Origin: Methylosarcina fibrata AML-C10
Lineage (GTDB): Bacteria > Pseudomonadota > Gammaproteobacteria > Methylococcales > Methylomonadaceae
Direction of reading: 5' to 3'
Length of the DNA stretch: 64,000 bases
Assembly: GCF_000372865.1 (NCBI RefSeq)
Contig: NZ_KB889965.1
Coordinates: 4,733,786 to 4,797,785, forward strand
The translations under genes were made by a program, and so were the position numbers. Within the stretch, counting starts at the first letter, position 1, and each line of letters begins with the position of its first letter. Shown one piece after another: positions 1 through 64,000 of this stretch. The notes beneath the pieces were generated by a model that did not search any database, was not told the DNA's origin, and saw nothing but the letters and a program-made list of their open reading frames with translations.

Positions 1-437
1 TGGCTTTCACGCTCGGAGAGGAGAATTATGGCATAGATATTCTCACTGTTCAGGAGATTCGCGCTTACGAAACGGTCACCAGAATTGCCAATATGCCGGA
101 CTTCATCAAGGGAGTCATCAATTTACGCGGCGTTATCGTGCCGATCGTCGACATGCGCATCAAGTTTAAATTAGCCGACGTAGTCTATAACCAGTTTACC
201 GTAGTGATTGTTCTGAACGTCTGCGGAAGGGTCATCGGCATGGTCGTGGACGGCGTTTCCGACGTGATTTCTTTGACGCCGGAACAAATTCATCCCAAGC
301 CTGAATTCGGCTCCAGCCTGGATACCCAATATCTGATCGGATTGGGCACGGCCAATGAACGGATGATTATTTTAGTGGATATCGAACGGCTGATGTCCGC
401 CAAAGACATGGCTTTAATCGAAAGAGCCGCCGCCTGA
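1..437 (+). CDS. cheW: Chemotaxis coupling protein CheW, 5' end cut by window
   Basis: CheW is the cytoplasmic SH3-like adaptor that bridges methyl-accepting chemotaxis proteins to the histidine kinase CheA. The reading frame is open from position 3 at the left edge, and the readable part includes the typical segments [11 protein letters not shown], the turn [15 protein letters not shown] and the late [11 protein letters not shown]. About 145 residues are visible; CheW is usually about 150-170, so only a short N-terminus is missing. An internal ATG at 93 would leave out the first conserved strands and is not the real start. It is followed 57 bp later by an MCP gene on the same strand, so it is probably part of a chemotaxis operon that begins outside the window. 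Confidence 0.93.
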
Positions 438-494
438 ACCGATTTTCAACAGTTATAAATATAAATTTTTCACTTTAGTGAGAGAGGCATCAAA

Positions 495-2795
495 ATGGCA
501 CTATTCGGCAACAACGCAGTAAAATCACGAATCGATGAAGCGGTCAAAATCATCGATAAACTGGCTGTCGGGGACTTTTCCGAACCCATCGAGACATCCG
601 GCAACGATGTTGTCGTCCCGCTGATGCGGGCTTTAAAAAATACACAGACGACTTTGGAGCGCCGGGCATTGGAAGGGCGCCGGGCGACCGATGTCAGCGC
701 CGAACAGTTGGCTCAGTTCCAAAGACTGAAGGTTGCCCTGGAGACGGTCACTTCCTGTGTGATGATTGCGGACAAGGATCGGAAAATCATCTATATGAAT
801 CCGGCTGTTACGCAAATGATGAGGAATGCGGAAGCCGATCTTCGCAAAGTCTTTCCGGGATTCGATACGGATCGTCTCATCGGCTCCAGTATGGATCAGT
901 TTCATAAGAATCCGATGCATCAGCAGCGCATTCTGTCGGAGCTTTCCTCTATTCATAAAGCGCAGATCAACGTGGGTGGGCGCGCTTTCAGTCTGACGGC
1001 CAGTCCCATTATCGACGCACAAGGGCAGCGTTTGGGCTCGGTAGTCGAATGGGTCGACCGCACGACCGAAACTCGATTCCATGAGCAAATGAACCAAATT
1101 ATCGAAGCCACCGCCAATGGCTTGTTGTCGATTCGCGCAAAGCCGGAAGAGCTTGATGAAGGAATGTATCGGAACATCGCCAAAGGCATCAACAGCGTTC
1201 TGGAAGCGCTCATTAATCCTCTGGCCGTGGCGACGAAATATATCGGCGATATTTCCAGGGGGGAAATTCCCGAGAAAATTACCACCGAGTATAAAGGCGA
1301 TTTCCTTATGCTGAGGAAGAATTTCAACGTCAGCATCGGAGTATTGAACGGCCTTATCACCTGTCAGCAATTGATGGCCGAGGAGCACGGCAAGGGCAAT
1401 CTCGACTGGATGATCGACGTTGACCGCTTTCAGGGAGTCTATAAAACCGTAGTCGAAGGAATCAACGGAATGGTTGCGGGCCATATCGAAATGAACAAGA
1501 AAGCGATGGACTGCGTCAAGGAATTCGGGGAAGGCAATTTCGATGCACCGCTCGACAAATTTCCCGGCCAGAAGGCATTCATCAACACCACCATCGAGCA
1601 GGTGCGCGCCAATCTCAAGGCGCTGATCGCGGATACCGACCTGCTCGTGCAGGCGGCGGCAGAAGGCCATCTGGAAACGCGCGCCGATGCCGCCAGGCAT
1701 CAGGGCGGTTACCGGCGCATCGTCAAAGGCATCAACGACACTCTGGATGCCATTGTCGCTCCCATCAATGAAGTAGTATGGGTGATGGGGGCATTGGCGA
1801 AAAGAGATCTTACCGAAAAAATTTCCACTAATTATCAGGGAACCTTTGCCAGACTGTGCGACAACGTGAACGTTTCGGTCGACAACCTGGCGCAGGCCGT
1901 CATGACCATCCGCGAGGCCACCGATTCCATCAATACGGCTGCCAAGGAAATTTCCGCCGGTAATGCCGACTTGTCGCACCGCACCGAACAGCAGGCCGCC
2001 AGCCTGGAAGAAACGGCTTCCAGCATGGAAGAACTCGCCTCTACGGTAAAACAAAATGCCGAAAACGCCAAACAGGCCAATCAAATGGCGCTGACCGCGG
2101 CAGACGTGGCAGGCAAGGGCGGCAATGTCGTACAACAGGTGGTCAACACGATGAATGCCATCAACGAAAGTTCACGGAAGATCGTCGATATTATCAGTGT
2201 GATCGACGGCATTGCCTTGCAGACAAACATTCTGGCGCTCAATGCGGCGGTCGAAGCCGCGCGGGCAGGAGAACAGGGGCGAGGCTTCGCCGTGGTGGCC
2301 AGCGAAGTGCGGAATCTGGCCCAGCGTTCGGCGGCGGCGGCGAAGGAAATCAAAGCACTGATCGGCGATTCGGTCGAAAAAGTCGAGGACGGCAGCAAAC
2401 AGGTGCTCGAAGCAGGCAAAACCATGGAAGAAATCCTGACCTCGGTAAAACGAGTGACCGACATCATGTCGGAGATTGCGGCTGCGTCGGTGGAACAAAG
2501 CTCCGGTATCGAGCAGGTCAATACCGCGGTTGCGCAAATGGATGAAGTTACTCAACAGAACGCCGCTCTTGTCGAGCAGGCAGCGGCGGCGGCCGAGTCG
2601 CTGGAGGAGCAAGCGGCGACTCTATCGGAGACTGTCGATCAGTTCCGCCTCGATGCCTTCGGCAAACGCGCCGCCGAGCCGCAGCGCCGCACTGCCGCGA
2701 GCTTATCGGGCCCTTCCCGGAAATCTCCGGCGCGATTGACAACCGGTAGCTCAAAACCGGCTGCCAAAGGCGTCGACGAGTGGATCGAGTTTTAG
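495..2795 (+). CDS. Soluble methyl-accepting chemotaxis protein with PAS and HAMP-like repeats and an EWIEF tail
   Basis: Chemoreceptor of 766 residues. No hydrophobic membrane segment is visible, so it is predicted to be cytoplasmic or held in an array by CheA/CheW. Order of parts: a HAMP-like N-terminus, a PAS domain (about residues 75-200, with [15 protein letters not shown]), HAMP-like repeats (for example [19 protein letters not shown] and [19 protein letters not shown]), then a coiled-coil signalling domain from about residue 470. Its tip carries the near-invariant [20 protein letters not shown]. The last five residues, EWIEF, follow a flexible Pro/Ser/Lys-rich linker and fit the x-W-x-x-F CheR/CheB tether of high-abundance receptors. 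A strong purine-rich ribosome site (gagagagg) precedes the ATG. cheR is the next gene. The ligand cannot be read from sequence; related PAS receptors sense redox or small molecules. Confidence 0.95.
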
Positions 2796-2985
2796 CGCGA
2801 TTAATACGGCAGAGGGTGAAGATAAATACAATAGCCGGTGACAGCTTTTTACCCGTCGACATTATTTTGCGCGGAGCGGATTGAATTCCGCTCCCGGCTT
2901 TTTCCGTCCGTTGTTTGACGGCATTCCTTTCCAGGTCCGGCCACAGACCGGGCTCGGTCGAATTGCATCCGCGTAGCCATCCGAT

Positions 2986-3882
2986 ATGAACAGATATCTA
3001 GAACAAAAGGAGTTTATATTCACGCCTTCTGATTTTGAGCGGATCCGGACCATGTTGTATCGGCACTGCGGCATTACTCTCAGCGACAACAAGAAAGACA
3101 TGGTTTACAGCCGTTTGGGCCGGCGCTTGCGCGCCAACGGCCTGAAAACGTTTCGTGACTATCTGATATGGGTCGAGCAGGATCGGGGAGGAGACGAGTG
3201 GGAAGCTTTTATCAATTCGCTGACCACCAACCTTACGGCTTTTTTTCGGGAGCCTCATCATTTCCCGTTGCTCAAGGAGCATGTGCTGAATTTGCGTAAA
3301 CGGCCGATTCGCTTGTGGTGTTCGGCTTCGTCGACGGGAGAAGAACCGTACACCATGGCGATGACCATGGTGGAAGCTTTCGGAACGTACAAGCCTCCGG
3401 TAGAGATTATCGCTACGGACATCGACACTCACGTACTAAGCAAGGCCAAGGCCGGCATTTATTCGATGGAACGGGTGGAAAAGCTTCCGAAGGACACGCT
3501 CAAGCGCTTTTTTCTCAAAGGAACGGGCAGTAATGAAGGTTACGTGCAGGTGCGTCGAGAATTGAGTGATTTGATCAGTTTTCGCAGACTTAATCTGCTC
3601 GATGAATACTGGCCTATCAATGGTCCCTTTGATGCGATTTTTTGCCGTAACGTTATGATTTATTTCGATAAGGCTACGCAATATAAAATTCTCAAGCGTT
3701 TTGTGCCCTTGTTGGAGACGCACGGAGTGCTGTTCGCCGGGCATTCGGAAAGTCTGCATCATGCGTCGGACATCTTCCGGTTGCGGGGCAAGACTGTCTA
3801 CGAACTGGCGTCGTCCATTCGCCAGGCCCGATCCGAGAAGGTTTCAATTCATCAGGAAGCGCTGAACGGCGAATCAAGATGA
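2986..3882 (+). CDS. cheR: Chemotaxis protein methyltransferase CheR
   Basis: CheR transfers a methyl group from S-adenosylmethionine to specific glutamates of chemoreceptors, which gives sensory adaptation. The 298 residues match the normal family length. The N-terminal all-helical domain (about 10-90) includes RLGRRLRANGL. The SAM-binding core has CSASSTGEEPYTMAM and, downstream, FDAIFCRNVMIYF, both diagnostic for CheR. The small beta subdomain that grips receptor tails lies inside the catalytic domain. No strong Shine-Dalgarno is visible before the ATG, but homology starts only a few residues in, so the start is reasonable. It lies 190 bp after the MCP gene and 32 bp before cheD. Confidence 0.97.
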   Translation: MNRYLEQKEFIFTPSDFERIRTMLYRHCGITLSDNKKDMVYSRLGRRLRANGLKTFRDYLIWVEQDRGGDEWEAFINSLTTNLTAFFREPHHFPLLKEHVLNLRKRPIRLWCSASSTGEEPYTMAMTMVEAFGTYKPPVEIIATDIDTHVLSKAKAGIYSMERVEKLPKDTLKRFFLKGTGSNEGYVQVRRELSDLISFRRLNLLDEYWPINGPFDAIFCRNVMIYFDKATQYKILKRFVPLLETHGVLFAGHSESLHHASDIFRLRGKTVYELASSIRQARSEKVSIHQEALNGESR

Positions 3883-3914
3883 TCAGTTCATATTAAATTC
3901 TTCCGGGATATAGC

Positions 3915-4490
3915 ATGACGCCCAATCTTTACTACGACAATCATTTTAATATCGATGCGGTTAAAATTTTGCCCGGCGAATATTACGCCACTGCCCGCCC
4001 CATACTCATAGTGACCGTCGTAGGTTCGTGTGTAGCCGCTTGTATCCGCGATCGCGTCAGCGGTATCGGCGGAATGACTCATTTTACGCTGCCGATTCAC
4101 GATTCATACGAAGAGTTCGGCAATGGCCAGGCCAATCATGGTAACTCCGCCATGGAGCTTCTGATCAATCAACTGCTGGCCATGGGGGCGCAACGTGAAC
4201 ACCTGGAAGCCAAGATATTCGGGGGCTGCGATCTGCTTCAATCTCCCGAGTCGATCCACGCCGGCAGGCGCAATTGCGATTTCCTCCGCAGTTATCTGGA
4301 ACTGGAAAAGATTCCCGTTCTGGCCGATGATTTACTCGGTCATTATCCCCGCAAAATCTATTTTTTTCCCGGTCAGGGCAAAGTCCTGGTTAAAAAATTG
4401 CTGAGACAGCATAATGCCACCATTCTTCAGCGAGAGCAGGAATACATCGACCGCCTGCGCAATGCGGGGGCTGCCGTCTGCGACGTGTGA
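3915..4490 (+). CDS. cheD: Chemoreceptor glutamine deamidase CheD
   Basis: CheD hydrolyses receptor glutamines to glutamates and, in some bacteria, also binds CheC or CheY. The 191-residue protein has the family's catalytic Cys in the segment VVGSCVAACIRD, the His/Thr segment GGMTHFTLP just after it, and the conserved AKIFGGCDLL. CheD normally sits next to cheR and cheB. Here cheR is upstream, but the strand continues into a long gap instead of cheB. The cytoplasmic location and role follow from family knowledge; the catalytic Cys-His-Thr pattern is visible in the sequence. Confidence 0.95.
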   Translation: MTPNLYYDNHFNIDAVKILPGEYYATARPILIVTVVGSCVAACIRDRVSGIGGMTHFTLPIHDSYEEFGNGQANHGNSAMELLINQLLAMGAQREHLEAKIFGGCDLLQSPESIHAGRRNCDFLRSYLELEKIPVLADDLLGHYPRKIYFFPGQGKVLVKKLLRQHNATILQREQEYIDRLRNAGAAVCDV

Positions 4491-5016
4491 TTTAGCGAAA
4501 GCAATTTTTCGGAATGTTTATCACGCTCCTGTTTCCATCCGGACGTTGAGTCCTCAGCGTTCGCGATATTGCGAAAATAACCTGTCCGGTTGAATGATGT
4601 CCATATCCGGCTATAATGATTTACAGCCGATGTTGAAAGAACCGTTTTGCGGCGGTAATGCGATAATAAAACCCGATCAAAGACGGATTTCATCAAAATC
4701 AGGTAAGCGGAGCCGGATTTTCTCGAGAATTGATCAAGAAAAAGGAGTGCTCGTTGCTCTCTTCGGATCAAATTGCAGTCGGACCCGCCTTGTCGTTTTT
4801 TAACGTTTGAATTTCTGACAATTAAAGCCAATCGTATTTGATATTTCCTCGGGACAAACTTTTTCGATGAAAAGAGCGATCTTGATCAAAACTTCTTAAG
4901 CAGTTAAAACCTCGCTTCTTCTTTTTTCCTCTTATTGCTGCGGTTCCGCCAGGGCAGTCTTTTGCAACGCCTGTTCTTGAAAAGGCTAATAAATTTTAAT
5001 TTGTGAGTAGGGATAT
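4491..5016. other. Intergenic region between cheD and fleQ
   Basis: This 526-bp stretch holds no convincing gene. Small open frames at 4594-4803 (+) and 4427-4831 (-) have no recognisable motifs, and the second overlaps the end of cheD. The distal part is AT-rich with pyrimidine runs and should carry the fleQ promoter, but I could not pick a confident -35/-10 pair. No GG-N10-GC sigma-54 signature was found here. Confidence 0.5.
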
Positions 5017-6489
5017 ATGGTTTTACCTCGCCTTTTATTGATCGATGATAATGAGACAAGATCAAAACAGCTTGAAGTCATCTTTCAATTCATGGAATAT
5101 CAGGTCACTTATGCCGTTTCTTCCGATTATGGGCCGATTTCCGGAAAAATTGATCAGTATGTAGGCATATTCGTCGGGGACATCGCTTCCAAACGAGCGG
5201 TCGTAATCAAGGAAATAGTCGACAAGGCCGGTAAGATTCCCGTTATTCTGCTGGTGGACAAAGGCGCCGTGCATGAAGTTTCCACCACGATCGACAAAAT
5301 GGTTTTCGAAGTGCTGGAATGGCCTCTCACCTATGCCGGATTGAGGCGCATTACCGACAAGTTGTTCGCTCCTTTCTGGCAGGAACTGGGAATTCACAGC
5401 CAACATTTGGACCGCAGGATGTACGACCGCCGGGCGTCTTCAATCGTGCGCCTGCAAGGCAACAGCCCGGCCATCGTCAACGTCCGCAAAGCGATCGATC
5501 AGGTGGCCGACTCGGATGCGACTGTTTTGATTCTCGGCGAGTCGGGAACAGGCAAGGAAGTGGTCGCCCGCTCGCTGCACGATGCCTCCTTGCGCAGCTC
5601 GAAACCTTTTGTTCCTCTCAATTGCGGAGCCATTCCCGGCGAGCTGCTGGAAAGCGAGTTGTTCGGCCATGAGAAAGGCGCCTTTACCGGCGCGTTGAAT
5701 TCGAGGCTGGGTCGTTTTGAATTAGCGGAAGGCGGTACGCTGTTTCTTGATGAAATTGGCGACATGCCTTTGATGATGCAGGTCAAGCTGCTGAGAGTAT
5801 TGCAGGAGCGGACGTTCGAACGGGTGGGCAGCAGCAAGTCCATTCACTGCAATGTCCGGATTATTGCCGCGACGCACCGGCATCTTGAAGATCAGATCAG
5901 GGAGAACCGGTTTCGGGAAGATCTGTATTATCGCCTGAACGTCTTTCCGATCGAGGTGCCTCCCTTGCGGGAGCGCACCGAAGACATTCCTCTGTTGGTG
6001 GCGGACATTATTACCCGAATGGAATCCTCCAACCGCGGCTCGGTCAGGCTGAGCAGCGCGTCTTTGGCGATACTGAGGCAATACGACTGGCCGGGAAACG
6101 TACGGGAGTTGGCAAATCTGATCGAACGATTGGCCATCATTCATCCCGGCGGCTTGATTAACGTCGCCGACCTGCCCGAAAAATTCCGGCGCTTTCATGT
6201 GGCGGAAGAAATCATCGGGCAAGCCGAAGAGGCGGAGGTGGACGCCGCCGACGGCGAGCGCTTCGAATTTCATCGGCCCGAGGCTGATTCCGACAACTTG
6301 AGTCCGGAAGATGCTCCGCTGCCTGAAACAGGAATCGATCTAAAAAAATATCTGGATACCATGGAAAGCAATTTGATCCGCCGAGCTTTGGAAGAAAGCA
6401 ACGGAGTGGTTGCCCATGCCGCCAAGCGGTTGAATCTTCGCCGCACTACCCTGGTTGAAAAACTGCGCAAACTCGACTTGCAGTATTGA
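5017..6489 (+). CDS. fleQ: FleQ/FlrA-type sigma-54-dependent flagellar master regulator
   Basis: Bacterial enhancer-binding protein that activates sigma-54 promoters of early flagellar genes and, in Pseudomonas, responds to c-di-GMP and FleN. Of 490 residues, about 1-125 form a receiver-like FleQ domain ([18 protein letters not shown]) that lacks an evident phosphoacceptor pocket. The AAA+ domain follows, with Walker A GESGTGK (174-180), the sigma-54 contact loop GAFTGA (221-226) and Walker B TLFLDE (241-246). The C-terminus is a Fis-type helix-turn-helix ([20 protein letters not shown]). It lies just before fliE, whose upstream DNA has a good sigma-54 promoter. FleQ and FlrA are orthologous names; c-di-GMP binding is inferred from the family. 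Confidence 0.93.
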
Positions 6490-6979
6490 CGCTTGGAACG
6501 ATTGTTCCAGGCAGATTTTACCCTGCCCGAGAATCCAATCCCGGACTGTTCGCTTCGATGTCCGGTTCTTGTTGACAGAGAAAAAAGCAAACCGCACGGA
6601 TAGATGAACGAGTCCTCCGGTGGCGTTTGCTGCGCTCTGCTGACCTATTCCTACCTTGCTTCCTATCCGCGATGAATAGTCAATATTTTGACGATACTTT
6701 TTGCCGTGCAGTGACTTATGCCGGCAGGCACTCATCAATTATCCAATAAAAAACGGCTCAAAATTCAGGTTTCCCGCTAACCTTATAGCCAAGAAGGAAA
6801 ATAGGCGAGGCACAGGAGTCTGCATTTGAATAAAACTAGGAAGTTTTGCTGCAAGGCGGCTTATGGCATCAATAATGCATAAGATTTGAGTGGCACATGA
6901 ATAAGGTATTGAAAGCGCTCTTTGCGTCGTTCGGGAGTTTTCAAGACTTGCTTGTGAGAATGAATTAAAGGGGGAAACC
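6490..6979. other. Intergenic region between fleQ and fliE
   Basis: This 490-bp region contains no supported gene. At 6492-6511 a short inverted repeat (TGGAAC, loop GATT, GTTCCA) follows the fleQ stop by two bases; it may end fleQ transcription, but no T-run follows, so that is weak. The fliE sigma-54 promoter is at 6864-6879. The rest probably carries the enhancer sites for the FleQ-type activator, which I could not delimit. Confidence 0.5.
6864..6879 (+). promoter_or_regulatory. Sigma-54 (-24/-12) promoter of the fliE operon
   Basis: The sequence TGGCATCAATAATGCA keeps the invariant GG (6865-6866) and GC (6877-6878) with exactly ten bases between them. It matches the TGGCAC-N5-TTGCA consensus at nearly all scored positions. 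It lies 101 bp upstream of the fliE ATG and downstream of the gene for a sigma-54 activator, which fits the known class II flagellar scheme. Confidence 0.75.
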
Positions 6980-7291
6980 ATGAATGACATGAATATAAAT
7001 CAGGTATTGGCCAGGATGCAGGCCATGGCTCTGCAAGCCGCCAATAAAGTGCCCGAAACAGGCGGCAGCATAGACTTTGCATCTTTGTTAAAGCAGTCCA
7101 TCGACTCCGTCAACGACAGTCAGCAGACTGCCGGAAAAATGGCGGAAGACTTTGAGACCGGAGAATCCGGGGCCAGTCTGGCGGAGGTGATGGTGGCATC
7201 GCAGAAAGCCGGCGTTTCTTTTCAGGCCATGCTGCAGGTCAGAAACAAACTGGTCGATGCCTATAAAGATATCATGAACATGCCGATGTAA
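6980..7291 (+). CDS. fliE: Flagellar MS ring-rod junction protein FliE
   Basis: FliE is a small secreted protein that joins the MS ring to the proximal rod and helps assemble the export gate. The 103-residue length is typical. The C-terminal helix has the family pattern SLAEVMVASQKAGVSFQAML followed by VRNKLVDAYKDIMNMPM, which ends in the usual YKxIMNMPM form. A strong ribosome site (aaaggggg) precedes the ATG. It is the first gene of the fliEFGHIJK operon and sits downstream of the sigma-54 promoter. Confidence 0.97.
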   Translation: MNDMNINQVLARMQAMALQAANKVPETGGSIDFASLLKQSIDSVNDSQQTAGKMAEDFETGESGASLAEVMVASQKAGVSFQAMLQVRNKLVDAYKDIMNMPM

Positions 7292-7307
7292 TGCGAGTAG
7301 CTAGATA

Positions 7308-9053
7308 ATGAGCGTACAAAGCGGTAACAATCTGGTGAATACCGAAAATCAGCAAACCTTGGCGGACGTGAGCAAGGCGCATCCGATCATGAAGGGGTTG
7401 GCCGGACTTACTCTGGCTCGCCAGATCGGATTGATGCTGGGGTTGGCATTCAGTGTAGCCATCGGCGTTGCCGTGGTTCTATGGTCGCAGGCCCCTTCTT
7501 ATAGTTTATTGTTTTCCCAGATTGCCGATAAGGATGCGTCCGAAATTCTTGAGGCACTCGACGCGCTGGGCATTGATTACAAGGTCGAAACGGGCTCCGG
7601 AGCGATCATGGTCCCGGCCGACAAGGTTCACGAGTTGAAGCTTAAACTGGCGGCGCAGGGGCTGCCCAGAAGCAAAAGTCTGGGCTATGACCTGCTGGAC
7701 AAGGATCAAGGATTCGGTACCAGCAAGAGTGTCGAAGCGCTTCGTTTCCAGCGGGCTCTGGAAGGGGAAATTGCTCAAACCATCATGACGATCCAGAATG
7801 TCAAGTCGGCAAAAGTGCTTTTAGCCATGCCGCAGCAGTCGGTGTTTGTCAGGGACCGCAAGAAGCCGAGCGCTTCGGTCATGGTGAATCTGTATCAGGG
7901 CCGATCGCTGGATAAAGGCCAGATTGAATCGATCGTGCATTTGGTGGCTTCCAGCGTTCCTCTGCTGGACGCAGAGCAGGTCACGGTGGTCGATCAAAAA
8001 GGGCAACTGCTCAATAGCAAGGATTCGTCTTCGGACGTGTATCTTGCCTCCAAACAGCTTGAATACAAGAAGAATATTGAAGAGCATCTGATGGAACGGA
8101 TAGCCAACATTCTGATGCCCCTGGTCGGCCCTAACGGGATGCGCGCCCAGCTTTCCGCCGACGTCGATTTTACCCAGACCGAAAAAACGCAGGAAATGTT
8201 CAATCCGGAGGTTTCCGCATTACGAAGCGAGCAGACGGCGGAAGAGAAAAACACCGTTTCATCGGTTCAAGGCGTTCCCGGCGCATTATCCAATCAGCCG
8301 ACTCCGGCGGGCACGGCGCCGGAAACCCTGGCCAAAAAGAACGGAGAAAACAGTGCGGCCGGCGGCACAGGATCTTCATCAATAAGCGCCACCCGAAATT
8401 TTGAACTGGATAAGACGATCACCCATACGCGTCTCGGTACCGGCGTTGTCCGCCGCTTGACCGTCGCCGTCGTGGTGGACGACCGCCATACGGCAGGCAA
8501 GGATGGAAAGGGAAAAGCCCAGCCGTATACTCCGGAAGACATCGAACGGTTTACTGAACTCGTGAAACAGGCCGTGGGCTTCGATAGCGGCCGAGGAGAC
8601 CAGGTTACCGTCACCAATGTGGCGTTCAATCCGGCAGAAGAAATAGAAAACCTGCCTGAAGTGCCGTTTTGGCAAAAAGCAGGATTTGCCGATCTTGTGA
8701 AACAAGTCATCGCCGTTCTCACCGTATTGTTTCTTCTATTTGGCGTATTGCGCCCCGTCATGCGCGGCCTCGTCAAGCAGAATGAAGAGGAGAAAAAATT
8801 GGAGAATCAGGCCGATGCGGAAACGAAGGATGGAAACCGCGGCGCCGCTGCGTCTGACGGCAACTCCATTCCCGTTGCTGTTCCCGCCGAACCCATTGCG
8901 CCGAGCGAGGCATTGTCGTCCGAGATAAAGGAATTTTCTCTGTTATCCGCACCCCAGAGCTACGAAAAACAGTTGGAATATGTAAAGAAACTGGTTGATG
9001 AGAATCCGAAATTAGTTGTACAAACCATCAAATCATGGATCAGAGATGAGTAG
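7308..9053 (+). CDS. fliF: Flagellar MS-ring protein FliF
   Basis: FliF builds the MS ring in the inner membrane, the base on which rotor and export gate assemble. The 581 residues include a first transmembrane helix (about 45-65, IGLMLGLAFSVAIGVAVVL), periplasmic ring-building motifs, and a second helix near residue 470 (VIAVLTVLFLLFGVLRPVM). A cytoplasmic tail ends in a helix that binds FliG (YVKKLVDENPKLVVQTIKSW). The linker around 320-365 is rich in Ser, Gly, Thr and Ala, as is normal for the family. Its stop codon overlaps the start of fliG, which suggests translational coupling. Confidence 0.97.
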   Translation: MSVQSGNNLVNTENQQTLADVSKAHPIMKGLAGLTLARQIGLMLGLAFSVAIGVAVVLWSQAPSYSLLFSQIADKDASEILEALDALGIDYKVETGSGAIMVPADKVHELKLKLAAQGLPRSKSLGYDLLDKDQGFGTSKSVEALRFQRALEGEIAQTIMTIQNVKSAKVLLAMPQQSVFVRDRKKPSASVMVNLYQGRSLDKGQIESIVHLVASSVPLLDAEQVTVVDQKGQLLNSKDSSSDVYLASKQLEYKKNIEEHLMERIANILMPLVGPNGMRAQLSADVDFTQTEKTQEMFNPEVSALRSEQTAEEKNTVSSVQGVPGALSNQPTPAGTAPETLAKKNGENSAAGGTGSSSISATRNFELDKTITHTRLGTGVVRRLTVAVVVDDRHTAGKDGKGKAQPYTPEDIERFTELVKQAVGFDSGRGDQVTVTNVAFNPAEEIENLPEVPFWQKAGFADLVKQVIAVLTVLFLLFGVLRPVMRGLVKQNEEEKKLENQADAETKDGNRGAAASDGNSIPVAVPAEPIAPSEALSSEIKEFSLLSAPQSYEKQLEYVKKLVDENPKLVVQTIKSWIRDE

Positions 9054-10053
9054 CACCGAAGTCAACCTAAGCGGAATGGAACGCGCCTCTTTGCTGCTGT
9101 TTGCGCTGGGGCAGAAAAGAGCGTCCGAAATATTGAAATATCTGGAGCCGAGGGAAGTGGAGCTGATCGGAGCCAATATGGTGTCGTTAAGGGATATTTC
9201 TCCGGACATGGTCAATGTGGTGCTGGATGAGTTTGTGGTAACCGTCAAAAAACAGACGGCCCTCGGCGTCGATTCCGAAGAATACATTCGCAATGTACTG
9301 ACCAATGCCTTGGGCTCCGAGAAAGCGGAAGTCATCATTGACCGGATACTGATCGGAGGAAGAAGCAAAGGCATTAATCAACTGAAATGGATGGATACCC
9401 GTTCGATCGCCGATCTGGTCCGTTCCGAACATCCTCAGATTGTCGCCAACATCCTGTCCTTGCTCGAAGGACAGCGGGCGGCCGACGTGCTGATGTGTCT
9501 GTCGGAAGAAGTGCGTTCCAATCTGCTGATGCGTATTGCCTCGCTCGAAGGCGTGCCGCTCGCCGCCTTGCGGGAGCTCGACGAAATCATGGAAGAACAG
9601 TTGGCCGGCAATGAAAGCATCAAATCTTCGTTTGTCGGAGGGATCAACGTGGCGGCCAATATCCTCAATCACATGGACACGTCGGTCTGTAATCAATTGC
9701 TGGAAGAAATATCCGGAAGCAGTGCCGATCTGGCGCAAAAAATACAGGACAAAATGTTTGTATTCGAAGATCTGGTCAATCTGGACGACAGAGGCATGCA
9801 GACCCTGCTGCGCGAAGTGGCCACCGACCGGCTGTTGCTGGCCTTGCGCGGCGTGAGCGACGTGCTCAAGAACAAGATATTCAGCAATATGTCCAAGCGC
9901 GCGGCCGATATGCTGCGTGAGGACCTGGAAGCGGCACCGCCCGCCAAGTTGAGCGAAGTGGAACTGGCGCAGAAGGAAATTTTGACTGTCGTCAGAAATT
10001 TGGCGGATTCGGGAGCCATCGTATTTGGAGGCGGCGATGATCAGCTCGTTTAA
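9046..10053 (+). CDS. fliG: Flagellar motor switch protein FliG
   Basis: FliG is the rotor protein that transmits torque from MotA and sets rotation sense through FliM. I start it at ATG 9046 (MSSTEVNL), which overlaps the fliF stop; an upstream in-frame start at 9016 would add residues without family support. The 335-residue length is normal. The first domain contains LGQKRASEILKYLEPREVE; the middle domain has EHPQIVANILSLL, the EHPQ motif that contacts FliM. The C-terminal torque helix has the charged pattern around MFVFEDLVNLDDRGMQ. Confidence 0.97.
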   Translation: MSSTEVNLSGMERASLLLFALGQKRASEILKYLEPREVELIGANMVSLRDISPDMVNVVLDEFVVTVKKQTALGVDSEEYIRNVLTNALGSEKAEVIIDRILIGGRSKGINQLKWMDTRSIADLVRSEHPQIVANILSLLEGQRAADVLMCLSEEVRSNLLMRIASLEGVPLAALRELDEIMEEQLAGNESIKSSFVGGINVAANILNHMDTSVCNQLLEEISGSSADLAQKIQDKMFVFEDLVNLDDRGMQTLLREVATDRLLLALRGVSDVLKNKIFSNMSKRAADMLREDLEAAPPAKLSEVELAQKEILTVVRNLADSGAIVFGGGDDQLV

Positions 10054-10768
10054 AGCCCCCGAGTTTTCTTCCACCGAGCTCGGTTCTCTGGAGTTATGGA
10101 ACTTGCCGGACATTACCGGAGTTGATGTTTCCGAAGCCCCCGAAGCGCTTGTGTTTGCCAAAGACCGGCCGCTCAAGCTGACGGTTGAAGAAATCGAATC
10201 GATGCAAAAGCAGGCTTATGAGGAAGCTTTTGCCCAGGGTAAAAAGGAGGGGTTTCAGCAGGGTTTCGAGGAAGGCTCCCAAAAAGGGTTTGAAGAAGGA
10301 TCCAAAAAGGGCTACGAGGAAAATGTCCATTTGCTGCAAAAACAGGCGACGGAGTTTGTCGGTCTGATGACGTCTTTAAGCGAGCCGTTGAATGCTCTGG
10401 ACGACGAAGTGGAAAAAGAGTTGGTGAAATTGGTCATCGGCGTCGCCAACCAACTGATTCGGCGGGAAATTAAAACGGATCCCGGGCAAATCGTTGCGGC
10501 CGTGAAGGAAGCAATCAAAGTTTTGCCTTTGTCGTCGCAAACGATTCATTTGCATTTGCATCCCGAAGATGCCGAACTGGTGCGTACGGTGTTGTCTCCG
10601 GCCGAATTGTCCCCTCCCTGGACTATTGTCGAAGATCCCCTGATTACGCGCGGCGGCTGCAAGGTCGACACCGAAGTGTCGCATATCGACGCGTCGGTGG
10701 AAAATCGTCTCAATGCCGTCGTCGCCCACATATTCGGCAACGAGCGGCAAGGGGACAAAACATGGTGA
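10037..10768 (+). CDS. fliH: Flagellar export ATPase regulator FliH
   Basis: FliH forms a dimer that restrains and positions the FliI ATPase at the export gate. I start it at ATG 10037, five bases after a GGAGG site, so the first 17 bp overlap fliG; a TTG at 10025 is the alternative. Of 243 residues, the central part (about 60-95) is a run of glycine-repeat helix (GKKEGFQQGFEEGSQKGFEE), which is the hallmark GxxxG pattern of FliH. The C-terminal half (LVIGVANQLIRREI, HLHPEDAELV) matches the FliH/HrpE/YscL fold. Confidence 0.94.
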   Translation: MISSFKAPEFSSTELGSLELWNLPDITGVDVSEAPEALVFAKDRPLKLTVEEIESMQKQAYEEAFAQGKKEGFQQGFEEGSQKGFEEGSKKGYEENVHLLQKQATEFVGLMTSLSEPLNALDDEVEKELVKLVIGVANQLIRREIKTDPGQIVAAVKEAIKVLPLSSQTIHLHLHPEDAELVRTVLSPAELSPPWTIVEDPLITRGGCKVDTEVSHIDASVENRLNAVVAHIFGNERQGDKTW

Positions 10769-12129
10769 GGCCCGAGAAAAACCGCTCCCGGATCTGGCTG
10801 AACCGACTGAAACCTTATTCGCAAAGATTCGCTGAAGCTCCGGATTTGATCGTGGAGGGCCGGCTTTCCCGGATGATCGGCTTGACGCTGGAAGCGGTAG
10901 GATGCAAGGCGGCCATCGGCTCCCGTTGCCGCATCGAGATGAAAAACGGAAGAAAAATCGAAGCCGAAGTGGTCGGTTTTTCGAGTGATCGGATTTTCTT
11001 AATGTCGGCAGGGAATCTGCACGGTCTCGAACCGGATTGCCGGGTCATTCCGCTGGGCAAAAACAGCCTGGCCCGGGTGGGGCACAGTTTGTTGGGGCGC
11101 GTTCTCGACGGCTCCGGCAAGCCGCTCGACAGCAAAGGACCGCTGAAAACGGATGCGCACATTTCGCTCGACGGCACGCCGATCAATCCCTTGACGAGAA
11201 AGCCCATCCGCACCGCGCTCGACGTCGGCGTGAGAGCGATCAACTCCCTGCTGTGCGTCGGCCGGGGACAGCGCATGGGTTTGTTTGCAGGCACCGGCGT
11301 GGGCAAGAGTATTCTTTTGGGCATGATGACCAAATTTACTTCGGCGGATATCGTCGTGGTCGGCCTGATCGGCGAGCGTGGGCGCGAGGTCAACGAATTC
11401 GTGCAAAAAATCCTGGGCGAAGAAGGTCTGAAAAGAGCGGTCGTCGTCGCCACGCCTGCCGACGATCCGCCGCTGATGCGGGTGCACGGCGCTCTTTTGG
11501 CCACCAGCATTGCGGAATATTTTCGGGATCAGGGGCTGGATGTGCTGTTGCTGATGGATTCTCTGACGCGGTTTGCTCAAGCCCATCGTGAAATAGCCCT
11601 GGCGATAGGCGAGCCGCCGGCCACCAAGGGTTATCCGCCTTCGGTGTTCGCCAGGTTGCCGCATCTGGTGGAACGGGCGGGCAACGGCAGCGACGGCGGC
11701 GGCTCGATCACGGCATTTTATACGGTGTTGACCGAAGGCGACGACCATAACGATCCTATCGCCGACTCGGCCAGAGGAGTGCTGGACGGCCATATATTTC
11801 TTTCCAGAAGTCTGGCCGAATCCGGGCATTTTCCCGCGATAGACATTGAAGTCTCGGTCAGCCGCGTCATGCCCGACATCGTCGATAGCGACCACATGCA
11901 GATGGCGCTGGAGATGCGGCGCCTGTATTCGACTTATCGGCAAAATCAGGACTTGATCAGTGTCGGCGCTTATCATCCGGGCTCCGATCCCAGAATCGAC
12001 AAAGCCATTGAAAAAAATGCCGCGATTCTGGAGTTTTTGAAGCAGGATATGAACGAAGCGGTCGACATCGGCCGGAGTTTGCAGGAGCTGGAGAGGGTGC
12101 TGGATTTGAAAAAACAAGGTGGTAAATGA
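10762..12129 (+). CDS. fliI: Flagellum-specific export ATPase FliI
   Basis: FliI is the hexameric ATPase of the flagellar type III export apparatus, related to F1 beta subunits. The 455 residues carry Walker A GTGVGKS (177-183), Walker B in LDVLLLMDSLTRFA, and the family signature IGEPPATKGYPPSVFARLP. The gene overlaps fliH by 7 bp and fliJ by 4 bp, so the three are likely translated together. Nothing in the catalytic motifs is altered. Confidence 0.98.
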   Translation: MVRPEKNRSRIWLNRLKPYSQRFAEAPDLIVEGRLSRMIGLTLEAVGCKAAIGSRCRIEMKNGRKIEAEVVGFSSDRIFLMSAGNLHGLEPDCRVIPLGKNSLARVGHSLLGRVLDGSGKPLDSKGPLKTDAHISLDGTPINPLTRKPIRTALDVGVRAINSLLCVGRGQRMGLFAGTGVGKSILLGMMTKFTSADIVVVGLIGERGREVNEFVQKILGEEGLKRAVVVATPADDPPLMRVHGALLATSIAEYFRDQGLDVLLLMDSLTRFAQAHREIALAIGEPPATKGYPPSVFARLPHLVERAGNGSDGGGSITAFYTVLTEGDDHNDPIADSARGVLDGHIFLSRSLAESGHFPAIDIEVSVSRVMPDIVDSDHMQMALEMRRLYSTYRQNQDLISVGAYHPGSDPRIDKAIEKNAAILEFLKQDMNEAVDIGRSLQELERVLDLKKQGGK

Positions 12130-12635
12130 TGAAAAGATCGGTGCGCATCAAAGCGATTGTGGAGCTCAAGGAGATGCAGGCGAAAGATGCCATGAGAGCG
12201 ATGGGCGTCTCCCAACGCAAATTGCAGGGCATGCAAGCGCAACTGGAAAGTTTAAAACATTATCGGCAGCAATATCAGGAACAATTTCATCGCCTGAGCG
12301 GCAAGGGCATGACCGTGTCTCAATTGATGGAGTTTCGATCGTTTGTCGATAAGCTGGATAAAGCCATCGCCGGCCAGGAGCACTCTGTGCGAGGGGTTCA
12401 GGCCGAGGTGGCGATGAAGAAGAAACTCTGGGAAGCCATACATAACCAGACCTCCAGCCTGCAGAAGGTCTGCGATGCGGCCCGCAGAACGGAAAAGAAG
12501 CAGGAAGACAAGCTTGAACAGTCGGAACAGGACGAATGGGCCGCCCGATTCGTGAAAGAACGCTCCGTCTTACAGACGACATCTGAGAAAAATCAGCCAG
12601 ACTTGGAAGCCAAGGTGACAGGAGATCGGATATGA
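12126..12635 (+). CDS. fliJ: Flagellar export chaperone/stalk protein FliJ
   Basis: FliJ is the coiled-coil stalk that inserts into the FliI hexamer and links it to FlhA. At 169 residues it is slightly longer than the usual 145-150. Almost the whole sequence is predicted coiled coil with charged heptads, for example AIVELKEMQAKDAMRAMG and the region around 40-100. FliJ sequences are poorly conserved, so position between fliI and fliK is a large part of the evidence. ATG 12126 overlaps the fliI stop; ATG 12129 is equally possible. Confidence 0.88.
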   Translation: MMKRSVRIKAIVELKEMQAKDAMRAMGVSQRKLQGMQAQLESLKHYRQQYQEQFHRLSGKGMTVSQLMEFRSFVDKLDKAIAGQEHSVRGVQAEVAMKKKLWEAIHNQTSSLQKVCDAARRTEKKQEDKLEQSEQDEWAARFVKERSVLQTTSEKNQPDLEAKVTGDRI

Positions 12636-14434
12636 ACATCGAAGGGGCCAAATTAGCAGCCGTACTTCAAAACTCTGCAACGACCGAAGGAGGAACCCCC
12701 AATTCGACCGATGGAGGGACTCTTGGAGGAGAATTTGCAGATGCCTTGACGGGACAGATCGAATCGTTAAGAGAGACTAAGACTCAGGCCGGATGGCCGG
12801 ATCCATTGTTAAATACAGCTCCTGCATCATCGTCTGGATTGCCGGCCAGAGTGGTTTTGGCCGATGTTCCCGACAATGAGCAAAAGCCCGGCCGGTTTTC
12901 CGGCAATACTCCGACGCCGTTGACTATAATTCAAGAACCCGTCGATGCCAATACCGATACCGCGTTGGCTGAATTGGCGGAAATGTTGGGTTACCCGCCT
13001 GCCGGAAAAGGTGAAAAATTGCCTTCTGTTGAAAGTCACGCAAGGAAGGACATCGCCGAAGGACGCAATAACCAAAAGAAAGATTCAAACCTCGTCTTAT
13101 CCACGACCGAAACCTTGATTTCCATGCCTCCTCATTCAGGGCAGAATCCAGCCGTCCTTCCGACGGCGCCCGAAGCCGGAGAGGAAAGTTTCAATGATCC
13201 TTCCAGTCCGAGGGCATCGATCGATTCGGGCAAGGGAAGGGCGCTGCCCTCGTCATTGGCCTGCATCAGCGTGATGGCAGGGGAAGGACAAAGACCTACT
13301 GAAAATAAGAAAGAAATTTCGGACTCGATGCGGCCGATGGCCGAGGTTGTGCTGCCTGTGAATGACCGGATTTCGGAACAAATCGTGCCGATGACCGAGG
13401 TGGTGCCGTCTTCCGCGTCTACTCAGGGACAAGAACAAATACTGTCCGCGCCGAAGCGGGGGATTGAAGCGAAAAACTTGAGCGATAGCGGCCCAATCCG
13501 TCGAGAGACATCACCGGATGCTGTTGAGACGGCCATCCTGGGCGGCAGACATGTCTCAACATATGAGGCGAAAGCCATGAAATCGCATGGCCGAGAGCCT
13601 GAATTGATGTTCGAAGTTTCGGAGCTGGCCGATGCGGTACCGTCTTTCGGGGTTTATTCCGGACATCCTTCGGTAGTCAATAATCCGGCGCATCAGGCTG
13701 ATCCGCAAAAAACTGACTCATCCTTTCTTAAACCTCTGTTGGCAGAATCAAAATCAAATACGTCCGGGTCCGATCCGGCTCTAGCAGAAACATTGCAAGA
13801 AGGTTCCGCGTTCGGTCAATCGGCAAAAGAAGCGCAACATCTACCTTCAAATTCCTTTGAAAAAACAGCTCAGTCTTTGGATTCGTCCCGGACCGAATCG
13901 CAGCCGATCTCTTCGAGTGCCGATCGGCCTGTTCCTCAAGGAATGCCGGAAATGGCTCAGCTTAATCGGCAACCGGTCGACAATAAAGTGGAAGTTCCGG
14001 CGCTGATGAGATCTTTAGCACATCCCGAATGGCATAGGGAGTTCGGTGAACGAATCCTGTGGATGACCCACAAAGAGCTCTCCGCGGCGGAAATCAAACT
14101 GAATCCCCAGCATCTCGGGCCGATATCGGTACGCATCGAGATGAATAACGATCAGGCCACCATTTCCTTTACGGCTCAGCATGCCTCGGTAAGAGAAGCA
14201 ATCGAGGCTTCCTTGCCCAAACTGCGCGAGATGATGAGTCATCAGCAATTGAATCTGGCGGATGTCAATATTTCTCAAAATCCCTCTTCGGATCACAATC
14301 AGTCGCAATCCCGCCATGCGTCTCGTCACTTTAACGGCTTTGCGTCCATTAATGGAAACGCTTCCGATCCGGGGGACGAGGCCGAAAACGGCCGGACGGT
14401 GGTCGGCAGAGGCTTGTTGAGCCTTTACGCGTGA
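12632..14434 (+). CDS. fliK: Flagellar hook-length control protein FliK
   Basis: FliK is secreted during hook growth and switches export specificity when the hook is full length. The 600-residue protein is longer than the enteric form (about 400). Its first 450 residues are low-complexity and hydrophilic, rich in Ser, Pro, Glu and Ala, as expected for a molecular ruler. The conserved C-terminal Flg_hook domain (about 465-560) contains the segment IKLNPQHLGPISVRIEM and LREMMSHQQLNLADVNI. The start ATG overlaps the fliJ stop (ATGA). The N-terminus cannot be checked by homology; the C-terminal domain is clear. Confidence 0.93.
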   Translation: MNIEGAKLAAVLQNSATTEGGTPNSTDGGTLGGEFADALTGQIESLRETKTQAGWPDPLLNTAPASSSGLPARVVLADVPDNEQKPGRFSGNTPTPLTIIQEPVDANTDTALAELAEMLGYPPAGKGEKLPSVESHARKDIAEGRNNQKKDSNLVLSTTETLISMPPHSGQNPAVLPTAPEAGEESFNDPSSPRASIDSGKGRALPSSLACISVMAGEGQRPTENKKEISDSMRPMAEVVLPVNDRISEQIVPMTEVVPSSASTQGQEQILSAPKRGIEAKNLSDSGPIRRETSPDAVETAILGGRHVSTYEAKAMKSHGREPELMFEVSELADAVPSFGVYSGHPSVVNNPAHQADPQKTDSSFLKPLLAESKSNTSGSDPALAETLQEGSAFGQSAKEAQHLPSNSFEKTAQSLDSSRTESQPISSSADRPVPQGMPEMAQLNRQPVDNKVEVPALMRSLAHPEWHREFGERILWMTHKELSAAEIKLNPQHLGPISVRIEMNNDQATISFTAQHASVREAIEASLPKLREMMSHQQLNLADVNISQNPSSDHNQSQSRHASRHFNGFASINGNASDPGDEAENGRTVVGRGLLSLYA

Positions 14435-14590
14435 GACAAGCGGTCTGCGTCGACTACCTGCCTTTATTTTTAGCCGTGAAATTACCGGTATAGTCCGCTT
14501 AACTGTTTTTGGCAGACGAGAAAGGAAGCCCTGGCCAGACTCGAAGTTAAGAGGAGATCAAAAACGGACCTTCTATTCGCTTTCACAACT

Positions 14591-14606
14591 TGGCATTAAA
14601 TATGCC
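14591..14606 (+). promoter_or_regulatory. Sigma-54 promoter of flgA
   Basis: TGGCATTAAATATGCC has the invariant GG (14592-14593) and GC (14604-14605) spaced by ten bases, almost the same as the element before fliE. It lies 39 bp upstream of the flgA ATG in the 210-bp fliK-flgA gap. Confidence 0.75.
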
Positions 14607-14644
14607 TAGTTAAGGATACAGTCATAAACCCGGCGCCTTCAGCG

Positions 14645-15346
14645 ATGAACAATAAGCCTGTTTTTTTTATATTAACCTTTGTTTGCTTGACTTCAGTCCG
14701 CGCGGAATCGTCGTTTCAGTCGCACGAGACCATTTATCAAGCGGCCAGAGAGTACATCGGACAAAATCTGACCGCTTCCGATGAATACGAGATCGATATG
14801 GTGCCCCTCGACAGTTTATTGACCTTGCCGGCGTGCAGCAAACCGCTGGAAGCTTTTACCACCGGGGATTTGACGAAAGTCAAGAGCGGTCGGGTTGCCG
14901 TCGGAGTGCGCTGCAACTCGGATAAAAAATGGTCGATCTTTATTTCCGCCATCGTCAAGGTTTATCAAAAGGTAGCCGTTTTAATCCAGCCGGTTAAACG
15001 GGGCGATACGATTACCCGTGGGCATTTTTCCATCGAACGAAGGGAAATAGCTAAATTCGGCGATGAGTTGATCACCCGGGCTGAGCAAGTCGAGAACAAA
15101 CAGGCCTTACGCTTCCTGCCGGCAGGGACCATTCTTACCGCGAAAAACATAGCCGAGCCTAAACTTGTCAAAAAAGGAGACAAAATCATCATCAGCGCCA
15201 GCCAGCCCGGTTTCAGCGTGCGCATGAACGGCTTAGCCATGATGGACGGCGCTAAAGGACAAATCATTCGCATTAAAAACCAGACTTCGGGGCGAATCGT
15301 AAGCGCTACCGTTGTCGAACCCGGAATGGTTAGTGTCAATTTTTAA
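14645..15346 (+). CDS. flgA: Flagellar P-ring assembly chaperone FlgA
   Basis: FlgA is a periplasmic chaperone for FlgI subunits during P-ring building. The 233 residues begin with a Sec signal peptide (about 1-20, FFILTFVCLTSVRAES). The C-terminal half is a SAF domain with VKRGDTITRGHFSIERREI and AGTILTAKNIAEPKLVKKGD, and it ends in the characteristic NQTSGRIVSATVVEPGMVSV. It is preceded by its own sigma-54 promoter and followed 78 bp later by flgM. Confidence 0.95.
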   Translation: MNNKPVFFILTFVCLTSVRAESSFQSHETIYQAAREYIGQNLTASDEYEIDMVPLDSLLTLPACSKPLEAFTTGDLTKVKSGRVAVGVRCNSDKKWSIFISAIVKVYQKVAVLIQPVKRGDTITRGHFSIERREIAKFGDELITRAEQVENKQALRFLPAGTILTAKNIAEPKLVKKGDKIIISASQPGFSVRMNGLAMMDGAKGQIIRIKNQTSGRIVSATVVEPGMVSVNF

Positions 15347-15363
15347 TGTCCGCCAAAACCTGT

Positions 15364-15390
15364 TAAAGTTTCGCCGTAAACTGCCGATAT
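15364..15390 (+). promoter_or_regulatory. Sigma-28 (FliA) promoter of flgM
   Basis: TAAAGTTT (15364-15371), then exactly 11 bases, then GCCGATAT (15383-15390). This fits the enterobacterial FliA consensus TAAAGTTT-N11-GCCGATAA at every position but the last. It lies 34 bp before the flgM ATG, so flgM and flgN should be made mainly after FliA is released. Confidence 0.85.
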
Positions 15391-15424
15391 AAGTTATAGA
15401 CGAAACGAAACCGAGGTATTTGAC

Positions 15425-15736
15425 ATGACTATCGAATCCATAAAGGGTAGAACGAATCCTCTATCCCCCATCAAACCGGTACAAAAAATTGAAGTTAACG
15501 ATCAAAAACAGGTGACGGCCCAAAGCGCCAAACCCGATCACGACATTGCCGTGACGACGGTCATACAGGGTATAAAAAGAACAGTTGACTCGTCCTCCGG
15601 AGCAGCCGTGGATATGGACCGGGTGAATGCGGTAAAGAAGGCGATCGCCGACGGAAGCTATAAGATTGACGCCGAGCAGATCGCGAAGAAAATGATTCAA
15701 TTTGAAGAGTTAATGCCACCGGAAGACAGTACGTGA
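15425..15736 (+). CDS. flgM: Anti-sigma-28 factor FlgM
   Basis: FlgM binds and inhibits the flagellar sigma factor FliA until it is exported through the finished hook. The 103 residues show the usual disordered N-terminus and a helical C-terminal binding region (VDMDRVNAVKKAIADGSYKI, then AEQIAKKMIQFEELM). This is the standard FlgM signature, with xxGxYxIDxxxIAxxMI. A sigma-28 promoter immediately upstream gives the known feedback loop. Its stop overlaps the GTG start of flgN. Confidence 0.96.
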   Translation: MTIESIKGRTNPLSPIKPVQKIEVNDQKQVTAQSAKPDHDIAVTTVIQGIKRTVDSSSGAAVDMDRVNAVKKAIADGSYKIDAEQIAKKMIQFEELMPPEDST

Positions 15737-16233
15737 TCATGATTGAAAAAACGTTTCCCCTCGTAGAAATACAAATCCTCAGTTTACTGAATGCAGTTGA
15801 AGAGCTTTATCGGCAACTGACCCAGGAAGCCGAAAGTCTGAAACAAACCCGGCAAGCCGACTTGCTTGGCCACATCGCCGGCAACAAGAATCGGCTGGTA
15901 AACCGGACGGAGCAGTTGAGCAAACAGCTTGAAGACCTGTTGTCCATGGAACAGTTGCCGTGCCATCAGGAAGGTATCCGGACTCTTTTCCGGCGCGCCG
16001 AATCGGCAGGTTTTTCGACTTCGGATACGGCTCACAGGTGGGCTCAATTGAGATCTCTCTCGGCCGCCTGCAAAGCTCTCAATGAACACAACGGCGCCTG
16101 CATCGAGCTTCTGGCTCGCCACACCCAGCGGTCGTTGCATATACTGAAAGGCAAGCCGGCCTTCGCTAACACGTACGGACCGGACGGCACGGCCCGAAGC
16201 GATTATTTTTCCCGCACTTCAATTTCGGTATAA
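15733..16233 (+). CDS. flgN: Flagellar export chaperone FlgN family protein
   Basis: FlgN is a cytoplasmic chaperone for the hook-filament junction proteins FlgK and FlgL. The 166-residue protein is nearly all helical with LNAVEELYRQLTQEAESLKQ and the C-terminal feature CIELLARHTQRSLHILKG. FlgN families diverge strongly, so the position directly after flgM weighs heavily. I prefer the GTG at 15733, which has a GGAAG site seven bases upstream and overlaps the flgM stop; ATG 15739 is the alternative. Confidence 0.85.
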   Translation: MIMIEKTFPLVEIQILSLLNAVEELYRQLTQEAESLKQTRQADLLGHIAGNKNRLVNRTEQLSKQLEDLLSMEQLPCHQEGIRTLFRRAESAGFSTSDTAHRWAQLRSLSAACKALNEHNGACIELLARHTQRSLHILKGKPAFANTYGPDGTARSDYFSRTSISV

Positions 16234-16269
16234 GCGTTTACATTGATGGTTTCTTGCGGTTTTAACGAG

Positions 16270-17511
16270 TCATTTACAGGTGGCGGCTCGTTTGGCGGAA
16301 TGGTTTTTGGTCAAGGCGTCCGTTAATCGCCGCGCATCTCGGGTTTGCGGCTCGGTCCAGCGCAGGCGCACAGTATAGAAAATATCGTTGTCCGGAAAAC
16401 GCGGGGCGATCTTGACCTCCAGTCCTTGTTGCTCCAACCGGCTTTTAGCCGTTTGCGCATTCGTTTCATTGCTGAAGATGCCTAAAGAAATGGCCCCTTT
16501 CAATTCTCCTTCATTAATGATCTGCAGATCGCGGATTCCGTATTCGGTCTTTAAAACATCCGCATTGTGCAAGGAGCCTTCCATAGTCGACGAAGCGGGA
16601 TAATAGACGACGTAACTGATGCGCTTTTGCGATTTTCCGGATTTGGCCGGCGATAGGCTCAAACTTTTCAGTTGAGGACGAAAGCGGTTAAGCAGGGCAT
16701 GAAACGCCCCGTCATCTTTTATCGGACCTGCCGTATAACAGGCCGACGATACGCTGTCCTGTTTGGGTTGATTGTCCGGATTCGTTACTTTGGTTTGAGC
16801 CCGATCTGCATTGATCGAGCTTACAGTTTTCGTCACGGTTTTTTTTTCCGGAGCTGACAATTCTTTCTGCAGTGGAGAAGCGGCGCTGCCGGCTTTGTCT
16901 GGATTTTCTGCCGCCGGTTTCTCTTGCTTCAGCTTGGTTTTTTCGGAAACGCTTTCCGTACTGGCCGATTCTACCGTTTTTTCTTCGGAACCTGTGTTCT
17001 TTGTCTCACGACTGCCGGATACGGGAGAAACTACGCTTTCCGGACTCTCTTTCATTGCTTCTTCCGAAGGCTCAGCCGCTGTGTCGGCCGCTCTCTCATC
17101 CGCCGGCTTAACGGGTGGTGCCGCAGGGGAAAGATCGGCGCCGCCCGCTTTATCGATGGCCGTATCGCTGTCAACTGCGGTACGAGCCCCGGTTTCTCCC
17201 TGCGTTTCGTTCAAACTGCCGGCCGTCGGTGCCGGCCGGGCGTTTACCGGCTCTTGCATAGCCCTGTTAGCTTCAGGCGCGGCATTATTTTTTTCTTCGA
17301 CCTTGACGGCGGGAGCGGCAGGACTCGGAGAGAGACCCAAGGAACCGGCCGACTCAGCCTGGATTTTTAGGTTGTCCGAGTAAGAGGCTTGCGGTTTCTG
17401 TTCGCTGCGCTCATCCGATTCGATTGCGTCGAATTCGAAGGCGCCGTAGCGAAACTCAACCATCAGCAAGACCGTATTTGCCAATAAAAATGCAAGCAGC
17501 CAATATCTCAT
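16270..17511 (-). CDS. Single-pass membrane protein with disordered linker and C-terminal SPOR-like domain
   Basis: The 413-residue protein starts with a transmembrane helix (about 3-20, YWLLAFLLANTVLLMVEF). A long linker (about 25-270) follows, rich in Pro, Ala, Glu, Ser and Lys, and then a compact C-terminal region. That region has the spacing of SPOR domains: AISLGIFSNETNAQTAKSRL, then EVKIAPRFPDNDIFYTVRLR. SPOR proteins span the periplasm and bind denuded peptidoglycan at division or remodelling sites. The gene converges on flgN with a 36-bp gap. A TTG at 17517 is an alternative start two codons upstream. A role in flagellar placement or in division cannot be decided from sequence. Confidence 0.7.
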   Translation of the reverse strand: MRYWLLAFLLANTVLLMVEFRYGAFEFDAIESDERSEQKPQASYSDNLKIQAESAGSLGLSPSPAAPAVKVEEKNNAAPEANRAMQEPVNARPAPTAGSLNETQGETGARTAVDSDTAIDKAGGADLSPAAPPVKPADERAADTAAEPSEEAMKESPESVVSPVSGSRETKNTGSEEKTVESASTESVSEKTKLKQEKPAAENPDKAGSAASPLQKELSAPEKKTVTKTVSSINADRAQTKVTNPDNQPKQDSVSSACYTAGPIKDDGAFHALLNRFRPQLKSLSLSPAKSGKSQKRISYVVYYPASSTMEGSLHNADVLKTEYGIRDLQIINEGELKGAISLGIFSNETNAQTAKSRLEQQGLEVKIAPRFPDNDIFYTVRLRWTEPQTRDARRLTDALTKNHSAKRAATCK

Positions 17512-17517
17512 GTCCAA

Positions 17518-18059
17518 ATATCCGAAAGTGTCAAAATGAATGAATTTGTATGCTTATTACAGCAAAATAAAAAAGTGCATAGGAAAGAACGCAATGCCGT
17601 TAAGTCAAGCCGGATTCAGGTTTTTTTATTGGAGTGGCCAAGTCCGCCTGGTCGACCGGTCTCGTTATTGCCCAAGCCGGTTTGGCCGCTCCCGGCCGCT
17701 TATTTTAACGGCATTGAAAGATAACGGTTGGGTTCGTGCTAAACCGGGGGTGCCCGCTTGAACTCATACAAACAAATTCGCGGGCATCAGGTCGAATCTG
17801 TGGCAGCGGCGTCCGGCTCGATCGAGTACCCGCACGACAGATTGTTTATGATCCAATTTGATTTGATACCGCTTTAGTTTAGTCGTCTTTGGCAGAGAAG
17901 GAGGAAAACCGGCGAATTTCGACACGCATTGGCGAATGAACGACTTGCGCCTCATTCGTCGATGGCTGAGATTACATAAGACTCGATTAAAATCCGAACT
18001 CGATCAGACAGATTTCGGGATGTGCCTGAATCCGGACTGTGCTATTTAAGGCCGCCCGC
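17518..18059. other. Intergenic region with no supported gene
   Basis: This region lies between the SPOR gene (start) and the merR gene (end). Three short frames (17536-17724 +, 17540-17761 +, 17764-17955 -) encode 62-73 residues with no recognisable motif. The promoter for the SPOR gene should lie at its left end. I see no repeat or RNA gene. Confidence 0.45.
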
Positions 18060-18503
18060 TTAAAGTTTTCCGCGCGCCCTGTCTGCGTTTTTGAGTTCCT
18101 GCAATTTGCTGGATTGCCTGAAGCGATTCTTGCCCGCAATGTGCAGTAGGCGAAGAAATTTTGGGCATTCGAAATGGTTGGGCGCACTGCAGGCCGCTGC
18201 ATGAAGAAGGCCGTTACGCATCTTGACCAATTCCTTGATTTTTCCGTCCAGCTCTCCCGCCTTGGTTAAAAGCAGCGTTCTGTCAATTTCAGGCCCTTCG
18301 GAAGTAAACATTCCGGCAATCTCGTCCAGCGAAAAACCGGCGCTACGTCCCAACGATATCAGGGCCAGCCGCGCCAATACGTCGGTGCGGAATTGACGGC
18401 GCAAGCCGATTCGGCCGGTGGACCGGATCAGCCCTTTTTCTTCATAGAAGCGCAGCGTTGAAGCGGGTAATCCCGATGCTTTTGCGACCTCGGTTATATC
18501 CAT
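18060..18503 (-). CDS. MerR-family transcriptional regulator
   Basis: The 147-residue protein has a MerR-type winged helix-turn-helix at 1-70 (ITEVAKASGLPASTLRFYEE, then GLRRQF), a dimerisation coiled coil and a C-terminal segment with two cysteines (AACSAPNHFECPKF). MerR proteins bind between an over-spaced -35 and -10 and untwist the DNA when their ligand binds. I start it at ATG 18503, five bases after a GGAG site, not the upstream in-frame ATG at 18524. The Cys-x6-His-x2-Cys pattern may bind metal or sense redox, but it is not the iron-sulfur cluster motif of SoxR. It is divergent from tpm, with a MerR-type promoter between them. Confidence 0.88.
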   Translation of the reverse strand: MDITEVAKASGLPASTLRFYEEKGLIRSTGRIGLRRQFRTDVLARLALISLGRSAGFSLDEIAGMFTSEGPEIDRTLLLTKAGELDGKIKELVKMRNGLLHAAACSAPNHFECPKFLRLLHIAGKNRFRQSSKLQELKNADRARGKL

Positions 18504-18527
18504 TGCGTCTCCTTTGACAATCAATAC

Positions 18528-18558
18528 TTGACTTCAAGTCAACTTGAACTTGTATTCT
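18528..18558 (+). promoter_or_regulatory. MerR-type promoter/operator driving tpm
   Basis: TTGACT (18528-18533) and TATTCT (18553-18558) are separated by 19 bp, the over-long spacing typical of MerR-controlled promoters. A 7-bp dyad, TTCAAGT-ca-ACTTGAA (18533-18548), lies in the spacer. Its core differs at one position from the SoxR box core TCAAGTTAACTTGA. It points rightward to the methyltransferase gene and lies just upstream of merR. Confidence 0.75.
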
Positions 18559-18639
18559 GTCCCGGAACGCCGTCCGATGCAATAGGTAAATCATAAGGCG
18601 ACGGCATTTATTTATCCATGAAGAATTTAAGGAGGGAAT

Positions 18640-19281
18640 ATGGAAGCGAGTTTTTGGCATCAAAAATGGGCCATGGGCGACATTGGTTTTCATGACGGCC
18701 GGGCAAACGCGTTATTGGTAGAACATTTCGGAAAATTAAATCCGGTCCGCAGCAGCCGCATATTCCTGCCGCTGTGCGGAAAGACGCGCGACATTGCTTG
18801 GCTCCTTGCCAGCGGTTATCGGGTCGTCGGCGCGGAACTGAGCGAGCTTGCCGTTAGCGAATTGTTTAAAGAGCTTGGCCTGGAGCCGGAAATCGTCGCC
18901 GCTGGGGCGATGGCTCACTACAGAGCTAAAGACATCGATCTGTTCGTCGGCGATGTATTTGATCTGTCTGCCCAATACCTTGGGCCTATAAACGCGATTT
19001 ATGATCGCGCGGCGTTAGTCGCTTTGCCTGCCGACCTCAGGAGGAAATATGCCGCACACCTCGTCAACTTGACCGAGGCCGCGCCGCAGTTGCTGATTAC
19101 TTATGAATACAGCCAGCCGCTGATGCAAGGCCCGCCGTTTTCAGTCAGTGAAGACGAGCTTGAGCAACTTTATGGCGCCGTCTATCAATTGAAATTAATA
19201 GAACGCAAGGACGTCGAGGGAGGGTTGAAAGGGAAAATTACGTCGACGGAGGCCGCATGGCTGTTGCAAAAAAGCTACTGA
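18640..19281 (+). CDS. tpm: Thiopurine S-methyltransferase family protein
   Basis: Bacterial TPMTs are cytosolic SAM-dependent methyltransferases that methylate thiopurines and, in Pseudomonas and others, selenium and tellurium oxyanions to volatile products. The 213 residues start with the family N-terminus FWHQKWAMGDIGFH. The SAM site is around RIFLPLCGKTRDIAWLLASG and VVGAELSELAV. FVGDVFDL and IYDRAALVALP follow in the usual order. A GGAGGG ribosome site precedes the ATG. The MerR-type promoter upstream suggests induction by a toxic compound. The substrate is not known. Confidence 0.92.
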   Translation: MEASFWHQKWAMGDIGFHDGRANALLVEHFGKLNPVRSSRIFLPLCGKTRDIAWLLASGYRVVGAELSELAVSELFKELGLEPEIVAAGAMAHYRAKDIDLFVGDVFDLSAQYLGPINAIYDRAALVALPADLRRKYAAHLVNLTEAAPQLLITYEYSQPLMQGPPFSVSEDELEQLYGAVYQLKLIERKDVEGGLKGKITSTEAAWLLQKSY

Positions 19282-19349
19282 ACAAGCGCCATAGCGAGGC
19301 TCTTCGTTGAAGCCACTAGGGCATTTTTAAATGACTTTTACAGGATGGA

Positions 19350-20165
19350 ATGATTATGCCGAATATCGAATCGCTGGAGTTGTATATAGTACTGGGCGCT
19401 TTTGTCGGCTTTATGGCAGGCTTGTTGGGTGTTGGTGGTGGAGGCTTGCTGGTCCCTTTACTGGCATCCATTTTCACTGCTCAGGGCATGAGTGCGGGAC
19501 ATGTTGTTCATCTGGCGTTAGGCACTTCGTTAACGAGCATGATCGTTTCTTCAACCGCCAGCATTCGCGCACACTCGGCTCGAGGTGCCGTCGAATGGCG
19601 AATCGTCGGCAACATGGTCCCCGGAATTATTGTGGGCGCGTTTCTGGCTTCACAGGCCGCTGCGAAGCTTGATTCGGGTTCCATAAGCTGGTTTTTTGCA
19701 CTGTTCATGGCGTTGGTAGCGACACGAATGTTTTTCGATTGGCAGCCGCAGCCCTGCCTGAAACCGATGACTGTGCGCGAATTAATTGGGGTTGGTCTCG
19801 GCATCGGTTCGGTGTCGGCACTTGCCGCGGTCGGTGGCGGTTTTCTTACCGTTGCCTATCTCGGCTACAAGAATATGGACATGAAAAGAGCCGTAGGCAC
19901 GTCCGCCGCAATGGGTCTGCCCATTGCCGTCGCCGGCACGGTTGGCTATCTGATTGGCGGCTGGTCTGAAACATCGGGAGAGCCGCATACGCTTGGCTTT
20001 ATCCATGTCCCGGCCTTTTTGGCCATATCGATAGTCAGCTTCGTTGCCGCTCCTCTCGGTGCACGCTGCTCCCAGAGTCTGCCGGAAATCGTTTTGAAAA
20101 GAATATTTGCCGTTATCTCGCTGGTGCTGAGCATCAAGATGCTGCTCTCGTTTGCTCGGCTCTGA
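19350..20165 (+). CDS. TauE/SafE-family sulfite/anion exporter
   Basis: Integral membrane protein of 271 residues with about eight hydrophobic helices. The family hallmarks are visible: FMAGLLGVGGGGLLVPLL in the first repeat and ALAAVGGGFLTVAYL in the second, each a glycine-rich re-entrant turn. The family moves organosulfonates, sulfite or sulfoacetate, often outward. It is 68 bp downstream of tpm on the same strand and could be co-transcribed with it. ATG 19356 is an alternative start. The substrate cannot be assigned. Confidence 0.88.
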   Translation: MIMPNIESLELYIVLGAFVGFMAGLLGVGGGGLLVPLLASIFTAQGMSAGHVVHLALGTSLTSMIVSSTASIRAHSARGAVEWRIVGNMVPGIIVGAFLASQAAAKLDSGSISWFFALFMALVATRMFFDWQPQPCLKPMTVRELIGVGLGIGSVSALAAVGGGFLTVAYLGYKNMDMKRAVGTSAAMGLPIAVAGTVGYLIGGWSETSGEPHTLGFIHVPAFLAISIVSFVAAPLGARCSQSLPEIVLKRIFAVISLVLSIKMLLSFARL

Positions 20166-20233
20166 CCCAATGGCTGGGTAGGAACAATACGCTCGGGAAC
20201 AATAGCAGGAATAAGAGGGTCAGGTTTTGCAAC

Positions 20234-20407
20234 ATGGCAAAATTCATTGGATCGCCTTGGGTCCGGGGAAAACTTAAAAATCAGATTTTTCTTGGCAATA
20301 AAGAGTGTGTACAGCAATTGCAAAGTCAAATTCAGGCCAAACCGGGCGAATTGCAAGACATTCTTCAACAATGCATGATCAATACTGGCGATACAAAAAG
20401 TGGATAA
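20234..20407 (+). pseudogene. Remnant of a REP-associated (RAYT/Y1) transposase, C-terminal end only
   Basis: A 57-residue open frame contains LKNQIFLGNKECVQQLQSQI, which resembles the C-terminal tail of REP-associated tyrosine transposases (compare their GQxFLGxxxFVExxQ pattern). None of the catalytic HUH or Tyr motifs is present. The DNA just before it (gggtcaggttttgcaaca, from about 20217) resembles the short repeat that flanks such genes. The 294-bp gap between tauE and the MFS gene holds nothing else. The assignment is from memory of family sequences and needs a search. Confidence 0.45.
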
Positions 20408-20459
20408 CGACAATTGATGCCCAGGAAAAGTCCCGGACTTTTTTACACACTCGGGAAAA

Positions 20460-22103
20460 TTAATTTTGCCGAGGTATTTGTCTTTTAAGGCTTCGCTTGT
20501 TTTTCTTCGCGTAACCGGACGCCACATAATGGCTGATTTTCTTGTTTTCTCCGGGAACCAGGCAAGCGCCGATGCGCTCCTGCAGGGCACGGTCGCTGAC
20601 GGAAACGCGCTCATGCTGACGCAGGTGCTCAAGCCAGGATTCCACCATGAAGCATTCGATGTAGTGGTCGGCTTTGGCCGTATCCTGGAAAAGTTCCCAA
20701 AAGTACGCGCCGTCGCGTTTGCGGATTTTTTTTAATTGTTGTAATCCGTCATGAAATTCCCGGAGTTTGTCATTTGCAACCGTATATTCGATCGTCACCA
20801 GCACGGGGCCTTTGTCGTGTTCCGGAGCCTGATCGACCATCGGTAGCGGCCAGTGCATGGAAGGGCTGAAATCGACGTTGTCATACCCGCCGATGCGGTA
20901 TCGCCAGGTGAGGAAAATGCCAGCGATCAAGCCGGCGGCAGCGATTAGAAAACTTGTTTCAATGCCGTAACGCTTGGCCAGATAGCCCCACAGCAAACTG
21001 CCGCCCGCCATGCCGCCCATGAATACCATCATGAACACGGATAAGCCGCGCGCTCTCACCCAATCCGGCAGGCTGCCCTGAGCCGCCACTTGCAGGGACG
21101 ACATCACGCAGATCCAGGCCGCGCCCGCCAGCAGCATGGCCGCCAGCAAGACGTAAAGATTGTCCTGGGTGGCGAGAACGGCCGAAGCGCCGCCGTAAGC
21201 CAGAGTTGCCAGACGCACCAAATTGTCGGAACGGATGCGCTGCCGGATACGCGGCAGCACGACGGCAATCGTGACCGCACCCAAGCCGATGCAAGCCGTC
21301 AACAGGCCGTAGACGGAAGAGCCGGCGTGCAAGCGCTGATTAACCAGAATCGGCAAAAGCGCCCACAAGGCGGCGGCGAATGGAAAGAAGCCGATGCCCC
21401 GGAGCAGGATGGCAGGCAACAGACTGGAATGACGCGCATAGCGCAAGCCCGACCGCATCGCGCCCAGACAGCGTTCGGCGGGCAAACCGCTTTCGTTCGG
21501 GGTTCTTTTCCAGCAGGCGATGACGGCAATGACTCCCAGAAAGGAGACGGAATTGGCCAGGAACACGCTGGGCGCGCCGTAGAGGGTGATCAAATAACCG
21601 GCCACCGCAGGCCCGATCGCACGGGAAATATTGACGCCCAGGCCGTTCAAGGTGATGGCGGCATGCAGCTCTTCTTTGCCGACCAGTTCCGGCGTCACGG
21701 CCGACCAGGCCGGCATGCTCATTGCCGTGCCGCAGCCCAGCAAGAAAGTGAACAACACCAAAACCCAGCCCGTCGTCAACCCGGACAGGGTACAGAACAA
21801 TAAACCCGAGGCGCTGGCAAACATCCAGAGTTGCGTTGCCAGCAAATAACGGCGGCGGTCCACAATATCGGCCAACGCGCCCGCCGGGATCGCCAGGAGC
21901 ATGATCGGCAGCGAGGTGGCGGTCTGGACCAAAGCGACCATCACGGGGGAAGCCGTGATCGAAGTCATCAGCCAGGCCGCCCCCACGTCGTTCATCCAGG
22001 TACCGATATTCGAAACCAGTGTCGCCAGCCAGACGGCCAGAAACAACTTATTGGTCAGCGGTTGCCAGATCGATGGGTGCGGGTGTGTTTGACTTTGCGG
22101 CAC
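20460..22103 (-). CDS. MFS exporter (MFS_3, EntS-like) with C-terminal antibiotic-monooxygenase-like domain
   Basis: The 547-residue protein has about 12 transmembrane helices within residues 20-410, with MFS motif PAGALADIVDRRRYL between helices 2 and 3. It resembles the enterobactin exporter EntS and its PF05977 relatives. After the last helix, a soluble region of about 120 residues (around 425-545) has the layout of an ABM/ferredoxin-like fold: VTIEYTVANDKLREFHDGLQ, then WELFQDTAKADHYIECFMVE. It is the last gene of the minus-strand operon and lies 23 bp after the alginate-export porin gene. The substrate is unknown; export of a xenobiotic is a reasonable guess. Confidence 0.85.
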   Translation of the reverse strand: MPQSQTHPHPSIWQPLTNKLFLAVWLATLVSNIGTWMNDVGAAWLMTSITASPVMVALVQTATSLPIMLLAIPAGALADIVDRRRYLLATQLWMFASASGLLFCTLSGLTTGWVLVLFTFLLGCGTAMSMPAWSAVTPELVGKEELHAAITLNGLGVNISRAIGPAVAGYLITLYGAPSVFLANSVSFLGVIAVIACWKRTPNESGLPAERCLGAMRSGLRYARHSSLLPAILLRGIGFFPFAAALWALLPILVNQRLHAGSSVYGLLTACIGLGAVTIAVVLPRIRQRIRSDNLVRLATLAYGGASAVLATQDNLYVLLAAMLLAGAAWICVMSSLQVAAQGSLPDWVRARGLSVFMMVFMGGMAGGSLLWGYLAKRYGIETSFLIAAAGLIAGIFLTWRYRIGGYDNVDFSPSMHWPLPMVDQAPEHDKGPVLVTIEYTVANDKLREFHDGLQQLKKIRKRDGAYFWELFQDTAKADHYIECFMVESWLEHLRQHERVSVSDRALQERIGACLVPGENKKISHYVASGYAKKNKRSLKRQIPRQN

Positions 22104-22126
22104 CGGAGTCTTTTCCTCATCAGGGA

Positions 22127-23530
22127 TTAAAATCGATAACTGGCCATCAGCATCAGAAAATCGACGTCCTCGGCTTTGACGGAACGCAGCGAGCCGCCCG
22201 TAAACAAATGGACGTAAGCGAAATTCAACTGAATGTTGCGGTTGACCTGCCAGCCCGCATCCAACGTCAGCTCGCTGCCGATAGAGCGTTCACGGCTTTG
22301 TTCCGTGCCCTCCAGCGGCTGGAACGGGTTGACGTAAAACGCATCGTGGACACTGTAACGCCAGAGAAAATCCCAGCCCAGGCTCAATTCCACGCCTTCC
22401 GCGATTTCGAAATCGACATAGGGATAAATATTCATTAAATTCGCCGGCACGACCAACGCGTTTTCGGAAAAATAGGCCAATTTGGGAAACAAGGGATTGA
22501 AGGTTTTCAGGGTACGGTCATGAGGATTGTCGTCGCCGCTGATGATGTCCATTTTCAATCCCAGCCGCGGTTTGAGAGCCACATGCGCCCAGCGGTAACC
22601 CGTATCCGACGCCGCGGTCCATGCCGAAATCGCATCCTTGCCGAAACGGCCGAATTGGTAGGCGAATTCGAAATTGTAATCCCAGCTTCCGGACCTCTGC
22701 CATAACCGGGTGCCGAGGGTATGCCGATGCTCGTCGGCAATGCCTTGTGTGTAATCCGCACCGGACCGGTCCAGGCCGAGGTAGTAAAAATCCATGTTGG
22801 GGGCATACCGGGCCGCCGGCCGGTTGAATACGGAATAAAGGCCCCAGAAGCGCTGGCCGTCGTCGTCCCGGTCGTCCAATACGCCTCGCCTTAATTCCAG
22901 CGGCACGGCATAAAAGGCGTCCACCGTAAAACCGCCGCCCTTGAAACCGGCGCGCACCGCATCGAAACTGCGGCGAATGTTCGGATTATTGCGGACGGAA
23001 ACCAGCCGCTCGGAACCGAAACTCATTTCCTGCCTGCCGCCGCGGATCGTCAGCGTATGGCTTCCCAAAGGCCATTGCACTTCCGCGAAACCTTGCGGCA
23101 GGTCGAAATGGTCTTCTTCGACCGGGGATTTTTCGTTGGCCTTGCCGAACACATAATGGCTGCCGAACTGGACAAAGGTACGAAAGTGCTTGCCCAGATG
23201 CAAATCGCCGTGCAGCAAAACTCGGTGAAGGAGATAATCGTCGTCTTTGAATTCCGCCAGGCCGAACTCATAACCGTGAAGGTTCTGGTAACGTTCCCGC
23301 AACTCGCCGCCCAGGCTTAAATAGGCGTCCGGAAGAAACGGCAGGGCGATGTATTTGACGTCGTCTCCCAAACCGTGCCGCTTTTTGGGATCTTTCATCG
23401 CCCGATAATTTTCTTCGTAGCGAAGGGTTTTAAAGGCGGGCGGCGCAGGTTCGGTGCCGGACTCCCCATAAGCAGGAAAGCCCATCGTCAGACTCGGCAG
23501 GAGCAGCAAACTCCGATAAGCCATGGGCAT
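22127..23530 (-). CDS. Alginate-export-family outer-membrane beta-barrel protein
   Basis: The 467-residue protein has a signal peptide (about 1-22, LLLLPSLTMGFPAYGESG) and an alginate_export (AlgE-like) barrel. The strands alternate polar and aromatic residues, for example AYLSLGGELRERYQNLHGYE, LTIRGGRQEMSFGSERLV and the terminal strand DVDFLMLMASYRF, which ends in Phe as outer-membrane barrels do. No alginate synthesis gene is nearby. In this operon it more likely serves as an outer-membrane channel for small molecules handled by the hydrolases and pump. It starts 10 bp after the amidohydrolase stop. Confidence 0.87.
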   Translation of the reverse strand: MPMAYRSLLLLPSLTMGFPAYGESGTEPAPPAFKTLRYEENYRAMKDPKKRHGLGDDVKYIALPFLPDAYLSLGGELRERYQNLHGYEFGLAEFKDDDYLLHRVLLHGDLHLGKHFRTFVQFGSHYVFGKANEKSPVEEDHFDLPQGFAEVQWPLGSHTLTIRGGRQEMSFGSERLVSVRNNPNIRRSFDAVRAGFKGGGFTVDAFYAVPLELRRGVLDDRDDDGQRFWGLYSVFNRPAARYAPNMDFYYLGLDRSGADYTQGIADEHRHTLGTRLWQRSGSWDYNFEFAYQFGRFGKDAISAWTAASDTGYRWAHVALKPRLGLKMDIISGDDNPHDRTLKTFNPLFPKLAYFSENALVVPANLMNIYPYVDFEIAEGVELSLGWDFLWRYSVHDAFYVNPFQPLEGTEQSRERSIGSELTLDAGWQVNRNIQLNFAYVHLFTGGSLRSVKAEDVDFLMLMASYRF

Positions 23531-23539
23531 CGAAAAAAC

Positions 23540-25405
23540 TCACGCCCAACAACTGCAGCCCAAAACGCCCCAGAAACTTTTCAAATCGGCCGCCGGAACA
23601 GGGCTTTGAAAAGCCCGGGCATGGGCATGGCCGTGGATGCCGCAAGCCGTGCCGCAGGCGCAGGCCCGTGCCAGGGCGTTGGGATGCGCCTGCCGTGCGG
23701 CCATATGATAGCCGCCGTATCGGATCACCGGCGACCAGGACGGGGAAATCGGTAGCGCGGGCGGGTCGAATTCCTTGAATTCCCGGTCGCCGTAGACGAT
23801 CTCGCCGCCCACGACGGTCATCACGGCATTCAGGTTTTTCAGATCGTCGTCCGCGATCGTCATCATGTCTTCGGGCAACACGGCAAAGTCGGCATACTGC
23901 CCGGCGACGATCGCGCCTTTCTTGCCGTGTTCCGTGGAAAACCACGCCGAGCCCTCGGTGTACAACCTCAACGCCTCTTCGCGCGACAGGCGATGGGCGG
24001 GCGGATAAAGGGTCAGTCCGCCCACGGTCTTGCCCGTCGCCAGCCAATAAATGCCGATCCAGGGGTTATAGCTGGCGACGCGCGTGGCATCCGTCCCCAT
24101 GCCGACGGGAATCCCGGTGGCCAGCATCCGTTGAATCGGCGGCGTGGCTTCGGCCGCCTTGTCGCCGTAACGCGCGACGAAATCCTCGCCCTGGTAAGCC
24201 ATGCGGTGCTGGATGGCAATGCCGCCGCCCAACGCCTTGATACGGTCCAGGTTGCGCTGGGTGACGGTTTCGGCATGGTCGATGAACCAGTTTAAGCCAT
24301 TCAGGGGAAACTCGGCATTGACCCGCTCGAACACGTCCAGAAAGCGGGAAATCGATTCGTCATAAGTGCCGTGAATGCGGAACGGCCAACGGTTTTCCGC
24401 CAGATGCCGTACGACGCGGTAAAGCTCGTCTTCCAGGCTGGCCGCCAGATCGGGCCTCGGCTCCTTGAAATCCTCGAAATCGGCGGCGGAAAACACCAGC
24501 ATTTCGCCTGCGCCGTTGTGGCGGTACATGGGGGAGCCTTGGCCGGGCTTGAGCTGCTGGGTCCAGGCCTGGAAATCCTCCAGTTCCTTGCCCGGCCGTT
24601 GGGTGAACAGGTTGTAGGCGATGCGGATCGTCAACTGCTTGTCTCGGGCAAGTTGCTCGATCACCCGATAGTCTTCGGGATAATTCTGGAAACCGCCGCC
24701 CGCGTCGATCGCTGAGGTTACGCCCAGCCGGTTCAGTTCGCGCATAAAGTGCCGGCTGGAAATCAGTTGATCTTCCGGCGCCAGTTTCGGCCCCTTGGCC
24801 AGGGCGGCGTACAGAATCATCGCATTCGGACGCGCAATCAGCAAACCGGTCGGCTGGCCGCTTCCATCCCGTTGAATTTCGCCGCCCGGCGGATCGGGGG
24901 TGTTTTTATCGTAGCCGCATGCCCGCAATGCGGCGCGGTTCAGCAGGGCGCGGTCGTATAAGTGCAAGATAAACACGGGCGTATCCGGCGCGATCGCATT
25001 GATTTCTTCCAGCGTGGGCAGGCGCTTTTCCGCGAACTGGTGTTCGGTAAAGCCGCCGACCACGCGCACCCATTGCGGCGGCGGCGTGATCGCCACTTGC
25101 TGCTTCAGCATTGTCAGAGCGGTTGCGACGTCCGGCACGCCGTCCCAGCGCAGTTCCATCAAATAACTCAAGCCGCCTCTAATGAGGTGCAGATGGCTGT
25201 CGATAAAACCCGGTATGACGCGCTTGCCTTTGAGGTCAACGACCGGAGTGGACGCGGTGGCCAGTTTCATGACCGCAGCCTCGTCGCCGACGCGGAGGAA
25301 CACGCCGTCCTTGACGGCGACGGCGTGGGCTTCGGGGTTTTTGCGGTCCAGCGTGGTAAAACGGCCGTTTCTGAAAATCGTGTCCGGCGTAGGGGCGGTA
25401 TTCAT
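23540..25405 (-). CDS. YtcJ-like metal-dependent amidohydrolase with a Cys/His-rich tail
   Basis: Amidohydrolase superfamily member (amidohydro_3) of 621 residues. Metal-ligand motifs are visible: GFIDSHLHLIRGG near the N-terminus, FIDHAETVT in the middle and GMGTDATRV toward the end. The last 55 residues depart from the usual family end and contain the run ACACGTACGIHGHAHA and VLGCSCWA, which could bind a metal. I start it at ATG 25405, which follows a GGAGGG site; an upstream in-frame ATG at 25420 precedes that site. The substrate (amide, ester or imide) is not predictable. It sits between the YcaC-like hydrolase and the porin gene in the same operon. Confidence 0.88.
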   Translation of the reverse strand: MNTAPTPDTIFRNGRFTTLDRKNPEAHAVAVKDGVFLRVGDEAAVMKLATASTPVVDLKGKRVIPGFIDSHLHLIRGGLSYLMELRWDGVPDVATALTMLKQQVAITPPPQWVRVVGGFTEHQFAEKRLPTLEEINAIAPDTPVFILHLYDRALLNRAALRACGYDKNTPDPPGGEIQRDGSGQPTGLLIARPNAMILYAALAKGPKLAPEDQLISSRHFMRELNRLGVTSAIDAGGGFQNYPEDYRVIEQLARDKQLTIRIAYNLFTQRPGKELEDFQAWTQQLKPGQGSPMYRHNGAGEMLVFSAADFEDFKEPRPDLAASLEDELYRVVRHLAENRWPFRIHGTYDESISRFLDVFERVNAEFPLNGLNWFIDHAETVTQRNLDRIKALGGGIAIQHRMAYQGEDFVARYGDKAAEATPPIQRMLATGIPVGMGTDATRVASYNPWIGIYWLATGKTVGGLTLYPPAHRLSREEALRLYTEGSAWFSTEHGKKGAIVAGQYADFAVLPEDMMTIADDDLKNLNAVMTVVGGEIVYGDREFKEFDPPALPISPSWSPVIRYGGYHMAARQAHPNALARACACGTACGIHGHAHARAFQSPVPAADLKSFWGVLGCSCWA

Positions 25406-25440
25406 CGTAAGACCCTCCAATCGGTTTTAAGTAGCTTGCG

Positions 25441-26073
25441 CTATTTTTTCATCGCTTCCTGCAATTTGAAATAACTGGTCATCAGGTTGCGGTAATTAGG
25501 CAGGTGATTCGACAGCAAAGTCGCCAGTCCTTCCATGTCGTTGCGCCAGTCCCGCTGCAATTCGCAGGCGACCGCAAACCAGTTGACCAGTTGCGCGCCG
25601 GCCTGCGACATGCGGTCCCACGCACTCTGCCGGGTGGTCAAATTGAACGTGCCGGACGCATCGGTGACGACAAAGACCTCATAACCTTCTTCCAAAGCCG
25701 ACAAGGTAGGGAACGTCACGCACACGTCGGTCACGACCCCGGCGATGATCAGTTGCCTGCGTCCGGTCGCTTTGACTGCTTTCACAAAATCTTCATTGTC
25801 CCAGGCGTTGATCTGTCCGGGACGGCGGATGAAAGGCGCATCGGGGAAGCGTTCGAGAATTTCCGGAACGATCGGCCCGTTGGGGCCTTCGTCGAAGCTG
25901 GTCGTCAATATCGTCGGCAACTGAAAGAATTTGCCGATGTCGGCCAGCGCGATCACGTTGTTTTTGAAGTCGTCGGGGCTGAAATCCTGCACCAGTGAAA
26001 TCAGCCCGGACTGGTGGTCGACCAACAGCAAGGCGGCATCGTCTTTGTTCAGTTTTTTGTATTTCGCATTCAT
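25441..26073 (-). CDS. ycaC: YcaC-like isochorismatase-family hydrolase
   Basis: Cysteine hydrolase of 210 residues that matches E. coli YcaC closely along its length. The nucleophile is Cys118 in AGVVTDVCVTFP and the acid is Asp19 in LLLVDHQSGL. The stretches LPTILTTSFDEGPNGP, RPGQINAWDNEDFVKAVKAT and SAWDRMSQAGAQL are nearly identical to YcaC. The true substrate of YcaC is unknown. Upstream of its start is a 142-bp gap before pirin, so a secondary promoter is possible. Confidence 0.93.
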   Translation of the reverse strand: MNAKYKKLNKDDAALLLVDHQSGLISLVQDFSPDDFKNNVIALADIGKFFQLPTILTTSFDEGPNGPIVPEILERFPDAPFIRRPGQINAWDNEDFVKAVKATGRRQLIIAGVVTDVCVTFPTLSALEEGYEVFVVTDASGTFNLTTRQSAWDRMSQAGAQLVNWFAVACELQRDWRNDMEGLATLLSNHLPNYRNLMTSYFKLQEAMKK

Positions 26074-26215
26074 GGTGATCTCCGTAATAATTATTTAATA
26101 AGCCACACGGATGCCTAAAAGTGCGAGTCGTGTGGGTGATTGAAAGTTCATGGCTTGACCCATGCTATCGAACGGGTCAAGTCATTCTACGCGCGTTCGG
26201 TATCGGAACAATCAT

Positions 26216-27073
26216 TCATACCAATTGCCCCTCCCGATAATCCGCAAGCGCCTGTTCGATCTCATCGCGCGTGTTCATCACGAAGGGACCGTACTGAACG
26301 ACCGGCTCGCGCAAGGGCTTGGCCGAAAGCACCAGAAAAGAGGCACCTTCCTTCCCGGCATGAACCTCTATATGATCCCCACCGGAAAGTACGCCGACGG
26401 CATGGAGTGCCAAGGGCTGCCTTTGGGCAGTCGGGCCGATTTCGGCCGAGCTTTCGTAAAGATATACGAAGGCGTTGTGCCCTTCTGCAACCGGGTGGAC
26501 GAAATGGCCGTCCGCCGGAAGATGGACGTCCAGGAACAAAGGCTCGGTACTGAGTCCCTGGACGGGTCCGGCGACAACCCGGCCTGCCACTTGTGCGCTG
26601 CCGGCAATGACTTTTACCCGGCTTCCGTCCTTAAGGTCGAGCAGGGGAATGTCCTCCGGCTGAATGTCCCGGTACGCGGCGGGCTTCATTTTTTCCCGTG
26701 CCGGCAAATTCACCCACAGTTGGAAACCGCGCATGCGGCCGCTTTCCTGCTGCGGCATTTCGGAATGGATGATGCCGCGGCCGGCGGTCATCCATTGCAC
26801 CGAACCGGGTTTCAAATCGCCGCGGTTGCCCAAGTGATCCCGATGCAGCATGTGGCCGTCGAGCATGTAGGTCACCGTCTCGAAACCCCGGTGCGGGTGG
26901 TCGGGAAAGCCGGCAATATAATCGTCGGCGTTGGTCGACGAAAATTCGTCCAGCATCAGGAAGGGATCGAGGCGCGCCGCCTGGGATTGGCCCAGGCTAC
27001 GCAGCAGCTTGACGCCGCCGCCGTCGGTGGCAGGCAAAGCCTTGATGATTTGTTTCAATGTACGCGTGGTCAT
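26216..27073 (-). CDS. Pirin family protein
   Basis: Bicupin of 285 residues. The metal ligands of pirins are visible in FPDHPHRGFETVTYML (two His) and in GRGIIHSEMPQ (His and Glu). Some bacterial pirins act as quercetin 2,3-dioxygenases and others bind partner enzymes. I start it at ATG 27073, preceded by GAGGAG, not at the far upstream in-frame ATG at 27205, which runs through the end of azoR. The start lies 10 bp after the azoR stop, so the genes are coupled. Pirin next to azoreductase is a common redox-stress pairing. Confidence 0.93.
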   Translation of the reverse strand: MTTRTLKQIIKALPATDGGGVKLLRSLGQSQAARLDPFLMLDEFSSTNADDYIAGFPDHPHRGFETVTYMLDGHMLHRDHLGNRGDLKPGSVQWMTAGRGIIHSEMPQQESGRMRGFQLWVNLPAREKMKPAAYRDIQPEDIPLLDLKDGSRVKVIAGSAQVAGRVVAGPVQGLSTEPLFLDVHLPADGHFVHPVAEGHNAFVYLYESSAEIGPTAQRQPLALHAVGVLSGGDHIEVHAGKEGASFLVLSAKPLREPVVQYGPFVMNTRDEIEQALADYREGQLV

Positions 27074-27083
27074 ATCGTGCTCC

Positions 27084-27710
27084 TCACATTGCTGTAGCGA
27101 CATCATCGGAAGCTGCCAGAGAGGCGAGCTGCTGTTTGGCTTCGGCCAATGCCGATTCCTTGCTGGCTTCGCCCATGTTGAGTCCTTCGGCATACACGAA
27201 CCCAACGTCGGTGATGCCTAGAAAGCCCAGAAAGTTCCGTACATAACCGGTTTGGCCGTCAAGCGGCGTGCCAGCGTACAGCCCGCCCCGAGCGGCGAAA
27301 ATATACGCCTTCTTGCCGGTCAGCAGCCCTTCGGGGCCGTTCGCCGTGTAACGAAACGTCACGCCGGCCCGGGCGATTTGATCGAAGTAGGCCTTGAGTG
27401 TCGACGGAATGCTGAAGTTGTACATCGGCAGGCCGATCACCAGGATCTCGGCTTGTTTGATTTCATTGATCAGGGCGTCCGACTCGGCCACCAAAGTCCG
27501 TTGTTCCGGCGTCCGCGCTTCGGGCGCTGAAAAAAAAGCGGTTACCCGCTGCGCGTCCAGGTGCGGCAGGGGTGCCTGCGCCAGATCGCGAAGAATCACT
27601 TGGGCATTCGGATGATGACTGCGCCAGGCGGCGACGAATTGGTCGGCCAGTTGGCTGGACTGGCCGCCGGAAGAGAAAATGCTGGAGTTGATTTGGAGCA
27701 GGGTTTTCAT
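27084..27710 (-). CDS. azoR: FMN-dependent NADH-azoreductase/quinone reductase
   Basis: Flavodoxin-fold enzyme of 208 residues. AzoR-type enzymes use NAD(P)H to reduce quinones and azo compounds by two electrons. Flavin-binding segments are visible as INSSIFSSGGQSSQLA, IGLPMYNFSIPSTLKAYFDQ and IFAARGGLY. I start it at ATG 27710, six bases after a GGAGGA site; the in-frame ATG at 27800 would run through the promoter. It is the first gene of the minus-strand operon (azoR, pirin, ycaC, amidohydrolase, porin, MFS) and is divergent from a LysR stump. Confidence 0.93.
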   Translation of the reverse strand: MKTLLQINSSIFSSGGQSSQLADQFVAAWRSHHPNAQVILRDLAQAPLPHLDAQRVTAFFSAPEARTPEQRTLVAESDALINEIKQAEILVIGLPMYNFSIPSTLKAYFDQIARAGVTFRYTANGPEGLLTGKKAYIFAARGGLYAGTPLDGQTGYVRNFLGFLGITDVGFVYAEGLNMGEASKESALAEAKQQLASLAASDDVATAM

Positions 27711-27747
27711 GGATGTTCCTCCGTTGCTGAATGTGGCTCCATTAAAC

Positions 27748-27806
27748 ATCCAATTCATTCGATAAAAAAGTATAATATTTTGCTTATAACTATCTATCAA
27801 TTGGAT
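27748..27806. promoter_or_regulatory. Divergent azoR/lysR promoter region with inverted repeat
   Basis: The 101-bp gap between azoR and the lysR stump is AT-rich. It carries an 8-bp inverted repeat, ATCCAATT (27748-27755) and AATTGGAT (27799-27806), and a TATAAT at 27771-27776. The layout is what a LysR regulator would bind to control a divergent operon. The regulator that once did so appears to be broken. Confidence 0.4.
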
Positions 27807-27811
27807 AAATA

Positions 27812-27937
27812 ATGAAGACTTCTCCTATTACCCTCAAACAATGGCGCTCCCCGATCGTAGTAGCGAACGCCGGAGAGTACGCCCAGGCGGAGGAAATCCT
27901 GAAGAAGAGCCAATCGACGGTAACTTATGCCGTGCAA
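27812..27937 (+). pseudogene. Truncated LysR-family regulator, N-terminal helix-turn-helix only
   Basis: The first 42 codons read as a LysR N-terminus: LTLKQWR-type start, [20 protein letters not shown] with the recognition-helix pattern STVTYAVQ. Then the homology stops abruptly and the frame runs into unrelated sequence, ending at 28003. The effector-binding domain (about 250 residues) is absent, and an ABC exporter gene begins within 65 bp. It is divergent from azoR, the place expected for that operon's activator. I infer a deletion or insertion with one endpoint near 27938. Confidence 0.7.
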
Positions 27938-27999
27938 GAATACCCGCCACTTCAATCGCCGACATCGATGCGTCGGACATCCGTCTCATGGCCGCAATC

Positions 28000-28953
28000 A
28001 TGACTACTGAAAATTCCGTCCCCATTCTCTGCGTCTGCGACGTTAACAAGACCTACGCCAGTGGTTTTCAGGCGCTCAAAAAAATTAACCTGGAAATAAA
28101 ACGCGGCGAGATATTCGCCTTGCTCGGCCCCAACGGCGCGGGCAAGACGACGCTGATTAACATCATCTGCGGCATCGTCAAGGCCAGTTCCGGACGCGTC
28201 ATTGTCGACGGTCACGACACTGTGCGGGACTATCGCGCGGCGCGGGCCGCCATCGGATTAGTCCCGCAGGAACTTTACACGGACTCGTTTGAGTCGGTCT
28301 GGGCCACGATCAAATTCAGCCGGGGGCTGTTCGGTAAGGCGCCCAACGCCGCCTATCTGGAAAAAGTGCTGCACGATCTGTCCTTATGGGACAAGCGCAA
28401 TGCGAAGATCATGACGCTTTCCGGCGGCATGAAACGCCGGGTGCTGATTGCCAAGGCTCTAGCTCATGAACCGGCGATATTGTTTCTTGACGAGCCGAGC
28501 GCCGGCGTGGACGTGGAGTTACGACACGACATGTGGCGCATGGTGCGTGAGCTTCGTGCGCAGGGTACCACCGTCATACTGACCACTCATTACATTGAGG
28601 AAGCCGAAGACATGGCCGATCGCATCGGCGTCATCGCCAAAGGGGAACTGATCGTTGTTGAAGATAAAAACGTATTGATGCACAAACTCGGTAAAAAGCA
28701 GCTAACGTTGACATTACGTCAACCCTTGACCCGTATACCGGCAGAACTCAGCGTTTGGTCGTTGGCGCTTGCCGACGACGGACACGCCCTGGTGTATAGC
28801 TTCGACGCCCGGGAAGAAGAAAGCGGCATCGCTACGCTGCTGCGCTCGCTGAACGAACACGGCATCGACTTCAAAGACTTGCGTTCCAGCGAGAGTTCCC
28901 TGGAGGACATCTTTGTCAATCTGGTTCACCAGCCCAAGGAGGCACTGAAATGA
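28000..28953 (+). CDS. ABC-2-type exporter, ATP-binding subunit
   Basis: ATPase of 317 residues: Walker [15 protein letters not shown], signature [15 protein letters not shown], Walker [13 protein letters not shown] and the switch His in [16 protein letters not shown]. The C-terminal extension (about 225-317) is a regulatory domain typical of DrrA/YadG-like ABC-2 exporters. ATG 28000 has no clear ribosome site; ATG 27988 is an alternative and the frame stays open upstream into the LysR stump. The stop overlaps the start of the permease (ATGA). It likely exports a lipid, glycan or drug; the substrate is unknown. Confidence 0.93.
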
Positions 28954-29711
28954 ACATCCATGGCATTCGCGCCATTTACCGATTCGAAATGGCGCGCACC
29001 TTTCGCACTCTATGGGAGAGTATCGCCGCACCGGTGCTGACCACCTCGCTTTACTTCATCGTATTCGGCAAAGCCATCGGCTCGCGTATGGGCGACATCG
29101 ACAGCGTCAGTTACGGCGCCTTCATCATCCCGGGGCTGGTCATGCTGAATTTGCTGAACGAAAGCATCTCCAATGCGTCTTTCGGCATTTACATGCCCAA
29201 GTGGGCGGGAACGATTTATGAGCTGCTTTCGGCACCGGTTTCGTGGGTCGAAGTGCTGATGGGTTACGTCGGAGCGGCGGCGACCAAGTCGGTGATTCTG
29301 GGTTTACTCATTCTGGGCACCGCCCGCATTTTCGTGCCCTACGAGATTGCCCATCCAGTGTGGATGATTGCCTTTCTTTTGCTCACGTCAGTGACTTTCA
29401 GTTTGTTCGGCTTTATTATCGGCCTGTGGGCCGATAATTTTCAGAAACTTCAGGTGGTGCCGATGTTGATCGTCACTCCGCTCACCTTTTTGGGCGGCGC
29501 GTTCTATTCGATCCATATGTTGCCCCCGTTATGGCAAAAGATTACCCTGTTCAATCCGGTGGTGTATCTGATTAGCGGCTTTCGCTGGAGTTTCTATGAT
29601 ATTGCCGACGTGCATATCGCCATGAGCCTTGGCATGACGATGGGCTTTCTCATCCTCTGCCTGATTTTTGTAGGATGGGCGTTTAAGACGGGGTACAGGA
29701 TTAGAAACTGA
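28950..29711 (+). CDS. ABC-2-type exporter, permease subunit
   Basis: Integral membrane protein of 253 residues with about six hydrophobic helices, similar to YadH. Conserved features include [20 protein letters not shown], the [14 protein letters not shown] coupling-helix region and [20 protein letters not shown] before the last helices. The start codon overlaps the ATPase stop by 4 bp, so the two subunits are translationally coupled. It is the last gene of the accessory block before the flagellar rod genes. Confidence 0.93.
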
Positions 29712-29866
29712 TGCGGCGATCATGATCCTGATGCAAATCAATAAACAAGCGATACTTTCGTAGCCTTGACAGGGTCATCGGGATCGCATTGTACTTGCTC
29801 CCTTCTTACGGGTGGAAGTACCCGGACGTCATTTTTTCGAGATCTATGTTGAGACCTCCCGGTTCG

Positions 29867-29891
29867 GGTCCGGATTTTTACAATCCGGACC
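29867..29891. repeat. Perfect inverted repeat (hairpin)
   Basis: GGTCCGGATT (29867-29876), a five-base loop, then AATCCGGACC (29882-29891). No T-run follows on either strand, so it is not a standard intrinsic terminator. It could still end the ABC transcript by another route, or be a protein-binding site. Confidence 0.6.
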
Positions 29892-30147
29892 AAGGCAGTT
29901 GATCTTCTCATTCTGCAAACTCCATTCGCTCGCCATGGCACGCAGGCAGTCCTCTCCATACAGCGTCAAAATTCAGTCATACGCCTACCGGAAAATTTTT
30001 CTTTTACCGGCGCGGCCTTATCTTTGCTGCCGAGGGTGACAATTTTTTGCCGAATCGGGATTTTTCCACGGCCCATTTCTTGAACATAAAGGCGTCCGGA
30101 ATTTTTCATTACCGATATCCTACTGAAAAATAAAATAAAAAAATTAC

Positions 30148-30163
30148 CGGTATGGTATTTGCT
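30148..30163 (+). promoter_or_regulatory. Sigma-54 promoter of the flgB operon
   Basis: CGGTATGGTATTTGCT has GG (30149-30150) and GC (30161-30162) ten bases apart, with TTTGC at the -12 element. The -24 half is less ideal than those before fliE and flgA. It is 38 bp upstream of the flgB ATG. Confidence 0.6.
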
Positions 30164-30201
30164 TAAGTAACGGAAAAGCAGCTACGAAGTGAGGAAAAAC
30201 C

Positions 30202-30594
30202 ATGTCGGTAAATTTTGATAAAGCGCTCGGAATTCATACCCAGGCGCTCGCATTACGGGAAAGACGCAGTGAAGTTCTGGCATCCAATCTGGTAAATGCC
30301 GATACTCCCGGCTACAAAGCCCGCGATCTCGACTTTAAATCCATTTTCAAACAACACATGCCTTCGGAAGTCAATCTGGAGCGCACTCAGTCAGGCCATA
30401 TGACCCCGCCTCAACAAATTCTGGGCGCCCGGTTAATGTACCGTAATCCGAATCAGGCTTCTCTCGACGGCAACACCGTCGAAACGCATGTCGAACAAGC
30501 GAAATTTGCGGAAAATGCGGTGCAGTATCAGGTCAGCCTGAGCTTTATCAACAATAAATTGTCGGGGCTGATGACGGCTCTGAGAGGTGAATGA
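30202..30594 (+). CDS. flgB: Flagellar proximal rod protein FlgB
   Basis: FlgB forms the proximal rod next to FliE. The 130-residue length is standard. The N-terminal rod motif SNLVNADTPGYKARDLDF is complete and the C-terminal helix EQAKFAENAVQYQVSLSFIN matches the family. A GAGGA ribosome site precedes the ATG, and the gene ends in an ATGA overlap with flgC. It is the first gene of the long rod/hook operon. Confidence 0.97.
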   Translation: MSVNFDKALGIHTQALALRERRSEVLASNLVNADTPGYKARDLDFKSIFKQHMPSEVNLERTQSGHMTPPQQILGARLMYRNPNQASLDGNTVETHVEQAKFAENAVQYQVSLSFINNKLSGLMTALRGE

Positions 30595-31013
30595 TCATGT
30601 CGAGTTTTAACATTTTCGATATCGCCGGCAGCGGCATGAGCGCGCAGTCGCTGAGGCTGAATCTGGTCGCCAGCAACATCGCCAATGCCAACAGCGTCAG
30701 CAGCAGCCTGGAGACCGTTTATAAATCGCGGCAGCCGGTATTTGCCGCCGAGCTGAAGAATGCCATGGACCGGCAGAATTTGGGAAGCAACGTCAACGTA
30801 TTGGGCGTGGTCGAGAGCCAGGCGCCGACGGTGATGGAATACGCTCCCAATCATCCGATGGCCGATAAAGCCGGCTATATTTACAAACCCAACGTGAATA
30901 CGATTGAAGAAATGGCCGACATGATGTCGGCATCGCGTTCCTATCAAAACAATGTGGAAGTTTTGAACACGGCGAAGGAATTGATTCTTCAAACCTTGAG
31001 AATGGGAAAGTAG
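30591..31013 (+). CDS. flgC: Flagellar proximal rod protein FlgC
   Basis: Second proximal rod subunit, 140 residues. N-terminal IAGSGMSAQSLRLNLVASNI and NIANANSV form the rod signature. The C-terminal MADMMSASRSYQNNVEVLNT is the usual FlgC helix. ATG 30591 overlaps the flgB stop; ATG 30597 is an alternative. It is followed by flgD ten bases later. Confidence 0.97.
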   Translation: MIMSSFNIFDIAGSGMSAQSLRLNLVASNIANANSVSSSLETVYKSRQPVFAAELKNAMDRQNLGSNVNVLGVVESQAPTVMEYAPNHPMADKAGYIYKPNVNTIEEMADMMSASRSYQNNVEVLNTAKELILQTLRMGK

Positions 31014-31023
31014 AGGATTTGTC

Positions 31024-31695
31024 ATGGCTATTGGATTAGATGCAATTAGCGCGTTGGGTCTGTCGAGCACGGAAACGTCCGCTCCTAAAAAGCAATCGCT
31101 GGGGCAGGAGGAATTTCTGAAATTAATGACGACGCAACTGACGCATCAGGACCCGACCAAGCCGATGGAAAACGGCGATTTTCTTGCGCAAATGGCTCAG
31201 TTCGGAACGGTGTCGGGGATTCAGGATCTGCAGAATTTGTTTAAAAGCTTTGCTTCTTCGATCAGTTCGGACCAGGCCTTGCAGGCTTCCAGCCTGGTCG
31301 GGCGCTACGTCTCGATACCTTCGAGAGAAGGCGTGTTGCCTGCGGGCGGCGAAATCAAAGGTCAACTGGATCTGCCCGGCAATGTTTCCCGCGTGACACT
31401 GAAGATCGTCGATGCCCAGTCGGGAGAAACGGTCCGCACGCTGGATCTGGGTAGCCATTCGTCAGGCGCGGTGCCGTTTGCCTGGGACGGCTACAACGAC
31501 AATAACGTCCTCGCGCATCCGGGCGTCTATCGGCTGGAAGCGGCGGCCGACGTGAACGGTGTCAATACCGCTTTAGCCACCGAGGTTTTTTCAAAGGTGG
31601 AAAGCGTAGTTCTGGGCAACGGACAGCAGGGCGTCAGCGTCAATCTCGAAGGTCTCGGCACCATCGGCTTCAATGAAATAACACAGATTCTTTAA
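31024..31695 (+). CDS. flgD: Flagellar hook-capping scaffold FlgD
   Basis: FlgD caps the growing hook and is discarded afterwards. The 223 residues start with the secretion and assembly region (GQEEFLKLMTTQLTHQDPTK, then PMENGDFLAQMAQF). The C-terminal part has the FlgD Ig/tudor features, for example VPFAWDGYNDNNVLAHPG. It lies 10 bp after flgC and 16 bp before flgE. Confidence 0.97.
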   Translation: MAIGLDAISALGLSSTETSAPKKQSLGQEEFLKLMTTQLTHQDPTKPMENGDFLAQMAQFGTVSGIQDLQNLFKSFASSISSDQALQASSLVGRYVSIPSREGVLPAGGEIKGQLDLPGNVSRVTLKIVDAQSGETVRTLDLGSHSSGAVPFAWDGYNDNNVLAHPGVYRLEAAADVNGVNTALATEVFSKVESVVLGNGQQGVSVNLEGLGTIGFNEITQIL

Positions 31696-31711
31696 TATCG
31701 GAGGATAGAAC

Positions 31712-33010
31712 ATGTCTTTTGTTACGGCAATCAGCGGTTTGAATGCAGCGGCAACCAATCTGGCGGTGACCGGCAATAACATCGCCAACGCGAACACCAC
31801 CGGGTTCAAGCAATCCCGGGCGGAATTCGCCGACGTTTACGCCTCGTCCCTGAGCGGAGTCAGCACTACCCAGCCGGGGTCGGGGGTGCGGGTCACCAAC
31901 GTCGCCCAGCAGTTCACGCAGGGAAATATCAATGTGACCGGAAATAATCTGGATCTGGCGATCATCGGTGAAGGTTTTTTTTCTCTGGGTACTGACGCCA
32001 CTTCGGATCGTCCTTCCATTTATACGCGATCCGGCGAGTTCAAGCTGGATAAGGACGGTTATGTAGTCAACAACCAGGGCAATTTCCTGCTGACCTTCAA
32101 GCCGAACGGAACCACCGTTGAAGAAGGCTTCAGCACCGGAGTCATGCAGCCATTGCAAGTGAACGGTTTGCAGGGAGCTCCGCAAGCCACGACTTCGATC
32201 GGCATCAGTGCGAATCTCCAGTCCACGCAAACGGCTCCGGCCAATTCCCCGGTGGATCCCGCTGATCCCAATTCCTTCAATCACATGTCGTCGCTGACGG
32301 TCTACGATTCCCAGGGAAATTCCCATATCGTGGAGACTTATTATGTAACTCAGAGCCCGACGACGCCGAATACCTGGTCTGCTTACGTATTTGTCGACGA
32401 TAAGCCGATTAATCTGGACGGTTCGGTTGCACCGGAACCGCTCGATGGAACTCAGACGTCGGTGACGATGACGTTCGATACGTCAGGAAAGCTCACTTCG
32501 CCGGTTGGGCCTACCACTTACGGAGCGATTACGTCCACCGATTTGAATCCTACCTTGAATGTCGAGCCGTTGGCTTTTACTTTCGATTTTGCCAATACGA
32601 GTCAGTACAACAGCGTATTTTCGGTCAATAAGTTATCTCAAGACGGTTTTCCGACAGGCAATCTGACCGGTATCAGCATCAGTGACGACGGCATCGTCTT
32701 TGCCAATTACAGTAACGGCAATTCCGAACCGTTGGGAATGGTGGCAATTACGCGCTTCGCTAACCCCCAAGGATTGAATAAGGCAGGGGACACCACTTGG
32801 ACTCAGAGCTCGGCTTCGGGCGAATCCCTTACCGGAGAGCCCGGAAAAGGCAGTAACGGCACGGTCAAATCGGGAGCGCTGGAGGCTTCCAATGTCGACC
32901 TGTCGGAACAATTGGTCCATCTGATCATTGACCAGCAGGCATATCAGGCCAACGCCCAAACCATCAGCACGGAAAACACCATTACCCAAACCATTCTAAA
33001 CATTCGCTAG
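31712..33010 (+). CDS. flgE: Flagellar hook protein FlgE
   Basis: Structural subunit of the hook, 432 residues, close to the usual 400-430. The N-terminal axial motif (ISGLNAAATNLAVTGNNIAN, then ANTTGFKQSRAEFADV) and the C-terminal partner (EASNVDLSEQLVHLIIDQQA, then YQANAQTISTENTITQTILN) are both complete. The middle domain (about 150-330) is variable, as expected for the exposed D2 domain. Confidence 0.97.
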   Translation: MSFVTAISGLNAAATNLAVTGNNIANANTTGFKQSRAEFADVYASSLSGVSTTQPGSGVRVTNVAQQFTQGNINVTGNNLDLAIIGEGFFSLGTDATSDRPSIYTRSGEFKLDKDGYVVNNQGNFLLTFKPNGTTVEEGFSTGVMQPLQVNGLQGAPQATTSIGISANLQSTQTAPANSPVDPADPNSFNHMSSLTVYDSQGNSHIVETYYVTQSPTTPNTWSAYVFVDDKPINLDGSVAPEPLDGTQTSVTMTFDTSGKLTSPVGPTTYGAITSTDLNPTLNVEPLAFTFDFANTSQYNSVFSVNKLSQDGFPTGNLTGISISDDGIVFANYSNGNSEPLGMVAITRFANPQGLNKAGDTTWTQSSASGESLTGEPGKGSNGTVKSGALEASNVDLSEQLVHLIIDQQAYQANAQTISTENTITQTILNIR

Positions 33011-33031
33011 CCTTGAGGTAGGAGAGCCGTT

Positions 33032-33772
33032 ATGGACAAAAGCCTGTATATTGCAATGAGCGGCGCCAAACAAACGCTGCTGGCGCAAACGGCCAACGCC
33101 AATAATTTGGCGCATTCGCAGACCACCGGATTCAAAGCGGATCTGGAGCAATTTCGCAGCATGCCGGTTTTTGGTCCGGGTTTTCCTACCCGTGTCTACG
33201 CCATGACGGAAAGGCCGGGAACGAATCTGGCCGCCGGCTCCCTGCAGAGCACCGGGCGGGAACTCGACGTGGCGGTGGACGGAGAAGGCTGGTTGGTGGT
33301 TCAGGACGCGGAAGGAAAGGAAGCCTATACCCGCGCCGGCGATCTTCGAATTACCCCGGAAGGGTTATTGCAGAACGGAGCCGGCTTGCCGATTCTGGGA
33401 CAGGACGGTCCCATTGCCGTGCCGCCGTCGCAGAAACTGGAAATAGGCGGCGACGGCACGATCAGCATGGTACCCCTGGGGGCTAGGGCATCCAATATGG
33501 TTGTTCTCGATCGGATCAAATTGGTCAAGCCGGCGATGGACAACCTGGAAAAAGGCAATGACGGTCTCATGCGCATGAAAGACGGAAAGACGGCGGCGCC
33601 CAGTGCCGAAGTGACTCTTGTGCAGGGTGCGCTGGAAGGAAGCAACGTCAATGCCATCGGCGCGATGGTGGAAATGATCGAATTGGCCAAAAACTTCGAA
33701 TTGCAAACCAAAGTCATGAAGAGCGCCGATGAAAACGCCGGCGCAAGCGCCAGGCTCATGCAGATGGCATAA
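33032..33772 (+). CDS. flgF: Flagellar rod protein FlgF
   Basis: Distal part of the proximal rod, 246 residues. N-terminus [20 protein letters not shown] is the rod motif. The middle [20 protein letters not shown] and [20 protein letters not shown] are shared with FlgG. The C-terminus [20 protein letters not shown] is the second axial helix. It lies in the expected place between flgE and flgG. Confidence 0.96.
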
Positions 33773-33822
33773 ACCCTGCATCGGTTAGGTCGAGACAAAT
33801 TTTTGACAGCGAGGAAACTATC

Positions 33823-34611
33823 ATGACAGAACGCGCACTATCGGTCGCTCAAACCGGTCTGGAGGCCCAGCAAACCCGCATGGCGGTCATTGCCAACAAT
33901 CTGGCCAACGTCAACACCACCGGATTCAAAAAATCCCGGGCGATTTTCGAAGATCTGGTTTATCAAAATATCCGCCAGGTCGGCGCTCAATCTACGCAGA
34001 ATACGGAATTACCCTCCGGGCTGCAACTGGGCACGGGAGTCCGAACCGTCGCCACCGAAAAACTGCACACCCAGGGTAATATTCAGCAGACTGAAAATTC
34101 GCTGGATGTGGCCATAAACGGCCGGGGATTTTTACAAGTCCTGATGCCTAATGGCGACATCAATTACACTCGGGACGGTTCCTTGAAACTGGATTCAACC
34201 GGCCAGTTGGTGACTTCCGGCGGTTTGCCTCTGGAGCCGTCGATCACGATTCCCAACGATGCCATCAGCATTACCATTGGCCGCGACGGGACGGTTTCTG
34301 TTCTGCAGCCGGGCAATGCCACGCCGGTCCAGGTGGGCCAGATCGAGACGGCCGATTTCATCAATCCGACGGGCTTGGAACCGGTGGGCGAGAATCTTTA
34401 CCGGGAGTCCGTCGCCAGCGGCACGCCCGTCCTCGGAACGCCGGGGGATCAGGAATACGGACCGCTGCTGCAAGGTTCCTTGGAAACCTCCAACGTCAAC
34501 GTGGTTGAAGAACTGGTCAACATGATTGAAACGCAGCGGGCCTATGAGATGAATTCCAAGGCCATTTCAACCACAGACCAGATGCTGTCCTTCGTGACGC
34601 AACAATTGTAG
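33823..34611 (+). CDS. flgG: Flagellar distal rod protein FlgG
   Basis: Main distal rod subunit, 262 residues, the canonical length. N-terminal [20 protein letters not shown], the middle [20 protein letters not shown] and the C-terminal [20 protein letters not shown] are all intact. A gagga ribosome site precedes the ATG. FlgG polymerises through the P and L rings made by the next two genes. Confidence 0.97.
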
Positions 34612-34621
34612 GGTTAATAGC

Positions 34622-35296
34622 ATGATTTTCCCTAAGCTCGGCTTCATCGGCGCAGTGCTCGTCATGCTCGCGGCCTGTACGCCGATACCGCCCAAAGATC
34701 CGGAATTTGCTCCCGTTGCGCCCGTTAATCTGACGCCTCCGCCTCAGAGCAATGGCTCAATTTACCAGTCGGGTTACGATATGCGGTTATTCGAAGACAA
34801 CAAGGCCATGCGGGTCGGCGACGTGCTGACCATCCGGTTGCAGGAGCTAACTCAGGCACGCAAGGCGGACGATCTGAATGCGAAAAAAGATCTAGACGTC
34901 TTGCTCACGGCTCCGTGGGTGGCGGGATTCGATACGTCGGTTATTACCGGCAATGATTTGAAAACCGAATTGGCCGCCAAAAGGGACTTCAAAGGCGAGG
35001 GCGAGGCCAACCAGAGCAACAGTCTGGTAGGCGATATTTCGGTCACTGTCGTGGAAGTCTTGCCGAACGGCAACTTGAGGGTGCGCGGTGAAAAGAGAGT
35101 GACGCTGAACCAGGGGGACGAATACATTCGGTTGTCGGGTATCGTCAGAACAGTCGACATCGATCCTTCCAACACGATTTCTTCGGATAAGGTGGCCGAT
35201 GCGACCATCATGTATACCGGCAGCGGGGCCATGGCCGATGCCAGTAAGATGGGATGGCTTTCGAGGATTATCTACAGTCCCTGGTGGCCTTTCTAA
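34622..35296 (+). CDS. flgH: Flagellar L-ring lipoprotein FlgH
   Basis: FlgH forms the outer-membrane L ring that acts as a bushing for the rod. The 224 residues begin with a lipoprotein signal whose lipobox is LAAC, with the modified Cys at position 19. The mature part has the family motifs MRVGDVLTIRLQEL and GEKRVTLNQGDEYIRLSGIV. The terminus SRIIYSPWWPF ends in Phe as outer-membrane barrel proteins do. Confidence 0.97.
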   Translation: MIFPKLGFIGAVLVMLAACTPIPPKDPEFAPVAPVNLTPPPQSNGSIYQSGYDMRLFEDNKAMRVGDVLTIRLQELTQARKADDLNAKKDLDVLLTAPWVAGFDTSVITGNDLKTELAAKRDFKGEGEANQSNSLVGDISVTVVEVLPNGNLRVRGEKRVTLNQGDEYIRLSGIVRTVDIDPSNTISSDKVADATIMYTGSGAMADASKMGWLSRIIYSPWWPF

Positions 35297-35315
35297 ATTT
35301 TATGGAGGCTGAAAG

Positions 35316-36419
35316 ATGAAGTGTATGCGTAAAATGATTGTTGCTCTAGCCCTGCCGGGGCTCTTTCTTGGCAGTTTAGTCCATGCCGAACGCATCAAGG
35401 ACATCGCTTCCATCGAAGGCGTCCGCACGAACCAGTTGGTAGGCTACGGTCTGGTGGTGGGTCTGGATAAATCGGGGGATAAAAACAAGTTTACCGGTCA
35501 AACCTTGCGCAGCATGCTCGGACGTTTCGGAGTAACCTTGCCGCCGGGCATCGATCCCAAAGCCAAAAATATCGCGGCCGTGGCGATTCAGGCGGAACTT
35601 CCGGCTTTTGCCAAACCCGGTCAAACGATCGACGTTACCGTGTCTTCGATCGGCGATGCGAAAAGCCTTCGTGGCGGCACGCTGCTGATGACGCCTCTGA
35701 AAGGAGCCGACGGGCAGGTCTATGCGGTCGCACAGGGGAGCCTGGTGGTCAACGGCTTGAGCGCCTCGGGGAAGGACGGATCGAGCATTACCGTCAACAA
35801 TCCGAGCGTCGGCCGCATTCCGAACGGGGCCACCGTCGAGCGCATAGTCAATACGCCCTTTTCCGCTAATAACGAATTGATTTTCAATTTGCATACCGCC
35901 GATTTTACTACCGCCAATCGCATGGCGGAGTCGATCAACAACGAACTCGGAGCCGATACCGCAAGGCCCGTCGATGCCGCCTCGGTCAGAGTCAGAGGGC
36001 CTTCCGATCCCGGATTAAAAGTTTCGTTCGCCGCCATGATTGAAAATATTCTCGTGGCTCCCGACGAGGCGCCGGCCAAAATCATAGTCAACTCCCGTAC
36101 CGGCACGGTGGTGATCAACAGCAAGGTCAGGGTCCAGCCTGCGGCCGTGTCTCACGGCAATTTAACGGTGACGATCGACGAAAATCCGCAGGTCAGCCAG
36201 CCTTATGAATTCTCGCGGGGGCAAACGGTGGTAACGCCCCAATCCGACGTGAGTGTTAGTGAAGAAAAACAACGTATGTTTGTATTCAACGCCGGCGTTT
36301 CCCTGGATGAAATTGTCCAGGCAGTCAACCATGTAGGAGCGGCGCCCAGCGATCTGGTGGCCATCCTCGAAGCTCTTAAATCGGCCGGTGCCTTACGGGC
36401 CGAATTAATCGTCATCTAA
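35316..36419 (+). CDS. flgI: Flagellar P-ring protein FlgI
   Basis: Periplasmic P-ring subunit, 367 residues, with a cleavable signal peptide (about 1-24, ending VHAER). Mature N-terminus [20 protein letters not shown] is typical, and [20 protein letters not shown] and [20 protein letters not shown] follow in the expected order. Assembly needs FlgA, encoded at 14645-15346 on the other side of the accessory block. Confidence 0.98.
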
Positions 36420-36431
36420 ATAGGAGTTCAC

Positions 36432-37535
36432 ATGCTACCTGTCAATCATGCCGATACGTACACCAGCTTTGATGGGCTGGCCAAGTTGAAAAGCGAGGCC
36501 AGGAAAGAATCTCCCGAAGCATTAAAAGCAGCCGCCAAACAATTCGAATCGATTTTTTTGAATAACGTGCTTAAAACCATGCGGGAAGCCAAATTGGCGG
36601 ACGGCATACTGGATAACGATCAGAGCCAGTTTTATAGCGAAATGTACGATCAGCAATTGGCGCTGCATATGTCGGGATCGGTGGGGCTGGCCGATTTGGT
36701 CGTCCGGCAGATGAAGCGCGAGGGTGAGGAGTCCGACAACAACAGAAAAATGGATCTTGAGGATTATCTGAACCGTTCGTCCACGGCTTCCAAACCCGTC
36801 GCCGGGCCGCACGGAGCCGTCGATAAGGTGGCCGGCACCAAAGAAGATCTGGAACGTCGGTCGGATGATGACGGCTGGGAGATTGAAAATCGACCGGAGA
36901 ACGCCTCTCCGGCGCAGCGGCCCGAACGTCATCCCGGAATCGCCGGGAGACGAGCCGGAAACTGGGCGGATTTCGATGAAGAAAACGGCGATTTCAACCA
37001 ATTTACCGAATTCCGGTTAAAGAATGGAGCGGCCGGGCCGATACATTCTTCACAAGACTTCGTCAGAAAATTGCACCCTCTGGCAGAACAGGCAGCCAGA
37101 GAGTTGGGCGTGGCACCTAAAATGCTATTGGCGCAGGCGGCGCTGGAAACCAACTGGGGGCGTTCATTGATAAGGCACAGCGAGGGCAGCAGTTTCAATT
37201 TATTCAACATCAAAGCCGACAAAGCCTGGCAAGGAAAGAAGACTCAGGTTAGTGCGTTGGAGTTTGAACACGGCATGGCCAAAAAGGTGACTTCGCCTTT
37301 TCGATCCTACGCCTCCTTCGAGGAAAGTTTCCAGGATTATGTGAGTTTTATAAAGAGCAATCCGCGCTACGACGATGCGTTGAAGCAGGCAGGCAATCCG
37401 GAGCATTACATGCACAAACTACAGCAGGCAGGGTATGCGACCGATCCCAACTATGCGGAAAAGGTACTTAAAATTTATTACAGCAATGCCATGAACGAGT
37501 TTGAATCCGATCTCGCGATGGCAATGAATAAATGA
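36432..37535 (+). CDS. flgJ: Dual-domain rod cap and peptidoglycan hydrolase FlgJ
   Basis: FlgJ helps the rod cross the cell wall. The 367 residues divide into an N-terminal rod-capping domain (about 25-105, AAKQFESIFLNNVLKTMREA), a disordered linker and a C-terminal glucosaminidase-like domain from about residue 205. The catalytic region is visible as LAQAALETNWGRS with the essential Glu, followed by SSFNLFNIKAD and FRSYASFEESFQDYVSFI. It is the two-domain form found in beta- and gammaproteobacteria, somewhat longer than the enteric 313 because of its linker. Confidence 0.97.
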   Translation: MLPVNHADTYTSFDGLAKLKSEARKESPEALKAAAKQFESIFLNNVLKTMREAKLADGILDNDQSQFYSEMYDQQLALHMSGSVGLADLVVRQMKREGEESDNNRKMDLEDYLNRSSTASKPVAGPHGAVDKVAGTKEDLERRSDDDGWEIENRPENASPAQRPERHPGIAGRRAGNWADFDEENGDFNQFTEFRLKNGAAGPIHSSQDFVRKLHPLAEQAARELGVAPKMLLAQAALETNWGRSLIRHSEGSSFNLFNIKADKAWQGKKTQVSALEFEHGMAKKVTSPFRSYASFEESFQDYVSFIKSNPRYDDALKQAGNPEHYMHKLQQAGYATDPNYAEKVLKIYYSNAMNEFESDLAMAMNK

Positions 37536-37572
37536 TCCAGCTTATTAGTTACTTACCGAACAGGACAGCATC

Positions 37573-39222
37573 ATGGCAGGAATTTTAGGAACGGCATTGA
37601 CAGGTCTGATGGCCTTTCAGCGTTCGCTGGATACCACCAGTCACAATATCGCCAACGTCAATACCGAAGGGTATAGCCGGCAACGGGTCGAATTAAGCGC
37701 ACGCAATGCGTATTATTCGACCGAAGGCTATGTCGGGCAGGGCGTTAACGTTGCCAACATTACTCGAAGCTACGATCAATTCGTTAACCAACAGTTGAAC
37801 GTCAGCACCTCGGCATATGCCGAATCGGACTGGCTTTCGGCAATGGCGTCGCAAGTGGATGCGATCGTCGCCGACAATGATTCAAGCCTGTCGGCTTCAT
37901 TGGACTCTTTTTTCAGCGCGGTCCATAACGTCGCCAACGACCCGGCTTCCGTTTCGGCACGGCAGGCGATGCTGGACAAGGCGGATTTTCTGGCGCAGCA
38001 ATTCAATACGCTGTCGTCTTATTTTGACGACTTCCGCGCTCAAACGAATGGACAAATGCAGGCGACGGTGGACGACATCAACTCGTATGCCCAAGCGATT
38101 GCCGATCTGAACGCCAGGATCGTCTCCGACACCGCCATGGCACCTGACGGGCAATTGCCCAATGATCTGCTCGATCAGCGCGATGCGCTGGTCACCAAGC
38201 TGGCCGAGAAAATAAACATTTCCGTGCTGAATCAGGACGACGGTTCGATCGGCATCATGATCGGCCAGGGCCAATCCCTGGTCCTGGGCGCGAACGCGTA
38301 TGAACTGTCGTTGCAGGGATCGAGTACGGATGAGACCTACAAGGACGTGCTTGTCAACGGTCAAAAGATAACCCAGCAAATTACCGGGGGCGAGCTTTCG
38401 GGACAAATCAAATTCCGGGATCAAGTTCTGGATCCGGCTCAACAGCAGTTAGGCATGCTGGCCGTAGGGTTGTCGATTCAGATCAATTCGGTGCATACCC
38501 AGGGATTCGATTTAAACGGCGACGTCGGCAAAGACCTGTTTGTATTAGGAAGTTCGTCGTCCGGCGTGCCGGTCATTGCCGATCCCAATTTTGCCGGTGG
38601 CGGCAGTGTTTCAGTCTCGTACGATCCGGCCAATACGGCAAATCTGAAACCCAGCGACTATCGATTGGATTACGACGGCGCCAGCTATACTCTGACCCGC
38701 CTGAGCGACAACAAGGCGATCGACATCTCGGGGTTTCCCGGCAGTGCCGTCAACGTCGAAGGCCTGACTCTCAACTTGACGGCGGCTCCGTCAGGCGCGT
38801 CAAGCTTCCTGATAAGACCTGCATTCGACGCGGCCGGAAAGCTGGATCTGGCTATTTCCGATCCGAAGGAAATTGCCGCGGCGAGCAGCGCGCTGACCAC
38901 GCCGGGAGACAATACCAAAGCTCTGGAACTGGCCAACCTGGGAACAAAGTCCGTGTTATCCGGCGGCCGTTCGACTTTCTCGGAAGCTTACGGGGAATTG
39001 ATCAACAAAGTGGGTGCTTCGACTCAATCGGCGGCTGCCAGCCGTTCGGCTCAGGAGGTCCTGCTCAATCAGGCCAGGCAAACACGGGAAAGTCTGGCCG
39101 GCGTCAATCTGGACGAAGAAGCGGCCAACCTGATCCGGTTTCAAAATGCCTATCAGGCTGCGGCCAAAGCCATCTCGGTTGCCAATTCATTATTTGATAC
39201 CATCATCAATGCCGTTCGGTAG
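37573..39222 (+). CDS. flgK: Hook-filament junction protein FlgK (HAP1)
   Basis: First junction protein between hook and filament, 549 residues, normal size. N-terminus SLDTTSHNIANVNTEGYSRQ and the C-terminal RFQNAYQAAAKAISVANSLF are the paired axial motifs. FlgK needs the FlgN chaperone, encoded at 15733-16233. The gene follows flgJ by 37 bp; I saw no separate sigma-28 promoter there. Confidence 0.97.
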   Translation: MAGILGTALTGLMAFQRSLDTTSHNIANVNTEGYSRQRVELSARNAYYSTEGYVGQGVNVANITRSYDQFVNQQLNVSTSAYAESDWLSAMASQVDAIVADNDSSLSASLDSFFSAVHNVANDPASVSARQAMLDKADFLAQQFNTLSSYFDDFRAQTNGQMQATVDDINSYAQAIADLNARIVSDTAMAPDGQLPNDLLDQRDALVTKLAEKINISVLNQDDGSIGIMIGQGQSLVLGANAYELSLQGSSTDETYKDVLVNGQKITQQITGGELSGQIKFRDQVLDPAQQQLGMLAVGLSIQINSVHTQGFDLNGDVGKDLFVLGSSSSGVPVIADPNFAGGGSVSVSYDPANTANLKPSDYRLDYDGASYTLTRLSDNKAIDISGFPGSAVNVEGLTLNLTAAPSGASSFLIRPAFDAAGKLDLAISDPKEIAAASSALTTPGDNTKALELANLGTKSVLSGGRSTFSEAYGELINKVGASTQSAAASRSAQEVLLNQARQTRESLAGVNLDEEAANLIRFQNAYQAAAKAISVANSLFDTIINAVR

Positions 39223-39231
39223 GAGACTGTC

Positions 39232-40164
39232 ATGCGAATTTCGACTTCATGGGCGCAACAACTGGGTTTAAATGCCATGCTCGATCAGCAGGCCAGATTG
39301 AGCAAGACCCAAATGCAGTTAGCCAGCGGCAAAAAGATCCTGACCCCCTCTGACGACCCGGTAGGGGCGGCTCGTCTCGTTGATCTTGACCATCGCATCA
39401 AGCAGACGGAGCAATACCAAAGCAATCTCGAATCGGCCAGACAACGGCTTTCGCTTCAGGAAGGCGTGCTGCAGAATGCGGTCGACGTCCTGCAGCAGGT
39501 GACCGAATTGGGCATGCAGGGCTTGAACGGCACCAATACGCCGAGCGACAGAAATTCCATCGCTATCGAAATGGAAGGGCTACGGGATCATCTCCTTAAG
39601 CTGGCCAATACCCAGAATGCCAACGGAGAATATATCTTTGCCGGTTTCAAGAGCAAGACGCCTCCTTTCACTCAAATTGCGGCTCCCGGCGGAGGGTTTT
39701 CCTATGATGGGGATTCCGGTCAGCGAAACATTCAAGTCGGGATGGAGCGAACGATTGCCGACGGCAATCCCGGCGACAGCGTTTTCGGAATGCCGGCGGG
39801 CACCCCGCCGGCTTCGGGACCGTCGCCTGGCCTGGAGAACGTCTTCGAGGCCATCGATAAATTCGTTTCGGATTTGAAAAATAACGATCCCCAGTCGTCG
39901 TCGCTGGACGATATTTCCCATGCCATGGATAGAATCATCAACGTGCAGTCGTCCACCGGCATAAGACTAAGCATTCTGGATCAGCAGGAAATGGCGAATT
40001 CCGATGATGCCCTCCACGCCGAAACGGTGCGTTCCGGCATAGAAGACATCGATTATGCCGAAGCGATCAGCCGGTTTAATGCTCAAACTTTAGCGCTGCA
40101 AGCGGCTCAGCAGACTTTTGCTCAAACGCAGAGATTATCGTTGTTTAATTTTATTAGTGGCTGA
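39232..40164 (+). CDS. flgL: Hook-filament junction protein FlgL (HAP3)
   Basis: Second junction protein, 310 residues. N-terminus is flagellin-like (LSKTQMQLASGKKILTPSDD) and the middle has NANGEYIFAGFKSKTPPFT. The C-terminus DYAEAISRFNAQTLALQAAQ matches the flagellin axial helix. It ends the flgB-flgL operon, with a 163-bp gap before the next gene. Confidence 0.96.
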   Translation: MRISTSWAQQLGLNAMLDQQARLSKTQMQLASGKKILTPSDDPVGAARLVDLDHRIKQTEQYQSNLESARQRLSLQEGVLQNAVDVLQQVTELGMQGLNGTNTPSDRNSIAIEMEGLRDHLLKLANTQNANGEYIFAGFKSKTPPFTQIAAPGGGFSYDGDSGQRNIQVGMERTIADGNPGDSVFGMPAGTPPASGPSPGLENVFEAIDKFVSDLKNNDPQSSSLDDISHAMDRIINVQSSTGIRLSILDQQEMANSDDALHAETVRSGIEDIDYAEAISRFNAQTLALQAAQQTFAQTQRLSLFNFISG

Positions 40165-40327
40165 AATACGGTAAGAAATGCCTGGAATCAATTCTTATTG
40201 AAGGTTTCTTTCGAGAGACCGATTCAATCGTTGTCCGGGTTTATTTGGAAAAATGAATTTCTTTTCCTAATGCGTTTTCTTAAGCTTTGCCGCTAGTTAA
40301 TAAAAAAGGTCGGAACTGATTTTTCGA

Positions 40328-41611
40328 TTGGCCAATTTGAAATATGAAACAGACTTAATGTTGAACTCGGGCCCGGAAATGGAACAAGAATGCCTTCTCG
40401 AAATCGTTCAGATTGGACGGCAGCCGATCCTTGATCGTAATCAACAAACCTTTGGCTATGAGTTGCTTTACAGATACAACAATAAAGGAGCCGGGGAAGA
40501 CGCCATCGATGGGGATTTAATAACTGCGCGGACGCTGCTTTTTACATTTCTGGAATTCGGCGTGAAACACTTGGTGGGCGATCACCGGGCGTTTGTAAAT
40601 CTTACCAAGCAATTTTTTACTGACATGCATATTCCGATGCTGGATAAGGAACGGTTTGTGTTGGAGGTTTTGGAAAATATTCAAATCGATTCTGAACTTG
40701 TGAATGGGGTTCGGAAACTGCACAAGAACGGTTTTTGTATTGCATTGGATGATTATAGGTTTGAGTCTCACTGGGAACCCTTATTACCCTGTTGCTCTAT
40801 AATTAAAGTAGACATTCAGGGATTAAATCTCGCTTCATTTGCTGAAGAGATCTCCGGATTAAAGGCGAAAGGATTGGTGCTGCTTGCCGAAAAGGTTGAA
40901 ACGCACGCCGAGTATGAAATGGCTTTTGAGCTGGGTTTTGATCTTTTTCAGGGTTATTTTTTTGCAAAACCGCAAATTTTAAGCACTAGGCTGTTACAAA
41001 CTAATCAGACTCTTCTGTTAAAGGTGATTTCCCGCATTAATGATCCCACCGTAGATCTTGATGAACTGGCCAAGCTGATTTCTTTGGATCCGAAACTCAG
41101 TTTCAAGGTATTAAGATTCATCAACTCGGCTTCTCTTGGTTTTACAAAAAGGATTAGTTCCATTCAACAAGCCGTCATGTATATCGGCTTGAAAAAACTG
41201 AGGGCATGGGCAAGCCTGTTTATTATGTCGGAAATGCAGAGTAAAAATTCCGAATTATTGAAAACCGGGCTGATAAGGGCAGAAATGTGCTATTTCATAA
41301 GCCGAGAGCTTGCCATCGATGATCCGGAGAGTGCTTATACAGTTGGACTGCTTTCCATTCTTGATGCCTTGCTAAATCGACCCTTGGATGAATTAGTCAA
41401 AGACATGCCACTGCCTGTTGAAATGACTCAAGCGCTTATTGAACGCACCGGGAAATACAGCATTGGCTTAAATTGCGTATTGGCTCTTGAACAAGGCCGG
41501 CCCCCGGAGGCATGCGAAGAATGGGTGACGCCGGACAAAGTGATAACCAATTATGTGAAAGCTATTGCCAATACCGAGAATATCCTGAATGAACTTGGCG
41601 GTTTACATTAA
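40328..41611 (+). CDS. EAL-HDOD signalling protein, YuxH type with degenerate EAL
   Basis: The 427-residue protein joins an N-terminal EAL-like domain (about 30-225) to a C-terminal HDOD domain (about 225-410). IGRQPILDRNQQTFGYELLY is the usual YuxH opening, with ELL in place of the catalytic EAL; the later metal-binding positions also look unconserved, so c-di-GMP hydrolysis is unlikely. HDOD is visible in AKLISLDPKLSFKVLRFINS. The TTG at 40328 is my start for the open frame; ATG 40358 or 40379 are possible and the last fits the family N-terminus well. Between flgL and motA, a motility signalling role is plausible. Confidence 0.87.
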   Translation: MANLKYETDLMLNSGPEMEQECLLEIVQIGRQPILDRNQQTFGYELLYRYNNKGAGEDAIDGDLITARTLLFTFLEFGVKHLVGDHRAFVNLTKQFFTDMHIPMLDKERFVLEVLENIQIDSELVNGVRKLHKNGFCIALDDYRFESHWEPLLPCCSIIKVDIQGLNLASFAEEISGLKAKGLVLLAEKVETHAEYEMAFELGFDLFQGYFFAKPQILSTRLLQTNQTLLLKVISRINDPTVDLDELAKLISLDPKLSFKVLRFINSASLGFTKRISSIQQAVMYIGLKKLRAWASLFIMSEMQSKNSELLKTGLIRAEMCYFISRELAIDDPESAYTVGLLSILDALLNRPLDELVKDMPLPVEMTQALIERTGKYSIGLNCVLALEQGRPPEACEEWVTPDKVITNYVKAIANTENILNELGGLH

Positions 41612-41877
41612 TATTTTTGCAGGAACCGATTATTTCCTGAATTAAATCCTGAGCCTAACGGACTTACTGGAAATTGCAATCAGAAAGTGCAAAAAGTTCA
41701 CGATAAGTCTTTTCGTCGGCGACGTGCTTCGGTTTCAGCGGGGCGGTCGACTATTAACAAATAGATGTTTGGTTGCAATGATCCGTAGGCTTTGCAAATT
41801 CTTCCAGGAGTTTGGCTTATACAGAAAGGTTGCTTGTTCACAAATTTTTCTTCACTAATTCTTAAAGAGAAAATTGC

Positions 41878-42741
41878 ATGTTCGTCATTATTGGTTACAT
41901 CGTGGTTGTGGGCGCTCTTCTGGGCGGCTATCTGGGAGCGGGCGGGCACATAGGCGTACTGGTGCAGCCGTTCGAATTCCTGATTATCTTCGGAGGAGCG
42001 GTCGGAGCCTTCATCGTTTCGAACAGCCCGAAGATCCTGAAAGCGACCATGGGCGCACTGGGCAGCGCCTTCAAAGGCACCAAGTACACTAAAGAGTTTT
42101 ATCTCGAAACCCTGACCCTGCTGAACAATATTTTCATCAAGATAAGGCAGCAGGGACTGCTGGCCATCGAAAGCGATATCGACAGCCCGAATGAAAGCCC
42201 TATTTTCAGCGCCGCCCCCAACGTAATGGCGGATCACCATGCCATGGAGTTCCTCACTGATTATCTTCGGCTGATGGTGGCCGGCAATTTCGACGTCCAT
42301 CAAATGGACAATCTGATGGACCTCGACATAGAAACCCATCACGAAGAAGAACACTTGCCGATCGGAGCGCTCTCCCGGCTGGCGGACGGTTTGCCGGCTT
42401 TCGGGATTATCGCGGCCGTTATGGGCGTGGTTCATACCATGGGATCGGTGGGTAAACCTCCGGCCGAGCTGGGCCAACTGATCGGCGCGGCTCTGGTCGG
42501 CACTTTTCTGGGAATTCTACTTTCCTACGGTTTCATCGGTCCCCTGGCCGGCCTTCTGGAGCAGAAACTGGGAGAGTCGACCAAATACTATCAGAGTATA
42601 AAAGCCGGGCTGATCGCCTCCATGAACGGCTACGCGCCGCCGGTGGCCGTGGAGTTTGCCCGCAAAGTCATGTTTTCGACCGAGCGTCCTCCTTTTGCGG
42701 AGCTTGAAGAACACCTGAAAAATAATAAAGCTACCGGTTAA
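41878..42741 (+). CDS. motA: Flagellar stator protein MotA
   Basis: Inner-membrane stator subunit with four transmembrane helices, 287 residues. The cytoplasmic loop has the conserved IRQQGLLAIESDI with the Arg and Glu that act on FliG. The proline-containing helices contain GLPAFGIIAAVMGVVHTMG and GTFLGILLSYGFIGPLAGLL. It forms the proton channel with MotB, encoded 18 bp downstream. I found no sigma-28 or sigma-54 element in the 266 bp upstream. Confidence 0.97.
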   Translation: MFVIIGYIVVVGALLGGYLGAGGHIGVLVQPFEFLIIFGGAVGAFIVSNSPKILKATMGALGSAFKGTKYTKEFYLETLTLLNNIFIKIRQQGLLAIESDIDSPNESPIFSAAPNVMADHHAMEFLTDYLRLMVAGNFDVHQMDNLMDLDIETHHEEEHLPIGALSRLADGLPAFGIIAAVMGVVHTMGSVGKPPAELGQLIGAALVGTFLGILLSYGFIGPLAGLLEQKLGESTKYYQSIKAGLIASMNGYAPPVAVEFARKVMFSTERPPFAELEEHLKNNKATG

Positions 42742-42759
42742 GCGAGCCAAGAGGCCGAC

Positions 42760-43725
42760 ATGAGCGAAAACAAACCCGTTATCATCAAAAAAATTAAAAA
42801 AGGCGGTCATGGGCATCATGGCGGCGCCTGGAAATTGGCTTACGCCGATTTCGTCACGGCGATGATGGCGTTTTTCCTGCTGATGTGGCTGTTGGGGACG
42901 ACGGAGCCTTCGATCCGCCAGGGTATTGCCGATTATTTTACCGATCCGTGGCGGCCGTCTCTTGCCGGCGGCGCGAACACGGGCGACGCCACCAGTCTCA
43001 TTCAGGGAGGCGGGCAGGACGTAACCCAATCCGAAGGGCAGGTCAAATTGACCAACGAAGGCAAGCAGCAGACCGTTGCCGACGCCAGCGATAACGATAC
43101 CGATGAAGAGGCGGAACGGCTCGACATCAACCATCTAAAAAAACTGAAGGAAAAAATCGATAACTTGATCGAAACCAATCCTCTTCTGAATCAGTTCAAG
43201 AGCCAACTGAAGATCGATTTTACCACTGAAGGACTACGGATTCAGATCATCGATAAGGAGAAAAAAGCCATGTTCAACACCGCCAGCGCCCGGATGGAGC
43301 CTTACGCTGCGCAGATCCTCGACCAATTGGCACCGGTCATCAATGAACTGCCGAACCGGATCAGCGTTTCAGGCCATACCGACAGCGTGCCGTTTCCCGG
43401 CAACGGCGAAGGCTATACCAACTGGGAACTCTCCGCCGATCGGTCCAATGCGGCCCGGAAAGAATTGGTGCGGGGCGGCTTGAAGGACGAGAAAATCATT
43501 CGCGTGGTAGGGCTCGCTTCCAGCGTGCATTTGGACAGGGACGATCCCTACAATCCAATGAATCGGCGCATTTCGATCATCGTATTGAACAAAAAAACCG
43601 AAGAGGGCATCGTCAATAGCGCCAATCTGGATGATTTCACCGAGGATTTGTTAAAAAAGAATACGCCGCCGGCGGCCGAACCGATTAAAGCGGACGCAGC
43701 CATGCCGGTATCGGTTAAACAATAG
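42760..43725 (+). CDS. motB: Flagellar stator protein MotB
   Basis: Stator subunit with one transmembrane helix and a periplasmic OmpA-like peptidoglycan-binding domain, 321 residues. The channel Asp is residue 30 in WKLAYADFVTAMMAFFLLMW. The plug and linker are charged (about 75-140). The OmpA-like domain is visible as VSGHTDSVPFPGN followed by NWELSADRSNAARKELVRGG. This Asp and the short hydrophobic helix are those of proton-driven MotB, not obviously of the sodium-driven PomB. Confidence 0.97.
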   Translation: MSENKPVIIKKIKKGGHGHHGGAWKLAYADFVTAMMAFFLLMWLLGTTEPSIRQGIADYFTDPWRPSLAGGANTGDATSLIQGGGQDVTQSEGQVKLTNEGKQQTVADASDNDTDEEAERLDINHLKKLKEKIDNLIETNPLLNQFKSQLKIDFTTEGLRIQIIDKEKKAMFNTASARMEPYAAQILDQLAPVINELPNRISVSGHTDSVPFPGNGEGYTNWELSADRSNAARKELVRGGLKDEKIIRVVGLASSVHLDRDDPYNPMNRRISIIVLNKKTEEGIVNSANLDDFTEDLLKKNTPPAAEPIKADAAMPVSVKQ

Positions 43726-43733
43726 CTGGTTTC

Positions 43734-44483
43734 ATGCGGGCATCCGTTGCGTGCAAGGCTTTGCTGGCTCAGACAGGTGCCTTCTTGTTGGCGTTTCTGG
43801 CCTTCAAGGCCGGCCCGTTACTCGGTTTGGCTCCGGGTCCGTTATTCCTTGTCGCTCTCCAGAGTGCTTTTGCCATCTTTTTGAGCGGACTTCTTCGTCT
43901 GCCGTGGTGGTGGCTGATCATTCAGGGCCTGTTCCTTCCCGCCGTTTTGTTTACCTTGAGCCTGAAAATGCCACCGGTATTTTTTCTGGTAGCCTTTATT
44001 CTGCTCTGCCTGTTCTATTCGAGCAATATCCGGGAAAGAGTTCCCCTGTATCTGTCCAACGAGACGACCGGCCAGGCATTGGAAGAATTGTTGCCGAAAC
44101 AGCCTAGTTTCAACTTTCTCGATTTGGGCAGTGGCCCGGGCGGCTTGGTGACCTATCTGGCCAAGCGAAATTCATTCGGTACGTTTCATGGGGTTGAATC
44201 GGCGCCGGCCTTATTTCTGATCAGTTGGCTCAGGCTAAGGAAAACATTCAACGCCAACGTCCGCTACGGCAATTTGTGGCGGGAAAATCTGGAATCCTAC
44301 GACGTCGTCTATGCTTTTCTTTCCCCGGCCGCCATGCCCGAATTGTGGCGAAAGGCTAAAAAAGAAATGCGCCGGGGCTCGCTGTTCGTCAGCAATTCGT
44401 TTGCCGTTCCCGGCGAAAAACCGGCACGGACCCTGCGGTTAAAAGATGCGCGGCGAACCCGTCTGATGATCTGGAAAATGTAA
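43734..44483 (+). CDS. Membrane-anchored class I SAM-dependent methyltransferase
   Basis: The 249-residue protein starts with about four hydrophobic helices (residues 8-97), followed by a cytosolic class I methyltransferase domain. The SAM-binding glycine motif DLGSGPGG is at 130-137, and the acidic end of the second strand is FHGVESAP. YDVVYAFLSPAAMPELW contains the post-IV region. It begins 9 bp after motB and is probably co-transcribed with motAB. The target (a lipid, quinone or membrane protein) is unknown. Confidence 0.75.
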   Translation: MRASVACKALLAQTGAFLLAFLAFKAGPLLGLAPGPLFLVALQSAFAIFLSGLLRLPWWWLIIQGLFLPAVLFTLSLKMPPVFFLVAFILLCLFYSSNIRERVPLYLSNETTGQALEELLPKQPSFNFLDLGSGPGGLVTYLAKRNSFGTFHGVESAPALFLISWLRLRKTFNANVRYGNLWRENLESYDVVYAFLSPAAMPELWRKAKKEMRRGSLFVSNSFAVPGEKPARTLRLKDARRTRLMIWKM

Positions 44484-44638
44484 AGAGATCCCGGCTGCCG
44501 TTCCGGAAAACGATCACACTTCAAACAAACCGGAGATCAACAACAAAACGCCGCGTGATTTTCCATACACCAGATTTATAGCTTCGGGAAGATATCGGAT
44601 GGAGTTATTGAAGAGTAACTCTTTTAGGTGGTACTGAG

Positions 44639-44668
44639 TTACCCCCAATGTTACCCCAACTTACCCCC
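44639..44668. repeat. Short direct repeats of TTACCCC near the tRNA pair
   Basis: Three copies at 44639-44646, 44651-44657 and 44661-44668 are spaced 12 and 10 bp apart. They lie about 105 bp from the 3' end of tRNA-Cys. The 289-bp gap 44484-44772 holds no gene. Such G-rich arms occur next to integrase genes of tRNA-targeting islands, so these may be a relic of an attachment region. No integrase is present, and the reading stays tentative. Confidence 0.35.
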
Positions 44669-44710
44669 GATTTCCAGCGTACTTAGTTGCACTTCGTTGG
44701 ACAATAAAAA

Positions 44711-44737
44711 AACCGCTAAGCCTTGAAACTTGCGGGT
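44711..44737 (-). terminator. Possible terminator after tRNA-Cys
   Basis: On the minus strand, CCGCAAG and CTTAGCGG can pair across a short loop with one bulge and are followed by a T-run (complement of the A-run at 44704-44712). It lies 36 bp after the 3' end of tRNA-Cys. Confidence 0.5.
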
Positions 44738-44772
44738 TTTAGAATCTCGTTGAATCAGTTTGAACTCACCGA

Positions 44773-44846
44773 TGGAGGCTGCGACCGGAATCGAACCGGT
44801 ATAGACGGCTTTGCAGGCCGCTGCATAACCATTTTGCTACGCAGCC
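44773..44846 (-). tRNA. tRNA-Cys (GCA)
   Basis: Folds into a full cloverleaf of 74 nt on the minus strand. The acceptor stem pairs GGCTGCG with CGCAGCC. The anticodon loop is CTGCAAA, with anticodon GCA, and the T-arm loop is TTCGATT. The CCA end is encoded in the DNA (complement at 44773-44775). Confidence 0.97.
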
Positions 44847-44860
44847 ATGGCGATTAAATG

Positions 44861-44886
44861 AAAAAGCCGCGAATATCGCGGCTTTT
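44861..44886 (-). terminator. Intrinsic terminator between tRNA-Gly and tRNA-Cys
   Basis: On the minus strand, AAAAGCCGCG pairs with CGCGGCTTTT across a short loop, and the right arm runs into a T-run. It is 10 bp after the 3' end of tRNA-Gly and 14 bp before the 5' end of tRNA-Cys. It may reduce read-through, or be bypassed or processed in a joint transcript. Confidence 0.75.
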
Positions 44887-44896
44887 ATTGATAATT

Positions 44897-44971
44897 TGGA
44901 GCGGGAAACGAGATTCGAACTCGCGACCCCAACCTTGGCAAGGTTGTGCTCTACCACTGAGCTATTCCCGC
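44897..44971 (-). tRNA. tRNA-Gly (GCC)
   Basis: Full cloverleaf of 75 nt on the minus strand. The acceptor stem pairs GCGGGAA with TTCCCGC. The anticodon loop is TTGCCAA (anticodon GCC), and the T loop is TTCGAAT. CCA is encoded in the DNA. It is 50 bp upstream of tRNA-Cys on the same strand. Confidence 0.97.
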
Positions 44972-45026
44972 GCTTCAATTTATTCGGCTATTATAAGGCT
45001 TTTTTTTGAGCTGTCAAACAATATCT

Positions 45027-45548
45027 TTATTGAATATCGATCGCTAAAGCCCAGCCCGTTTTGCCTTTGCATTCGCCTTCTTCGACAGAGACTTCGGCAA
45101 AGGTATTTTCGGTTCCGAAAGCATCCTGCAATTTCAGAACCTTAACCGGCGTTCCCTGTGCGAAATGCTGGCAGGTACCGGTTCTGTCGGCTTCTTCGGT
45201 ATCGTCATAGGCAGCCAGGGTGCCGGGAGCGGAGACTAACCGGATGGTAGCTGAAGGGTCGTAAGTATTCACGCTTTTCAACACATAGCGTTGGCCAACC
45301 TGAAGATTTTTAATGGTAGGACCGGTAGGCTGGCTGGGTGCTCCGCTTTCTCCGCCGCTGAATAGGCCTATTACCAGCAAAAGAGCGATACCTCCAACCG
45401 CACCAAAAAATACCTTTGGATTTTTTTCTTTTAAACTTAATGCGGAAGATATTAAATTGCCGGCAATATTTTTTGCTGATTCTACCGATTTTTTAGTACT
45501 TTCTTCTATCTTGGCGTTTTCTTCTTTTTTAGCGTTTTCTTCACTCAT
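45027..45548 (-). CDS. Uncharacterised single-pass membrane protein
   Basis: The 173-residue protein starts with a charged Lys/Glu-rich segment (1-45) of repeated EENAKKEENAKIEE type. One transmembrane helix follows (about 48-66, VFFGAVGGIALLLVIGLF), then a periplasmic region of about 105 residues. That region contains VGQRYVLKSVNTYDP and TPVKVLKLQDAFG, spaced like strands of an SH3-like barrel, and two Cys (TCQHF and GECKG). A GAGGATGAG ribosome site precedes the ATG. I do not recognise the family. Confidence 0.65.
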   Translation of the reverse strand: MSEENAKKEENAKIEESTKKSVESAKNIAGNLISSALSLKEKNPKVFFGAVGGIALLLVIGLFSGGESGAPSQPTGPTIKNLQVGQRYVLKSVNTYDPSATIRLVSAPGTLAAYDDTEEADRTGTCQHFAQGTPVKVLKLQDAFGTENTFAEVSVEEGECKGKTGWALAIDIQ

Positions 45549-45914
45549 TTCTCATCCTCACGATTTTTGTAATTTTATTTATATCTTTATAAGTGCACTT
45601 CAAACCCGGCGGTTCACGTCCGTTTTCTTTCATGTTCTATATCCATGACATGAGTCTGGATTGCCCGATTTTAATGCAAAATAGACTTACGAGCCCACGC
45701 CCCTTATCATCATTAGTTTGCCAAAATTAGGCCTGACAGACAAACGAACGGGTGATATTTTTTTAAGTAGACGTTCCCTTTTGAAGGTTTTTCATGGAAA
45801 ACAAAAGCTCTTTTATTCCCATTAACGTCTACTTAATTGAACAACTTACCACGATGAAAAAACTTTTCAAGTGCTTTATGCGTTGTTTTGTTAATTCGGG
45901 CAGAGTCCGGGGAA
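45549..45914. other. Intergenic region with a 13-bp inverted repeat
   Basis: This 366-bp region lies between the start of the 173-residue protein gene and the end of the 525-residue protein gene. No gene is supported. Its main feature is the nested inverted repeat at 45763-45836. Confidence 0.5.
45763..45836. repeat. 13-bp inverted repeat enclosing a second stem
   Basis: TTAAGTAGACGTT (45763-45775) and AACGTCTACTTAA (45824-45836) are perfect inverted copies 48 bp apart. Between them CTTTTG/CAAAAG and GTTTT/AAAAC can form inner stems. It may be a small non-autonomous mobile element, an RNA with a long stem, or a dimeric protein site. Confidence 0.6.
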
Positions 45915-47492
45915 CTAAATAAAATCGTACCCTTTCTTCGCCGGAGTCTGCTTTTCTTTTTCGACGATTCGGATGCAATTGAATTGCCAGTAGCCCAAGC
46001 CTATGTTTTTTCTATAATGCAGCTCAACCGGAAATTCTTCGCCTTTCACTTGCAGGCGTATCACATCGCCCTCTTTTAGAAGAAAACTGTCGGTAATGAT
46101 GAAGGTTTTTTCACCGTCGGTTCCGCTGTGAGAATACATAAGCGCTTTTTGCTGGTCCTCTTTGTTCACTGCATTGGGCAGGGAATAGGAAACCGAGAAA
46201 AACTGGGGCGTCAGGAATTGAACGCCGAAATGTATCTTGGGACTTTGCTTGTTCACCACGATCTTGTTGACGATGCCGATCGCGCGCTGCTCGCTTGGGC
46301 TTCCTGTTTTTCTGAAACTGATCAGGCTTCCGACGGACAGCATTCCCGCTTGTTCGAAGTGACAACTCAACAGACTGTCGGAGTCCGTTTCGGCGACAAG
46401 TTCCAGAGAAGAATCGACGGAGAGGGGCATCGAGTTTTTAAGGGCATGGGTCGCGGCCAGACCGATGGCGACGTATCGGTCTAGCCGATCGCTGAACAGC
46501 GCCGAACTCTGCAATTTTATTCCGGACCAGCGTTGTGTCAGATAGTCAAGGAGTTCGGCAGTCGGCTGATCGTTCTTGGGGAACAAATGCATGGAGCTGA
46601 AGCGGCCTTCCACTGAATAGCTCGAGCTTAATTTCTGTTTAAGAGCTTTATATAAATTGGAAAAATCCAGGTACAAGACGGTATGACCCTCCTCGACGGA
46701 CGTTTCGGCATGAAACTGGGGCGGCCTGTCTTCTTCGGCAGGGATCAGGCATTGCACGGGCTGGCCGGCAATGGGTCTGGGATGCAGGCTGACTAAGGGC
46801 GATACGGTTTCGATAAAGCTGAAGACCTGCGGGATTTCTCTCTGCATCAAGCCCGTAGGTTCGGTCAGGCTCAATAACAGGATCTGTTTGTAACATTCCT
46901 CGGGCGAGCTTTTGGTATTGGGCTGGCTCGGGTCCAACACTACGGTTTTGGTGCTTTTATTCAGCTTGACGCTGAGCCGGTAAAGCGAATGGATGTCCAG
47001 CCATACCCAGGCCGGTATCGGCAGGCCCATGATGAAATGGCTGATGATGATGTTGCTTAACAGCCGGATACAGCGTTGTATCGCCAACGCCACGTTCTTT
47101 CCCTGTAGCCAACTGACAGACTTTTGCGTCAGTTCCCTGACCACTATCCAATAGCCGATGGCGAATTCCTTTTCAATCGAGACCAGAACGGCGAGAATTT
47201 TATGATCGTTTTCTTCTTTGGGAAAACCCGCTTTGGTCAGTCTGAAGCGAAGATTGTCTTCGACCGCGGAAATGCTCGGATGCAGGCGTTCGAGCATGTC
47301 CAGCCTAAGCTCGGTCGGCATCTCGATAGTGTTGGATTCGATGACGAAGTCGTGTAGAAGGCGGGTGGCCAGACCCGGATTGCCGGCCGGCAGTTCGGAA
47401 ATCCAGTGTTGCAGCGATTTGGCTTCGAATTCGACAAGGCGTTGAGGATCGTTGTGGCGCTTTGGAATAACCAGGAAAAAGGAGTTCTTCAC
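45915..47492 (-). CDS. Uncharacterised 525-residue protein, possible PilZ-like C-terminus
   Basis: The protein has no signal peptide. Its N-terminal two-thirds are helical and hydrophilic. WIVVRELTQKSVSWLQGKNV and HFIMGLPIPAWVWLDIHSLY lie in the middle, and VLYLDFSNLYKALKQKL is a later strand-helix unit. Near residues 385-455 a beta-rich part has SVGSLISFRKTG, RAIGIVNKIV and IHFGVQFLTP, a pattern like PilZ-type proteins (a basic residue region, then xGV/LxF). The start is GTG 47492 after a GGTGAG site. I do not recognise a named family; a c-di-GMP link is only a suggestion. Confidence 0.7.
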   Translation of the reverse strand: MKNSFFLVIPKRHNDPQRLVEFEAKSLQHWISELPAGNPGLATRLLHDFVIESNTIEMPTELRLDMLERLHPSISAVEDNLRFRLTKAGFPKEENDHKILAVLVSIEKEFAIGYWIVVRELTQKSVSWLQGKNVALAIQRCIRLLSNIIISHFIMGLPIPAWVWLDIHSLYRLSVKLNKSTKTVVLDPSQPNTKSSPEECYKQILLLSLTEPTGLMQREIPQVFSFIETVSPLVSLHPRPIAGQPVQCLIPAEEDRPPQFHAETSVEEGHTVLYLDFSNLYKALKQKLSSSYSVEGRFSSMHLFPKNDQPTAELLDYLTQRWSGIKLQSSALFSDRLDRYVAIGLAATHALKNSMPLSVDSSLELVAETDSDSLLSCHFEQAGMLSVGSLISFRKTGSPSEQRAIGIVNKIVVNKQSPKIHFGVQFLTPQFFSVSYSLPNAVNKEDQQKALMYSHSGTDGEKTFIITDSFLLKEGDVIRLQVKGEEFPVELHYRKNIGLGYWQFNCIRIVEKEKQTPAKKGYDFI

Positions 47493-47643
47493 ATGCTCAC
47501 CGGAGAAGTTTATGCGGTCAGTCTCAATAGAAAGTCTTAGTGTAGCAGCTAATTAAAGTGCCCGGTGTGACGTCGACGTAAAAAATGGATTATTAAGGAA
47601 AATTTGTCGGTCGGTAAAGTTCAGAAATACAAAAATTCCCCGG

Positions 47644-48447
47644 TCAAGCACCGCCTTTTTTTACCATCATGCCTTTCGAGGGATTATAGCCAATAATTGC
47701 AATACTGATGAAGACGATAAAAGAAACCAGGGTATAAATGAACGCCGGTTGGTTATATTGCGCGTATAAAGCAAACCGGACCAGTTCCACGGCTTGGGAA
47801 AAAGGATTGTATTTGGCCAGCGTATACAGCAAAGGGCTGGATTCTTTTATTTTCCATAAGGGATACAGCGCGGTGGACATGAAAAACATCGGAAAAATTA
47901 CAAAATTCATGACGCCGGCGAAATTTTCCAATTGTTTGATGAACGAAGACAGCAGCAAGCCCAGTGCGCCCAGCATCAAGCCCGACAGCAGCAAGGCCGG
48001 CAGCACCCACAGATAGCCGAGCCAGGGCGCCCTGATCTCATAGGCCCAGGCGATGGCCAGGAACACGTAAGCCTGCAGCACCGACACGCTCACTCCCGCC
48101 AGTAACTTGCTCAAGAGCAAAAACCAGCGGGGCAAGGGAGAGACCAGCAGAATCCGCATGCTGCCCATTTCCCGGTCGTATACCATCGACAAGGAGCTCT
48201 GCATGCCGTTGAACAACTGGATCATTCCGATCAGGCCGGGCGTAATGTAGACTTCGTAGAGAATATAGGTTTCGTACGGCGGTGTAATGGCGAGGCCCAA
48301 CGCCGCCCTGAAGCCTGCGGCAAAAACGAACAGCCAGATCAACGGCCTGACCAGGGCCGATACGAAGCGTTCCCGCTGGGTGAAAAAACGCCAGCATTCG
48401 CGCCAGACAATGCCCCATAGCGCGCGCCAGTAATGCAGTAAGTTCAC
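47644..48447 (-). CDS. ABC-2 permease of the PQQ-dependent alcohol dehydrogenase-associated system
   Basis: Integral membrane protein of 267 residues with about six helices; the N-terminus has WRALWGIVWRECWRFFTQRE, typical of this exporter family. GLIGMIQLFNGMQSSLSMVY and MGSMRILLVSPLPRWFLLLS contain the coupling-helix region. It resembles PedC-type permeases found near PQQ-dependent alcohol dehydrogenases. It overlaps the ATPase gene by 4 bp and is last in a four-gene operon. The cargo is unknown. Confidence 0.88.
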   Translation of the reverse strand: MNLLHYWRALWGIVWRECWRFFTQRERFVSALVRPLIWLFVFAAGFRAALGLAITPPYETYILYEVYITPGLIGMIQLFNGMQSSLSMVYDREMGSMRILLVSPLPRWFLLLSKLLAGVSVSVLQAYVFLAIAWAYEIRAPWLGYLWVLPALLLSGLMLGALGLLLSSFIKQLENFAGVMNFVIFPMFFMSTALYPLWKIKESSPLLYTLAKYNPFSQAVELVRFALYAQYNQPAFIYTLVSFIVFISIAIIGYNPSKGMMVKKGGA

Positions 48448-49184
48448 GCCTGATTTCCCCCTTGAGTCAGTTTGAAAAAAGCGTCTTTAATCTGTAGGCA
48501 GCCGGTAAGCTGCAGAATGTCGTCCACATTGCCCTGGGCCCGAATCACGCCTTTGTGCAATACGATGACCCGGTCTTCCGGATAAATTTCGTCGATCAGA
48601 TGGCTGGCCCAGAGCACGGCGATGTTTTCCTCGGCGGCCAGGCGGTGGACGTGTTCCACGATCGCCAGGCGGCTCGGCACGTCCAGTCCGACGGTCGGTT
48701 CATCGAGCAGCAGCAAGGCGGGCTTATGAATGAGTGCCCGGGCAATTTCCACCCGCCGGCGATGGCCGCCGTTCAGTTGGCGTATTTTTTCGAAGCGACG
48801 CTCGTACATATCCAGCCGTTCCAGTTCCTGCCTTATCCGTTGCCTCGCCAGTTTTCCGCCCATGCCGTGCAGTGACGCGTGATAGCGTAAATTTTGCATC
48901 ACCGTCAGATCCAGATCCAGCGTGGGTTGCTGAAACACCACACCGAGTTTCGCCAAAGCTTTCAAAGTCTGTTTTTTAATGTCGAAACCACAAAGCTCGA
49001 TGCGCCCGTTGCGGGCATCGTACAAACGGGTGATCAATGAAAACAGAGTGCTTTTGCCGGCTCCGTTAGGGCCCAGCAGCAGGGTGCAGGCGCCGGAAGG
49101 AATGCTGAAGCCGACCCGGTCCAGCGCTTTTTTGCCGCTGTATGAAAAGTCCAGATTGTCTACCACCAGTGCCGGAGTCGTCAT
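48444..49184 (-). CDS. ABC ATPase of the PQQ-dependent alcohol dehydrogenase-associated system
   Basis: ATPase of 246 residues: Walker [16 protein letters not shown], signature LNGGHRRRVEIARAL, Walker B ALLLLDEPTVGLD and switch His in WASHLIDEI. The signature has NGG where most have SGG, as is common in this subfamily. I start it at ATG 49184, which overlaps the stop of the beta-propeller gene; the in-frame upstream start at 49205 lies inside that gene. It is translationally coupled on both sides. Confidence 0.92.
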   Translation of the reverse strand: MTTPALVVDNLDFSYSGKKALDRVGFSIPSGACTLLLGPNGAGKSTLFSLITRLYDARNGRIELCGFDIKKQTLKALAKLGVVFQQPTLDLDLTVMQNLRYHASLHGMGGKLARQRIRQELERLDMYERRFEKIRQLNGGHRRRVEIARALIHKPALLLLDEPTVGLDVPSRLAIVEHVHRLAAEENIAVLWASHLIDEIYPEDRVIVLHKGVIRAQGNVDDILQLTGCLQIKDAFFKLTQGGNQA

Positions 49185-50263
49185 GGCTTCACCGCAACGC
49201 CCCACGGATAGGTGCCCACGCCGATCGATTTGGTGACGGTCAGGCTGGGCAGATCGATGATGGACAGGTCGTTGCTCACCCCGTTGGTGGTGTAAAGCCG
49301 TTGTTGATCGGGCGAGAAGGCCAGATTCCAGACCCTTTGCCCGACCAGAAGAAATTTCTCGACTTCCAGCGTTTCGGCATTGACCACGGCGACGCGGTTG
49401 GCAGGCCCCAGGGCGACATAACCTTTTTTTCGATCTTTGTCGATCACCACGCCGACCGGCTGGATCTTATCCGAGGTCACGCCCGGAATTTCGAACCGGA
49501 CAGTCTTGATGATTTGTTTGGTTTTAACGTCGATGACGGACAGGCTGCCGGCCATTTCGGAAGTAACCCACAATTGCCCGCTGTCGGAGGTGAAGCTGAC
49601 CGCGCGGGGCCTCGGGTCGACCAGCGTGTTTTCGGCGATCTCCTGGGTTTTCGCGTCGATCCAGTGCACCATGTTGGTGGTTTCGGTAGCGCTGACGATC
49701 CAGCGATTGTCCGGGCTGACCGTAATGCCTTCGGGTTCGACGCCGACCTTGATCTGCTTGACCGCCTTGCGCTTGGCCGGATCGATGACGGTGACCTGGC
49801 TGTCGTCTTCATTCGAGACGTAAAGCCGGTCGCCCGCAGGGTTCAGAGCAAAGGTTTCGGGATCTTCTCCGGACGGCAGTTTGCCCAGTTCTTTCAAGGA
49901 TTCGGCGTCGAACATCCGGATCGTATCGTCGTCGCTGGTGGCGATATAAAGGATTTTGTGGTCGGGGCTGAGGGCGATGCCGCGCGGCCTTTGCCCCACG
50001 GGCACGGTTTTGATCAGTTGGCCTTTTTCGGGGTCGACGACCGCCAGGGCATTGTCTTTTTCCAGGGTGACGAAGACGGTTTCCGCCCGTGGCGCGCCGG
50101 ACGGCGGAAGCCAGAAGGCCGCTGCCAGCAACGCGGCCGCTGTGTTTGTGGTAACGCCGCGTCGGACGTTCCGGGCCGAAGTGGGGCAGGCGGGTGCCGG
50201 CGTTGAGTGCGGAACGGAATGACGAAGCGGCCGCTTCAGGGAGTTCAACGGATTATTTTTCAT
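49181..50263 (-). CDS. YVTN-type beta-propeller protein of the PQQ-associated ABC system
   Basis: Secreted beta-propeller of 360 residues, with a signal region (about 40-62, TAAALLAAAFWLPPSGAPRA). Repeats of the form xVxVIDxxTxxVxxxIxVG are visible: ALAVVDPEKGQLIKTVPVG, QVTVIDPAKRKAVKQIKVG and VAVVNAETLEVEKFLLVGQ. This protein type is encoded with ABC genes next to PQQ-dependent alcohol dehydrogenases. I start it at ATG 50263, inside the end of the upstream substrate-binding protein gene. The open frame extends further upstream to 50887, but that part antiparallels the neighbour's coding and is not the protein. Confidence 0.9.
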   Translation of the reverse strand: MKNNPLNSLKRPLRHSVPHSTPAPACPTSARNVRRGVTTNTAAALLAAAFWLPPSGAPRAETVFVTLEKDNALAVVDPEKGQLIKTVPVGQRPRGIALSPDHKILYIATSDDDTIRMFDAESLKELGKLPSGEDPETFALNPAGDRLYVSNEDDSQVTVIDPAKRKAVKQIKVGVEPEGITVSPDNRWIVSATETTNMVHWIDAKTQEIAENTLVDPRPRAVSFTSDSGQLWVTSEMAGSLSVIDVKTKQIIKTVRFEIPGVTSDKIQPVGVVIDKDRKKGYVALGPANRVAVVNAETLEVEKFLLVGQRVWNLAFSPDQQRLYTTNGVSNDLSIIDLPSLTVTKSIGVGTYPWGVAVKP

Positions 50264-51503
50264 TGCCTTTTGCCATGTTACATGTCGATTCGGGTTGATC
50301 GTATCCGAGCGTATCCAGTTCGGTTTTCGGGTGCAGAAAGCCTTCGATCGGCGCCACGCCGACCAAAGAACGGGGAGCGGCCAGCAATACCGGCTGCCGT
50401 AATTGTCCGTCCCAGCGCCGAAAAGACAGAGGCACGCCTTTATAGCCCTGCAAAGCGAACGCATCGCCGAAAAGATAGTCCTTGATCGGCTGCCATTGCC
50501 CGGACCGGGTACGGGTGGCCGCTTCACCCAACGCTCTGACCGCCAGATAGGCGCCGTAATCCTGCTCCTCCATCCAGCGCCCGGCGTGTTCCTTGAAGCG
50601 GTTCTGCAATTGCACCGCGCCCCACTGTTCGTGAGTACGGTGCCAGGAAGTCGCGATGAGTCCCTGGGTGCCGATGACCGGCCTCGGCAGCCAGGTGCGA
50701 TACTCGAGATATTCGCCGAACTGGCCTTGTTCGTCGGCGACGACCAGGATGTCGTAGTCATCGACCTGGGTAAAGACCGGAACGTCGGACTGGGCGGTTC
50801 GCCGCGCATCGTACGTATGCTCCCAGGTTTTTTCGGCAACGATGTCCATGCCGAAGCGTTTGGCGGCGCGCCGAATGGCTTCGGCATACAGGCGGTCCCG
50901 TTCGTCCGGCCCCTGGACGAGAAACCAGTGCGTCCAGCGTTTTTTCAGCATGTATTGCGCCAGGGCGTCGGCCCGCATGGCTCGCGTCGGCAGGAAGTGC
51001 AAGACATTGGCCCGGCAATGTTCGTTGCGTAAGGCATCGTCGACCGTGGCTACGTCGAGCAGCAGCGTACGGCTTGCCGAAGGCGAGTCGGCGAGCTGCA
51101 ATAATTTGTTTTCAGGCAAATTGACCACGACGAAGTCGAATTTGCCGCTGATGCTTTGTTTGAATATTTCGACGGGATCTTCGCTCAGCGGCACCAGAAA
51201 TTTTTTCAGGACAAAATGCTGCTTGAGAAACTGTCCGGTCGTGTTGTTGTCGTCGATGGCCAGTTCCGCACCGGGCTCGCCTTTATTCGCGATAAAAGGA
51301 TCCAGATTGGACAGGGCCTTGGGCGCTTCCTGTTCTTGCGTCAAATACGCTATATGGATCGTACTGATCGTTTGGCCGGCTTTTTTCGCATGGGCGGAGC
51401 CGCCGGTTATCAATAAAAAAACGAATAGAATTCTTGTCAATCCAGAGAAAAAATGAGCGATGAACGGCATGAGGATGAAAAAATGAATGTACCGGAAAAG
51501 CAT
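50253..51503 (-). CDS. Periplasmic substrate-binding protein of the PQQ-associated ABC system
   Basis: The 416-residue protein has a signal peptide, best from the second Met (about 12-39, ending GGSAHAKK), so ATG 51470 may be the real start. The mature part looks like a branched-chain amino acid-type binding protein: GAELAIDDNNTTGQFL, then FVVVNLPENKLLQLAD and VLHFLPTRAMRADALAQYML. It matches the substrate-binding type of PQQ-linked alcohol dehydrogenase clusters. It overlaps the next gene by 11 bp and is first in the operon. No alcohol dehydrogenase gene is in the window. Confidence 0.87.
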   Translation of the reverse strand: MLFRYIHFFILMPFIAHFFSGLTRILFVFLLITGGSAHAKKAGQTISTIHIAYLTQEQEAPKALSNLDPFIANKGEPGAELAIDDNNTTGQFLKQHFVLKKFLVPLSEDPVEIFKQSISGKFDFVVVNLPENKLLQLADSPSASRTLLLDVATVDDALRNEHCRANVLHFLPTRAMRADALAQYMLKKRWTHWFLVQGPDERDRLYAEAIRRAAKRFGMDIVAEKTWEHTYDARRTAQSDVPVFTQVDDYDILVVADEQGQFGEYLEYRTWLPRPVIGTQGLIATSWHRTHEQWGAVQLQNRFKEHAGRWMEEQDYGAYLAVRALGEAATRTRSGQWQPIKDYLFGDAFALQGYKGVPLSFRRWDGQLRQPVLLAAPRSLVGVAPIEGFLHPKTELDTLGYDQPESTCNMAKGNEK

Positions 51504-51620
51504 TTTAACGGATTTACCGATTTTTATTTAGCCCAGGATAGGGTTAAACTAAAAAAGATTTGAAATTTAGTCAGTTAACGCCAATACTAAAAGCGCCATT
51601 CTATCTACTCGTTGTGATCC

Positions 51621-52049
51621 ATGACTGATCTTGCTCCTTTTTTCGAATCGATCGACGATATTTTAAATTTTGATCTCGATGGATCCGAGAGTAAATTTGA
51701 CAATCGGCGGGTCGCTACTCGATACATCCGTAACGACATCCAGGCCGTTTTTTATAAAATTGATTTCCTGACTCGTTTCGGCTTTAATTTTTTTCGCCGT
51801 TTGATTCAGGTCCAATTGCTCGACATCAGTACGCGCGGGGTGTTAATCTCGACGGATCAAAAGCTCAAGAAAGGGACCCGAGTCGTTTTGGGATTAAAAT
51901 TCAAATCCGGCCAGACTTTCCGGATCAAAGCGGTGATCGTCAGGAAAGCGTCGGAATCGGATTATGAATACGGAATCAAGTTTAACGAATGTCACAATGA
52001 GCTGGGCGATTATTTGGTGTCGACGCAGAGCGAATTGAAGTTCAGATGA
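51621..52049 (+). CDS. PilZ-domain protein
   Basis: The 142-residue protein has the PilZ c-di-GMP-binding pattern: an N-terminal basic motif NRRVATRY, and then LLDISTRGVLIS (D/NxSxxG) in the first strand pair. EYGIKFNECHNELGDYL closes the domain. It is divergent from the ABC operon, separated by 117 bp, and could use c-di-GMP to modulate motility or secretion. The target is not known. Confidence 0.85.
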   Translation: MTDLAPFFESIDDILNFDLDGSESKFDNRRVATRYIRNDIQAVFYKIDFLTRFGFNFFRRLIQVQLLDISTRGVLISTDQKLKKGTRVVLGLKFKSGQTFRIKAVIVRKASESDYEYGIKFNECHNELGDYLVSTQSELKFR

Positions 52050-52222
52050 AGCGCCTGCGGAAAGGATGATACCCTCCTACGGGTGCTTGAATTGATCGGT
52101 TCTAAGCAGATTCCCTTTCATGATTGAATGTTAGCCGGCTAAAACCGGGCCTTGCCGGACGGCTTGCGTGGTTTGTTCGCTCCGTCGATCCTTATTGAAA
52201 CTTATGCCTGAACGTCATCCCC

Positions 52223-53047
52223 ATGATTTCCATTAAATTGAGCGGCCTTTTCGTTTACCCCGTTAAATCCCTGGCGGGCATTTCCGTGCCTCGCTGGCCG
52301 GTGGTTGAAACAGGCCTGAAGTATGACCGGAAATGGATGATTGTTGATGAAAGCGGGCAATTTCTCAGTCAACGCAAGATGGCCAGTCTGGCTTTAATCA
52401 AAACCTCTCTGACCGAGAGCGAGTTGATTCTTTCGGCTCCGGCGATGAAAGATCTTGTTTTGCCTCTGGAAAGCGGGGAGGGCGATCTTGTCCCGGTTAC
52501 GATCTGGCACGACCAGGGTTTTGCCCGTACCGTTTCTTCCGAAGCCGACCGATGGTTGAGCCGTTTTTTACGTATGGACTGCCGGCTGGTACGCCAGCCC
52601 GACGACGAAATACGCAAAGTGGATCCGGCCTACGGCGGTCCTGCCGACCGAGTGGCTTTTTCGGACGGTTTTCCTTTTTTGCTGGTTTCGGAGAATTCGC
52701 TGGCTTCATTGAACGAAGCCATGCGGTTGATCCTGCCGATGTCCCGTTTTCGCCCCAATCTGGTGGTTTCCGGATGCGCCGCCTATGCGGAGGACGCCTG
52801 GCGCGAGATCGGCATCGGCGCGATCGGGTTCAGGCTGCCCAAGCCCTGCTCCCGCTGCGTGGTGCCGACGATCGATCAGGAGACGGGGGCGATGGGGAAA
52901 GAGCCGCTGGCGACGCTCAATCGAACGAGAAAATGGCAAAATAAAGTCTATTTCGGCCAGAACGCCCTGCATGACCGATGCGGCGAGTTGCGCATCGGAG
53001 ATGAGGTCCGGATTAAATCGACCGGACCGCAGCAGCCGCCTCTTTAA
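52223..53047 (+). CDS. MOSC-domain protein (YcbX-like)
   Basis: The 274-residue protein has an N-terminal MOSC beta-barrel domain (about 5-115, LSGLFVYPVKSLAGISVPRW) and a C-terminal MOSC domain with the molybdenum-cofactor cysteine in PKPCSRCVVPTIDQETG. SRFRPNLVVSG is the shared middle motif. In E. coli YcbX-type proteins reduce N-hydroxylated compounds with a Moco-bound core. The C-terminal ferredoxin domain of full-length YcbX is missing, so a partner reductase would be needed. Confidence 0.88.
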   Translation: MISIKLSGLFVYPVKSLAGISVPRWPVVETGLKYDRKWMIVDESGQFLSQRKMASLALIKTSLTESELILSAPAMKDLVLPLESGEGDLVPVTIWHDQGFARTVSSEADRWLSRFLRMDCRLVRQPDDEIRKVDPAYGGPADRVAFSDGFPFLLVSENSLASLNEAMRLILPMSRFRPNLVVSGCAAYAEDAWREIGIGAIGFRLPKPCSRCVVPTIDQETGAMGKEPLATLNRTRKWQNKVYFGQNALHDRCGELRIGDEVRIKSTGPQQPPL

Positions 53048-53144
53048 GTGTTTTCCGGCAGATCCGGCTGTGCTCCGCCGAGCGAATGAACCTGCTGAAT
53101 ATCGGCGGTTCCGGCTTTTGCCTTCCATCGTGTTTTCCGTTTCC

Positions 53145-54863
53145 ATGAAAAGCGATTCTTTTTTCAATTTGTTCTTGCCCGCGTTGAGCCGTCGCCAATG
53201 GCTCAAGGGAATGATTTCCGGCGGCATGATGCTGGCCTTGCCCTCCTGGCTTAAAACCGGTCTCGGCAAGCCGGCAAGAGAACCTGTGCCGGTACTTGGC
53301 GGCAACGAGTTCAAACTGGTCATCGCCAGGACGCCGGTCAATTTTTCCGGCAAAGAGCGCCTGGCCATCACCGTCAACGGCTCGTTGCCCGCGCCGATAC
53401 TGCATTGGCGGGAAGGCGACACGGTGACTCTGCACGTTGAGAACCGGCTCGACGAGGAAACGTCGATTCACTGGCATGGCATCCTCCTGCCCTACGACAT
53501 GGACGGCGCGCCCGGCGTCAGCTACAAGGGGATTGCCCCGGGTGAAACCTTCAGCTACCGCTTTAAAGTCCGCCAGTCCGGCACGTACTGGTACCATTCG
53601 CATTCGGGCATGCAGGAGCAGGTCGGACTCTATGGCTCTATCGTGATCGATCCTTTAAATCCGGAGCCGGTCGAAGCCCATCGCGACTATGTCGTGCAAC
53701 TGTCCGACTGGACCGACGAAGACCCGATGGCGGTTTTCGCCAAATTGAAGAAGCAGAGCGACTATTACAACTTCAACCAGCCTACGGCCGTCGATTTTTT
53801 TAAAGACATCAGGCGCCAGGGATTCTTCTCCGCTCTCGAGCAGCGCCGGATGTGGAATCGGATGCGCATGAGCCCGACCGATTTATCCGATATTTCGGCC
53901 CATACCTACACTTATCTGATCAACGGCGCGACCCCGGACGACAACTGGACTGGTGTGTTCCGGCCGGGCGAAAAGGTACGGCTGCGGCTGATCAATTCCG
54001 CAGCGCAGACTTATTTCGACGTGCGCATTCCGGGGCTCAAAATGACCGTGGTGCAGGCGGACGGGCAGAGCATCGAACCGGTCGACGTGGATGAGATCCG
54101 GATCGCCGTCGCCGAAACCTACGATGTGATCGTCACTCCGACGGAAGAGGCCCATACCCTTTTTGCCCAATCCATGGATCGGACCGGCTATGCCCGGGGG
54201 ACTTTGGCAATACGCCCCGGCATGACCGCGAAGATTCCGGAACTCGACCTGCCGGTTCCCTTGTCCATGTCGGACATGATGGGCGCCATGGAACACGGAG
54301 AACACGCCGGACATGCCGGCCACGTTGCTTCCGGAAAACGGATACAGGCGCATCATGCCCGCAGCGAATACGGCGCCGGCGTCGACATGCGCGTGGACTG
54401 GCCGCGCACCAATCTGGACGATCCGGGCATCGGCCTGAGAAACAACGGCCGCAGGGTATTGACCTACGCCGACCTGCGCACGTTGGGAGGCGCGCCCGAT
54501 CCCAGGCCGGCCGAACGCGAGATCGAGCTCCATCTGACCGGCAACATGGCCCGCTACAGTTGGTCCCTGGACGGACTCGAATTCGGCAACTCGACGCCGA
54601 TCCATTTCCGCCACGGCGAGCGCCTGCGAGTGATTCTGGTCAACGACACGATGATGACTCATCCGATGCATTTGCACGGCATGTGGAGCGATCTGGAAAG
54701 CCCCGGCGGCGGTTTTCAGGTGCGCAAGCACGTCATCAGCGTGCAGCCGGCCCAGCGGGTCAGTTTTCTGGTCACGGCCGATGCGCCGGGGTATTGGGTA
54801 TGGCATTGCCATCTGTTTTATCACATGCATGCCGGCATGTTCCGAGTGGTCGTCGTGGCATGA
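53145..54863 (+). CDS. copA: Copper-resistance multicopper oxidase CopA
   Basis: Periplasmic multicopper oxidase of 572 residues with a twin-arginine signal (SRRQWLKG, 15-22). Copper sites are visible as SIHWHGILLP, TYWYHSHSGMQEQVG, HPMHLHGMW and HCHLFYHMHAGMF, in the order expected for types 1-3 copper. A Met/His-rich insertion (about 380-405, MSDMMGAMEHGEHAGHAGH) could bind extra copper. I start it at ATG 53145; an upstream in-frame start at 52785 would overlap the MOSC gene and hide the signal peptide. It oxidises Cu(I) and confers copper tolerance in related bacteria. Confidence 0.93.
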   Translation: MKSDSFFNLFLPALSRRQWLKGMISGGMMLALPSWLKTGLGKPAREPVPVLGGNEFKLVIARTPVNFSGKERLAITVNGSLPAPILHWREGDTVTLHVENRLDEETSIHWHGILLPYDMDGAPGVSYKGIAPGETFSYRFKVRQSGTYWYHSHSGMQEQVGLYGSIVIDPLNPEPVEAHRDYVVQLSDWTDEDPMAVFAKLKKQSDYYNFNQPTAVDFFKDIRRQGFFSALEQRRMWNRMRMSPTDLSDISAHTYTYLINGATPDDNWTGVFRPGEKVRLRLINSAAQTYFDVRIPGLKMTVVQADGQSIEPVDVDEIRIAVAETYDVIVTPTEEAHTLFAQSMDRTGYARGTLAIRPGMTAKIPELDLPVPLSMSDMMGAMEHGEHAGHAGHVASGKRIQAHHARSEYGAGVDMRVDWPRTNLDDPGIGLRNNGRRVLTYADLRTLGGAPDPRPAEREIELHLTGNMARYSWSLDGLEFGNSTPIHFRHGERLRVILVNDTMMTHPMHLHGMWSDLESPGGGFQVRKHVISVQPAQRVSFLVTADAPGYWVWHCHLFYHMHAGMFRVVVVA

Positions 54864-54933
54864 GCGATTGTTTTCACCGGCGGTTATTCATTTCCGCGTT
54901 TGTGCGGATATTCCGGAATGAGGCGGACAGGAC

Positions 54934-55995
54934 ATGAAGCGGAGACTGACGCGCCTTGCGGCGGCTTTTGTCCTGATCTGGCCGCCTCTGGCGGGGGCTC
55001 AGGAAGATCAGGCGCATCCGGATAGCCCTATGGAACATGAAGGGCATTCCGAAGCCATGAGCCATTCCGCGCCGGAGAACGAACCGCCGGCAGCGGAACC
55101 CGGCGAATCTACCGAGGCCTCGTTCCCGGACAGCCCTCCGGAGCAGAATCAGGAAACCATGCCGCCTATGGATCATACCGGGCACAAGATGCCGCCGATG
55201 CCTGCCGATCAGGCCGAAGCCTCTCATTCCTCTCCCGGCACGGAGAGGCCCGAGCACGGGTCCGCCGCGATGCAGGGCGGATCGCCGCCCCCGGACGCGC
55301 GGGATCCTGCTGCGTATGCCGAAGGTTACGGTTTCGGCCCCCTGCCGCCGCCGGAAATGGCCGACGTGGAGTATTTCAACGCACTTCTCGTGGACCGGCT
55401 GGAAAGTCTGAGCACCGGCAGTACGACCTTCATGACCTACGATTTTCAATATTGGTGGGGAAAAACTTTTGACCGGGCGCTGGTCCGTGCCGAAGGGGAC
55501 ATCGACGACGGCACTTTTCAGCACGCGCGCACCGAATTGCTCTGGGCGCATGCGGCGGACCCGAACTGGGATACCCATCTGGGCATTCGCTACGACAAAG
55601 GCTTCGGTCCCGACCGAGGTTGGCTGGCGCTGGGGGTTCAGGGGATGGCGCCTTACTGGGTATACGTTGAAGCGACCGCCTACGTGGGCGAGGAAGGCAG
55701 AACGGCATTCCGGCTGGAAACCGAATACGACGTATTGCTGACGCAGAAACTGGTCCTGCAGCCCCGTACGGAGGCGAACTTTTACGGCAAAAAAGACCCC
55801 GCGCGCGCTTTGGGGCATGGATTATCGGATCTTTCCATCGGCCTGCGCCTGCGATACGAAGTCTGGCGCGAGCTGGCACCGTACATCGGGATCGAGTGGG
55901 CCGGCCGGTTCGGGGATACGGCGGATTATTTAAGAAACGCCGGCAACCGTACCGATGAAATACGGGCGGTTGCCGGGGTGCAGTTTTGGTATTGA
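54934..55995 (+). CDS. copB: Copper-resistance outer-membrane protein CopB
   Basis: The 353-residue protein starts with a signal peptide (about 1-22) followed by a Met/His/Pro/Glu-rich segment (about 25-115) with repeated MDHTGHKMPPMP-like and MEHEGHSEAM motifs, which can bind copper. The remaining C-terminal 225 residues form the CopB beta-barrel (for example HARTELLWAHAADPNWDTHL, then GLRLRYEVWRELAPYIG). It ends in FWY as outer-membrane proteins do. It lies 70 bp after copA, as in the Pseudomonas copAB pair; no copRS regulator is in the window. Confidence 0.92.
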   Translation: MKRRLTRLAAAFVLIWPPLAGAQEDQAHPDSPMEHEGHSEAMSHSAPENEPPAAEPGESTEASFPDSPPEQNQETMPPMDHTGHKMPPMPADQAEASHSSPGTERPEHGSAAMQGGSPPPDARDPAAYAEGYGFGPLPPPEMADVEYFNALLVDRLESLSTGSTTFMTYDFQYWWGKTFDRALVRAEGDIDDGTFQHARTELLWAHAADPNWDTHLGIRYDKGFGPDRGWLALGVQGMAPYWVYVEATAYVGEEGRTAFRLETEYDVLLTQKLVLQPRTEANFYGKKDPARALGHGLSDLSIGLRLRYEVWRELAPYIGIEWAGRFGDTADYLRNAGNRTDEIRAVAGVQFWY

Positions 55996-56034
55996 TCGGG
56001 CTGCGCTCGGGCTTCGGAAATCCGCCGCCGTCGG

Positions 56035-56775
56035 TCAGCTCTGAGCAATAAAGGCATTGATGATTTCGATGGCGTTCGCCATGCCTTTGTGCAGATTGTG
56101 CTCGATTTCCGCCATGGTGATTTCTTCGCCCGATTTTCCCGCCGCTTTGTTGGCGATGACCGCCATCGCCGCATACTCCATGCCGAGTTCCCTGGCGAGG
56201 GCAGCTTCCGGCATGCCGGTCATGCCGACCACGTCGCAGCCGTCTCTTTCCATGCGGAGGATTTCCGCCGCCGTTTCCAGGCGGGGCCCTTGCGTGCAGC
56301 CGTAGGTAGCGACGGGAGTCACCGGAATCCTGGCTGCCGCCGCTGCGGTGATCAGCCGGGCGCGAAGCGTCTGGCTGTACGGATAGCTGAAATCGATGTA
56401 ACCGGCCGGCTGGTCGTCGTCTTCGAAAAAGGTATGCTTGCGTCCGTAACTGTAGTCGATGATCTGGTCGGGAATGGCGATGTGGGCGGGTGCCATGGCC
56501 TCGGTGATGCCGCCGACCGCGGCCACTGCGATGACGGTTTTCACGCCCAGATGTTTCAATCCGAACAGATTGGCCCGGTAATTGATTCGGTGCGGCGCCA
56601 GAAGATGCGGATTGCCGTGTCGGGCCAGAAACACGACGGGCTTGCCCTGAATCGCTCCGACGACGTAATCGGCCGAAGGAGAGCCGTAAGGCGTGGTGAT
56701 CCGTTCGTTTCTCTCGATGGTCAGACCGGTGATGCGGGCTAAACCGGTGCCGCCGATGATGGCCAGAGGACTCAT
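56035..56775 (-). CDS. S-methyl-5'-thioinosine phosphorylase (MTIP)
   Basis: Purine nucleoside phosphorylase-family enzyme of 246 residues. HRINYRANLFGLKHLGVKTV and AVAAVGGITEAMAPAHIAIP are characteristic of the Pseudomonas MTIP, and the phosphate and base-pocket segments GGTGLARI and GMTGMPEAALARELGMEYA are visible. The enzyme phosphorolyses methylthioinosine from the polyamine by-product pathway. MTAP is a close relative and cannot be fully excluded by eye. The start ATG overlaps the hpt stop, so the two are coupled. Confidence 0.88.
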   Translation of the reverse strand: MSPLAIIGGTGLARITGLTIERNERITTPYGSPSADYVVGAIQGKPVVFLARHGNPHLLAPHRINYRANLFGLKHLGVKTVIAVAAVGGITEAMAPAHIAIPDQIIDYSYGRKHTFFEDDDQPAGYIDFSYPYSQTLRARLITAAAAARIPVTPVATYGCTQGPRLETAAEILRMERDGCDVVGMTGMPEAALARELGMEYAAMAVIANKAAGKSGEEITMAEIEHNLHKGMANAIEIINAFIAQS

Positions 56776-57320
56776 CAAATGGTCTCCTTGCAGGCATAGA
56801 TGCCGGCAGCGTTGCGTAAATAGCCTTTATAGTCCATGCCGTAGCCGAACAGATAACGGTTCTCGGTTTCCAGACCGACGAAGTCGGCTGTGATCGGTTT
56901 CTTGTGGTCGAGTTTCTTGTCGATCAGAACCGCGCTCAGAACTTCCGTAGCGCCCTGCTCCAGGCAATAGGCCACGATCGCTTTCAACGTGATGCCTTCG
57001 TCGAGAATGTCGTCGAGGATCAGAACGGTTCGGCCAGCAAGGGGCGTGCCCGGTTTCAGTTTCCATTCGAGACAACTGCCCGAAGTCTGGTTTCGATACC
57101 GGCTGGCGTTGATGGCGTCGATCTCCAGCGGCATGGTCAGGCGGGGAATCAGTTTGCCGGACATCACGATGCCGCCGTTCATGACGCAGAGCAGCAGAGG
57201 ATTTCGGTCCGCCAGAGAGCGATTGATGGTCTCGGCCATTTTGTCGAGCGCCGCTTCGACTTCCGCTTCGGAATAGAGTCGGTCCGCCGTGGCCTGTACA
57301 TGTTGGATTTCTTTAAGCAT
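56775..57320 (-). CDS. hpt: Hypoxanthine-guanine phosphoribosyltransferase
   Basis: The 181-residue enzyme salvages hypoxanthine and guanine with PRPP. The PRPP-binding loop is VLILDDILDEGITLKAI. Early residues LLLCVMNGGIVMSGKLI form the flexible catalytic loop. It receives hypoxanthine from the adjacent MTIP, which releases it from methylthioinosine, so the two genes make a short salvage route. It overlaps nagZ by 8 bp upstream. Confidence 0.93.
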   Translation of the reverse strand: MLKEIQHVQATADRLYSEAEVEAALDKMAETINRSLADRNPLLLCVMNGGIVMSGKLIPRLTMPLEIDAINASRYRNQTSGSCLEWKLKPGTPLAGRTVLILDDILDEGITLKAIVAYCLEQGATEVLSAVLIDKKLDHKKPITADFVGLETENRYLFGYGMDYKGYLRNAAGIYACKETI

Positions 57321-58335
57321 AGTTATTCGTTGCGTGAAGGATTCGATAGGAAAGCTGCTGCCATTGTTCGGTTTGCATCAGTTGTTGAAAATTGAATTGC
57401 GGTTTGCCCTGCATCCGGTTGAGCCGTTGCTCCCGCTCGGGGTCTGCGGTGATCGGCAACGCGTCCAGCACTTCCTCGGCGGCCTTGGGGTTGTTGCAGA
57501 CCAGCAGCATGTCGCAGCCGGCTTGCTGTGCGGCTCTGGCCCGTTCCGAATAACCGCCGGCGGCCGAGGCGCCCGCCATGCTCAGGTCGTCGCTGAACAC
57601 GACGCCGTTGAAATGGAGTTCCCCGCGCAATATCTGTTGAATCCAGAACCTGGAAAATCCGGCCGGATCGGGAGCGATCTTCGGATAAACGACGTGAGCC
57701 GGCATGATGCCTTCCACGCCTTCTTCGATCAGCCGCTTGAACGGAAACAGGTCCTTGGCGCGGATGCTGTCGAGATCGCGGTCGTCTACCGGCAGGGCCA
57801 GATGCGAATCCGCCGAGACCGCGCCGTGGCCCGGAAAATGTTTTCCGATGGCGGCCATGCCTGCTTTGCGCATGCCTTTTCGAAAAGCGCCGGCCAGTAT
57901 GGCCGCCCGTTCGGGATCGCTCGAAAAGGAACGGTCGCCGATGACTTCGCTGATCCCGCAATCGACGTCGAGCACCGGAGCAAAACTGAAGTCGACGCCG
58001 ACGGCCAACAACTCCGAGGCCATCAGCCAACCTGCCGCTTCGGCGACTTCCGGCTCGGCCCGGTCATAAAATGCCGCGGGCGGAAGACGGGTAAACCCTT
58101 GCCGGAAACGCTGGACCCGGCCGCCTTCCTGATCGACGGCAATGAGAATCCGGCCGTTGCGGGCGGCGCGAATGCTGTCGATGAGCTCGGTGATTTGTTC
58201 CGGACTTTGATAGTTGCGCGAGAAGAGAATCACCGCGCCGGTATTGGGATGATTGAATTTTTCTTGTTCATGTGGTGCCAGCGTCAAGCCTTCGACGTCG
58301 AGCATGACGGGACCGATCGGAAGTGTTTTGGTCAT
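57313..58335 (-). CDS. nagZ: Beta-N-acetylhexosaminidase NagZ
   Basis: Cytoplasmic glycoside hydrolase family 3 enzyme of 340 residues that removes GlcNAc from anhydro-muropeptides in cell-wall recycling. The flexible loop with the catalytic His is KHFPGHGAVSADSHLALP. The nucleophile Asp is in VVFSDDLSM. Substrate contacts include IAVDQEGGRVQRF. It is first in the nagZ-hpt-MTIP overlap chain, an unrelated pathway mix that is common in gammaproteobacteria. Confidence 0.96.
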   Translation of the reverse strand: MTKTLPIGPVMLDVEGLTLAPHEQEKFNHPNTGAVILFSRNYQSPEQITELIDSIRAARNGRILIAVDQEGGRVQRFRQGFTRLPPAAFYDRAEPEVAEAAGWLMASELLAVGVDFSFAPVLDVDCGISEVIGDRSFSSDPERAAILAGAFRKGMRKAGMAAIGKHFPGHGAVSADSHLALPVDDRDLDSIRAKDLFPFKRLIEEGVEGIMPAHVVYPKIAPDPAGFSRFWIQQILRGELHFNGVVFSDDLSMAGASAAGGYSERARAAQQAGCDMLLVCNNPKAAEEVLDALPITADPEREQRLNRMQGKPQFNFQQLMQTEQWQQLSYRILHATNNYA

Positions 58336-58527
58336 GGTGACGAGATAAGTTTCAGTCAGTAATAAAAGTCTGCCGGTTGTCCGGTTTCATTGAAAGCGGG
58401 GTTTTGAAAGTTATTTTATCCCGTGATGAACGGGCTCGTATCGTTGCCCGGACAGGGCCGGTCAGGCCGATCCCAAGGAAAATGAATGGATGCTTGGGTG
58501 CTCTCCCCACTGTTTTTCGCCGGCCTG

Positions 58528-59310
58528 CTACCGCAGAGGATAAGCAATGTTGCGCATTTGTCTGAGTATCCAGTGTTGCCGTTCGATCAAATAGCCGGAA
58601 GGGCGAGCGACCTTGAGCCGCAACGGATTCGGCAGGGATGCCGCCAGCAGCGCGGCCTGGGGCCGGCTCAGATTGTTGGCGGGAATGCCGAAATAATGCC
58701 GGCTGGCCGCCTGGATGCCGAAAACGTGATCGCCGAATTCGGCAATGTTCAGATAAACCGTCAAAATGCGTTCCTTACTCCACAGCAACTCGATCAGCAG
58801 GGTGAACCAGACTTCGAAGCCCTTGCGAAGAATGCTTTTGGAAGGGTTTAAAAATAAGTTTTTGGCGACCTGTTGGGAAATGGTGCTGGCGCCTCTCAGT
58901 CGTCCCCCGTCGATGTAAATGTCGATGGACGATTGTATCGATTGTAGATCAAATCCCGAATGTTGAAAAAAACGCTGATCCTCCGAAGCGATGACGGCGC
59001 GGTAAGCATTCGGGGAAATTTGCTCCGAGCTTACCCATTGATAATCGATCGGACGCCAGATCCGGTTTTTAACCATGTCTTCCACATGCCGAAAGAGCAT
59101 GAAGGCCGAGGAAGGCGGCGGCGTCCAGCGTAACAGGGCGCAGATCATGATGCTTGAAAAGGCAAAGGCGAGGAATCCGTAGTAAATTCCGTTGCGCAGT
59201 CTGGCACCGAGTTTTGAAGGAAATTTCCGGCGGGAACCAGCTTTCCGGGATCGTTTTTTTCTGGCCGACACAAAAGTTATCATAGGGCTGAGGATTTTTC
59301 TCGACTCCAT
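58528..59310 (-). CDS. mtgA: Monofunctional biosynthetic peptidoglycan transglycosylase
   Basis: GT51 glycosyltransferase of 260 residues that polymerises lipid II into glycan strands. One N-terminal transmembrane helix (about 43-60, YYGFLAFAFSSIMICALL) anchors it. The catalytic Glu is in IASEDQRFFQHSGFD, followed by GASTISQQVAKNLFL and LTVYLNIAEFGDHVFGIQAA. It has no transpeptidase domain. ATG 59283 is an alternative start. It is separated from nagZ by 192 bp. Confidence 0.95.
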   Translation of the reverse strand: MESRKILSPMITFVSARKKRSRKAGSRRKFPSKLGARLRNGIYYGFLAFAFSSIMICALLRWTPPPSSAFMLFRHVEDMVKNRIWRPIDYQWVSSEQISPNAYRAVIASEDQRFFQHSGFDLQSIQSSIDIYIDGGRLRGASTISQQVAKNLFLNPSKSILRKGFEVWFTLLIELLWSKERILTVYLNIAEFGDHVFGIQAASRHYFGIPANNLSRPQAALLAASLPNPLRLKVARPSGYLIERQHWILRQMRNIAYPLR

Positions 59311-59558
59311 TCGAAGCCTGGAGTTTGTTCCATATGATAAAGCCTTTGTTCCGGCTTGAATACCGTCGAAACATCATGGCCCGTTTTTTCTGCGGCGCTT
59401 TCCCGTGACGTCGTGCCGGGAACCGAACGGATCAGGAATAATTTTCGTCATGAGAGCGGGCTGGAAAAAAAATTATTGAACGGCCATCAAATGAATGGAT
59501 TTATCATTCAAGGACAAGGATAATAAGGTTTATTCTAAAAATTCTAGAGGACACGAAT

Positions 59559-60011
59559 ATGACATCAATCTGGATCCTTGTCGCCGACAACAGCCGAGCC
59601 CGTATATTTACCACCGAAAGTTCTTCTGCGCCGTTACAGGAATTGGAAGATTTGACCCACGCCGAAAGCCGGCTGCATGACCGGGAAATCACTCAGGACT
59701 TGCCGGGCAGGCACACGGGGACCGGGGGTACCGGCCATCCTTACGATTCGGCCACCGACCCCAAAAAATACGAAGCCGTTCAATTTGCCCATCAGATCAT
59801 CGGCTATCTGGAAGAGGCCCGCAACGCCAACCGATTCGATCGTTTGATGATTGTTGCCGAGCCTTCCATGCTGGGATTGCTGCGCAAGGAAATGCCGGAG
59901 CAGATCAAAAAGCATGTCACTTTTGAGCTCGACAAAAATATTACGACGCAGAGCGCGGCCGAAATTCGCGATCACTTGCCCGAATATCTGCCGAGACTTG
60001 AAGAAATGTGA
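59559..60011 (+). CDS. Host-attachment (Host_attach/PF10116) family protein
   Basis: The 150-residue cytosolic protein has WILVADNSRARIFTTE at the N-terminus, FDRLMIVAEPSMLGLLRKEM in the middle and HVTFELDKNITTQSAAEIRD at the end. This is the pattern of the host attachment family, whose first member aids plant binding by Agrobacterium. The molecular role is unclear in free-living bacteria. A GAGG site precedes the ATG. Confidence 0.88.
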   Translation: MTSIWILVADNSRARIFTTESSSAPLQELEDLTHAESRLHDREITQDLPGRHTGTGGTGHPYDSATDPKKYEAVQFAHQIIGYLEEARNANRFDRLMIVAEPSMLGLLRKEMPEQIKKHVTFELDKNITTQSAAEIRDHLPEYLPRLEEM

Positions 60012-60662
60012 GAAGAAGGGTTGAATTGGCAACAGCCCGCCCCATATACCAGTGCTGTTACCGTGAAAATCGAAAGATGCCAGTGGAGTAGGAGCGGCTC
60101 TAGCCGCGATTAAGCCTTGGTCGCGGCTGAAGCCGTTCTCACAGATGATGTTCATGATTCGGGGTGACGGAAGCCACTTCATGCCGGTTAAGTTAAGCTG
60201 TCGGACTAGCGGGAGCTACTAAGCCGGCTTTGCCCATATTACCGGTTTCTTAAATTAAATGGGTAATTCTTAATGCGGAAAAGACGGGAATGGCTCAAAG
60301 GAATCGGTCCGTTTTTCGAATGAAACCGGATCGGCGCCGGACTCGTTCGCGATACAAAGAATACTTTGCCGCAGCCGTTATCTTCCGGGCAAGAGCCGCT
60401 GAAGACCAAAGTATGGTATCGAGTCGTTAACTTGTTTCAGTCAAATGAATTTCTCGAATCCGTCATCAACGCCGATGCCGGGATTCGGTCATTGCTCAAA
60501 AGCAGGCCGCCGTCCCGCGCGCTCGGGAACAATCGATCGTTTTACCACTCCTATTGCTTGCTCCTCGGTATTGGATTCGGGCACAACAATCGCAATAAAG
60601 ATCAATGTTCGGGTCGAGGCAACTGAGTTACCTCAGTTTTTGGCGTGACCGAAACAGGATAA
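60012..60662. other. Intergenic region with a REP pair
   Basis: This 651-bp region lies between the host-attachment gene and the DUF445 gene. It holds the inverted REP pair at 60088-60142. A frame at 60366-60626 encodes 86 residues without motifs, and I do not call it. No other RNA gene or terminator was evident. Confidence 0.5.
60088..60142. repeat. Inverted pair of REP elements
   Basis: GTAGGAGCGGCTCTAGCCGC (from 60088, unit to 60109) and its near-inverse at 60121-60142 (complement GTGAGAACGGCTTCAGCCGC) form a head-to-head REP pair separated by 11 bp. Each unit has its own GCGGCT/AGCCGC stem. This GTAGGAGCGGC type is well known from Pseudomonas and related genomes. Confidence 0.8.
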
Positions 60663-61385
60663 ATGAAGCAACTGGCCGATAAAAGTTTTCTCACTCATGC
60701 CGTATCGCTCGTTCTTGTCGTAGCGGGCTATCTCATTCCTGTTCAACAGGACTTGATTAAATCGATCGGGTTTTTCGCTCTCTCGGGGGCAATGACCAAC
60801 TGGCTCGCCGTTTACATGCTGTTTGAAAGGGTGCCTCTTCTGTATGGATCGGGCGTTATTCCAGGCCGTTTCGAAGAGTTCAAGCGGTCCATCAGGGAAT
60901 TGATGATGCAGCAGTTTTTTACGGTCGGCAATATTGAACGGTTTATTGAGGCCGAGGAGCAACAGGGCGCTAAGCTATTGAATCTGGAACCTTTGCTGAA
61001 CGCCGTCGATTACGAGCGTATTTATCAGGGACTGGTTTCGGCGATCATGGGCTCTTCTTTTGGCGGAATGCTGGCCGTGCTGGGAGGAAAGGAGGCTTTG
61101 GCGCCGTTAAAGGAGCCGGTCATCGATAAATTGCGGGCGGTTCTGGCCGGAATAGCCGAGTCGGAAAGTTTTACTGTTGCGTTAAAGCATGGGCTGGATG
61201 CGCATAAAATTGGCATGGATATTGTATCTAAAATTGAAAAGGTTATCGACAAACGGCTGGATGAGATGACGCCTCAAATGGTCAAGGAAATGGTTCAGGC
61301 CATCATTCGCGACCATTTGGGATGGCTGGTCGTATGGGGCGGTTTTTTCGGCGGTTTGATGGGGGCGTTGTTCGCTTTTGCTTGA
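60663..61385 (+). CDS. DUF445-family membrane protein
   Basis: The 240-residue protein has N-terminal hydrophobic helices (about 10-50, AVSLVLVVAGYLIPV and SIGFFALSGAMTNWLAVYML) and a C-terminal helix (WLVVWGGFFGGLMGALFAF). GAMTNWLAVYMLFERVP and LYGSGVIPGRFEEFKRSI are the family hallmarks. The central part is amphipathic helical. The family function is unknown. The stop TGA overlaps the ATG of the next gene. Confidence 0.88.
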   Translation: MKQLADKSFLTHAVSLVLVVAGYLIPVQQDLIKSIGFFALSGAMTNWLAVYMLFERVPLLYGSGVIPGRFEEFKRSIRELMMQQFFTVGNIERFIEAEEQQGAKLLNLEPLLNAVDYERIYQGLVSAIMGSSFGGMLAVLGGKEALAPLKEPVIDKLRAVLAGIAESESFTVALKHGLDAHKIGMDIVSKIEKVIDKRLDEMTPQMVKEMVQAIIRDHLGWLVVWGGFFGGLMGALFAFA

Positions 61386-62161
61386 TGGAAGCTGTTGATC
61401 TTGTTTATACGGAATTCGGAAAATCCGCTTCCGAACCTCTCGTCATTCTGCACGGTTTTTTTGCATCGTCCCGTAACTGGCGGCAAATAGCGGAAAAACT
61501 GTCGGATCAGTTTCATGTCTACGTGCCGGACATGAGAAATCATGGTGCATCGCCTCATCATCCGGTCATGGATTATTCCGCCATGGCGGCGGACTTGAGA
61601 CAATTTATCGAACGGCATGGCTTGACAAGGGTCAACGTGTTGGGCCACAGCATGGGCGGCAAGATCGCCATGTGGTGTGCGCTTAATGAGCCTAATCTGT
61701 TCAAGAAACTGATCGTCGCCGATATTGCCCCGGTCGGTTACAGCCACCGCTTCGAGCGCACGATACAGGCGCTGAAGGACTTGCCGTTGACTGAGCTCAA
61801 CAGTAGGAAACAGGCCGAGTTCCGACTGGCTGAAGAACTGCCCGATCCGGCTTACCGCCAATTTTTGTTGCAAAATCTGGTGTTGTCCGAGGGGCGGTAT
61901 CGGTGGCGGGTCAATCTCGATATATTTTATAATGCGGCTTCGAACATTACCGCGTTTCCGGATACCGATCAATTGGCGCCTTATCAGGGTAAGGTTTTGT
62001 TTATCGCAGGGGAGCATTCCGATTTTGTTAAAATGGAAGACGTCGCGCCTTTGTTTCCCACGGCGATTTTTGACACAATTCCCGATGCAGGGCATTGGCT
62101 GCACGTGCAGCAGCCGGAAATCTTTATAAAAACAGTAGGAAATTTTTTGAAATTCTGTTAA
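61385..62161 (+). CDS. Alpha/beta-hydrolase fold esterase, YbfF-like
   Basis: The 258-residue protein has the catalytic Ser89 in VLGHSMGGK, the Asp in FIAGEHSDFVK and the His in DAGHWLHVQQPE. The oxyanion region is ILHGFFASSRNWRQIAEKL. It resembles E. coli YbfF, an acyl-CoA/short-chain thioesterase. I start it at ATG 61385, which overlaps the DUF445 stop; the in-frame ATG at 61322 falls within the previous gene. Substrate is unknown. Confidence 0.9.
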   Translation: MEAVDLVYTEFGKSASEPLVILHGFFASSRNWRQIAEKLSDQFHVYVPDMRNHGASPHHPVMDYSAMAADLRQFIERHGLTRVNVLGHSMGGKIAMWCALNEPNLFKKLIVADIAPVGYSHRFERTIQALKDLPLTELNSRKQAEFRLAEELPDPAYRQFLLQNLVLSEGRYRWRVNLDIFYNAASNITAFPDTDQLAPYQGKVLFIAGEHSDFVKMEDVAPLFPTAIFDTIPDAGHWLHVQQPEIFIKTVGNFLKFC

Positions 62162-62384
62162 AAATGACTTTTAGTTTAGAGTCGGATCTCTAAAGATATC
62201 GTCTACGATCAGGCCTTTTACTGGGCTTCAAGATGCTTATTTTCATGCCGATGGATGAAAATGGGTTGCCATTAAGGTTAAAATAGGCTAACGACCATTA
62301 TAATTGACTGTTAAACAGTTGTGTTGTCAGGCCATTACAGTTATCTTAAATAACTTTCAATAACAATAACTAAGGAGAAGTCGG

Positions 62385-62624
62385 ATGTCCAAAGGCCAAA
62401 ATTTGCAGGATAATTTTTTAAATACGCTTAGAAAAGAACATACGCCTGTGTCAATTTTTCTTGTGAATGGCATCAAACTGCAAGGGAAAGTCGATTCATT
62501 CGATCAATATGTCATCATGCTGAAAAATACCGTGAGCCAAATGGTATACAAACACGCCATTTCCACTATCGTTCCGGGCAAAGCGGTAAAATTTACTCCG
62601 GAAAGTGAAGTTGAGGAAGATTGA
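62385..62624 (+). CDS. hfq: RNA-binding protein Hfq
   Basis: Hexameric Sm-like RNA chaperone that pairs small RNAs with mRNAs, 79 residues. The Sm1 motif is [20 protein letters not shown] and the Sm2 motif contains [11 protein letters not shown]. The acidic tail is short, as in many gammaproteobacteria outside the enterics. A strong aaggag site precedes the ATG. It is followed 92 bp later by hflX, as in the usual miaA-hfq-hflX order, but miaA is not upstream here. Confidence 0.98.
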
Positions 62625-62716
62625 TTTTCCTTTTTGTTGTTTCTCCTGCTTCACTTGTTGTCATCGCCTCGCCGGAGTGGTGAGTTTATTATTCTTGTCT
62701 GCCGTATGGAGTTTTT

Positions 62717-63982
62717 GTGTTTGATCGTCCCGATTCGGGTGAGCGCGCCGTTCTTGTTCACCTGACCCTTCATTCCGGGCCGGAAGATCTTTTAGAGCTA
62801 AAAGAATTAGCCAGATCGGCAGGAACCGATCCTGTTCATGTTGTTACCGGGAGCCGCAAAAGCCCCGATCCGAAATATTTCGTAGGAGAGGGTAAACTCG
62901 AGGAGATTAAGTCCAGTTTAAGTGCGTTCGACGCCGATATCGTCTTGTTTAACCATGCCTTGTCGCCCAGCCAGGAACGCAATCTGGAAAAGGCGCTCGG
63001 CGTGAGGGTGGTCGATAGAAACGGCCTGATTCTCGATATATTCGCCCAAAGAGCGCAGACCTTCGAAGGAAAATTACAGGTGGAACTGGCTCAGTTGAAG
63101 CATTTGTCGACCCGTCTCGTGCGGGGATGGACCCATCTGGAACGGCAAAAGGGCGGCATCGGTCTGAGAGGGCCGGGCGAAACGCAGTTGGAAACCGACC
63201 GGCGCCTGATCGGCGTGCGCATCAAGCAGATACAGAGCCGTCTGGAAAAGGTCGACCGGCAGAGGCACCAGGGGCGGAGCAAAAGAAAGAAAGCCGAAAT
63301 CCCGGCCGTTTCCCTGGTCGGTTATACCAATGCCGGCAAATCGACTTTGTTCAACCGGTTGACCGGAGCCGATATTTATACTGCCGACCAGTTGTTCGCC
63401 ACGCTGGATCCCACCTTGCGCCACTGCGCCTTGCCCAATAACAGTGAGATCGTCCTGGCGGATACGGTCGGATTCATCAGGCATCTGCCTCATGAGCTGG
63501 TGGCGGCGTTCAAGTCGACTTTGCAGGAAGCCAGCGAAGCCGACTTGTTGTTGCACGTCATTGACGCTCATGTCGAAGATCGCGAGGCTACCGTGGTCGA
63601 GGTCAACAAGGTGTTGGGAGACATTGACGCTGGCCGGATCAAGCAATTGGAAGTTTATAATAAAATCGATTTACTGGATAATGTGTCTCCCAGAATTGAC
63701 CGGGACGAAGCCGGCGCTCCGCTGAGAGTCTGGCTGTCCGCCCAATCGGGCGCGGGTATTGACCTGCTTTATCAAGCCTTGTCCGAACTGTTTTCCACCG
63801 GAAAAATTAAAATGCATTGTCATTTGCAGGCCGATCAAGGACAGGCCAGGGCAAAAATTTATACTTGCGCAAAAATTATTAGCGAGCATATTGATGAGGA
63901 CGGAACGAGCGAATTGGTCGTCGAAATCGACGCCAAGCACCTGGGTATGTTGAAGTCGGTAAAATGTGAGCGGATAGGGTAG
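62717..63982 (+). CDS. hflX: Ribosome-splitting GTPase HflX
   Basis: Obg-family GTPase of 421 residues that binds the 50S subunit and rescues stalled ribosomes under stress. The N-terminal HflX domain has GSRKSPDPKYFVGEGKLEEI and LIGVRIKQIQSRLEKVDRQR around the linker, with the family block GGIGLRGPGETQLETDRR. The G domain has GYTNAGKSTLF (G1), ADTVGFIR (G3) and NKID (G4). The start is GTG 62717, five bases after a GGAG site. The stop lies near the right edge. Confidence 0.97.
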   Translation: MFDRPDSGERAVLVHLTLHSGPEDLLELKELARSAGTDPVHVVTGSRKSPDPKYFVGEGKLEEIKSSLSAFDADIVLFNHALSPSQERNLEKALGVRVVDRNGLILDIFAQRAQTFEGKLQVELAQLKHLSTRLVRGWTHLERQKGGIGLRGPGETQLETDRRLIGVRIKQIQSRLEKVDRQRHQGRSKRKKAEIPAVSLVGYTNAGKSTLFNRLTGADIYTADQLFATLDPTLRHCALPNNSEIVLADTVGFIRHLPHELVAAFKSTLQEASEADLLLHVIDAHVEDREATVVEVNKVLGDIDAGRIKQLEVYNKIDLLDNVSPRIDRDEAGAPLRVWLSAQSGAGIDLLYQALSELFSTGKIKMHCHLQADQGQARAKIYTCAKIISEHIDEDGTSELVVEIDAKHLGMLKSVKCERIG

Positions 63983-64000
63983 GAAGCAAGGTTCCGGATG

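Follow-up and report, generated by a model that had tools for sequence, protein, structure and literature searches.

A putative lanthanide ABC operon of the PedA1A2BC/LutABEF kind, unlinked from PQQ dehydrogenase genes, in a Methylococcales methanotroph

Four overlapping genes and their products

Four minus-strand genes at 47644-51503 of the window (the whole stretch of 64,000 nucleotides that was analysed) form one set in the order A1-A2-B-C, with the start of the propeller gene overlapping pedA1 by 11 bp and 4-bp overlaps at both pedA2/pedB and pedB/pedC (Table 1). Families were called by the curated cut-offs of NCBIfam, and all four products score above theirs; the Pfam domains across the operon are Peripla_BP_6, ABC_tran and ABC2_membrane. 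A sequence-only reading had described tightly overlapping genes for a binding protein, a YVTN propeller, an ATPase and an ABC-2 permease, and the coordinates, overlaps and family scores bear this out. A 568-aa open reading frame for the propeller was set aside as over-long, there being the in-frame ATG given in Table 1, and the propeller has a signal-like stretch at its N-terminus. The ATPase has the Walker A motif GPNGAGKS and the signature LNGGH in place of LSGGQ; of the 40 loci from outside the order, 23 have LSGGQ, in a comparison to which the sequence of Pseudomonas putida KT2440 did not belong. Scans for promoters (3 versus 2.8 in shuffles) and terminators (6 versus 6.4) gave no excess. 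The divergent upstream neighbour, a PilZ-domain gene, is neither a dehydrogenase nor a component of the operon's system.

Table 1. Genes of the operon and its divergent neighbour, with window positions and family matches
Feature	Position	Strand	Family match
PedA1/LutA-type periplasmic binding protein, 416 aa	50253..51503	-	TIGR03863, 490 bits (cut-off 413.6)
PedA2/LutB-type YVTN beta-propeller, 360 aa from ATG 50263	49181..50263	-	TIGR03866, 462.5 bits (cut-off 287.3)
PedB/LutE-type ATPase, probable start ATG 49184	48444..49184	-	TIGR03864, 345.6 bits (cut-off 302.25)
PedC/LutF-type ABC-2 permease, GTG start	47644..48447	-	TIGR03861, 402.6 bits (cut-off 241.35)
PilZ-domain gene, divergent upstream neighbour	51621..52049	+	PF07238

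The AlphaFold2 model of PedA1 (pLDDT 90.2) suggests a type I fold of the LivJ/AmiC kind, its best Foldseek E value being 2.8e-16 and its best VIA-align row a branched-chain amino-acid transporter binding protein (Z 32.7, rmsd 2.7, 328 aligned). By sequence, the PDB gave one weak match for the binding protein (E 0.086) and no solved relative of the permease at E up to 1. ABCH, KpsM, NosY and ABCG chains are among the matches listed by Foldseek and VIA-align for the PedC model (pLDDT 83.9). BPD_transp and FecCD are the permease domains of classical binding-protein-dependent importers (type I/II); in Pfam at E 0.001 PedC matched neither of these, only ABC-2 families. The pairing of a LivJ-type binding protein with a permease whose model resembles KpsM, NosY and ABCG folds is thus as odd as had been claimed.

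Kinship, partners and distribution

With all subunits over curated cut-offs, A1-A2-B-C forming one unit by gene order and overlaps, and a genome that codes for PQQ synthesis as well as for a PQQ alcohol dehydrogenase of the lanthanide type, the operon is identified on sequence grounds as a PedA1A2BC/LutABEF lanthanide ABC system. It has the four components of PedA1A2BC of P. putida KT2440, with gene names and roles as given in PMC6839425 and in the 2026 ped review PMC12997753; whereas that operon lies inside the ped cluster with dehydrogenases, the one here is alone, with XoxF 1.5 Mb off. LutABEF of Methylorubrum extorquens AM1 is built from homologous kinds of protein: an ATPase, a permease, a binding protein and LutB, an exported protein for which PMC9291206 uses the name YVTN propeller. 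The lut genes, however, belong to a 10-gene cluster with lutH (a TonB receptor) and lanmodulin; here a Pfam scan of ten proteins, those of the operon and its surroundings, found no TonB receptor or EF-hand protein. In Methylococcus capsulatus, MCA2578-2580, named as ABC genes, are down with Ce, and MCA1278 has been named as an ABC gene in a CRISPRi screen.

That the window holds no alcohol dehydrogenase or PQQ gene, as the sequence-only reading had it, is correct, since none of the genome's PQQ dehydrogenase or pqqE matches falls there. The significance given to the missing neighbour fares less well: the absence is real but not special, as XoxF, MxaF and pqq genes lie elsewhere and a stand-alone operon is usual in Methylococcales. 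The search of the genome for partners which had been proposed finds, all outside the window, XoxF, whose motif HDEWDYDGI is of the lanthanide type, MxaF, which has HDEWDYAGV and lies 0.46 Mb from the operon, and the pqq genes. Lack of any PQQ gene, which had been held to be what would undo the link, does not apply to this genome, and the notion of a dehydrogenase-less system has been dropped, the partners being encoded elsewhere.

The permease is above its cut-off in 98 of 101 genomes (the genome itself, its family and its order), so the operon is not a chance assemblage. None of 54 named Methylococcales loci has a PQQ dehydrogenase in its flanks, which reached at most 10 kb and often less; to stand alone is the rule among the Methylococcales loci examined, the operon being routinely unlinked from the dehydrogenase in this order. 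The A1-A2-B-C arrangement recurs in 47 of the 54 named relatives, with the remaining seven stopping at a contig edge, and at 32 of the 40 loci from outside the order. Where the propeller is apart from PedB/PedC (G070, G084, G104, G147 and G159), it is kept elsewhere above its cut-off in all five genomes.

In a 299-genome sample of the phylum, uncorrected for relatedness, all 41 genomes with PedC have a PQQ dehydrogenase versus 26 of the 258 without it (Fisher p 5e-33), and this, together with family membership, upholds the link to PQQ alcohol dehydrogenase proposed from the sequence. The lanthanide-type Asp, a class that a single residue defines when a dehydrogenase is aligned pairwise with XoxF or MxaF from the genome of the window, was read in 41 of 41 PedC genomes, each for at least one dehydrogenase and not for all, versus nine of 26 dehydrogenase-only genomes (p 9e-10, relatedness again uncorrected). 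The nine are a lower bound, up to four candidates per genome having been scored and all 42 matches listed having been read, and at least nine of 26 dehydrogenase-bearing genomes with such an Asp and no PedC count against the lanthanide reading. In one genome (G246) the lanthanide-type copy is the third dehydrogenase, with HDGWDFDGV, none being among the copies read first.

Lanthanide import and its rivals

We put at about three in four the probability that the operon is a lanthanide ABC system importing the metal and keeping XoxF active when the metal is scarce. System membership and the XoxF partner are seen in this genome; the likely cargo and direction come from homologues, and by analogy with P. 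putida and M. extorquens a need for the system in low-lanthanide growth and entry of lanthanide to the cytoplasm would be expected. The lanthanide, bare or chelated, would enter the periplasm via an outer-membrane receptor, the propeller PedA2 may hold or hand over the metal or dock the complex, and the type I binding protein PedA1 would deliver it to an ABC-2 core, presumably PedB2C2, that would move it to the cytoplasm, as the mutants described for the homologue in M. extorquens suggest, with the probable purpose that the lanthanide-dependent methanol dehydrogenase XoxF stays active at low metal.

According to the available text of PMC6839425, P. putida without pedA1A2BC needs about 100-fold more La, while it still grows normally on the oxidised carbon intermediates. 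Excerpts of PMC7391723 have M. extorquens lutE and lutF mutants not growing on methanol with La, and La deposits that are periplasmic in lutA, lutE and lutF mutants and cytoplasmic in the wild type. The assertion that the cargo is not known is consequently out of date, homologous four-gene sets having been tied genetically to lanthanide supply in these two sources; the earlier view of an unknown cargo and a missing dehydrogenase gives way, by homology, to probable lanthanide supply for XoxF. The operon is largely ordinary, a known kind of transporter with its dehydrogenase elsewhere in the genome. Against import stands the membership of PedC in an export-type permease family (by Pfam and structure matches), and also a relative's genome in 310 contigs (G033) in which XoxF and PedA1 are present and PedA2, PedB and PedC were not found. 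How an ABC-2 permease and a LivJ-like binding protein handle lanthanides is now testable in genetically tractable methanotrophs, and a second such question is the role of the propeller.

Might the system instead act wholly in the periplasm? NosDFY, which serves a periplasmic metalloenzyme through copper-site assembly of N2O reductase, shares with the operon an ABC-2 permease fold (for PedC, that of its model) and a periplasmic partner. A comparable maturation machine, in which ATP-driven motion of the ABC-2 core would act on the periplasmic propeller and binding protein so that XoxF is charged with lanthanide, alone or together with PQQ, and no net import takes place, seems to us unlikely. NosDFY is not known to include a LivJ-type binding protein, nor NosD to be a YVTN propeller; the partners here are the TIGR03866 YVTN propeller and a binding protein, not NosD. 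The PedC model does have a NosY-like ABC-2 fold (Foldseek E 1.4e-4 to 2.4e-3 to NosY chains among the matches listed; in VIA-align at best Z 17.3, with rmsd 4.4 and 229 aligned), and a PDB entry contains, by its title, NosDFY plus the client NosZ. This likeness is unspecific, many ABC-2 proteins being alike and NosY scoring no better in VIA-align than KpsM, TarG or ABCG25, so that a NosDFY-specific resemblance was rejected and the machine kept as a rival. In its favour, too, are a second PedA2 copy near mxa and MxaY-like genes and the leader of XoxF, which is Sec-like without twin arginines. Metal brought into the cytoplasm would on that account not encounter XoxF in its folded state, which also counts against import. 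The same puzzle of cytoplasmic metal and periplasmic dehydrogenase is raised by the P. putida authors in the available part of PMC6839425, where lanthanide is also seen to activate PedH apoenzyme in vitro, a point against maturation, as is the periplasmic, not cytoplasmic, La in the lut mutants (PMC7391723, in excerpt). No paper treating NosDFY and lanthanide together was found in the literature search.

It is very unlikely that the operon exports a small chelator (a lanthanophore) or other factor to the periplasm and takes it back, once loaded, through the binding protein. The permease is of the ABC-2 type, its next NCBIfam matches after its own family are of the DrrB, SagH, NodJ and KpsM type, and KpsM is among its best structural matches; but a DrrAB/NodIJ identity fails for both permease (drrB 110.3 of 223.05 bits, nodJ 30.5 of 206.65, against cut-offs) and ATPase (drrA 178 of 312.45, nodI 117.8 of 424), there are no biosynthesis genes among the four operon genes or scanned neighbours, and the La localisation in the available part of PMC7391723 fits import better. 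Transport of alcohols, aldehydes or aromatic acids, as in the old name 'alcohol ABC transporter', is scarcely credible. The NCBIfam family name speaks for it, as do several structural neighbours of PedA1 that bind 4-hydroxybenzoate or amino acids; against it, presence of the operon goes with that of a lanthanide-type Asp in the dehydrogenase, and P. putida without pedA1A2BC grows on phenylacetaldehyde and phenylacetate, growth data (PMC6839425, in excerpt) on which alcohol transport was rejected.

A similar operon is that of the zinc system AztABCD, in which, by the part of PMC6689063 available, an ABC transporter and its binding protein are joined by the beta-propeller metallochaperone AztD, which gives metal to the binding protein; AztC is there a cluster A-I zinc protein, whereas PedA1 is LivJ-like. 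At E 0.001 the matches listed for PedA2 do not include the AztD model, and the PedA2 paralogue scores 19.7 bits with it, where the cut-off is 400.

The propeller and its second copy

The best lead is a second propeller beside an MxaY-like kinase. In this genome the second copy adjoins such a kinase, a PepSY gene and mxa genes, and of 12 genomes that have two full copies, 10 show it beside MxaY-like kinase, PepSY or mxa-type genes. This count leaves out one genome (G040) in which both propeller matches are fragments lying at the ends of contigs. The duplicate's neighbours, in a portion of the window's family, are the MxaY-like kinase, the response regulator of that kinase, a PepSY protein or mxa genes. 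The propeller tree was a quick one of 100 of the 132 propellers, with 20 named Methylococcales operon copies kept and others dropped at random. In 118 operon copies, PedA2 has 74 positions that are at least 95% conserved, 18 of them acidic.

Perhaps, though we incline to doubt it, the PedA2/LutB propeller is the lanthanide-reading part, acid-rich and handing metal to PedA1, and its duplicate, in some members of the window's family, has been drawn into the lanthanide switch, there to signal the presence or absence of lanthanide to the kinase. The second propeller, next to an MxaY-like kinase, is a candidate for the partner through which the methanol-dehydrogenase switch senses lanthanide. The literature searched, which lacked most subscription papers, yielded no published link between the propeller and MxaY, and the text of the MxaY paper has neither 'propeller' nor 'YVTN'. 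Published lutBA-like genes adjoin xoxF1, and this PQQ-dependent catabolism-associated propeller is named, in the available part of its source, in xoxF3 clusters of Acidobacteria and Gemmatimonadetes. Near mxaB/mxaD the present genome also has a TonB receptor fused to HupE.

The operon and its partners

The sequence-only reading had four tightly overlapping genes, for a binding protein (PedA1), a YVTN propeller (PedA2), an ATPase (PedB) and an ABC-2 permease (PedC), and so they are: neighbors overlap by 11, 4 and 4 bp, and the proteins exceed the curated cut-offs of four NCBIfam models (TIGR03863, TIGR03866, TIGR03864 and TIGR03861). The operon belongs to a lanthanide ABC family that is already known, and it normally stands alone in Methylococcales. 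Its upstream neighbor is a divergent PilZ gene, with MOSC, CopA and CopB genes farther off, the last two forming a copper-resistance pair (window 52785-55995). PedB has the signature motif LNGGH, not LSGGQ, a form shared by 71 of 75 copies within Methylococcales and by 13 of 40 from outside it; LSGGQ occurs in 23 of those 40.

Coordinates of the features discussed (window, or locus read around a match)
Feature	Location	Strand	Remark
Four-gene operon: binding protein, propeller, ATPase, permease in reading order	window 51503 to 47644	-	ORF reading
PedB	window 48444-49184		
CopA-type multicopper oxidase ORF	window 52785-54863		true start probably downstream
CopB	window 54934-55995		
Second PedA2-type propeller, own genome	L202 9712-10668 (G000:C1, ~4.3147-4.3157 Mb)	+	449.9 bits, cut-off 287.3
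PedA1 alone, genome G033	L215 6564-7799	-	neighbors intact
Third, more distant YVTN propeller	L192 12061-13014	+	126.2 bits, below TIGR03866 cut-off
TonB-dependent receptor, N-terminal HupE/UreJ domain	L006 13814-16396	-	

When genome-wide profile matches are placed against the window (C1:4733786-4797785 of a 4.98-Mb genome in 2 contigs), neither a PQQ dehydrogenase nor a pqqE match falls within it, in keeping with the earlier statement that such genes are absent there. The search for partners elsewhere in the genome, which that reading had proposed, does find them. The pqqE of this genome exceeds its cut-off and lies among pqqA-, pqqB-, pqqC-, pqqD- and pqqE-like frames, B and E with domain matches and A, C and D probable from their appearance; thus the lack of any PQQ gene, named beforehand as fatal to the PQQ link, does not hold genome-wide. 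PQQ dehydrogenases match at only two places. At ~3.235 Mb the enzyme reads HDEWDYDGI and a MoxJ-like binding protein comes next: this is a lanthanide-type XoxF. At ~4.324 Mb, inside an mxa cluster, it reads HDEWDYAGV and is the calcium enzyme MxaF, the second Asp of the motif being the lanthanide mark (PMC9291206).

An operon alone, in company with lanthanide-type enzymes

Separation from a dehydrogenase is the rule in Methylococcales, and linkage is common elsewhere. No PQQ dehydrogenase was found in the flanks (at most 10 kb, often shorter) of 54 named loci gathered with PedA1, all titled Methylococcales and including Methylobacter, Methyloglobulus, Crenothrix and Methylovulum, nor in any of 18 PedC-holding loci of a further set (L171-L190), as against a match within ~9 kb in 16 of 40 permease loci beyond the order. 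All four genes stand in order in 47 of the 54, the remaining seven stopping at a contig edge. Across 101 genomes of the order the propeller exceeds its cut-off in 100, PedC in 98 and a PQQ dehydrogenase in 97; of the three with no PedC above cut-off, G073 and G074 have PedA1 and PedA2 at contig ends, and G033 is taken up below. Divergent versions in one family of the same class (L168-L170, from G346, G119 and G331) arrange PedC, PedA1 and PedA2 differently, with PedB and PQQ dehydrogenase genes next to them, and their propellers are long branches in the propeller tree.

In an evenly drawn phylum sample of 299 genomes, PedC (E <=1e-60) occurs in 41 and a PQQ dehydrogenase (E <=1e-100) in 67, the 41 all falling among the 67 (Fisher p 5e-33, kinship ignored). 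With at most four dehydrogenases scored per genome, the lanthanide-type Asp was read in one or more enzymes of 41/41 PedC genomes (G246 last, after the other 40) versus at least 9/26 of those with a dehydrogenase only (p 9e-10, kinship again ignored). These nine PedC-negative genomes (G247, G323, G329, G349, G350, G356, G368, G383 and G394) suggest that other supply routes are possible, and that lanthanide-type enzymes can do without this system or use another.

The propeller is part of the system. Contig-break cases set aside, it lies apart from PedB and PedC in five genomes (G070, G084, G104, G147 and G159), and in all five it is kept elsewhere, over cut-off. G033, however, counts against membership: it has PedA1 alone and two PQQ dehydrogenases, and in its 310 contigs PedB, PedC and a PedA2 over cut-off were not found, for which a gap or loss would both fit. 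Among 118 operon propellers 74 positions are at least 95% conserved, 18 of them acidic. Equivalent blade loops, aligned by eye, read RPR, DPE, EPE, RPR, QPV, RVW and YPW, and the conserved acid pairs on two adjacent blades (DPE, EPE) are a putative metal site.

Import or loading

The pairing of a periplasmic binding protein with an ABC-2 permease, thought odd at the outset, is no less so on modeling. PedA1 (pLDDT 90.2) has a type I binding protein fold, LivJ/AmiC-like (Foldseek best E 2.8e-16; best VIA-align match Z 32.7, rmsd 2.7, 328 aligned), with C163, C408 and the acids D85, D179, D203, D257, D397, D402 and E405 invariant in 46 sequences. The PedC model (pLDDT 83.9) matches ABCH, KpsM, NosY, ABCG25, Wzm and TarG chains, all ABC-2-type, at Z 15.7 to 20.4 among the 50 matches listed, and none stands out by function. 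ABCA4, also among them, is an importer, so the fold does not forbid import.

By homology the best reading is that the operon would serve lanthanide import for XoxF. Deletion of pedA1A2BC in P. putida raises the La needed for PedH growth ~100-fold, phenylacetaldehyde and phenylacetate still supporting growth, and its authors concluded that lanthanides are imported to the cytoplasm (PMC6839425); a 2026 review names PedA1A2BC a lanthanide transporter (PMC12997753). In M. extorquens, mutants in the homologous lutE and lutF show no growth on methanol plus La before suppressors appear, lutA mutants grow slowly, and in all three La deposits are periplasmic (PMC7391723). The lutBAH-like genes of Methylocella silvestris adjoin xoxF1 and are down 3- to 5-fold with lanthanum (PMC9291206), and Acidobacteria and Gemmatimonadetes have xoxF3 clusters in which a TIGR03866-family propeller is shown (PMC10875860). 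A term search of the available text of a 2025 methanotroph lanthanome survey did not meet the names LutA, LutB or LutE (PMC12482762). The main rival to import is a loading machine like NosDFY, and it draws on a puzzle: XoxF is periplasmic, with a Sec-like leader free of twin arginines, and why such an enzyme would require cytoplasmic metal is hard to see.

A second propeller at the lanthanide switch

Interest attaches both to the mechanism of this lanthanide ABC system and to its propeller's second life, at the lanthanide-switch locus. Twelve genomes of the order (G040 not counted) have a second full propeller, in ten of them adjoining switch or mxa genes (MxaY-like kinase, MxaB-like regulator, PepSY or mxa) and in G090 and G099 with no such neighbors. 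To gauge chance, matches were counted in 107 PedC-holding loci: 19 have an MxaB-like regulator and 12 an MxaY-like kinase, so that these two markers lack specificity by themselves, whereas mxa genes have matches in at most 5. In the present genome the MxaY-like kinase, which has a LapD/MoxY periplasmic domain, stands head to head with the propeller (148 bp), and PepSY (PF03413) and then mxaC to mxaF follow. In M. buryatense no part of the switch upstream of MxaY was known as of 2016, and a regulator of 50% identity to MxaB lies downstream of it (PMC5018670), a layout that several loci here share. LanPepSY is listed among methanotroph lanthanide binders (PMC12482762).

The nine switch-locus propellers found in the window's family, across six genera, group as a single clade in a quick tree (SH-aLRT 99) and so stem from one duplication rather than nine events; the three copies from another family (L199-L201) sit outside it on long branches. 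MxaY, PepSY and mxa still lie together at L218 and L228, in genomes lacking the second copy, which is thus not needed for the locus. The third propeller sits between mxaD- and mxaB-like genes and has a relative in L204. The TonB-dependent receptor, a possible outer-membrane metal receptor, likewise adjoins mxaB- and mxaD-like genes.
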